This document shows positions 1 to 29,903 of a stretch of DNA of 29,903 nt, in pieces. The stretch is from a virus. The notes beneath the pieces were generated by a model, which saw only the letters and a list, made by a program, of their open reading frames with translations, searched no databases and had not been told where the DNA came from. The stretch lies in the IMG/VR virus record IMGVR_UViG_3300019754_000015, positions 1-29,903 of that record. One strand, given 5' to 3'. The translations under genes were made by a program, and so were the position numbers. The number at the start of each line of letters is the position of its first letter. The first letter of the stretch is position 1.

Positions 1-3000
1 ATCATCTTTGCTCATCTCTCCAAGAGAAGCTTTCTCAAACTCCTCAAGGAAATTTGATGAATCTATCCCTACTAATCCTGTGTTTTGCACTACCATCTCT
101 AGTTGCATCTTCTTAGCATCTAGCTCATCTATCCAATCTGCTTTGAGGTCTAGCTTATCATCTTTTGTTGCAAAAGTATTTTCCAAAGATTTTAGAGCGG
201 AAGAGAGATCTTTCCATTCGCTCAACTCATCACTTGTCATTTTCTTAGAAGATGCTTGTGTGAATTTTTCCAAGAAATTATCAAAATTCACATTTTTGAT
301 TCCTGTTTCTGCTATGACTGCATCTAGTTGTAGCTTTGCACCAGATGCATCATCCATCCAATCGGATTTTAAAGATGCTATATCTGTCAAAGACGCATAT
401 ACCGTCTTAAGAGCTGTAGATGCAGAAGAGGCTGCCTTTGGTATAGAAGAGCCTAGAGATCTAGTTACTGGTGCAACCGCTTTTGGTACAGCGGCCGCCT
501 GATAAGTGACCTCTTTGATAGATGTTCCCATCCCCTCATAATATTTTGCTGCATCTGCGGATGCGGACAAAAGAGTATTGACCTTTGCCGCATTGATGTC
601 TGCTTGGAGTTGTGCGGCAGCTGCTGCCATCTGATACGCACTAGCAGCTACTGCATTTCCTGCAATAGTGGCCGCTTGGGCTTGTGCATAGAGTGCAGTA
701 GCTTCAGCTTGGCTTGCTGCTGCTGTAATCATGGCCTGCTCTGTAACTTGCCTAAAGCCCAAAGCGGTAGGAGGCAAAGAAAGCCCCATAGTCTGCATAG
801 TAGCCGTTAGGTCGCTACCAAGCATTGCCACAATCTCTGCATCGGTATAGAAGTTGTTAGTAAAGCTCCCCATATTTGCCAAAAATTGGTCTATGCCTCC
901 TGCTGCTACTGCAAGAGAATCTGCAAGAGCCAAACCACCCATTGCAACTTCTGGCATCGTAAGTCCAAGATGTTCAAACGATAAACTAACAAGCTCAAAC
1001 TCATTCACTAATCTAAAGAGAGTCTCTGATTGTCCCTCTCCTGCTAGTTTGTACATCTCTATATATTCGGAGGCAGAGCCTAAACTACCTGCTAATGTAT
1101 CAAGGTCAGAGGAGATAGCACCTGTAATCATATCCGCTATCTCTGATTGAGACTTACCTGCAAAATTTAGATTTGCCATTGAAGTAGTCCACTTTTCACT
1201 CGCTATAGTAAACTCTTCTGTACCAATACCTAAAGCTTCAGCAGAGGTTTGGAGTGTCTCTATCCCTGCGAGATATGCCTCGTTGATTGGATCAAGTACA
1301 GAGTCATCTGCTTGACCAAGGTCTCGTGTTTTTATCTTCTCTCCACCACCAATGCCTAAAAAACCGCTATCGGTAATCTTCTCTGTCATATACTCACTAG
1401 CAGTTAACTGCCCTGCATTGAGTTCTGCTATTGTTGCAGGGTCTAGTGCTATACCTGTAGCTACAAGCTCTTTGGATCTATCGTTAAAAAATCCTGTTTT
1501 AGTTGATGATACATAATCATCTCCAGTTAGGTCTCCACCAACATTAGATGCCGCCGTATTCCCCAGACTAACCAAAAGCTGTAGGCTATCTACCATCTGC
1601 TTACTATAATCTAATCCTAGAAGTCCATTTTTTTCTATATTCTCTATAGAGTTTATAACACTTTCAGAGAGTACTCCTGTAATCCCCTCTGCATCTTTCA
1701 TCTCTGCGTCAGATATTGTATCTCCTGCAAACATTTCAGAGAGAAGAGCCGTACCAATCTGCATCACACCACCAGTCAACAAACTCCCAAAATTCCCAAG
1801 TCCAGCAGTTGCACCAGAGAGCATTGTAGAGAGGTCTTTGCTCATCTCATCTACAAAAGGTTTCATCATCTTACCACCGATGTCATCAAAGAAATTCAAG
1901 AAGCTATCTTTAACATCTCCGTGAAGCATAGAATCAAATCCTGTAGAGAAGCTATCAGCAAATCGGTTGCCATATTCTTCGGCTTCTTTTGCTGTTTTCT
2001 CCATCTCTTTTCTTCTTTGTTCTGCAATCTTTTTTTGTTCTGTAGCTGCTTTTTTAGCAGATGATGCAGCTGTATCATCTGCCTTTTTTGCTTTAGCTCC
2101 TGCCTCTTTTGCTTTTTCTCCAATGCCGCCATATCCTGCACCAATAGCATCTAGCTTTTGTCTTGCAAGGTCTTTTTCTTTATTGTTTTTAGATTCCGTA
2201 ACTGTTAGCTTTGCTACATTTGCATCTATATTGGCTATAGCCTCTGCTGCTCTTTTACTACCATCTTCATTAATAATACTAGTCATTAATCCATTCAAGT
2301 CTGTAGCTGCTTCAGTCAGTTTAGAGTTAGACCAGTCTAGGTTTATAATATCTTCACTCTTGGTTTTTATAACTTCTAGGCTAGATACATAAGGATCCAT
2401 TTTAATATCTATAGGTTGTAGTCCTTCCATTCCCATAGCTTCTAAAACAGTACTGCCAAGAGACATAAATCCATTTACGACCTTGTTTATTCCACCCAAG
2501 AGAAAGTTTACAAACCCCACAAATCCTTTTCCTGCTGCATCTATCCAAGCTTTCATAGCAGTAGCTGCACCAGTAGTAAAGCTATCCCAACCCCTACCAA
2601 GTAGATTTATGCCCTCTCCAATACCTACAACCAAGGATAAGAATGCGACCTTAATACTTGCATAGACTGCTTTTATCCCATTCCAAATATCATAGCTTGC
2701 ACCTACAGCAGAAATGATTGTTTTTATCCCTCCAATCACAACATTTGCATACTCTTTGGCATTAGCTTTCCCACCTGCAAACATACCTGTAGCAATAGCA
2801 CTTACCTCAGATAGAGTACCTTTAAGGTAGTTATATACCCCTGCGTCCATCACTTCAGACTGAAAAACAGAGTATTGATTTTTAATCCCTTGTATTGTTC
2901 CGTCCCAGCTACTCGCATAGGCATCAAGCTGCCCCACATATTTTTCATTAAATATCGCACTTAGGGTACTATCAATAATATCTTTATTGTTTGCAATAGT

Positions 3001-3582
3001 AACATTTCTTACTTTTCCAGAGCTATCTGTCCAAGCATAAGCCACATTTTGCCCTTGTACTGCTGCTTTGACTCCAAATTCTTTAAGCCTCTCATTCTCT
3101 CCGGTAAGAGCATCTGCCATAGCTTCTGCAAATTGAGATACAGACTTGCCACTTCCCATCGCTGTATTTGCATAGATTTTTAGTTGTTCGGTAGTGTCTT
3201 TGAGACCGTAGTTTTTCATCAAAAGAAGAGTCTCTGTCGTTTGATTGATAGATTGATTGTAGTCTAACGCAAACCCTGTGGCTCTTGCTAATTCTGCTCT
3301 GTTTTGTGCTATAGACTGCGTGAAGCTAGACATGCGATTAGCGTATTGTTCTGAACTAGAGGCAGTAGCAAGGAAATCTTGCATAGCTACAGTTGCAAGT
3401 TCTGTAGCTTTTGTAAAAACATAAAACCCTGCTGCTGCTTTGGCAAAATTTGCTATATCACTTTTAGTCTTATTAAAGCTTCTTTGCATTGACGCAAGCT
3501 GATTATTGGCTCTTTTTACCCCTTTAACCAACTTAGCCGTATCTGCGTCTACTTCGATAAATACTGTGCCTACCTTTGCCAT
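1..3582 (-). CDS. Tape measure protein, N-terminal part (runs off the window)
   Basis: Tail length-determining protein that fills the tail tube during assembly and is ejected with the DNA. The start ATG at 3582-3580 follows an AGAGGAGAGGAT ribosome site; the frame stays open for 1,194 codons to the window edge. The first 30 residues (MAKVGTVFIEVDADTAKLVK) are typical of tape measure N-termini. The middle holds Gly/Ala-rich hydrophobic stretches, then an Ala/Lys/Glu coiled coil at roughly 1960-2150. The last 150 codons carry two copies of a repeat with the pattern TG-x7-NFLxxF-xA-...-LxxWxxL. It follows the tail assembly chaperone pair, the standard order. The C-terminal part lies at 27846-29903 on the same strand, so the gene continues across the window ends. 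Family call is from position, length and repeats. Confidence 0.92.
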   Translation of the reverse strand, partial: MAKVGTVFIEVDADTAKLVKGVKRANNQLASMQRSFNKTKSDIANFAKAAAGFYVFTKATELATVAMQDFLATASSSEQYANRMSSFTQSIAQNRAELARATGFALDYNQSINQTTETLLLMKNYGLKDTTEQLKIYANTAMGSGKSVSQFAEAMADALTGENERLKEFGVKAAVQGQNVAYAWTDSSGKVRNVTIANNKDIIDSTLSAIFNEKYVGQLDAYASSWDGTIQGIKNQYSVFQSEVMDAGVYNYLKGTLSEVSAIATGMFAGGKANAKEYANVVIGGIKTIISAVGASYDIWNGIKAVYASIKVAFLSLVVGIGEGINLLGRGWDSFTTGAATAMKAWIDAAGKGFVGFVNFLLGGINKVVNGFMSLGSTVLEAMGMEGLQPIDIKMDPYVSSLEVIKTKSEDIINLDWSNSKLTEAATDLNGLMTSIINEDGSKRAAEAIANIDANVAKLTVTESKNNKEKDLARQKLDAIGAGYGGIGEKAKEAGAKAKKADDTAASSAKKAATEQKKIAEQRRKEMEKTAKEAEEYGNRFADSFSTGFDSMLHGDVKDSFLNFFDDIGGKMMKPFVDEMSKDLSTMLSGATAGLGNFGSLLTGGVMQIGTALLSEMFAGDTISDAEMKDAEGITGVLSESVINSIENIEKNGLLGLDYSKQMVDSLQLLVSLGNTAASNVGGDLTGDDYVSSTKTGFFNDRSKELVATGIALDPATIAELNAGQLTASEYMTEKITDSGFLGIGGGEKIKTRDLGQADDSVLDPINEAYLAGIETLQTSAEALGIGTEEFTIASEKWTTSMANLNFAGKSQSEIADMITGAISSDLDTLAGSLGSASEYIEMYKLAGEGQSETLFRLVNEFELVSLSFEHLGLTMPEVAMGGLALADSLAVAAGGIDQFLANMGSFTNNFYTDAEIVAMLGSDLTATMQTMGLSLPPTALGFRQVTEQAMITAAASQAEATALYAQAQAATIAGNAVAASAYQMAAAAAQLQADINAAKVNTLLSASADAAKYYEGMGTSIKEVTYQAAAVPKAVAPVTRSLGSSIPKAASSASTALKTVYASLTDIASLKSDWMDDASGAKLQLDAVIAETGIKNVNFDNFLEKFTQASSKKMTSDELSEWKDLSSALKSLENTFATKDDKLDLKADWIDELDAKKMQLEMVVQNTGLVGIDSSNFLEEFEKASLGEMSKDD
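13..135. repeat. Near-identical repeat shared with the window's far end (copy 1)
   Basis: Positions 13-135 match 29781-29903 at 122 of 123 bases; the one difference (124 C, 29892 T) is synonymous in the tape measure frame. The match stops abruptly at position 13: bases 1-12 do not match 29769-29780. A plain circular assembly overlap would continue to position 1, so these are more likely two copies of an internal tape measure repeat. Confidence 0.9.
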
Positions 3583-3633
3583 ATCCTCTCCTCTTTGCCT
3601 CTATGCAACAGTCTTAGACTGCTCTATAGAAAC

Positions 3634-3647
3634 TTTCGCCAGCGAAA
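3634..3647. repeat. Palindromic repeat TTTCGCCAGCGAAA, copy 1
   Basis: A 14-bp palindrome with 6-bp perfect arms. It lies directly after the gpGT stop codon and before the tape measure ribosome site. One of six dispersed copies (also 6212, 10112, 11062, 19442, 29657). Confidence 0.85.
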
Positions 3648-4282
3648 TTAATCGCCTTGGAATGCCTCTTGTATATCTTGGGCATTTATTTTTTGTAGGC
3701 TATCACTAGCCAATCGCTTGTCAAAATCTTCATCGGATAGATAGACTAATCTACCTATTGCCATAAGGGTTTGTCGAAACTCAAATGGGAGTTTCGACTC
3801 CTTGATAGCATCTGTGACCGAACTATAGAGATACCCTACTACTCCTACCATTCCTACATATTCAGGTTCACATTTTGTGCAAGCCCCATAAAGAGCTTGC
3901 TGATATGTGCCAAAATGCAGAGGAAATTCTTTGGCATTCTCTCGTAGGAGAGTTGCTACCTCTAAGGCTACTTTCCCTTGATTTCTGCTACTCGTGTATC
4001 TATCTCTTGGAGTACAATACTATAGCCATACTCTTCACAAAATTTAGAGAGTGCCTCTTTCTCTTTGCCTTCAATCTGTAAATCAAATCGTGCTTTGGCT
4101 ACAGCTTCAAGGCTTGTTAAATTTTCACTCATCTTCGCGTCTGGGTTGGTGGCAGTATCTGCCATCTTCATGAGCTTCTTTTGCTCTTTTTTCGTAAGTG
4201 TTCTGCTAGAGACTTCTATATCAAGAATAGTCTCATCTCCATTTTTGATAAAAACTGGGACTTTAGTGGATAATGTAATCAT
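3648..4282 (-). CDS. Tail assembly chaperone, gpGT-like -1 frameshift product
   Basis: Frameshift extension of the short chaperone that starts at 4282. A -1 shift on GGGAAAG at 3971-3977 bypasses the UAG that follows and adds about 107 residues, giving a protein of about 211 residues. The downstream frame is open from before the slippery site to its stop at 3648. It has no convincing independent start: its first ATG, at 3851, has no clear ribosome site. The T-like part contains CTKC and ends in a charged segment. In lambda and relatives the minor fusion product recruits tail tube protein onto the tape measure. Its place between tube protein and tape measure matches that role. The shift is inferred, not measured. 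Confidence 0.82.
3968..4282 (-). CDS. Tail assembly chaperone, gpG-like
   Basis: Short product (104 residues) of the gpG/gpGT pair. The ATG at 4282-4280 follows AAGGAAAAAA at good spacing; the longer upstream ATG at 4315 lacks a ribosome site. The protein is small, charged and largely helical, as expected for chaperones that coat the tape measure before tube assembly. It ends in EIKGK, and the last sense codons GGA AAG form the slippery site just before UAG. It lies directly between the tail tube gene and the tape measure. Sequence similarity to lambda gpG itself is not evident; the call rests on position, size and the frameshift signal. Confidence 0.82.
   Translation of the reverse strand: MITLSTKVPVFIKNGDETILDIEVSSRTLTKKEQKKLMKMADTATNPDAKMSENLTSLEAVAKARFDLQIEGKEKEALSKFCEEYGYSIVLQEIDTRVAEIKGK
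3971..3977 (-). promoter_or_regulatory. Programmed -1 ribosomal frameshift site, GGGAAAG
   Basis: Read on the minus strand, the codons AAG GGA AAG TAG contain G GGA AAG, a canonical X XXY YYZ heptamer and the sequence used by the lambda G-T pair. It ends immediately before the zero-frame UAG stop. The -1 frame is open both before and far beyond this point. Confidence 0.85.
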
Positions 4283-4329
4283 TTTTTTCCTTTTGATATG
4301 TGGTGGGATACTCACACCCTACTGTTAGG

Positions 4330-4794
4330 TTAGACTGCTGCTGTAGCTGTCGGTACTGCTGTTTGCTCAAGAGTAATCATAGTCTTGATTACGCCATCTT
4401 TGACAATATTTGTATGTTTATAGCTAGTGATGATGGCAGGGATTTCATAGATAGTTGGACTAGTGCCACCATCAGGCGTATTGTTGAGTTCTACTTTGAT
4501 CTTGACTGTTTTGTCTGTTTGGGTAATAGCTGTGTGTGCTGCTCTTGCTAAGTCGTTTCCTGCGGCTGCTGCATCTTCTGTCCAAGCATACTCGACCGAT
4601 ATTTCACCAAACTCTAATTGTCCTAGACTAATAAAAGGTTCATCTGAACTTACACAGTAGTCTTTGTTTGATGTATGTTTACCATAGTCTATGTCTGGGA
4701 AGGTGTAAACACACCCCAAGTTCTCAAAAGTTGCACCGTCATCTGCACTAATAAAAAGCTTTGTTAAATTACCTGATGTTCCATCTCTACTCAT
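4330..4794 (-). CDS. Major tail (tube) protein
   Basis: Predicted tail tube subunit of 154 residues. The ATG at 4794 is preceded by AAGGAAAAATT; a start at 4857 would lack a ribosome site and overlap the upstream gene by about 70 bases. The sequence is rich in beta-prone segments and Thr/Gly (SADDGATFENLGCVYTFP, then EYAWTEDAAAAGNDLA), fitting the tube fold. It overlaps the tail completion gene upstream by 8 bases and is followed by the gpG-like chaperone, the canonical siphovirus order. The family is inferred mainly from position and size. Confidence 0.75.
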   Translation of the reverse strand: MSRDGTSGNLTKLFISADDGATFENLGCVYTFPDIDYGKHTSNKDYCVSSDEPFISLGQLEFGEISVEYAWTEDAAAAGNDLARAAHTAITQTDKTVKIKVELNNTPDGGTSPTIYEIPAIITSYKHTNIVKDGVIKTMITLEQTAVPTATAAV

Positions 4795-5140
4795 AATTTT
4801 TCCTTGTGTTAAATTGGATGATTTGCCTGAAGAGTTCGTGTTCTTCTTCAAAACCATCTACAATATGTATATTAAAAGCCTCTAAAACTACTAGAGAGGC
4901 TCGAACCTCTTTGGCTATCTCTTTTGCTTGTAGATAGCTCTTTGTGCTATAGACATCTATTTGTACTCTTATTGGGTTAGATGCTATAGCTCCATCTATC
5001 CCTTGTTCTTGCAAGTCTGAGAGTACTGTATAGACAAGAGCTGGTTTGATACAACTTTGAGGCAGAATCTGTGGATAGACTCTCCCCTCTACTAGATCAA
5101 TACTGTTTTTGAGTATCTCGTATAGCTCTTGCTCTATCAT
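4787..5140 (-). CDS. Tail completion/terminator protein, DUF3168 type
   Basis: A 117-residue protein with the DUF3168 pattern: an N-terminal helix (EQELYEILKNSIDLV), a short GRVYPQILPQ strand region, IRVQIDVYS in the middle, then an amphipathic helix (QAKEIAKEVRASL). Members cap the tail tube at the head end and set the joining point with the connector. It overlaps the HK97 gp10-like gene upstream by four bases (ATGA) and the tube gene downstream by eight, so translation is coupled. Confidence 0.8.
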   Translation of the reverse strand: MIEQELYEILKNSIDLVEGRVYPQILPQSCIKPALVYTVLSDLQEQGIDGAIASNPIRVQIDVYSTKSYLQAKEIAKEVRASLVVLEAFNIHIVDGFEEEHELFRQIIQFNTRKNYE

Positions 5141-5592
5141 ATCGCCAACTTTCCTAACTCTTTTTCGGTACGCTTTTTCGCGTAGTCAATGAACACCTGT
5201 GTACTCTCTGCACCTTTGGACTCGAACGCAGGAGTCATAAATGGTTGAGCCTTCATCTTGGAAGTGCCAAATTCTTGCATATGGGCGTAGTATGCTGTGG
5301 CAGACCACTTTATCTTCCCTGCTCCTGCTAGAGCAGAGTCGAAGCTACTAGAGCCAGATACTTTGCTCGTAGCTACTACGAGGTATCTGACTTTGTTTTC
5401 TGGGTCTTTGCCTTTGTACTTACGGACTTTGATAGATTTCTTTAAGAGTCCAGTATCTAGAGGAGCCAATGCTCTCGCTTCTTTGGCTATGCTCGCTGCG
5501 GCTGCTCTGCCTGCTCCCTCTATGACTTTCTCTTGGAGAGTGTCTGGGAGTTTGCTTAGTAGTGCTTCAATCTCTTTAAAGCCATCTGTCAT
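5137..5592 (-). CDS. HK97 gp10-family neck/tail protein
   Basis: A 151-residue protein with the HK97 gp10 signature: an Ala-rich N-terminal helix, then EARALAPLDTGLLKKSI, then a C-terminal YYAHMQEFGTSKMKAQPF and MTPAF. Family members sit at the head-tail junction and help complete the tail. The gene overlaps both neighbours by four bases. The motif pair APxDTGxLxxSI and EFGTxxxxxxPFxxPA makes the family call firm. Confidence 0.9.
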   Translation of the reverse strand: MTDGFKEIEALLSKLPDTLQEKVIEGAGRAAAASIAKEARALAPLDTGLLKKSIKVRKYKGKDPENKVRYLVVATSKVSGSSSFDSALAGAGKIKWSATAYYAHMQEFGTSKMKAQPFMTPAFESKGAESTQVFIDYAKKRTEKELGKLAI

Positions 5593-5906
5593 AACTGCTC
5601 CTTTGCTACTATATCTATCATTTTGTTTCGTTCCCCAACATTGATAGCAGAAAGAATATCAAACACTCTATCGTTGTACTCTATACGCATAGAGGGTGTT
5701 ACCCCTGCGATATATCGGATGCGGATAGCGTGCGTGGCGGTGGCGTGCTTTTCTGCTGATACCCACTTTTCTGTACCGCGGAGTGGAGTGATAGAAGCCC
5801 AAGCTTTTGAATACTCTGTCCAAACTAGTTCTACACCACCCACGGCATCTATAGCCTCGATTGAGTGTCCGATTGATACGAGTTTTGATAAGTTTCCTGC
5901 TCTCAT
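5589..5906 (-). CDS. Head closure (head-tail adaptor) protein
   Basis: A 105-residue protein of the phage head-tail joining family (SPP1 gp16-like stopper). The core has alternating strands: WTEYSKAWASITPLRGTEKW, then THAIRIRYIAGVTPSMRIEY and DRVFDILSAINVGERNKM. The stopper closes the portal channel after packaging and receives the tail. It overlaps the adaptor gene upstream and the gp10-like gene downstream by four bases each. Confidence 0.88.
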   Translation of the reverse strand: MRAGNLSKLVSIGHSIEAIDAVGGVELVWTEYSKAWASITPLRGTEKWVSAEKHATATHAIRIRYIAGVTPSMRIEYNDRVFDILSAINVGERNKMIDIVAKEQL

Positions 5907-6457
5907 ACTGGTATGATCCTATAGCTGTCTAGGAGATGATTGTAGTAGTCCTTAGCCTTCTCACTTACGATAGTGCCTATAACTAGGTTCTCTCTATTTT
6001 CAAAAAGTGTAAGACCATAGATGAGACACCACGAGACTATAGGCTCTGGTAAATCTATATATCCACAATCAAAAGTAATTTTTATGCTATTTAACTTTCC
6101 ATTTGCATCTATCGGTTTTGAGAGAAAGTGCAAAACAGCAGGTTCTACAAAATCATCAATTTCATAATCTTCCCATAGTTGCGTTTCACCTTCTATATCT
6201 ACATACTCAATTTTCGACAGCGAAATAAATGGAGGCTTTGGTAAAACTACAGCATTCGGAAAAGTGTCCATATAGCCTTCATAGCTTGATGCACCCATTA
6301 GTTGTCGGTTGGTTTTTTGTTCTGCTTTGCTAATTGCTGTAGTAATGGTACGCTCTATCACCTCATTTTCTTCATCTCCGATGACTCTATAGTAGGCTTT
6401 TGCCTGCTCTAGCGTTATCGGTGTGGACATTGTGGGGGTGATGAGCTTTAGTTTCAT
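5903..6457 (-). CDS. Head-tail connector (adaptor), HK97 gp6 type
   Basis: A 184-residue protein. The N-terminus has the adaptor pattern TPITLEQAKAYYRV followed by an acidic helix (DEENEVIERTITTAISKAE). The middle has KPPFISLSKIEYVD and FDCGYIDLPEPI, both typical of gp6-like connectors that attach to the portal ring. The start overlaps the upstream gene's stop. A degenerate copy of the dispersed palindrome lies at 6212-6225 within the gene. Confidence 0.87.
   Translation of the reverse strand: MKLKLITPTMSTPITLEQAKAYYRVIGDEENEVIERTITTAISKAEQKTNRQLMGASSYEGYMDTFPNAVVLPKPPFISLSKIEYVDIEGETQLWEDYEIDDFVEPAVLHFLSKPIDANGKLNSIKITFDCGYIDLPEPIVSWCLIYGLTLFENRENLVIGTIVSEKAKDYYNHLLDSYRIIPV
6212..6225. repeat. 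Palindromic repeat, degenerate copy 2 (TTTCGACAGCGAAA)
   Basis: Differs from the consensus by one base in the left arm. It lies inside the head-tail connector gene, where it reads SLSK on the coding strand. Confidence 0.6.
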
Positions 6458-6831
6458 TATTCTTCCTCCTCTTTTTCTTTGAGCGACACAAACAGATCAT
6501 GATATTTGAGCGTTATCTCATCCACGAAAGCACTATCAATGATAACTATGGTGGAAACAATCGCCCGTAGATCTTCCAGTAGTGCGTATGCTTCATCTTT
6601 TAGTTCCTTCTCTTTTTGCACTGCGAGGAGTTTGCTCTCTTGTGCTGTGGCTTCTTGCTCTGCTACTTCGAGACGCTGTAGGAGTTCTGTGTATTCTTTC
6701 TTTACTTTGGGTTTTGCTCTGTTGGTCGAGATAAGGGCATACGCCTCTCTATCACTCACTTCTATCTCATCTCCAGCAGAGGGAGAAGAGCCATTAGCGT
6801 CAGACCGTCCTACTAGAAGTTTGATTTTCAT
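6457..6831 (-). CDS. Small coiled-coil protein between capsid and connector genes
   Basis: A 124-residue protein with no firm family. The N-terminal 45 residues (KIKLLVGRSDANGSSPSAGD, then EIEVSDREAYALIS) resemble the short beta domain often encoded next to phage head genes, where a position-specific loss or addition of residues marks membrane-free head accessory proteins. Residues 45-85 form a Glu/Lys/Ala coiled coil, and the end is acidic (KEKEEEE). Its place directly downstream of the major capsid gene suggests a head accessory or connector-associated role. The function is unassigned. Confidence 0.6.
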   Translation of the reverse strand: MKIKLLVGRSDANGSSPSAGDEIEVSDREAYALISTNRAKPKVKKEYTELLQRLEVAEQEATAQESKLLAVQKEKELKDEAYALLEDLRAIVSTIVIIDSAFVDEITLKYHDLFVSLKEKEEEE

Positions 6832-6841
6832 CTACTGCTCC

Positions 6842-8017
6842 TTATGCCATTACCATTTTTTTAACGGCACCTGGTATCACGAGCTTTCCGTCAACTCTCT
6901 TGTCAACTCTAAAACCTACATGAGCAGTATCCGCATATTTCTCAGTTAGCTTTTTAACTGTCATTACGCTTCTGTCCTTGATGTGGTAATAAGAGAAGTC
7001 ACCAAACGCAATAGGACTCGCACCTGTAGCAACATCAGGAAAATGCTTGTTGACAATAATAGGGTAGCCATCGAGAGTGTCTGGCTCACCAGCAAAGCCA
7101 CGCGACCAGAGATAATTGCCATCGCCATCTTTCAGCTTACGGATAAGTTTTTTAGTGTTTTTGTTCATCATCCAAGATGCGTTTTGTTCATAGTCCTCAT
7201 CTAGGCTATACTCAAGATCTATAATCTCATCAGAGTCGATAGCTGTAGCTGAGGCGGTTGTCACACCTGTCTCAGCTGTGACCAATACGCCTGTAGGCTT
7301 GAGAGCTCCGTTGCCTGTAGCAAAGGCAGCTTCTTCAGACTTGGTAGTAGAGTTCACAAATTTCATACTAACATAGGATTCTATGCTGGGGATGGTATCT
7401 TGAAGAGCTTCGTCCGTGACTTTGACGATGCGACCTGTCTTGTATGCTTTGAGAACCACTCTACCAATAGTAGGGTCACTCTCTGCATATGTGCCAGCTT
7501 CATCTATCCAAGAGTTCTCTCCATCATCGCCCTCCACGGGTAGATTTTCTGTGGAGGTAGAGCTAGAAACAGTTGCAACATTTCTTATGTAAGATTTGGC
7601 AGTCAATCCAGCGATAATCGTCGTGGCAAAAGACTCAGGCACGAGATACCCCCCTTTGTCGTCTGCTCCGACACTCAGAGCTCTATGCTCTGTAGTGTCA
7701 AGTGCTTCACCTTTTTGGGCTTTCCAAAAAGCTCTTTGATATGTGGCTGCATTGTCGTCATCTCTTTGATCTTCATCGCCACCACCATGTAGCGGCTTGC
7801 TGAGTGATTGATCTAGGTCTGTCTCTCTAGCTATCTGCTTTTGCACTCTTTCGATTTGTCGAGTGAGGTCGTCGTACTCAGCTTCGAGGGCATCATAGCT
7901 CTCACCCTCTGCACCTGTAAGGTTGCGAGTTTCTGCTTCTGCACCATCTAGCAAAGCACGCATAGCGTCAGCTTTTGCCGCTCTTTCGTCGAGTAGTTTT
8001 TTGAGATGTTCGTTCAT
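6842..8017 (-). CDS. Major capsid protein, HK97 fold, with N-terminal scaffold domain
   Basis: A 391-residue capsid protein. Residues 1-105 form a charged coiled coil (the delta domain, which acts as an internal scaffold). A linker follows, with GGGDEDQRDDD. The mature capsid part starts near 115, with the family landmark DDKGGYLVPESFATTII at about 119-135, and later has ATGNGALKPTGVL and GFRVDKRVDGKLVIPGAVKK at the C-terminus. The start ATG at 8017 overlaps the protease stop. The neighbouring S78-type protease is expected to remove the delta domain during maturation. Confidence 0.95.
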   Translation of the reverse strand: MNEHLKKLLDERAAKADAMRALLDGAEAETRNLTGAEGESYDALEAEYDDLTRQIERVQKQIARETDLDQSLSKPLHGGGDEDQRDDDNAATYQRAFWKAQKGEALDTTEHRALSVGADDKGGYLVPESFATTIIAGLTAKSYIRNVATVSSSTSTENLPVEGDDGENSWIDEAGTYAESDPTIGRVVLKAYKTGRIVKVTDEALQDTIPSIESYVSMKFVNSTTKSEEAAFATGNGALKPTGVLVTAETGVTTASATAIDSDEIIDLEYSLDEDYEQNASWMMNKNTKKLIRKLKDGDGNYLWSRGFAGEPDTLDGYPIIVNKHFPDVATGASPIAFGDFSYYHIKDRSVMTVKKLTEKYADTAHVGFRVDKRVDGKLVIPGAVKKMVMA

Positions 8018-8634
8018 AGTTTTTCCTTTAATCTTAGTTTTCTTTGTAGCATGGCTACGCTTCTTTTATCTTTTTTCTTTTTCTTTTTTTTTGGTTTTGG
8101 TGATGATCTCCCAACAACTGCATTTTTATCGGCTCCTTTCCACACCGCGGATAACTCATGAATGGAGCAGGCTGTCACGAGTACATGCGTTGGTTCATCT
8201 TTTTTTTCGGTAGTGATTACTTCCTGTATAGTGTAGCCGATTGATACATCTGTTAAGATGCCATCAAGGTACTTACGAAAGATTTTAAAACTATCGTCAT
8301 CACGCCCAAAGACAACATCTACTTTCATCTGTCCATCTTCGGTGCGGATATTTTCTACTCGACCGATGGCATTATCTACAGATGGTCGGTGGTCTTTGAA
8401 GAATGTTTTCAGTTCTGTTGCATCTGCCCCTCCGATATCAATCTCTTCGATATAGACTTCATTCTCCCACCAGTCGTATCTCTCACAGCTATTTTCGTCA
8501 GAAATAATAATGAACGGCACTGTGCGTGTCTTTTCGTCTATAAGGCTTGGGTCTGCTCTGGCAGATCGTCCTATCTGTCTGGTACTCAGTTGAGATACTA
8601 TCTCGGCGGAGGTTCTTGTGTTTGGTCGTAGCAT
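8014..8634 (-). CDS. Prohead maturation protease, HK97 gp4 / peptidase U35 type
   Basis: A 206-residue protease. The family pattern is visible: FKDHRPSVDNAIGRV places the catalytic His near residue 82, ILTDVSIGYTIQ places the catalytic Ser at 131, and CSIHELSAVW at 157-166 matches the third conserved segment. It should cleave the capsid delta domain. After residue 178 comes a lysine run encoded by A-rich homopolymers (8071-8092, including A9 on the coding strand). TAATG overlap with portal and ATGA overlap with capsid show tight coupling. Confidence 0.92.
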   Translation of the reverse strand: MLRPNTRTSAEIVSQLSTRQIGRSARADPSLIDEKTRTVPFIIISDENSCERYDWWENEVYIEEIDIGGADATELKTFFKDHRPSVDNAIGRVENIRTEDGQMKVDVVFGRDDDSFKIFRKYLDGILTDVSIGYTIQEVITTEKKDEPTHVLVTACSIHELSAVWKGADKNAVVGRSSPKPKKKKKKKDKRSVAMLQRKLRLKEKL

Positions 8635-9827
8635 TAGTTCTCCTCTTTTAAATTTGTCATGTTCAGTGGTAATATAGGATCATCAAGTCCGTCAATTGGA
8701 TTGAGATCTTCCATCTCTCTTGCTTCGTTTCGTGTGAGCCATCCGTCTCTGATACCTGTGCCGTAGGCTTCGTATCTTGTTTTGGTATCTCCTCGAAGTA
8801 GGGCAGCTAGATTAAATTTAATATAGTACTCAGAGCTAGTTCCAAAAAATGCTACAGTCATAGATTGTTCTAACGCAATAACCCATGGTCGGAGTGTATG
8901 TATCGCGAAGTCAAGGCTCTGTTGCTCCATATTGTTGAAGCTGGATTTTTCTAAGTCATTAATCATGTGTAAAGGCACTCTGAATATAGAAGCTATTTCA
9001 CTTCTTTGGTATTTGCGAGATTCTAAAAATTGACTATCGTTATTTGGTATAGTAAACTTATCATACTTTAACCCCTCTTCAAGAAGCATTGGTTTCCCTG
9101 AGTTCATCAAAGAGGTATAGTTCGTTTTTAAATCAGATTTAAGTCGATTAAAGGCATCCTCACTAAGCTCTTGATCTGTAGTAAATGCTCCAGAACCATT
9201 TGCACCATTTGCAAAAAAGTTTGAACCAAATTCTTCCATAGCAATAGATAGACCTAAAGAATTAGCGTTTGCCTGAATAGGAGAGATGGGATTGATGCCG
9301 TCTAGTGTAGAACCTAGTGTATGCAGGACTTCGTCTTTGCTAAGGAGTACTCGTCCATATTTGCTAGAGTTATAAACGAAATACATCTTATTATTTTCGT
9401 CTCTATATACTTGCATATTGTCGGAAAGTAGAGGATATATTGCTGCAATATCTCCTCTTTGATTACGAATAATCTGAGAATAGCTTACTCCACGGCTCAC
9501 GAGATTGAGCATAGTCGCGATCATCCAAGTATATGAGGTCATCTCGTCATTTGGTCGGAGGTGCAGGAGGTTATAGAGTGGGTGTTCTATGGCTTTTTCT
9601 TTGTGTGCTTTGCCGTTTTTCTTTTTGCTTCTCATTAGGTTTAGGGGAAGTCCTGCAACTCCCTCGGATAATACCTTATAACAAGCGTATACCGTGGTGT
9701 GGCGAGTGGCGGTGTCTTGGTTGACCGTAACCCCTGACTTGGCTGTATTGAAAAGTCCAGAAAACACAGAGTTGATAGCTGGATCACTCAGTGCGATAGG
9801 ATCAGACCGCGTCATGTTCTTACGCAT
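8634..9827 (-). CDS. Portal protein, HK97 family
   Basis: A 397-residue portal, close to the usual HK97-family length. Landmarks in order: TATRHTTVYACYKVLSEGVA near residue 40, an IEHPLYNLLHLRPNDEMTSY segment, SLGLSIAMEEFGSNFFANGA in the middle, then the SEIASIFRVPLHMINDLEKS segment and LRPWVIALEQSM. The dodecameric ring forms the DNA channel. The ATG at 9827 follows AAGGTAGACGAAA and overlaps the small membrane protein gene. The 1-base TAATG overlap with the protease suggests termination-reinitiation. Confidence 0.95.
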   Translation of the reverse strand: MRKNMTRSDPIALSDPAINSVFSGLFNTAKSGVTVNQDTATRHTTVYACYKVLSEGVAGLPLNLMRSKKKNGKAHKEKAIEHPLYNLLHLRPNDEMTSYTWMIATMLNLVSRGVSYSQIIRNQRGDIAAIYPLLSDNMQVYRDENNKMYFVYNSSKYGRVLLSKDEVLHTLGSTLDGINPISPIQANANSLGLSIAMEEFGSNFFANGANGSGAFTTDQELSEDAFNRLKSDLKTNYTSLMNSGKPMLLEEGLKYDKFTIPNNDSQFLESRKYQRSEIASIFRVPLHMINDLEKSSFNNMEQQSLDFAIHTLRPWVIALEQSMTVAFFGTSSEYYIKFNLAALLRGDTKTRYEAYGTGIRDGWLTRNEAREMEDLNPIDGLDDPILPLNMTNLKEEN

Positions 9828-10026
9828 TTTCGTCTACCTTGGATAGTTCGTTGATCTCGAAAATGACTGATATGGGTTGAATGAAGAGAGTGAGTCCTAT
9901 TGCTATCTTCCCAAGGTATGCTTCTGCTCCACCAAGTGGGAATATGAAAAAAGAGGATGATATGATGAGTAGCAAAAGTGTGATGAGTGAATGGTAGACA
10001 AGTATTTGCTTGAGTGGCTCTGACAT
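9820..10026 (-). CDS. Small two-helix membrane protein upstream of portal
   Basis: A 68-residue protein with two hydrophobic segments: residues about 14-32 (SLITLLLLIISSSFFIFPLG) and about 37-57 (LGKIAIGLTLFIQPISVIF). The tail is acidic. The ATG at 10026 has a good GGAGATACG ribosome site. It overlaps the portal start by eight bases. Small membrane proteins are often encoded between terminase and portal in HK97-type phages, but their function is generally unknown. A holin role is possible but unsupported, since a lysis cassette lies elsewhere. Confidence 0.8.
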   Translation of the reverse strand: MSEPLKQILVYHSLITLLLLIISSSFFIFPLGGAEAYLGKIAIGLTLFIQPISVIFEINELSKVDENA

Positions 10027-10106
10027 CGTATCTCCTTGATTTGTAGCAGTATAGCAAGGAGTGTGGGAACGATGGTTCCTACTGTTATGAAAAGTTATAT
10101 TATTTT

Positions 10107-11043
10107 TTATTTTTCGCTGGCGAAACTCTTTTTTATTTCTATTGCAATAGCCTGTATGACTGGGACGGTGACAGAGTTTCCAATCTGTTTATAGAGGGCA
10201 GAGTTAGAAAGTTTTTGAGGCAAGATAAAATCTTCAGGGAAGCCTTGGAGTCTCGCACACTCTCTAGGTGTTAATTTTCGTATATCTTTATCGTCAATTA
10301 TGAGAGGCACATTGTGTCCCCCCGTTCCCATATTTGCAGTTAGAGTAGGGCATAAACCGCTTTTGTTTTCTCGTGTATAAGTGCGTCGCCATTGATATAC
10401 ACTAGCTGTATTATTCATCTCGCGTTTGAGCTGGGGATAATAGCGGCTCTCTGTATAGTAAAACTTTTTGTCTGCTGTAGCGTCTGTTAGGTCAGAGACT
10501 TTTACTGTTAGCATTTTGTTTTGGAAAAGAGAACCTTGACGCAACAATATGATCTCTAAAGGCAACGATATAGATTCTCTCTCTTCCTTGCGGTATGTTT
10601 CCGTATTCTGCAGAGTTTAAAACTTTTGAATGGACAATATACCCTCTGCCCACAAGCTCCAAAGTAATGCGTTGGAAAGTTTTGCCCTCATCATGCCCCA
10701 CTAGATTTTTTACATTTTCTAAAAATACTACTCTAGGCGATAGAGCGTCAACAAATCTCAATATTTCAAAAAAGACATTGCCCCGAGTATCAGAGAACCC
10801 TTGTTGGTGTCCAGCTATAGAAAAAGCTTGACACGGAAAACCGCCTGTCAATATGTCTATTGGTGCGACCTCGGAGGTCTCTAGGTCGTTTAAATCTTTC
10901 TCAAAAAGTTTGTGAGTGTGGTTTTGGCGATATGTGACACACGCATTCTTGTCCATCTCGTTTGCCCATGCAATATCAAAGCCTGCTTGTTTAAAGCCAA
11001 GCTCTATGCCTCCAATCCCTGCAAATAGTCCACCTATTTTCAT
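10107..11043 (-). pseudogene. DNA (cytosine-5) methyltransferase, interrupted by a frameshift
   Basis: A C5-cytosine methyltransferase in two frames. The first part (ATG at 11043, ribosome site AAGGA) has motif I FAGIGG at residues 7-12, motif IV PCQAFS at 70-75 with catalytic Cys71, motif VI ENVKNL at 109-114, and motif VIII QGRERIYIV. It stops at 10492 after FSFPKQNANSKSL. The other frame, open across 10565-10107, supplies the rest: KVSDLTDATADKKFYYTES, the PTLTANMGTGGHN segment, then LTPRECARLQGFPEDF (motif IX) and YKQIGNSV (motif X). Removing one A from an A4 run near 10500, 10514 or 10519 restores one continuous protein. It may be a sequencing error or a real inactivation. The gene interrupts the usual terminase-portal order and probably protects phage DNA. 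Confidence 0.85.
10112..10125. repeat. Palindromic repeat TTTCGCTGGCGAAA, copy 3
   Basis: Perfect-arm copy forming the last codons (FASEK) of the cytosine methyltransferase. On the minus strand it is followed by AAAATAAAAAA, the same flank as copy 4. Confidence 0.85.
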
Positions 11044-11061
11044 CTTGGTTCCTTTTTTATT

Positions 11062-11075
11062 TTTCGCTGGCGAAA
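11062..11075. repeat. Palindromic repeat TTTCGCTGGCGAAA, copy 4
   Basis: Perfect-arm copy directly after the large terminase stop codon and before the methyltransferase ribosome site. It shares its A-rich flank with copy 3, so copies 3 and 4 bracket the methyltransferase gene. Confidence 0.85.
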
Positions 11076-12791
11076 TCATAATGACCGCATTCCTCTGGTT
11101 TCGTAGATGGATGTGGTCGACACATCCGTAGTCCCAAGATATAGAGCAAGGGCGTTCACTGTTGCAGCTACGCCGTCAATCTTCCGTATGGGGTGAGACT
11201 TATCAGGCATCACATTGTCCTGTGCGTTTTGGACTACTGTCATATTTGAGACCATCCAAGTCATGCAAGGATTACCATCATGGACGAATTGACCGCTAGA
11301 GATGAGCTTCCAAAACAATATCGTAGGTTCGGACAGCGTCCTGAAACCTTGGGTGATGGGTATACACTCATCATAAGTATCTCTGTATTTGTCTAGGTTT
11401 TCGTGGTCTAGGTCTTCATCAAACTCTAGCAGCATAGCTGTATCTATCGTTTCTGATATTAGTTTGATAAGATTTTTTGCTTTGGCTACATCGTAGCCGA
11501 GCATTGTCATGCTGTTGATCTCTTCTAGTATGTCATTATAGATGTACATATAATTGATAGTTGACCCTGGAGTCGCTGTGATGTACCCCTTGTCTACCCA
11601 TGCAGAGAGATTGATGCCTAGTAGTTTTTCTCTCTCTTGGATAGTGTCCGCTGGAATATAAAAGTGTGGCTTGAGATGGTATTTGCCATTAACTTTATAG
11701 AGTTTCACCCAAGAAGAAAAATCGTCTCTAAGGGAGAGATCAAGCCCACCGATGAACTCTCCAGATGTGTCTACCTCACCAACGCACGCGTTCCAATCAT
11801 CTAAATCTATGTAGTTGTTTGCAGCGGTTCTCCAAACATTCAAATGCTTCGTAAGGAAGTTGGCGAGCAGTTCTGGGCGTTCTCTCGCTCGCTTGGCGGT
11901 AGTCCGCATGAAATCTTTTGTGACAGACACGCCATAGTTTGGGTTAGCCGCTTCCCAAACCTCTTCTCTGAAGTACCAATCGTTGTATTCATCTCCCTTT
12001 GGCTTCTTTGGAGCTTCGGCTATGAACACAAATAGGGTATCGTCTTCTATAGTTCCCTCGACTACTTTTTTGGCGTGTAGGTAGTCTTCGTAATAGGGGC
12101 TTCCCACAGAGAGACCTGCTGTGCTAATATCCATAAGGTGCGGTTGCTTGCGAGAGATCATTGAGGATTTGACATTATCTCGGACTTTATTGTCTGTTTG
12201 GGCGTGGCGTTCGTCGGAGAGTCCGAAAGTTGCAGAGATACCATCGACTCCTGTACCTTTGGAATCCTTGCCGAGCTTTTTGAACTCTGTGTTGTTCGCC
12301 GAGAATTTTATCGTGGAGTAGGCGAGCGAGTAGTATTTCTTCAAGAGGTCATGGGATTTTAGCATCTCGTCAAAACCATCCCACGCGAGAGACGCTTGAG
12401 CTGCTTTTGTTGCAAAGGCATATACCTCTCCACCTTGCTCACCCCTCAGGATAGTGTCAACGATGGAAAGACCAGAACCAATGATTGTCTTGCCGTTTTT
12501 TTTCGGCAAATGCCAAAGAGATTCATCAAATCGTCTGAGCCATGTCCCCTCTTCGTTTTTTTTCTCCCATCCTGCCCATATCCCTATTGCTTTCCTCTGC
12601 CAATCTTCCAATATGAGAAGTTGCCCTGCTTTTTCTCCCTTGTAATGTTTAAAAGTTTGGAGGAGAGACACATACTTGTGTGCTATAGCGTCGTTAAACC
12701 GCAAGTGAGGCTTCGACCCATCGCGAGATGCTTCTAAATCTCGCTTATGTCGGTCAAAGGTGAGGGTGTAGGATGGGGTTATCTTGGTCAT
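11076..12791 (-). CDS. Terminase large subunit
   Basis: A 571-residue DNA packaging motor of the HK97-like Terminase_1 group. The ATPase has Walker A LPKKNGKT at 95-102 and Walker B ending in LSDE at about 191-194. The nuclease domain begins with GGLDLSLRDD at 348-357, whose first Asp is a metal ligand, and ends with KIDGVAATVNAL near 550, carrying another acidic ligand. The start overlaps the small terminase stop by ATGA. The stop codon is followed at once by a palindromic repeat (11062-11075). Confidence 0.96.
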   Translation of the reverse strand: MTKITPSYTLTFDRHKRDLEASRDGSKPHLRFNDAIAHKYVSLLQTFKHYKGEKAGQLLILEDWQRKAIGIWAGWEKKNEEGTWLRRFDESLWHLPKKNGKTIIGSGLSIVDTILRGEQGGEVYAFATKAAQASLAWDGFDEMLKSHDLLKKYYSLAYSTIKFSANNTEFKKLGKDSKGTGVDGISATFGLSDERHAQTDNKVRDNVKSSMISRKQPHLMDISTAGLSVGSPYYEDYLHAKKVVEGTIEDDTLFVFIAEAPKKPKGDEYNDWYFREEVWEAANPNYGVSVTKDFMRTTAKRARERPELLANFLTKHLNVWRTAANNYIDLDDWNACVGEVDTSGEFIGGLDLSLRDDFSSWVKLYKVNGKYHLKPHFYIPADTIQEREKLLGINLSAWVDKGYITATPGSTINYMYIYNDILEEINSMTMLGYDVAKAKNLIKLISETIDTAMLLEFDEDLDHENLDKYRDTYDECIPITQGFRTLSEPTILFWKLISSGQFVHDGNPCMTWMVSNMTVVQNAQDNVMPDKSHPIRKIDGVAATVNALALYLGTTDVSTTSIYETRGMRSL

Positions 12792-13357
12792 ATTTCGAAT
12801 GTCTCACCAGTACTTGAGGAGATTTCGTCTATGAAGTCTAGCAGGGTTGTTTCTTTGTCTATTCCCATACTCAAGCCGAGCCTCTTTCTTGAAGCAACAG
12901 ACATACCTAGGCGGTCTCCTATTTTTGCTAGTCGTTCAGAGACTGCTAGCCAATTATTGTAGCGTGGGTTTGTGTATATATTCCCTTTATTGCTCGTGAG
13001 AAGATCCTTCTCTTCTTTTATGGCTAGAGTCAATCGCAAGAACTCCTCATAGAAAACACCATAGATCAAGACTAGAGGTTCGTCTATAGGGGAGTAGTTG
13101 TCACCCAACTCAACAATAATCTCTTTAACCTTGCGCTGAGCGACTACATCTAGTATATTTTGGGGGTTGGATGGAGTCGTAACATCTTTGGACTTTTGTG
13201 CCATAACAGGGTCAAATTTAACCCATCCCTCTTCTTTAGATTTTCGAGATATTGCCATGGGATAGGTGTTATATTTGGCGGCTAGAGGGGCTAGCGTCCA
13301 TTTATTATTTTCAAATTCAAACCGAACTGACTCCCAATCTACTGTTACAGAACTCAT
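12788..13357 (-). CDS. Terminase small subunit, P27-like
   Basis: A 189-residue protein. The N-terminus is a helix-turn-helix (FENNKWTLAPLAAKYNTYPM, then AISRKSKEEGW) for DNA recognition. The C-terminal part has NPRYNNWLAVSERLAKIGD and RLGMSVASRKRLGL, the signature of P27-type small terminases. It recognises the packaging start on phage DNA and regulates the large subunit. It lies between HNH nuclease and large terminase, overlapping each by four bases. A ribosome site AGGGGGTGGGGT precedes the ATG. Confidence 0.9.
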   Translation of the reverse strand: MSSVTVDWESVRFEFENNKWTLAPLAAKYNTYPMAISRKSKEEGWVKFDPVMAQKSKDVTTPSNPQNILDVVAQRKVKEIIVELGDNYSPIDEPLVLIYGVFYEEFLRLTLAIKEEKDLLTSNKGNIYTNPRYNNWLAVSERLAKIGDRLGMSVASRKRLGLSMGIDKETTLLDFIDEISSSTGETFEI

Positions 13358-13776
13358 ACCCCACCCCCTGAAAACAGTTTTTGTGTTTTCTCGGCAGGGG
13401 GTTCGGTGTAGCGGTCGTCGTTCGGTAGAGATTTGACCGCCCCTCCCCTCTTGATTCTCTCTTGAACAGTTTTGATATTATGGCAGGGTTTGCACATAGA
13501 TTGCAGGTTTGAGCTTGACAACTTTGCCCCACCATATCTTAACTCTATAATATGATCAACTATCTGTGCAGGTCGATGACATTCAACACAAAGAGGATTT
13601 GCTCGAAGCTGTCTAATTCTTGCTCTCTTCCAATTGATTGAGTGGTAGAACTTATCCAAATCTTTATCTCTGCTAGTCTTGTCATAGCTTTTCGCTGTCT
13701 GAGTCTTGCACTGTGGGCAACGAGTCACAGTTGTCGTCTTGCTCCATAATCCGTGTATATCGCATAACCGTTTCAT
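13354..13776 (-). CDS. HNH endonuclease next to terminase
   Basis: A 140-residue HNH nuclease. Zinc-binding pairs are visible at C63/C66 (PLCVECHRPA) and C95/C98 (MCKPCH). The metal-binding DH at 74-75 (IVDHIIELRYGG), Asn90 and His99 complete the HNH core. A further CPQC lies at 20-23 near the N-terminus. HNH proteins beside terminase genes are known to be required for cos cleavage with the terminase in HK97-like phages, so this supports cohesive-end packaging. Four-base overlaps join it to both neighbours. Confidence 0.93.
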   Translation of the reverse strand: MKRLCDIHGLWSKTTTVTRCPQCKTQTAKSYDKTSRDKDLDKFYHSINWKRARIRQLRANPLCVECHRPAQIVDHIIELRYGGAKLSSSNLQSMCKPCHNIKTVQERIKRGGAVKSLPNDDRYTEPPAEKTQKLFSGGGV

Positions 13777-14069
13777 TTCCAGAACCCTATCCGAGTATCT
13801 TTTGTGAGAGGGAACACATACTCAAAATCTATGTCATCTCCATCTTCTACTCGACACGCAACAAAGCCTTGTGATATGTAGTGTGCTATGTGGCAAGGCA
13901 TATAGACTATAACTACTCTATCTATCTTCTTTGTCTCTACTCCCTCATATACAGTTGTATTTCTCCGAGTGTTCATCTTTGCAAAGTACCTAGAGTCTAA
14001 GCCAAAGTACCGAGCCAACCAAGTTCCGATATACTCACGCCCATTCATCCTACCATCCACGCAACTCAT
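13773..14069 (-). CDS. Hypothetical protein upstream of HNH nuclease
   Basis: A 98-residue protein that I do not recognise. It is mixed alpha/beta, with Arg/Tyr-rich N-terminal residues (MNGREYIGTWLARYFGLD) and a central VVIVYMPCHIAHYISQGF strand-helix. The ATG at 14069 follows AAGGAGAATAG, a strong ribosome site, and overlaps the upstream stop by ATGA. An internal ATG at residue 8 is less well placed. Its position between replication and packaging genes gives no specific role. Confidence 0.75.
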   Translation of the reverse strand: MSCVDGRMNGREYIGTWLARYFGLDSRYFAKMNTRRNTTVYEGVETKKIDRVVIVYMPCHIAHYISQGFVACRVEDGDDIDFEYVFPLTKDTRIGFWK

Positions 14070-14842
14070 CTATTCTCCTTTTCATACGCAACTTTAATCT
14101 GTAGAGACATTTGATCATACTTTGATCGTAGTGTCTTCATACTCATTATCTGCCCTTTAAAAAACGACCCATCCCACAGTCCAAAGCTATCTTCATCCGA
14201 ATAGATAAACTTCATCATGTTTTTTATCTGTTCGATACTTCTACTATCCTCTTCTCTCATTTGTTTACACTCTCTTGCCCAAGTTTCTATATTCGGTTCT
14301 TTAAGGTTAGGTACAAGCTCTTTGATGCAAACTAATAGCTCTTTACTTACTTCCAAATCTTCAATAGAAAAATCTATATTATTTATATTGTTACTTGTTA
14401 ACAGTTTTGTGTCGATTGATGTTCGATTAGTGTTCGGTTGATTTCTCGCAGATGCCCTATTATTAGGTCTCTTAGAGCTTTTATTTGTATTACTATAATT
14501 TGATTGCTGTTCGATTGATTTTTCCACGCTTCTATCCATAGCACCTTTATTAGTAGCCTCAAACAGTTTCCAAGAAGCCTCGAACTTCGCAATGATATGC
14601 GTGAACTCTTCTATCCAAGAAGAGGCTACACTACGAGAAATACCCAGCGTAATCTTCCCTCTACTTCGATACGAGCTATGCCAAACCTTTGCATAGTATG
14701 CTTTCGCTTGCACATCCTCCGAACGATAGTCGTCCCAATAATCCATAAAAGCCATAGCCATATCTCTCCGCCCAGCTCGTTTGAGTTCCTGGACATAGTA
14801 GATAGGATAGTTGTCATATAATCCTGACTTTGTAATGTTCAT
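14066..14842 (-). CDS. Replication protein, possible helicase loader
   Basis: A 258-residue protein with a structured N-terminal half (residues 1-108), an Asn/Ser/Arg-rich flexible linker (about 110-155) and a C-terminal helical domain. The C-terminus (EEDSRSIEQIKNMMKFIYSD, then FGLWDGSFFKGQIMSMKTLR and SKYDQM) resembles the DnaT/DnaD-type or replisome-organiser domain, where FW...LRxKFxxL is typical. The N-terminal half may be a winged helix that binds the origin. It lies 9 bases after the helicase-like gene, so the two probably act together to start phage or plasmid replication. The ribosome site is AAGGGAATACA. Confidence 0.65.
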   Translation of the reverse strand: MNITKSGLYDNYPIYYVQELKRAGRRDMAMAFMDYWDDYRSEDVQAKAYYAKVWHSSYRSRGKITLGISRSVASSWIEEFTHIIAKFEASWKLFEATNKGAMDRSVEKSIEQQSNYSNTNKSSKRPNNRASARNQPNTNRTSIDTKLLTSNNINNIDFSIEDLEVSKELLVCIKELVPNLKEPNIETWARECKQMREEDSRSIEQIKNMMKFIYSDEDSFGLWDGSFFKGQIMSMKTLRSKYDQMSLQIKVAYEKENR

Positions 14843-14851
14843 TGTATTCCC

Positions 14852-16123
14852 TTAGATAGTTGGCATAGAAGCAGAAGTTGTATTTTGTTCTTCATACAAT
14901 ACTTCAAATGCAGGTGTAGCTGGTACTATCTGTCTAAGCACCACACCACCAAGGGGAGTCTTAATGCCATTACCGCCACCCCAATTGTCTTTAGTTAGCC
15001 TGATGGCTCTCTTGTGTATATCTGTAGAGAGTCTTTCTCCTTTGCTTGTTCGTAGAAAGTCCATCTCATACGCAATTCTAACAGAGGTTCGTATAGTTGT
15101 CGCACCTCTAAATACTCCTGCACTCTTGCCATCTCCCTTGGTGTGATGATGCAAGAAGATAATACTCTTATCCTCATCTGCAACCCACTTTTTAAAAGGC
15201 TTCATAAATGTAGAAGCCTCGCTATTGTCATTCTCATCCCCACCCATAAAGCTAGACAAGGGGTCAAGGACAATGAGTCCATACCCTTTTAGCTGTTGCT
15301 TTATCCGATAAAATTTTGAGCTTATATTAGAAGTCTTGAACCCTTTTCTGACAATAAGAGATGGTGGTTCTGTAGTAGTAAAGTCTATACAGTGTACTAT
15401 ATTATCATAGCTAGTAGCGAAGCCCAAGAACCCCACCACATCCCATAATCTCTGTTTTATTACCGCTTCTGGATCTTCACTTAACCATAGGAATGCTCTC
15501 TTTTTAAAACGGTTCTCTACTACATATCTCACCGCTATTTGTAGAGCTAACCAAGTTTTCCCCACGCCACCGTCCGCCGATAGCATCGTGATAGCAGAGG
15601 AGGGAATAGGTAGCCAATTAGCAAGATGAAAGGTAGGGAGTTCTTTTTTTAGCTCCTTAGCTCCAACTATCCCAATCTCAAACCCATCCCCTTCTATCTC
15701 TTCCATCTTCTCTCGTGCCATCATCAACACATCATCAACACTAGAACTTTGATCTTGTATCTCTTTGCCTATACCTAATGCAAGAGCATTCAACTTTCTA
15801 GCATTCGAATAGCTAATAAGTTGCCTAACATAGTGTACTATATTGCTAATAGGGGTAGCAGAGAGAACCTCTAGCATCTTCTCTTCGTTCCAACTGTTTT
15901 TTCTTGTAAGCTCTACTGCTAAAAACTTTTCATCAAGAGGCTTCTCTGCTATTGAGAGCGTCTCCATAGCAGAGAAAAGGCTTTGATGAAAAGGCAGATA
16001 AAAATCAGAAGATTGCAGTTTGATCCCCACACTATCAAAGAGTACAGGATCAAAGATTATTGCAGAAAGAACAGCTCTCTCAAAGTCTATATTACATAGT
16101 GTACTATTATTGTTTGCACTCAT
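14852..16123 (-). CDS. Replicative helicase-like ATPase: DnaB N-domain plus RepA/AAA_25 core
   Basis: A 423-residue protein. Residues 11-105 match the DnaB N-terminal domain (IDFERAVLSAIIFDP, SSDFYLPFHQSLFSAMETL). After a linker comes a RecA-like core: Walker A ADGGVGKT at 183-190, a Walker B strand GLIVLDPLSSF with Asp287, then a SIIFLHHHTKGDG segment and FRGATTIRTSVRIAYEM. This order and the HHHTK motif are those of RepA-like hexameric helicases of plasmids (AAA_25), not of a full DnaB. It probably unwinds the origin. The ATG at 16123 follows AGGGATCAAAA and overlaps the upstream stop. Confidence 0.85.
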   Translation of the reverse strand: MSANNNSTLCNIDFERAVLSAIIFDPVLFDSVGIKLQSSDFYLPFHQSLFSAMETLSIAEKPLDEKFLAVELTRKNSWNEEKMLEVLSATPISNIVHYVRQLISYSNARKLNALALGIGKEIQDQSSSVDDVLMMAREKMEEIEGDGFEIGIVGAKELKKELPTFHLANWLPIPSSAITMLSADGGVGKTWLALQIAVRYVVENRFKKRAFLWLSEDPEAVIKQRLWDVVGFLGFATSYDNIVHCIDFTTTEPPSLIVRKGFKTSNISSKFYRIKQQLKGYGLIVLDPLSSFMGGDENDNSEASTFMKPFKKWVADEDKSIIFLHHHTKGDGKSAGVFRGATTIRTSVRIAYEMDFLRTSKGERLSTDIHKRAIRLTKDNWGGGNGIKTPLGGVVLRQIVPATPAFEVLYEEQNTTSASMPTI

Positions 16124-16428
16124 TTTTGATCCCTATCTATCCAGTACTCTACATACTTCTCTCCAGATACTACTGCTCTTTCTATCTTTATGTTGTACAT
16201 ATTAGAAAGGTCACTTATTCGTGTTTTGATGTTGTGTATCTGATGCCCATTCGCATCAAGAGGCTTGTTTTGATAGTCGTCAATTGTGTCTCCAGAAAAT
16301 AGTGCAAAAAGCACATGATAGTTGTGCGAATCTACTCGCATCTTCCGACCCTTTGAGGTGCGTAAATCGCTAATAGCTTCCGAAAAAGGTAGAGAAAAAT
16401 TCAATTGATAAGGTTTACTGGTACTCAT
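16120..16428 (-). CDS. Hypothetical protein, possible winged-helix DNA-binding protein
   Basis: A 102-residue protein. The pattern YHVLFALFSGDTIDDY, then HQIHNIKTRISDLSNMYNIK and IERAVVSGEKYVEYWI, reads as helix, recognition helix and beta wing. This resembles small winged-helix proteins in phage replication modules. The start follows AGGAGAGAGCA. It overlaps the helicase-like gene by ATGA, so it probably belongs to replication. A regulatory role cannot be excluded. Confidence 0.7.
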   Translation of the reverse strand: MSTSKPYQLNFSLPFSEAISDLRTSKGRKMRVDSHNYHVLFALFSGDTIDDYQNKPLDANGHQIHNIKTRISDLSNMYNIKIERAVVSGEKYVEYWIDRDQK

Positions 16429-16507
16429 TGCTCTCTCCTAGCTTCTCTAAGCTAATAACTGCTACTGCTGTGGTAATAGCCTTATATATATGGACTTGAT
16501 TGATCAT
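16415..16507 (-). CDS. Possible 30-residue leader peptide at the head of the leftward operon
   Basis: Short frame MINQVHIYKAITTAVAVISL... of 30 codons with an AAGGGAGACCGA ribosome site. It is the first open frame after the leftward promoter at 16590-16618 and overlaps the start of the next gene by 14 bases, so it could couple translation. The composition is protein-like, but no family is recognised. Confidence 0.45.
   Translation of the reverse strand: MINQVHIYKAITTAVAVISLEKLGESNEYQ
16443..16455. repeat. 13-bp direct repeat, copy 1 (TTCTCTAAGCTAA)
   Basis: Exact copy of 16690-16702, same orientation, 247 bases apart. The pair flanks the divergent control region. Confidence 0.6.
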
Positions 16508-16550
16508 TCGGTCTCCCTTCTGGATAAACTGCTATTTTTCTACAATATAA

Positions 16551-16574
16551 TATAACTCGTTACAACTTGTTATA
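16551..16574. promoter_or_regulatory. Operator-like repeat downstream of the leftward promoter
   Basis: TATAAC and GTTATA form 6-bp inverted arms, 12 bases apart. Within this, ATAACTCGTT (16552-16561) and ACAACTTGTT (16562-16571) are tandem 10-bp near-repeats, one helical turn apart. The element begins about 10 bases downstream of the predicted start of the leftward transcript, where a repressor would block it. Confidence 0.5.
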
Positions 16575-16589
16575 AAAAGCTTAGATGAG

Positions 16590-16618
16590 ATTATAGGATT
16601 ATTTTTTACTTTTGTCAA
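16590..16618 (-). promoter_or_regulatory. Consensus sigma-70 promoter for the leftward (lytic) unit
   Basis: On the minus strand, TTGACA (16618-16613) and TATAAT (16595-16590) are both perfect consensus hexamers with exactly 17 bases between. No other promoter of this quality is seen ahead of the replication-packaging-tail genes, so this is probably the main lytic promoter. Confidence 0.85.
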
Positions 16619-16657
16619 GTTATAGCAGAAGCGATAAAGCCATCAAGCTTATTTCCT

Positions 16658-16684
16658 AAAATAACCCTAAAATGGGGTTATTTT
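16658..16684. promoter_or_regulatory. 27-bp palindrome, AAAATAACCC-N7-GGGTTATTTT
   Basis: Perfect 10-bp inverted arms around TAAAATG. It lies between the leftward promoter and the rightward -10 element, so it is upstream of both and unlikely to be their terminator. It could be a repressor or initiator-binding site. As RNA it would also form a hairpin followed by an A/T-rich tract. Confidence 0.6.
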
Positions 16685-16689
16685 AATAT

Positions 16690-16702
16690 TTCTCTAAGCT
16701 AA
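16690..16702. repeat. 13-bp direct repeat, copy 2 (TTCTCTAAGCTAA)
   Basis: Exact copy of 16443-16455. Related AAGCTTA motifs also occur at about 16577 and 16646. They could be protein-binding or origin sites; no function is shown. Confidence 0.6.
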
Positions 16703-16709
16703 ATAGCGA

Positions 16710-16715
16710 TATACT
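16710..16715 (+). promoter_or_regulatory. Weak rightward -10 element (TATACT)
   Basis: TATACT with no good -35, which is tolerated in Campylobacterota. It would give a leader of about 100 bases with two small inverted repeats (CCCTA/TAGGG at 16738-16752 and CAAGG/CCTTG at 16759-16787). Confidence 0.35.
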
Positions 16716-16810
16716 ATGGTTAAGAAAGAGAGAGAAACCCTAGAGTTTAGGGAATCTTCAAGGAGAGCCAACCCGCTTTGACCCTTGGAGATACCAGCTA
16801 GTAGCAGAAT

Positions 16811-16862
16811 AAGTTTAATTAAGCACTTTATGAGTGTTTATAAAATTTATATATTAAAGGAT
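16811..16862 (+). promoter_or_regulatory. Cassette promoter repeat, copy 1
   Basis: 52 bases identical to 18704-18755; the first 41 match 17238-17278 with one difference. It contains TATAAAAT (-10-like) and an upstream TTAATT about 17 bases away. Between them lies the inverted pair AAGCACT / AGTGTTT around TTATG, placed like an operator. It ends in AAAGGAT, the ribosome site of the gene at 16868. Confidence 0.75.
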
Positions 16863-16867
16863 TGGTT

Positions 16868-17209
16868 ATGAGAAAGTTAAATAAAAGTTTTAGTGGTGTT
16901 GCTGGTGGTGTTAGTTTTTACTATATGGTAAATGAATTGCTTAGGGACAATGGAGTAGATAAAGCTAAGTTGTACAAAAATTGGAAAAATGATAAAACAG
17001 TTTTTGAGATAAATAACAAAAAATATGTTATTTCACGCGGTAGTTATATATTTAAATACGATGGTCAAATTGAGTTTGAAGAGTTTTTTGGAAAAACAAG
17101 AGAGCTGAGCAACACGATAAAAAGTGATTATAGATGCTCCCACAGCTACGATGCTTATGGAAACTACCCAGAGGGGGAAGATTTTTTTATCGTAGACTTT
17201 GAGCGGTAG
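16868..17209 (+). CDS. Cassette gene 1, hypothetical protein
   Basis: A 113-residue protein of unknown function. The ATG at 16868 has AAAGGATTGGTT before it, the best-placed start. The sequence is Lys/Asn/Tyr-rich with short strands (KTVFEINNKKYVISRGSY, then IFKYDGQIEFEEFFG). It has no signal peptide or membrane helix. It is bracketed by the promoter repeat upstream and the AGAGCC/GGCTCT hairpin downstream, so it forms a self-contained unit. It is visibly more AT-rich than the structural genes, which suggests separate acquisition. Such cassettes in prophages are often lysogeny-expressed accessory genes (morons), an inference here. Confidence 0.75.
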   Translation: MRKLNKSFSGVAGGVSFYYMVNELLRDNGVDKAKLYKNWKNDKTVFEINNKKYVISRGSYIFKYDGQIEFEEFFGKTRELSNTIKSDYRCSHSYDAYGNYPEGEDFFIVDFER

Positions 17210-17217
17210 TGCATATT

Positions 17218-17234
17218 AGAGCCTCTTTGGCTCT
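17218..17234 (+). terminator. Hairpin after cassette gene 1
   Basis: AGAGCC-TCTTT-GGCTCT: perfect 6-bp stem with a 5-base loop, 8 bases after the stop codon. It is not followed by a strong U-run. The same stem recurs after cassette gene 2. Confidence 0.55.
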
Positions 17235-17237
17235 TAT

Positions 17238-17278
17238 AAGTTTAATTAAGCACTTTACGAGTGTTTATAAAATTTATA
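17238..17278 (+). promoter_or_regulatory. Cassette promoter repeat, copy 2
   Basis: Matches the first 41 bases of copy 1 except T to C in the centre of the inverted repeat; both arms and the TATAAAAT are unchanged. It directly follows the hairpin of the previous cassette. Confidence 0.75.
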
Positions 17279-17294
17279 CAAAAGGAAAAATAAA

Positions 17295-17612
17295 ATGATA
17301 TATGATAGAGAGGTTCTTCCAAAATTGGAAGATATAAAAAATGTAGAGAAAAAATTTTATGATGTGGGAAGTTGCCAGTGTGGCAATATCTCGGCTATAA
17401 TGGTAGAGACAGAAGAGGAAAGTTTTTTTGCGATAAATCAAGATTGGGATTTATCGATTACTGCAGATGGCACGGTAAAGATACCGTACATATCAACCCC
17501 ATTTAAAACAAAAAATTTAAGGGCTGTTGAGGTTAGCTATAGAAAGTTAACCGAACTATTACGAAATATAAAAATAGACAAAGATACACTTAAGCCTATG
17601 CTTTGCCAATAA
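17295..17612 (+). CDS. Cassette gene 2, hypothetical protein
   Basis: A 105-residue protein of unknown function. The ribosome site AAAAGGAAAAATAAA precedes the ATG. A CQCG lies near residues 27-30, followed by an alternating strand pattern (NISAIMVETEEESFFAINQD) and a C-terminal helix. No family is recognised. It lies between promoter repeat 2 and the second AGAGCC/GGCTCT hairpin, repeating the layout of gene 1, and is similarly AT-rich. Confidence 0.75.
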   Translation: MIYDREVLPKLEDIKNVEKKFYDVGSCQCGNISAIMVETEEESFFAINQDWDLSITADGTVKIPYISTPFKTKNLRAVEVSYRKLTELLRNIKIDKDTLKPMLCQ

Positions 17613-17621
17613 GGAGCAGAT

Positions 17622-17648
17622 ATGAAACCCCCAAACACTACCGAATAG
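17622..17648 (+). CDS. Eight-codon minigene with a strong ribosome site
   Basis: ATG to TAG encoding MKPPNTTE, preceded by AAGGAGCAGAT, one of the best ribosome sites in the region. The stop overlaps the start of the hairpin at 17647. It could be a leader peptide or the decayed start of a lost gene. Confidence 0.3.
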   Translation: MKPPNTTE

Positions 17649-17664
17649 AGCCTCACACGGCTCT
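17647..17664 (+). terminator. Hairpin after cassette gene 2
   Basis: AGAGCC-TCACAC-GGCTCT, the same 6-bp stem as the hairpin at 17218 but with a different loop, followed by TAAAATAG rather than a U-run. Confidence 0.5.
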
Positions 17665-17741
17665 AAAATAGAAACACATAACTTGCCTTATGGCTTACAA
17701 TTTTTTAAAGGGTCGTGACCTGCCACGGAAAAGGATAAGAG

Positions 17742-18665
17742 ATGGAAATAATTAGCTTTTTAGGAAACAGATTTTTAAAAGAGGGATTCCCCGAAGAAAA
17801 ATTTACTATAATAGGGGAATTTAAGAGACCTCCTTTTGCTAGAGTTGTCGAAGAATACGACATAGAAGATGAAAGAATTATTGCATCTATTCTTTATAAA
17901 AAATTCTTTAATGAAGATAGTATCCTCACTAAAGATGATAAATCCCTTATTGAAAGCGAAAAAACAAATAAAACACAAAAAACAAAAATTAGGTTAGCAT
18001 TGTCTGCGCTAATAGATAATGCCGTAGAAACCTCCGATATTAATTATATCAAAGAGAAAATTTCCGACTCCAAAATAAAAATACAGTGGAATGTCGAAGC
18101 AGATTTTATTTTGATAAAATCTATTTGTGGGGGGTATATGCCTACAACAATTTCTATTTATGGTGGTATCCTACTGTTTGGAAAAGATAAGGTACAGGAG
18201 AGGTTTTTCAATAGAATCTGCGAAGGTTCTCTGCTCTACCAAAATGTTGCTTTTTTGGAAAAATACGGCTTTGAGTATTCAGAAGCTCAAAAAACATTCC
18301 TGACAAGCGAAAACTACAATGAGGTAAACGCAAGTTTCTACTCTCTTAAATCCGTATCCAAATGGGTAGAAATCGACCATGTTCTTTTTTCTCACGCAAA
18401 CGGGCACAAATATGCAAACATTTTCCTTAGGGCATACATTAAGGGGAAAACGAATGCCCAAGTATGTAGCGAGATATGGGAATATTGGCAATATAGAGAA
18501 ATGGGAGGATGGCTCATTGACCTTCTCAAATTCAAAGAGGGGGAGAGAGTGAAGTGTGTCTCGTCTTCACAGGAGGGAGTGTACTTGTTTAAGAGGAACA
18601 GAATACACTACTTCAAAAATAAAGAAGGGTGTATCATTGGGAGTACTCGTATTATTAGTATTTAG
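17742..18665 (+). CDS. Cassette gene 3, hypothetical 307-residue protein
   Basis: A large AT-rich gene of unknown function, starting after AAGGATAAGAG. It has a charged N-terminal half (residues 1-110, with DDKSLIESEKTNKTQKTKIR) and a mixed middle (WNVEADFILIKSICGGYMP), then a Trp/Tyr-rich C-terminal third (AQVCSEIWEYWQYREMGGW, then a KGEGERV-like SH3-type strand region). It has no signal peptide or membrane helix. Unlike genes 1 and 2 it has no promoter repeat directly upstream; a small hairpin (CGTG/CACG at about 17715-17728) precedes its ribosome site. Its place among small cassettes suggests an accessory role such as superinfection immunity, but nothing in the sequence shows it. Confidence 0.75.
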   Translation: MEIISFLGNRFLKEGFPEEKFTIIGEFKRPPFARVVEEYDIEDERIIASILYKKFFNEDSILTKDDKSLIESEKTNKTQKTKIRLALSALIDNAVETSDINYIKEKISDSKIKIQWNVEADFILIKSICGGYMPTTISIYGGILLFGKDKVQERFFNRICEGSLLYQNVAFLEKYGFEYSEAQKTFLTSENYNEVNASFYSLKSVSKWVEIDHVLFSHANGHKYANIFLRAYIKGKTNAQVCSEIWEYWQYREMGGWLIDLLKFKEGERVKCVSSSQEGVYLFKRNRIHYFKNKEGCIIGSTRIISI

Positions 18666-18673
18666 CATTTCCA

Positions 18674-18693
18674 CTCTCCACAACTGTGGAGAG
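18674..18693 (+). terminator. Hairpin after cassette gene 3
   Basis: CTCTCCACA and TGTGGAGAG are perfect 9-bp arms around AC, eight bases after the stop codon and followed by AATAAAA. It is the strongest hairpin in the cassette region. Confidence 0.65.
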
Positions 18694-18703
18694 AATAAAA
18701 CAT

Positions 18704-18755
18704 AAGTTTAATTAAGCACTTTATGAGTGTTTATAAAATTTATATATTAAAGGAT
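18704..18755 (+). promoter_or_regulatory. Cassette promoter repeat, copy 3
   Basis: 52 bases identical to copy 1 (16811-16862), including the TATAAAAT, the AAGCACT/AGTGTTT arms and the AAAGGA ribosome site. Perfect identity over nearly 2 kb distance implies recent duplication or strong selection. Confidence 0.75.
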
Positions 18756-18760
18756 ATAAG

Positions 18761-18874
18761 ATGAAAGACTTTGAAGAGTTTAAGCGAGAATCGGAGCGAA
18801 ATGAGAAAATATTTGTACTTAGTGTATCATTATTTTTTATTTTCGGAGCTATATTTTGTAGAGTATATTGCTAA
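18761..18874 (+). CDS. Small single-helix membrane protein (37 residues)
   Basis: ATG at 18761 with AAAGGATATAAG before it. Residues 1-17 are charged (MKDFEEFKRESERNEK); residues 17-33 are a hydrophobic helix (IFVLSVSLFFIFGAIFC), followed by a short basic end. It is the first gene after promoter repeat 3 and lies 9 bases before the Cro-like regulator. Small membrane proteins of this kind often mediate superinfection exclusion, but the role is unproven. Confidence 0.7.
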   Translation: MKDFEEFKRESERNEKIFVLSVSLFFIFGAIFCRVYC

Positions 18875-18883
18875 GGAGAAAAG

Positions 18884-19069
18884 ATGCGAAAAGCAACAGG
18901 CAAAGAGTGTGCCAAAGCCCTTGGCATCACCACCAAGGCGTGGCAAAAGCGGAAGGCAGGAGAGGAGAAGACCTATCTAGCCATCGGTATCGCCACCTAC
19001 CTCGACCACCAAGAAGTAAAAAAAGAAGCGTGGCAAAAAGCCCAAGAGACAAAAGCTATAGAGTCCTAG
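18884..19069 (+). CDS. Small Cro-like helix-turn-helix regulator
   Basis: A 61-residue basic protein starting after TAAGGAGAAAAG. GKECAKALGITTKAWQKRKA fits a helix-turn-helix of the Cro/YdaS-like type: helix, turn at LGIT, recognition helix, then a segment ending in IATYLD. It is shorter than CI-type repressors and has no second domain. It lies between promoter repeat 3 and the promoter-operator at 19111-19179, so one of these elements is a likely target. Its base composition is clearly richer in GC than the preceding cassettes. Confidence 0.65.
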   Translation: MRKATGKECAKALGITTKAWQKRKAGEEKTYLAIGIATYLDHQEVKKEAWQKAQETKAIES

Positions 19070-19110
19070 ACTCCTATAGCATCATCTCCTAAGATATTTA
19101 TTCTTAATAC

Positions 19111-19139
19111 TTGACTTTAGTAAGAAAATATATTATAAT
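19111..19139 (+). promoter_or_regulatory. Sigma-70 promoter for the maintenance block
   Basis: TTGACT and TATAAT with exactly 17 bases between, close to perfect consensus. It faces the small HTH genes, parA and parB. Confidence 0.85.
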
Positions 19140-19141
19140 AC

Positions 19142-19179
19142 TTTATCTAATCGTATCTAGTGTTATCCAATTAGATAAA
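19142..19179 (+). promoter_or_regulatory. Operator-like palindrome at the maintenance promoter start
   Basis: TTTATCTAAT and ATTAGATAAA are perfect 10-bp inverted arms 18 bases apart, starting 3 bases after the -10. The spacer carries further related half-sites (TATCTAGTG, TTATCCA). Repressor binding here would block transcription start. Confidence 0.7.
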
Positions 19180-19328
19180 TGCTAGGAGATATTTAAAACA
19201 ACCATCCGTACTGAGCAACGGACTAAGAAAACTACAAGCAGAGTATAGAGTAGTCAAAGCTTTTTATCAAGCGTATATGTATATGTGCGTTTGTAGAGAG
19301 TTTAAAACCAAAACAAAAGGAAATACAC

Positions 19329-19490
19329 ATGTTAGATACCGTAATGATAGGAATGCACATCTGGAGAGTACAGGGCAAAACAATAGTAGCCAATACACCC
19401 AAAGAGGCTAGAGAGGCGTATAGAATAGTAGAGGCACAAAATTTCGCCAGCGAAAAAAGACTACCAAAAGGAAAAAAATGGCAACACTAA
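19329..19490 (+). CDS. Small hypothetical protein (53 residues) carrying the palindromic repeat
   Basis: ATG at 19329 with AAAGGAAATACAC before it; it ends at 19490, overlapping the next gene by 13 bases. The N-terminal part (HIWRVQGKTIVANTPKEARE) has a strand-helix pattern seen in short regulatory proteins. Codons at 19442-19455 are the dispersed palindrome, giving FASEK. The rest is basic (RLPKGKKWQH). The function is unknown. Confidence 0.7.
   Translation: MLDTVMIGMHIWRVQGKTIVANTPKEAREAYRIVEAQNFASEKRLPKGKKWQH
19442..19455. repeat. Palindromic repeat TTTCGCCAGCGAAA, copy 5
   Basis: Perfect-arm copy inside the small gene at 19329-19490, read as FASEK in frame. It lies less than 1 kb upstream of parA. 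Confidence 0.85.
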
Positions 19491-19693
19491 TAACCCCTCA
19501 ACAATTCATGGAACGCTACACCACATCTCTCCAAGCACAGTGGATTTGGAGAAGAGAAGGAAAAGTAAATTACGAACGCATAGGCACAAGAATCCTCTAT
19601 AAACAAGAGCTTTGTGACGAAATGGCACTAAGAGGAGAGTTTGGGGTAAAGCCTATGCTAGCAGTACAAGCTTTGCAAAATGGAGAAAGCTAG
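19478..19693 (+). CDS. Small HTH_17/excisionase-like DNA-binding protein
   Basis: A 71-residue protein starting after AAAAGGAAAAA. ITPQQFMERY, then WIWRREGKVNYERIGTRILY followed by KQEL, matches the MerR-like/HTH_17 pattern, in which a W-R-R-EGK turn and a RIGTRILY strand follow the recognition helix. Such proteins act as excisionases, plasmid copy or transcription regulators. Because no integrase is present, regulation of replication or partition is more likely than excision. Confidence 0.65.
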   Translation: MATLITPQQFMERYTTSLQAQWIWRREGKVNYERIGTRILYKQELCDEMALRGEFGVKPMLAVQALQNGES

Positions 19694-19907
19694 AGATATA
19701 AACGACATTGTCGAAAAAATAAAAGACGAAATATCTCTACAAAAAAAAGGCAAGATTTATGACAACGATGTAGCCACACACTTAAGAATGACACCCTTCG
19801 CATTAGCAGCAAGAAAAGCTAAAAAAAACATTCCCTACAAAGAGATCCTAGATTTCTGCTACAGAACAGGTATAGACCCAATTCAAATATTTTACAAGGA
19901 GACATAA
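19680..19907 (+). CDS. CI-like repressor head domain protein
   Basis: A 75-residue protein. GKIYDNDVATHLRMTPFALA, then ARKAKKNIPYKEILDFCYRT and GIDPIQIFY, follows the phage CI-repressor N-terminal helix-turn-helix, where the IPYxxILDFC segment is diagnostic. It lacks the C-terminal dimerisation/cleavage domain of full-length CI, so it may act as a small regulator. The start overlaps the upstream gene by 14 bases. It is a candidate to control the promoters at 19111 and 16590. Confidence 0.7.
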   Translation: MEKARDINDIVEKIKDEISLQKKGKIYDNDVATHLRMTPFALAARKAKKNIPYKEILDFCYRTGIDPIQIFYKET

Positions 19908-20311
19908 TGAGAGACAAATTCATCCGATTTATGAAAGACCATAGAGCCTACGAGGAGTGGATAGATGCTATTGCACCATTATGTATAGAAGATATACAAG
20001 AGCATTTCATAGATGGTTGTGCAAAAGATATTCTAGCAGATGGGTTTTTGTTTTATTATTCAGATAATTCACAAGCCGATTGGCAAGAGCTACACGACCT
20101 TTGGGAAGAGATAGCAAAACAAACAATAACTATAGTTTTTCATAATGCCTACTGGAACTACGAAAAAGGCAGACTCTACAGAGCAGATCAAAGAGGCAAA
20201 AATACACACCTAGTGACAAATGATGTAGCACGAGTTGTGAAATACATAGCCGACTATCATAGAGTATGCCAAAAAACCATACATAACATATATGAGGAAG
20301 CGATAAAATGA
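19907..20311 (+). CDS. Hypothetical protein upstream of parA
   Basis: A 134-residue protein of unknown function, starting one base into the stop of the CI-like gene (TAATG) after an AAGGAGACA ribosome site. The N-terminal half is acidic and helical (EEWIDAIAPLCIEDIQEHFI); the C-terminal half is richer in aromatic and basic residues. It overlaps parA by ATGA, so it is translated with the partition genes. No motif identifies it. Confidence 0.7.
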   Translation: MRDKFIRFMKDHRAYEEWIDAIAPLCIEDIQEHFIDGCAKDILADGFLFYYSDNSQADWQELHDLWEEIAKQTITIVFHNAYWNYEKGRLYRADQRGKNTHLVTNDVARVVKYIADYHRVCQKTIHNIYEEAIK

Positions 20312-20925
20312 ATACAATAATAGCATTCGCACACACCAAAGGAGGTGTTGGCAAATCTACTCTTGCGTGGCATATAGCAAATGCCCTACAACACAGAAGC
20401 CAAAAAGTTAAGATTTTAGATTTAGACTTCCAGCAAACTTTGCGAGTAGTTGCAGATATTAGAGAGCAATATACTATGCCACCTATGGAAGTTCTTCAAG
20501 TAGAAAATGCTGATGAACTTATTGCTATATTTGAAAATAACGAAGATATACTAATAGTAGACATCGGAGGATTTGATAGCGATTTAAACCGTATTACTTT
20601 AGCCTATGCAGATACGATCATTGTACCAATATCAAATGCAATAACAGAGATGATAGGATTCCAAACATTTAAGGAAATTCTTAAAGAAGTAGATAGAGAA
20701 GATGTCCATATATTGCTTAATAATATACACCCTTTAGCCAAAGACTTTTCTGCGATAAGAGAGCTTGTAGAGGCTACTAACGCCACACTATATAGTCCTG
20801 TAGTACGCAGACGCAAAACCTATGAAGATGCAATGCAGGTAGGTGCTAGTGTCTACGAGACGAATAACAGCAAAGCCATAGCAGAGATAGAGGAGGTGCT
20901 AGATGCCATCTTCTACACATCCTAA
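20308..20925 (+). CDS. parA: ParA partition ATPase
   Basis: A 205-residue MinD/ParA-family ATPase. It has the deviant Walker A KGGVGKS at 11-17, DLD at 38-40, and the Walker A-prime/B region ILIVDIGG with Asp85. There is no N-terminal DNA-binding extension, so it is the short type. ParA coats the nucleoid and moves ParB-bound replicons apart at division. The end overlaps the parB start by 23 bases. With ParB and no integrase, it points to maintenance as a plasmid. Confidence 0.95.
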   Translation: MNTIIAFAHTKGGVGKSTLAWHIANALQHRSQKVKILDLDFQQTLRVVADIREQYTMPPMEVLQVENADELIAIFENNEDILIVDIGGFDSDLNRITLAYADTIIVPISNAITEMIGFQTFKEILKEVDREDVHILLNNIHPLAKDFSAIRELVEATNATLYSPVVRRRKTYEDAMQVGASVYETNNSKAIAEIEEVLDAIFYTS

Positions 20926-21787
20926 AAGAAAGATACTTGGCAAACTCGATACAGCACTCCTGACCAAAGTAACAAGAAGCCCAAATACAAAAGGTATCAC
21001 TCCATTTGCAGAGATACCAATAAATCAACTCTTTCCAAATCCCAACCAACCTAGGAAAGAGTTCAACCAAGAGTCCCTACAGGAACTAGCACAAAGTATC
21101 AAGGCACAGGGGCTTATACAGCCTATAGCCGTAAGCAAAAGAGATTTACAATATATGATAGTCTCAGGAGAGAGACGATACCAAGCTATATCAAAATATA
21201 CAGACTTCAAAACTATCCGTTGCCATGTCCTACAAGCAACGGATAAAGAGATCATGGAGATAGCCCTAGTAGAGAATATACAAAGAGACAACCTTACAGC
21301 AATGGAGGAAGCCCTCTATATACTAGAACTCCAAAAGACAGGCAACTACACAGGAGGAGAACTAGCCCATATCATAGGCAAAAGCCCAAGCTACATCTCC
21401 AAAGCCCTAAGAGCCACAAAACTACCAGAGCATTTAATAAATGCCATAAGAGGTAGCGATAGAACCTATGGGATGGAGATAATACAAGAACTAGCTAGAG
21501 TAAAAGACCCTGATAAACAGCAACTTCTCTTTGATATAGATGCAACAAGAGAAGAGATTCGAGAGCAATGTAGAAAAGAGAAAGAACCAAAGATAGAAGA
21601 GGATTCTCCCCAAGATATATTTACAAAAGCTCAAAAACTAAAATATTGTTTCACTGGAGAATGTGACCTAGAAGATTACTCGGTTATAAAAAGAGTAAGT
21701 GACGCATCATTTTCTCTTTACGAGAACACAGCAGACATCCTTTTAGAAAAGGGAAAAACCTACAAAATTACAATAGAGGAGATATAG
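20903..21787 (+). CDS. parB: ParB partition CTPase/DNA-binding protein
   Basis: A 294-residue ParB. CTP-binding motifs are visible: GLIQPIAV at 70-77, GERRYQA at 89-95 and ENIQRDNL at 124-131. A helix-turn-helix follows at about 150-172 (TGGELAHIIGKSPSYISKAL). The C-terminal part is acidic and less conserved. ParB should load at parS sites and slide. No parS array lies in a gap beside parAB because the genes here overlap, so the sites must lie inside genes or elsewhere. The six dispersed palindromes are candidates. Confidence 0.95.
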   Translation: MPSSTHPKRKILGKLDTALLTKVTRSPNTKGITPFAEIPINQLFPNPNQPRKEFNQESLQELAQSIKAQGLIQPIAVSKRDLQYMIVSGERRYQAISKYTDFKTIRCHVLQATDKEIMEIALVENIQRDNLTAMEEALYILELQKTGNYTGGELAHIIGKSPSYISKALRATKLPEHLINAIRGSDRTYGMEIIQELARVKDPDKQQLLFDIDATREEIREQCRKEKEPKIEEDSPQDIFTKAQKLKYCFTGECDLEDYSVIKRVSDASFSLYENTADILLEKGKTYKITIEEI

Positions 21788-22012
21788 ATGACAGTACAAG
21801 AGTATTGGGAAGACTTTGAGAGCAGAGTGATACCAAAAGAGGCGGAAGAACAACAAAGAGCAGAGATGAGAATGGCTTTTGTATCAGGAATGCTTCTCTA
21901 TGGAGTAGAGATTCTTGGTAATAGGGACAAAAATCTTGCCATAGAAGTTTTCACTGAAGCAAACAAATATAAAACAAAACAAGCCCTAGAGGTATACAAG
22001 GAGACAAAATGA
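21788..22012 (+). CDS. Small hypothetical phage protein after parB
   Basis: A 74-residue helical protein starting directly after the parB stop with an AGGAGATATAG ribosome site. EEQQRAEMRMAFVSGMLLYG resembles a short helical motif common in unassigned phage proteins. It is coupled to the next gene by a four-base overlap. The function is unknown. Confidence 0.65.
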   Translation: MTVQEYWEDFESRVIPKEAEEQQRAEMRMAFVSGMLLYGVEILGNRDKNLAIEVFTEANKYKTKQALEVYKETK

Positions 22013-22194
22013 ACCAAGCAAAACCTACACTATTTACGGCATTTGGATGCAAAGAGTGCCAATATTGGATTAGTAATCGTACCTGCATACTCTATAGCTT
22101 TAGCAAAGCAGATATAAATGTTGGAGCAACAATAAACGGCATAAGACAGCTCTCTCTAAGATTCCCTTGCGACTATGCCCCAAAGGCTAGATAG
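22009..22194 (+). CDS. Small cysteine-containing protein
   Basis: A 61-residue protein with CKEC at residues 14-17, plus Cys26 and Cys54. This spacing could bind one zinc ion, as in small zinc-ribbon proteins. The ribosome site AAGGAGACAAA precedes the ATG. The function is unknown; it may be a small regulator in the maintenance operon. Confidence 0.65.
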   Translation: MNQAKPTLFTAFGCKECQYWISNRTCILYSFSKADINVGATINGIRQLSLRFPCDYAPKAR

Positions 22195-22473
22195 TTGGAA
22201 GAGTACTTTGAAATGATCAAGCTCTTGGCAGAACAAGAGGCTCAAATGATAGAACTATGCTACAACAGTAGCGATGATCTAGGAGAAATTGCAATAGAAG
22301 ATAGCATCAAAAAATTTACCAAACTACTACGAAGCAGAAATGCTTTGTTTATCCCCCAACTATCTATGGAGTATCGCAGATTTGTAACAGATTTATTAAC
22401 AGCATTAGGCAAGATAGATGAAGAACTAATGCACAAAGTTATGCCTATCGTCTTGATAGGACGAAAATTATAA
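22195..22473 (+). CDS. Hypothetical helical protein
   Basis: A 92-residue, mostly helical protein (LLAEQEAQMIELCYNSSDDL, then SIKKFTKLLRSRNAL). The frame can start at TTG 22195, directly after the upstream stop, or at ATG 22213 with GGAAGAG before it. I favour neither strongly. No family is recognised. It is followed by a 44-base gap before the last gene of the unit. Confidence 0.6.
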   Translation: MEEYFEMIKLLAEQEAQMIELCYNSSDDLGEIAIEDSIKKFTKLLRSRNALFIPQLSMEYRRFVTDLLTALGKIDEELMHKVMPIVLIGRKL

Positions 22474-22517
22474 AATTATCTCTAGTATGATAATCAAAAA
22501 TGAAGAGGAACTATAAA

Positions 22518-23000
22518 ATGACAGAGAAAAACAGACGAACTCTTATCTTTGCCTCTATATGTGGCACAATGTTAGCAACATATAGCAAACAAGAGAAGAG
22601 CAGATTACATCAAGAGCTGGAGCTACGAGTAGCAAAAGGTATACGAAAGATAGTCAAAAAGGAGCAAACAGTAGGATTTGCAACTATCTCTTTAGCAGAT
22701 AGGCTATGGAAAGAGCTGGTAGATAAGTTTGCTAAAGAGAACCTTACCATAGATGCAAGTGTCTTTATTCTGGAGCTTGCAAGCAAAGATGAGAAAAACC
22801 TAGCAAAGCAATTTGGGATGGGTACAGGAATCTTGGGTAGGTGGAGTACTCTACAAGATAGACAAGACGCACTCAAGCTAGAACAAGATACTCGCACAGT
22901 AGTCAATTATCTGCTACAAATAACAAACAAAGCATTAGAGATAGAAGAAAAAAACCTATCCTTTGCAGAGCGTTTAGCACAAGCAAAAGCTACTGCCTAA
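22518..23000 (+). CDS. Hypothetical protein, last gene of the rightward unit
   Basis: A 160-residue protein with a long basic helix (RLHQELELRVAKGIRKIVKK), a central segment (SLADRLWKELVDKFAKENLT) and a C-terminal helix (EEKNLSFAERLAQAKATA). The ATG at 22518 has GAGGAACTATAAA upstream; the ATG at 22500 has no ribosome site. No family is recognised. It ends shortly before the convergence point. Confidence 0.7.
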   Translation: MTEKNRRTLIFASICGTMLATYSKQEKSRLHQELELRVAKGIRKIVKKEQTVGFATISLADRLWKELVDKFAKENLTIDASVFILELASKDEKNLAKQFGMGTGILGRWSTLQDRQDALKLEQDTRTVVNYLLQITNKALEIEEKNLSFAERLAQAKATA

Positions 23001-23015
23001 TACAACTACCCCCCA

Positions 23016-23060
23016 AGCTATACCTACTACCTGCCAAGGTATCCTGTAGGGCATAGCTTA
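23016..23060. terminator. Long imperfect hairpin at the convergence point
   Basis: Nested arms AAGCTAT/ATAGCTT, CCTAC/GTAGG and TACCT/AGGTA form a stem of about 17 pairs with small internal loops. It lies between the rightward unit and the leftward endolysin gene, where a bidirectional terminator is expected. No U-run follows on either side, so it might instead be a structured RNA or a DNA site. Confidence 0.5.
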
Positions 23061-23096
23061 GCACACTCACCACACACTTGCACCAAAATCAAAATA

Positions 23097-23633
23097 CTAA
23101 GATGACAAAACTCTATTTGAAACCCATCCAAAAATGAAGCGTTTATCTTTAGGTCTGCGTTCTGTAAGCCTAATATAAAAAGTGCATTGGAGAGAATTAA
23201 GCATTACTCTTAAGACTTCCTGCCCTCTCATCCCCCTTTTGTTGATAAAGACTTTTAATTGCAATAGTGTTCTTTGCCCTATAGCCCCATCTACCTTTAG
23301 TTTTGCTTTTGGGAGTAGTGCATTAAGAGACTGCTGCAAGAACTTACCAGCTCTTCCTGTACCCATATTTACCCCTGTGTCCATTAGTTCTTTAGCTACA
23401 CTAGGACTAATGGCAAAGATAGAATCAAGATTCATCTTATCCCAATACCTTTTTGAATATATCTCTTTTGCTGTCTTTAGAGCAAGGTTTCTCATCGCAC
23501 CTGTATACCCATATTTTCTAGCTACAGCTTTGGTAATGCCGTATTTTGTTGCTCCGCCACTATCTTTTTTGTCATTAACAAACCCACCTTCTTTTCTTAC
23601 TATCTCCTCAATTATACTATTTTTACTCATCAT
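23097..23633 (-). CDS. Endolysin, glycoside hydrolase 108 type
   Basis: A 178-residue muralytic enzyme. The GH108 hallmark lies near the N-terminus: Glu15 in RKEGGFVNDKKDSGGATKYG, then IT. The C-terminal half is the associated peptidoglycan-binding domain (LKVDGAIGQRTLLQLKVF, then RPKDKRFIFGWVSNRV), with the usual ending, so it appears complete. The enzyme should cleave the glycan strand at lysis. It has no signal peptide, so it needs a holin. Start at 23633 or 23630, with AAGGAGCTGT upstream; it overlaps the lipoprotein gene. Confidence 0.93.
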   Translation of the reverse strand: MMSKNSIIEEIVRKEGGFVNDKKDSGGATKYGITKAVARKYGYTGAMRNLALKTAKEIYSKRYWDKMNLDSIFAISPSVAKELMDTGVNMGTGRAGKFLQQSLNALLPKAKLKVDGAIGQRTLLQLKVFINKRGMRGQEVLRVMLNSLQCTFYIRLTERRPKDKRFIFGWVSNRVLSS

Positions 23634-24075
23634 ACAGCTCCTTGCAAATTAGAGCGTCACACTCCTCTGTAGTAGCATTATCTTCACAATCCTCGATCAT
23701 CTTTTCTTGCGTCCCAGCACTTACAAAGCACAAAGGATTTGCACTCTCTTCTTGTTCTTCATCAACTGCTATATCTTCCTCTTGATCCTCTGATTTTTTC
23801 TCTTCAGCTAGAGTTTGCTCTTCTGTTGTTGTAGTATTCGTGACAACAGAGGTGATGGTGACAGTAGTCAAAGACTCTGCCCCTGTATTGATCACGACCC
23901 CCTCTTCGGTAGCCGTGATAGCTGTGACATTTGGTTGAGGCATTTGCACACTCTCCCCATCTGCTAGAGCTATCTCCTCTCCATTATCCACTTCCACTAC
24001 ACGAGTAGTACTATCACACCCAATCATCATCAATATCATCAATATCATCAATATCATCAATATCATTTTTCTCAT
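23623..24075 (-). CDS. Acidic lipoprotein in the lysis cassette, possible outer spanin
   Basis: A 150-residue protein starting at 24075 with a strong GGAGGTGCAAA ribosome site. The signal peptide is MRK followed by four ILM repeats, then the lipobox MMIGC with Cys20 as the lipid-anchored residue. The mature part is very acidic and Thr/Glu-rich and carries several Cys near the end (LCFVSAGTQEKMIEDCEDNA). It lies between a holin-like gene and the endolysin, overlapping both, so a role in outer membrane disruption is likely. It is longer than typical Rz1 proteins, so the spanin call is tentative. Confidence 0.7.
   Translation of the reverse strand: MRKMILMILMILMILMMIGCDSTTRVVEVDNGEEIALADGESVQMPQPNVTAITATEEGVVINTGAESLTTVTITSVVTNTTTTEEQTLAEEKKSEDQEEDIAVDEEQEESANPLCFVSAGTQEKMIEDCEDNATTEECDALICKELYDE
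24026..24066. repeat. 9-bp tandem repeat in a signal peptide
   Basis: Four perfect ATCATCAAT units (24026-24061) plus a partial fifth. On the minus strand they encode the ILM repeats of the lipoprotein signal peptide. Unit length is a multiple of three, so slippage would change length without shifting frame. Confidence 0.9.
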
Positions 24076-24281
24076 TTTGCACCTCCTACTGGTTGCGTTG
24101 TGATTGCTCTGAGTCCTGCAAAAACAAAACTTAAAATCATCATCCCAGCACCATAATATTGTGATGGGATAAATTCCTGAACAGTTGGTGCAAATTGAAT
24201 TACTGCACCAATCACACCTACAGCTGTTGCTGTCCACATTGTTTTACTTTCTAGCATTTTTTTATGCTTTCTATCTTCCAA
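24072..24281 (-). CDS. Holin-like small membrane protein
   Basis: A 69-residue protein with two membrane helices: TMWTATAVGVIGAVIQF at about 14-31 and YGAGMMILSFVFAGLRAI at about 43-60. The N-terminus is basic (MEDRKHKKMLESK). The start is probably TTG at 24281, with AGGAG seven bases upstream; the ATG nine codons later lacks a ribosome site. It overlaps the lipoprotein start by ATGA. Size, topology and location next to the endolysin fit a class II holin. Confidence 0.72.
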   Translation of the reverse strand: MEDRKHKKMLESKTMWTATAVGVIGAVIQFAPTVQEFIPSQYYGAGMMILSFVFAGLRAITTQPVGGAK

Positions 24282-24290
24282 AATATTCTC

Positions 24291-24551
24291 CTAATAATGT
24301 ATTTTTAAAGCAGTAAATGCTCCAACTACTGAAGTGGCGAACACTCCTAAGACGGTTCTAATAGTCCATTTTCTATCATTTTCCAGACTCTCTATCCTAC
24401 GCACAACCGAATCCATCCGCACAGCATTTGCAGATAGTTTTTCAACTATCAACGCTATTTTGTTAAGATTTTTTGTTGTTTGCTTTTGATAAACAATCAT
24501 TCTCTCAAACTCCACGCGGAGCTGATTCAAGGCTCTCTCTTCATCATTCAT
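24291..24551 (-). CDS. Coiled-coil protein with C-terminal membrane helix, XhlA-like
   Basis: An 86-residue protein. Residues 1-62 are a coiled coil (NQLRVEFERMIVYQKQTTKN, then RIESLENDRKW); residues 66-84 are a hydrophobic helix (VLGVFATSVVGAFTAL). This layout matches haemolysin XhlA-type proteins that act with holins. The ribosome site AGGAGGTATAAAAA is strong. It lies directly upstream of the holin-like gene. Confidence 0.7.
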   Translation of the reverse strand: MNDEERALNQLRVEFERMIVYQKQTTKNLNKIALIVEKLSANAVRMDSVVRRIESLENDRKWTIRTVLGVFATSVVGAFTALKIHY

Positions 24552-24888
24552 TTTTTATACCTCCTTTCCAGTAATGATACAGCCTAACCGCACCAACCAA
24601 GACCACTCTTTTCCATCTAGCAATCTCTAAAGCTATGAGTATCTCTTCAAAATAGTCGTCAGCTTTTTCATACTCCTCTATCGCACAGAGATAGTCATGG
24701 ATAATCACAGCAGGAAGTATAGAGGTGTCATTTGGCGGTATAACCGTCCAAAAGACTCTAGGGATATCTGCTCCATTGGTAGAGTACCCTTCTGGTACAA
24801 TCACATCTTTATACAAAATCGCACTAAGCACAATAAACCGTCTATCTCGTCGAGGAGACAAAATAATATCTTTATACTCTACCCCCAT
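24544..24888 (-). CDS. DUF1353 family protein
   Basis: A 114-residue protein with the DUF1353 signature: GYSTNGADIPRVFWTVIPP, then LPAVIIHDYLC, which places the conserved Asp and His. I chose the ATG at 24888 because GGAGG lies seven bases upstream and it overlaps the previous stop by ten bases; a longer frame from 24948 lacks a ribosome site. Members occur in phage tail-lysis regions, and their biochemical role is unknown. Confidence 0.85.
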   Translation of the reverse strand: MGVEYKDIILSPRRDRRFIVLSAILYKDVIVPEGYSTNGADIPRVFWTVIPPNDTSILPAVIIHDYLCAIEEYEKADDYFEEILIALEIARWKRVVLVGAVRLYHYWKGGIKNE

Positions 24889-25478
24889 ACCACAGCCTCC
24901 AACTCTTCCAGCGAAGTAGCCGAATCTATAGCTCCCTCCAGTGTCCATTTCTTTTGCATAGCCAAAGCAAAATTATCTATAATCGCGGTATAAGCGTTAA
25001 ATATATCTACATCAGTACAAGGATGCTTCTGATTGTCCGAATCATTCAGCACAGTACTAGTAGCCCCTGCTCTTTGTAATCTCTTGTACTCTTCGTCAAA
25101 ATTGTCCTTGTCTTCACGACCACCATCTACCTCTATTTCTGTGCCATTCTCTAGCGTTAGAGCAACACGAGGTCTTACTGTAGCGGTGGCAAAGGCACTT
25201 TTGATAGAAGCTTTTTTCTCTATTTTGAGCAAAGCAAGGTCTCTCTCTTCTATTGTATATTTTACGAGAATATATTCTTCTTTGACTATATATTCTTTAT
25301 CTGCTATGCTATGAGTAGAGGGATTAAATGGAGGGATATTCCCTTTTATTGGATACAGACCCATCTTTATATATTCTGCATTTGTAGTGTTTATTCCTAC
25401 TCTCTTATTTTTATATATCTTTCCGCGTTGTACCAATACACCTGTAAAAACATTATTTATTACTTCTCCGTACATCAT
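24879..25478 (-). CDS. Tail fibre-associated protein with DUF4376-like C-terminus
   Basis: A 199-residue protein. The N-terminus (YGEVINNVFTGVLVQRGKIY) reads like the conserved start of tail-fibre assembly proteins. Residues about 85-195 (KKASIKSAFATATV, then EIEVDGGREDKDNFDEEYKR, ending LEGAIDSATSLEELEAVVWG) fit DUF4376. Such proteins accompany receptor-binding proteins and may help assemble or decorate the fibre. It overlaps the fibre gene upstream by ATGA. Confidence 0.7.
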   Translation of the reverse strand: MMYGEVINNVFTGVLVQRGKIYKNKRVGINTTNAEYIKMGLYPIKGNIPPFNPSTHSIADKEYIVKEEYILVKYTIEERDLALLKIEKKASIKSAFATATVRPRVALTLENGTEIEVDGGREDKDNFDEEYKRLQRAGATSTVLNDSDNQKHPCTDVDIFNAYTAIIDNFALAMQKKWTLEGAIDSATSLEELEAVVWG

Positions 25479-26911
25479 AGCGTCCCCTTTTTAAAGAAAA
25501 ATAAATTGGATAAAACCATCCTTGAGTCAGTCACCCCATTAATCGCAGAGGTTGCCACCATACGCATTTTTTTAACTGCTTGCTCCTCAAATTCAAATAT
25601 AATTGCTGTCGTAGAAAGCAAACTATTATCATCCACTACATTAGCAACTTCTATCCAATTTTCTTCATTCTCTTTCTGTATCTCTAAAGTATATGTATCT
25701 GGAGCCTGATAATAACTAGGTGATGGTGGTCTACCTTGCAAAACAATCATAGACATTACTGTTGCAGTATCAAAAATATAGATAAAAGAATAGGGATATA
25801 CCGAAGAGTCGTCTGTATACCAAGAGTAATTATACGCAGGGGTACGGAGAAGGTTTGATATGTTTCCATCTAACACATTTTCACCCTCCCAAGTCCCATC
25901 AGTATGGTACGGAGTAACATTTTCCATTGTAATAGTAGAAACTGAAAAAGAACTTGTTTCCGTTTCTGTATAAATCGTTAGCGTAGCAGTATATGTACCC
26001 TCAACATCCGCATAAAGATAAGGGAAAAGGGTGTCATCATCTCTAAGATAGGTCGTGCTAGATGTAGGTTTTTCCAAATTCCAAGCATAAGTAAAAGGCT
26101 CTGGCGGGTTGCTGGAGCTGTAGCTAAGACTTCCGTCTAGTCTCCAAGCTCGAAGAGATTCAGTCATTGGAGCATCCCCCTGTGTAATATACGCTACCAA
26201 CTTCGGACTAGCTTCTTTGTACCCTCCCAATTTCAACCCCCTAATATTTTCCCCACCATCTGTGCTATAAAAAAAGGCAGTCTCTACATTTGTCTCATTC
26301 CAGTTTGGCTCATAACCCTCATCTGGCCAAGAAACAGATTCTGGCCATACCACAGTATATCCATTTGCCGAGAGTTCTATATACCATCTAGTTGTACCAG
26401 CTGGTATATTTAGAAACTCTATTGCTTCATCTTGTTCAAGCGTAGCACTTAGAAAATTTCCTTTCTCTAAATCCAAGCTAAACCCTGTTTGAGACCCAAG
26501 CGTATTATTAAAGATCACATGCCCATTGGCATCCAAATCTGCTTCTAGTCTTTTACTTTTATCTACCCTTAACCAATTTTCGTCACTCTCCCCAGTAGGT
26601 GCATGTGGGTTTGGCTCTATATTCGAGATATATTGTGCTGCACCAATAGAAACACTATCTCCTTTTTTATAGACAATTGTAGAGCTGTAGATACCTTTGT
26701 AATTTATTGCTCCACCGAAAAGGGTTGATAAATACTCCAACTCTTCGCTTAAAATATTCATGTCTCCCACAAGTATGTTTGTCTGCGGTGTAAACTTATC
26801 ATTAAAATAATTTAGATAGTTCTGAACATTTGTAGTAAACTCTACAGGTGTTTGGTCGGTCTTTAGGGGAACTACTCCCAAATATACATCTAGTGGTGTT
26901 AGTTGTTGCAT
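25475..26911 (-). CDS. Receptor-binding tail protein with PKD-like and discoidin-like domains
   Basis: A 478-residue protein, probably the adhesin at the tail tip. Residues about 1-60 attach to the tail. Residues about 68-115 (YKGIYSSTIVYKKGDSVSIG, then NIEPNPHAPTGESDENW) resemble a CBM5/12-type carbohydrate-binding strand set. Residues about 235-330 look like a PKD/Ig-type fold (WRLDGSLSYSSSNPPEPFTY, then YADVEGTYTATLTIYT). Residues about 335-475 look like an F5/8-type C (discoidin) domain (DGTWEGENVLDGNISNLLRT). These folds bind surface glycans. Domain calls are by pattern only. Confidence 0.72.
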   Translation of the reverse strand: MQQLTPLDVYLGVVPLKTDQTPVEFTTNVQNYLNYFNDKFTPQTNILVGDMNILSEELEYLSTLFGGAINYKGIYSSTIVYKKGDSVSIGAAQYISNIEPNPHAPTGESDENWLRVDKSKRLEADLDANGHVIFNNTLGSQTGFSLDLEKGNFLSATLEQDEAIEFLNIPAGTTRWYIELSANGYTVVWPESVSWPDEGYEPNWNETNVETAFFYSTDGGENIRGLKLGGYKEASPKLVAYITQGDAPMTESLRAWRLDGSLSYSSSNPPEPFTYAWNLEKPTSSTTYLRDDDTLFPYLYADVEGTYTATLTIYTETETSSFSVSTITMENVTPYHTDGTWEGENVLDGNISNLLRTPAYNYSWYTDDSSVYPYSFIYIFDTATVMSMIVLQGRPPSPSYYQAPDTYTLEIQKENEENWIEVANVVDDNSLLSTTAIIFEFEEQAVKKMRMVATSAINGVTDSRMVLSNLFFFKKGTL

Positions 26912-27849
26912 TATATTACTCCTATTATTGTGGATTGTGTTTTTGTGGATTGTGTGTTTTCCAAAGGTATTTCAAATTCTTCAAAATACCCAAGAGTTAT
27001 TGTTTCTGAGAATTTGTCCGAATCTGTTGGCACAAAAAGAATATTCGTACCAATTATTCGAGATATTTTTTGAGCTACAATATCAAAAATATCCAACTCT
27101 ATCATCACTGAAGCAGACAATATTTTGATATGTCCATATCTCGTAATTGTTCTAAATCCTGTCACCTCGGATTTTTGAATAGTAGAAGTATCTTCATATT
27201 TGAGCGATGTTCCCATCAGCGTACAGCCTAACGGCTCTAGCCTGCCCATAACTACCACCCCTATTTGTACCCCTTGCGTAAAAGTGAATCGCAAAGTTGA
27301 CTGTGGTAGCCATTCCAATTCTCCCCTATATATTGTGTTTAAATCTTTCGCCTCTGCGTAAAAATAATCATAATAGCTCAAGCAACCGACATCTCGACCG
27401 TGGAACTCTTCTGTATATACAATATCACCTGTACTATCATCTATCTGCTCTATCTTCAAAAAATAAAATTCCATATCCAAGAGAGAGAAGGCTGTTGACT
27501 CAGAGAAGTCAAACTCTAATACAGCATTATATCCATAGGTTTGTGACCCAATAAATTCATCTACAGCAAGCATTTTGTAACTATTTACTGGACCCCAAAA
27601 AGTCCAAACATAAGGATTTGCAGGGGGAAAGTTCCCCACATTCCCTGCTGTAGAAGAACGGTATATAGCATTCAGTTCGCTTACTTTGCAATAGGCATTG
27701 AGATCAAAAGAAGTAGATGCACTATATTCTGCATAGCCTTCATCGACTATACCTGTAGAAAATGAAGGGGCTTGATAGTAGCCTACTTCATAAGTCACGC
27801 CATCCGCGGATACGATTTTATCTCCTCGAAGAGGCTCTAAAAAATTCAT
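26911..27849 (-). CDS. Tail-tip protein of unknown family
   Basis: A 312-residue protein immediately after the tape measure and before the receptor-binding protein, where a distal tail or baseplate protein is expected. It is beta-rich with many Tyr/Phe and Thr/Ser residues (YSASTSFDLNAYCK, FTFTQGVQIGVVVMGRLEPL). I recognise no diagnostic motif. It starts with ATGA overlapping the tape measure stop and ends with TAATG overlapping the next start, so the three genes are coupled. Confidence 0.65.
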   Translation of the reverse strand: MNFLEPLRGDKIVSADGVTYEVGYYQAPSFSTGIVDEGYAEYSASTSFDLNAYCKVSELNAIYRSSTAGNVGNFPPANPYVWTFWGPVNSYKMLAVDEFIGSQTYGYNAVLEFDFSESTAFSLLDMEFYFLKIEQIDDSTGDIVYTEEFHGRDVGCLSYYDYFYAEAKDLNTIYRGELEWLPQSTLRFTFTQGVQIGVVVMGRLEPLGCTLMGTSLKYEDTSTIQKSEVTGFRTITRYGHIKILSASVMIELDIFDIVAQKISRIIGTNILFVPTDSDKFSETITLGYFEEFEIPLENTQSTKTQSTIIGVI

Positions 27850-29903
27850 ATTGCGATCCTGCTTGTTTTTGTGTTTCTATCAATATTTTTATTACTATCT
27901 CTTATCATTTTAAGTTCTCTCCTTAACTCTCCAAGCTCTTCTCTTAGCACTTCTATGAGCTCTTTTTGCCCCAATGGATCATTGGGATTTTTTAGAGGAA
28001 TGACCGCTTCGCTATATCCTGCCTCACCAATCAAAGCTCTTGTCGGTCCCGTGACAATCCCACCCTCTGCAAAGTGATGATAGCTAGAATCATTTTGAAT
28101 AAAGCTTTGTATCATTCCTGCACCATTGAGTCCGCTATCATCTGCCCAGTAGTCAATTTCGGCTTGATTAGGATTGCGAGAGAGTCCTTCTGTATAGAGA
28201 AGCTTTACAAATGCATCCCTACTCATTTTTCCGTTTTCTAGTTCTGCAACAGCCAAAGACTCCCCTAAATTGGAAAAATTAACGGCGGAGCCAGACTCTA
28301 CCTGTGCCGTCCAATATGCTAGACCTGCACTATCTGCTGTACGACCAAGAATATCCTTATACACATGTCCTACTAAATCGGCTGTAGTTAACGCGGTACT
28401 CACAGGTTCAGGCGCAACACTTGCCACAGGTGCAGAGGCAACACTTACGGCTGTAGGACTGCTGTACCCACCCACCGAAGCAGAATATGAAGAGCTTAGA
28501 CCACCCACAGCTTCGTTTATGCTTTTTAGCCAAAATACAGCTTCCTCTTGTAAATCATTTATTGCAGAAATGAGGGGGTCTTTATTATCTGCCAAATCTT
28601 CCAAATCGTTCAATACGATATTTCTCTCGTGTTCGTACTGTGCAGTTGTAGAGACCGTATCTCGTACATTCCCAAGATATGCATCTGCACTCTTGGTGAG
28701 CATATCCACAAGACTAGAGAACTGTTCTGCATTTCGAGTAGATACAGAATCCGTAACTTTTTGTAGGTAAAAAGAGTAACTCAGTTGAGACTCTACTAGC
28801 TTATTTGTGTCCAATCTAGCATTGTCTACATAGTTTTGCAAAGTATCTAGTGCATCTATCATAGATGTAAGTAGTGCCGTCTGCTCACTATAATAGGAAT
28901 CTACCATAGACATAGACTCTTCTGTCAGTGCTATCATTTCATCTGAATCGCTAGTGTTTGCTATCTTTGCTATCATATCTTCTATCTGTAGAGTATTTGT
29001 AGTATCAACTGCTCCATTTTCGTAAAAACTAATTCTCTCTTCCAGTGAGAGCTGTAACCCATCTAAACTAGAGATAAGCTCTTCTATCTTTGCTTTTTCT
29101 GCATCCATAGCGGATATTGCATCTGCAAATGTAGAATCAACTGTAAGCAAAGCATCTCCTAGAGCCTCCCATTCCGCTAACTCTTCAGAGCTTAAACCGC
29201 TTTGATTTGCAGAAGAAAATGCAGAGAGATAGTTTGAGCTATCTATGCCATATAGTCCTGTATTTTTTTGCACCGATGCCAAAGCGATTCCAGTGGCATC
29301 AATAGCTTGTTGATATACATCTGCATCATATTCGCCACGCATATCCATCTGACTCATCGCAAAGTTTGAGGCTACAGATGCATACTGTGCAGATAGTGCC
29401 AAAGAATCAAATGTGGTTTCTAATGCCTTTGCAGATGTTCGTACATCTAATAGTGCATCGCCCATCTCTTGCCAATCTTCTAGTTGCTCCTCGGTGAGAC
29501 CTCCGCTCTGAGCCTTTGCAAATTCTGCAAGATAATTTTGATAAGTAACTCCTGCAAGGTTTGTACTCTCTTCTATCTCTTGCAAACGGGACTGAGAAGC
29601 TAGAAGCATATCTTCATATATCTTTCTATCCCAAGCTTCACCCTCTATTTTAGATTTTTCGCTTGCGAAATTTGAAGACTGCGCAAGGATTGATGCCAAG
29701 GTAGCTTCTTTAGGCAAAGCATTTTCCAATGTTTTGATAGCTCCAGATAAATCTTTCCAGCTATCTAACTGCTCTTTCGACATCTCTCCAAGAGAAGCTT
29801 TCTCAAACTCCTCAAGGAAATTTGATGAATCTATCCCTACTAATCCTGTGTTTTGCACTACCATCTCTAGTTGCATCTTCTTAGCATCTAGTTCATCTAT
29901 CCA
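27846..29903 (-). CDS. Tape measure protein, C-terminal part with DUF4214 region (enters from the window end)
   Basis: Continuation of the tape measure frame that exits at position 1; it is open at 29903. It carries three more copies of the TG-x7-NFL/NYL...LxxWxxL repeat, spaced about 95 and 101 residues apart, embedded in coiled coil. Codons at about 28080-28390 match a DUF4214 region (KDILGRTADSAGLAYW, then LYTEGLSRNPNQAEIDYW). The end has the usual tape measure tail signature: EGGIVTGPTRALIGEAGY, then EAVIPL at about 28000, followed by a basic coiled coil. The stop codon overlaps the next gene by ATGA. The 14-bp palindromic repeat at 29657-29670 is translated here as FASEK. Together the two parts encode more than 1,830 residues, long for a 30-kb genome. 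Confidence 0.9.
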   Translation of the reverse strand, partial: WIDELDAKKMQLEMVVQNTGLVGIDSSNFLEEFEKASLGEMSKEQLDSWKDLSGAIKTLENALPKEATLASILAQSSNFASEKSKIEGEAWDRKIYEDMLLASQSRLQEIEESTNLAGVTYQNYLAEFAKAQSGGLTEEQLEDWQEMGDALLDVRTSAKALETTFDSLALSAQYASVASNFAMSQMDMRGEYDADVYQQAIDATGIALASVQKNTGLYGIDSSNYLSAFSSANQSGLSSEELAEWEALGDALLTVDSTFADAISAMDAEKAKIEELISSLDGLQLSLEERISFYENGAVDTTNTLQIEDMIAKIANTSDSDEMIALTEESMSMVDSYYSEQTALLTSMIDALDTLQNYVDNARLDTNKLVESQLSYSFYLQKVTDSVSTRNAEQFSSLVDMLTKSADAYLGNVRDTVSTTAQYEHERNIVLNDLEDLADNKDPLISAINDLQEEAVFWLKSINEAVGGLSSSYSASVGGYSSPTAVSVASAPVASVAPEPVSTALTTADLVGHVYKDILGRTADSAGLAYWTAQVESGSAVNFSNLGESLAVAELENGKMSRDAFVKLLYTEGLSRNPNQAEIDYWADDSGLNGAGMIQSFIQNDSSYHHFAEGGIVTGPTRALIGEAGYSEAVIPLKNPNDPLGQKELIEVLREELGELRRELKMIRDSNKNIDRNTKTSRIAI
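29657..29670. repeat. Palindromic repeat TTTCGCTTGCGAAA, copy 6
   Basis: Perfect 6-bp arms with a TT centre, inside the tape measure gene, where it reads FASEK on the coding strand. Confidence 0.8.
29781..29903. repeat. Near-identical repeat shared with the window's start (copy 2)
   Basis: Second copy of the 123-bp sequence at 13-135. It encodes the repeat beginning WIDELDAKKMQLEMVVQ. Upstream in gene sense the sequence runs off the window; downstream it diverges from copy 1 right after the codons for EMSK (EQ here, DD at the window start). Confidence 0.9.

Follow-up and report, generated by a model that had tools for sequence, protein, structure and literature searches.

A predicted RNA stem-loop repeated before the genes of a putative accessory operon with different cargo in two unrelated phages

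Genes and hairpins of the module

We analysed a stretch of 29,903 bases from a single viral record (the window), in which three plus-strand copies of one repeat start at positions 16809, 17236 and 18702. All features of the module named here lie on the plus strand, except for an inverted repeat without assigned strand, TAAAATAACCC/GGGTTATTTTA (16657 to 16685), which stands at its upstream edge. It is followed by a probable −10 box, TATACT (16710 to 16715), and by a leader RNA hairpin with the conserved loop AGCCAAYCCGCUUUGA (16751 to 16795). Repeat copy 1 (16809 to 16850) is a predicted 42-nt RNA hairpin that ends 17 nt 5′ of the AUG of cargo gene 1 (113 aa; 16868 to 17209). After this gene come a cassette-end hairpin, AGAGCC-TCTTT-GGCTCT (17218 to 17234), and, one base further on, repeat copy 2 (17236 to 17277), which has the same hairpin fold and precedes the 105-aa ORF of cargo gene 2 (17295 to 17612). 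A second cassette-end hairpin, TAGAGCC-TCACAC-GGCTCTA (17646 to 17665), has no repeat behind it; it leads to cargo gene 3 (307 aa; 17742 to 18665), which lies between this hairpin and repeat copy 3, has a leader of its own and lacks a repeat directly before it. The third cassette-end hairpin, CTCTCCACA-AC-TGTGGAGAG, occupies 18674 to 18693. Repeat copy 3 (18702 to 18743), identical to copy 1, stands before a small 37-aa ORF (18761 to 18874), whose translation contains a hydrophobic stretch resembling a membrane segment, and before the gene r1 (18884 to 19069), which encodes a 61-aa basic protein (pI 9.5) with a probable helix-turn-helix (HTH).

This layout agrees in most respects with a first-pass annotation of the same DNA, which had described AT-rich genes (GC is 0.33 to 0.35, compared to 0.40 for the window and 0.505 for the small HTH gene at 18884), each of the three long ones followed by a hairpin. 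Its further statement that the repeats precede the genes is accurate for those at 16868 and 17295 and fails for the longest, at 17742. We rejected the cassette-end hairpins as intrinsic terminators, as a T-run follows none of them and all are missing from the list of the terminator scan. A tiny ORF (MKPPNTTE; 17623 to 17646) with its own RBS-like GGAG separates cargo gene 2 from the end hairpin behind it and is possibly a remnant or a leader peptide.

From 16809 onwards, copies 1 and 3 match base for base over 54 positions, which include the 52 from 16811 noted at first, and their ribosome-binding site sequence is also common to both. Copy 2 differs by a single T to C, located between the arms as had been reported and more precisely in the hairpin loop, and then continues with its own spacer before the start codon. 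In 20 first-order Markov sequences of window length, the longest exact direct repeat was 13 to 16 nt, and the repeat is therefore not due to chance.

None of the three cargo proteins has recognisable relatives. In PADLOC and Pfam they gave weak matches only, all below cut-off, and the product of gene 3 found no relatives in viral contigs, phages or plasmids. The predicted structure of the gene 1 product was poor (44) and was left unused.

The same module in a second phage

Neither the repeat nor the module was found in 22 records related by terminase, a strict-pattern search of species genomes returned no further copy, and a search of the viral collection with two looser patterns identified only one other contig with the repeat, IMGVR_UViG_3300033146_007484 (L085), which was matched by the pattern with the loop left free. 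It holds two copies, at 6548 and 6887. A covariance model run over 32 loci detected nothing beyond these five copies and their weak reverse-strand echoes, and the repeat matches no Rfam family (the best, freshwater-2, scored 21.1 bits against a gathering score of 49.9).

The order of elements in L085 repeats that of the window: an operator-like element, a −10 box, a leader hairpin, hairpin copies before ORFs, an AGAGCC..GGCTCT hairpin and, as the closing gene, a homologue of r1 (the two proteins share 40% identity over 52 aa, with E 1e-9; the whole-record ORF comparison gave 35% over 51 aa). In both phages AGAGCC-N5-GGCTCT is located one base before the second repeat copy, and the three occurrences of the AGAGCC hairpin in 969 kb of loci examined all fall in these two modules. 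The leader stretch AGCCAAYCCGCTTTGACCCTTGGAG is likewise present only in the window and L085 among the loci examined. The leader stems of the two phages differ at two pairs, in a U-A to C-G exchange compensated on both sides and a U-G to C-G change confined to one side.

By comparison, the cargo proteins of the two phages are no more similar to each other than to shuffled sequence. The structural genes are also of different families (PHROG 9 and 10 for the terminase and head protein of the window, PHROG 2 and 1328 for those of L085). When all window ORFs were compared with the L085 record, only r1 and a small ORF outside the module (19329 to 19490) had counterparts, the remaining hits being one marginal match and one antisense frame. 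Thus, two phages with unrelated structural genes have in common a promoter region, a leader, the repeat and end hairpins and an HTH gene, while their cargo differs. The proposal made from the window, a modular platform on which accessory genes are exchanged, is supported by this comparison: in an otherwise unrelated phage, the repeat, leader, end hairpin and HTH gene recur with other cargo. The module does not track the phage backbone, because the 22 terminase-related records are without the repeat and the unrelated L085 has the module. At the matching place, the terminase-related records examined have other genes, for example CI-like repressors, and a weak phage match to the L085 HTH protein has a different gene neighbourhood. 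In L085, the second cargo ORF (6943 to 7167) is broken by a frameshift at an A-run, through sequencing error, decay or a programmed shift.

Fold of the repeat and the promoter question

Folded as sense RNA, every copy adopts the structure ((((((((...(((((((((...)))))))))..)))))))), a 42-nt hairpin with an 8-bp stem, a 3×2 internal loop, a 9-bp stem and a triloop. The inverted repeat that had been described in each copy is thus present, and is longer than described, forming a 17-bp hairpin of two helices. It is more stable than shuffled sequence in all five copies (z between −3.9 and −4.8, with no shuffle equally stable), and the sense strand folds with energies of −10.0 to −14.0 kcal/mol, compared to −2.2 to −6.8 kcal/mol for the antisense strand, which folds poorly because two invariant G-U pairs (5-38 and 15-29), among others, turn into A-C mismatches on that strand. 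When the copies are folded within longer sequence, the lower stem is absent from the minimum-energy structure of both L085 copies owing to competing pairings, and the mean pairing probability of the hairpin is 0.87 and 0.75 for these copies.

The comparison covers five copies (four distinct sequences) from two phages. All 68 of 68 pair cells are standard across the five copies, with double-sided changes at two pairs and single-sided ones at two more. Control structures slid by 1 to 3 columns contain zero doubly changed pairs, and 28 of 500 column shuffles matched the count of double changes, both of which stem from one copy. That copy, the second of L085, has CCCAC-AAG-GTGGG where the first has CACTC-TTT-GAGTG; its upper stem is changed on both strands, which suggests that the pairing is kept rather than the sequence. 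The lower stem and internal loop are kept, the upper stem is fixed in length and not in sequence, and the loop is free. As judged from sequence comparison and folding, what the 52-bp repeat specifies is a stem-loop in the sense-strand RNA whose geometry is constant. Its placing is also fixed: the distance from hairpin to AUG is exactly 17 nt in four of the five copies, drawn from both phages and with differing spacer sequences. In the fifth it is 14 nt, and there the nearer ATG opens a frame that stops after two codons.

These properties bear on the earlier model, in which every repeat would serve as promoter plus operator and the cassettes would be transcribed separately under one regulator. 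The −10-like sequence on which it was based is real: TATAAAAT is retained in each of the five copies, the ribosome-binding site is common to copies 1 and 3 as well, and promoters of Campylobacterota, the phylum to which the phage's kin point, often have no −35 box. Even so, a consensus promoter scan found no TTGACA-like hexamer at 16 to 18 nt from TATAAAAT and listed none of the three repeats, whereas it did list strong promoters with a −35 elsewhere in the window (TTGACA-17-TATAAT at 16618 on the minus strand and TTGACT-17-TATAAT at 19111). Two further points speak against a promoter with an operator: a fold that is kept on the sense strand, including its G-U pairs, when both arms of the upper stem have changed in one copy, and the fixed distance to the AUG. 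Moreover, both phages have a separate conserved promoter-like region and a leader 5′ of the first copy, contrary to one promoter per gene. The three repeats are probably not three separate promoters, and we regard separate transcription of the cassettes as unlikely.

The promoter-like region of the window was recognised by its alignment with L085 and by its spacing. Opposite TATACT (16710 to 16715), which we infer to be the −10 box of the module promoter, L085 has CATAAT; as at the repeats, the consensus scan found no consensus −35 for this putative promoter. A conserved element, CCCTAAAATGRGG, is located 32 bp before the −10 box in both phages. The inverted repeat at 16657 to 16685, whose core CCCTAAAATGGGG (16665 to 16677) is conserved in L085 as CCCTAAAATGAGG, is a candidate operator of this promoter, and the full inverted repeat around CCCTAAAATGRGG occurs in the window only, not in L085. 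The first scan had called 16657 to 16685 a terminator, which we rejected because this stretch lies between two divergent promoters and would receive no transcript from either side.

Two further promoters lie nearby. At 16551 to 16618, a perfect leftward promoter, TTGACA-17-TATAAT, precedes an imperfect inverted repeat, TATAACTCGTT/AACTTGTTATA, and is likely a repressor-controlled early promoter for the replication genes; 19680 may be a CI-like gene. Directly after the promoter at 19111, and upstream of genes 19478 and 19680, another inverted repeat, TTTATCTAATCGTAT/ATCCAATTAGATAAA (19142 to 19179), is a candidate operator.

Possible RNA-level control, regulator and cargo

The explanation we favour, and hold to be modestly probable, is a compact accessory operon with one promoter, one mRNA and RNA stem-loops before its cistrons, which unrelated phages would have acquired with different cargo. 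The single promoter near 16710 would give rise to one polycistronic mRNA, starting near 16722, on which the stem-loops would act, giving several cistrons the same treatment. The stem-loops themselves would be intercistronic processing sites of the RNase III type, as between the early genes of phage T7, and the small HTH regulator r1, closing the operon, would act at CCCTAAAATGRGG. RNase III-type processing fits best because the lower stem, the internal loop and the length of the upper stem are fixed, while the sequence of the upper stem and the loop are free; such a pattern of conservation would be easier to reconcile with an enzyme that gauges the length of an RNA duplex and cleaves at an internal loop than with a protein that recognises the loop.

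The RNase III sites of the T7 early region are irregular hairpins made of two helices around an asymmetric internal loop, located between cistrons of one early polycistronic transcript and just before ribosome-binding sites; the work of Dunn and Studier (1973) is cited in PMC5371410. The hairpins of the module are predicted to have the same two helices, asymmetric internal loop and position before ribosome-binding sites. Unlike the T7 sites, they are near-identical copies common to unrelated phages, and their lower stem is almost all A-U.

Close behind processing comes a translational operator, a possible though doubtful reading in which r1, or another phage or host protein, would bind every stem-loop and jointly repress or activate translation. 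The fixed distance of 17 nt would place the hairpin at the edge of the ribosome's footprint, and r1, the last gene of both modules, codes in the window for a basic protein (pI 9.5). The loop and upper stem, however, which such proteins usually read, are the variable parts, and the weak profile matches of r1 are to HTH_17 and excisionase DNA binders. A precedent would be Aca2 of Pectobacterium phage ZF40, an HTH protein that is said to bind both DNA and RNA and to be autoregulated through a stem-loop. As there, the accessory operon has an HTH regulator and a stem-loop close to a start codon; in contrast, several cistrons carry a copy here, and r1 is without similarity to Aca2. A tentative extension, which we consider more doubtful still, is a portable chassis in which one repeated RNA stem-loop controls several cistrons and an HTH protein regulates both DNA and RNA. 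If this were true, several unrelated cistrons would share one portable RNA signal, and a new cargo gene that arrived behind a copy would fall under the same RNA-level control.

A very improbable alternative is that the repeat is a recombination site acting as single-stranded DNA, like integron attC, with the ORFs being cassettes moved by a recombinase. The two share a conserved outer stem, an internal loop or unpaired spacer and a variable end, with one ORF per site, and the cargo does differ between the phages. Yet no integrase or tyrosine recombinase was recognised among the window ORFs, part of which were run against profiles, and the G-U pairs favour pairing on one strand, the sense strand. 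A recombination site would also give no reason for the fixed AUG distance, and copies 1 and 3 share sequence as far as the ribosome-binding site. Two other identities for the repeat were considered and seem unlikely. RNA anti-CRISPRs are solitary mimics of CRISPR repeats (PMC10651486), and the constant 17-nt distance to the AUG argues against one here; a ParB centromere site is disfavoured by the location of the repeat ahead of start codons and by its G-U pairs in the sense strand.

Within the favoured operon model, r1 is the best candidate for the regulator because it is the closing gene of the module in both phages; genes 19478 and 19680 have no counterpart in the L085 module. It is more likely the operon's transcriptional regulator than an RNA binder because of its weak profile similarity to HTH_17 and to DNA binders of the excisionase type. 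No match above cut-off was obtained for r1 in Pfam, NCBIfam or PADLOC, a comparison with the PDB by sequence matched no Aca structure, and Foldseek found no match with its predicted structure, which is of moderate quality (77). By analogy with the Aca proteins of acr-aca operons, we infer that r1 may act on CCCTAAAATGRGG.

The layout of the module resembles that of an acr-aca operon. There, as here, variable small ORFs are closed by a conserved small HTH gene, and the same HTH gene accompanies different cargo in unrelated phages, a likeness that we tested through r1 homology, cargo shuffles and the families of head protein and terminase. To our knowledge, acr-aca operons have not been described with repeated RNA hairpins ahead of their cistrons. 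Aca proteins are described as repressing their operons by binding inverted repeats (PMC9638941); the operator-like dyad by the module promoter is a candidate counterpart. We do not class the module as acr-aca, because r1 matches no known Aca family (by the cut-offs of Pfam, NCBIfam and PADLOC, and by sequence against the PDB) and because the operator and any inhibition by the cargo are putative.

Anti-defence cargo is plausible because of the architecture of the module and because an ArdC-like anti-restriction gene adjoins the L085 module in divergent orientation (ArdcN, 1.9e-30; PHROG 7245, anti-restriction). Counter-defence genes that are still to be recognised are hard to find because they are similar to nothing. 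In phages, the RNA motif together with the small HTH gene would mark a cargo platform, and if the motif marks such operons, a motif search would yield candidate genes directly.

The window carries the partition genes ParA and ParB (20308 to 21787). Among plasmids, the closest ParA relatives are from Campylobacterota, for example Hydrogenimonas, Nitratiruptor and Sulfurimonas, which loosely points to a host among the deep-branching, mostly vent-dwelling Campylobacterota. In Nitratiruptor, one genus of this group, CRISPR spacers are reported to target the strain's own prophage, and no known anti-CRISPR was found (PMC9723563). Together with the lack of a recognised integrase, ParA and ParB suggest a plasmid-like prophage.

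The ends of the record (5 to 135 and 29773 to 29903) are 97% identical. They probably meet within a tape-measure-like gene, in a circular or permuted genome, rather than forming a true terminal repeat, because the right copy lies inside an internally repetitive, tape-measure-like ORF (27846 to 29876, minus strand). A C5 cytosine DNA methyltransferase gene (10103 to 11079), split into two overlapping ORFs that both match PF00145, is flanked by two identical 23-bp direct repeats, TTTTTTATTTTTCGCTGGCGAAA (10103 to 10125 and 11053 to 11075), and has the appearance of an accessory gene that was inserted and carries a frameshift.
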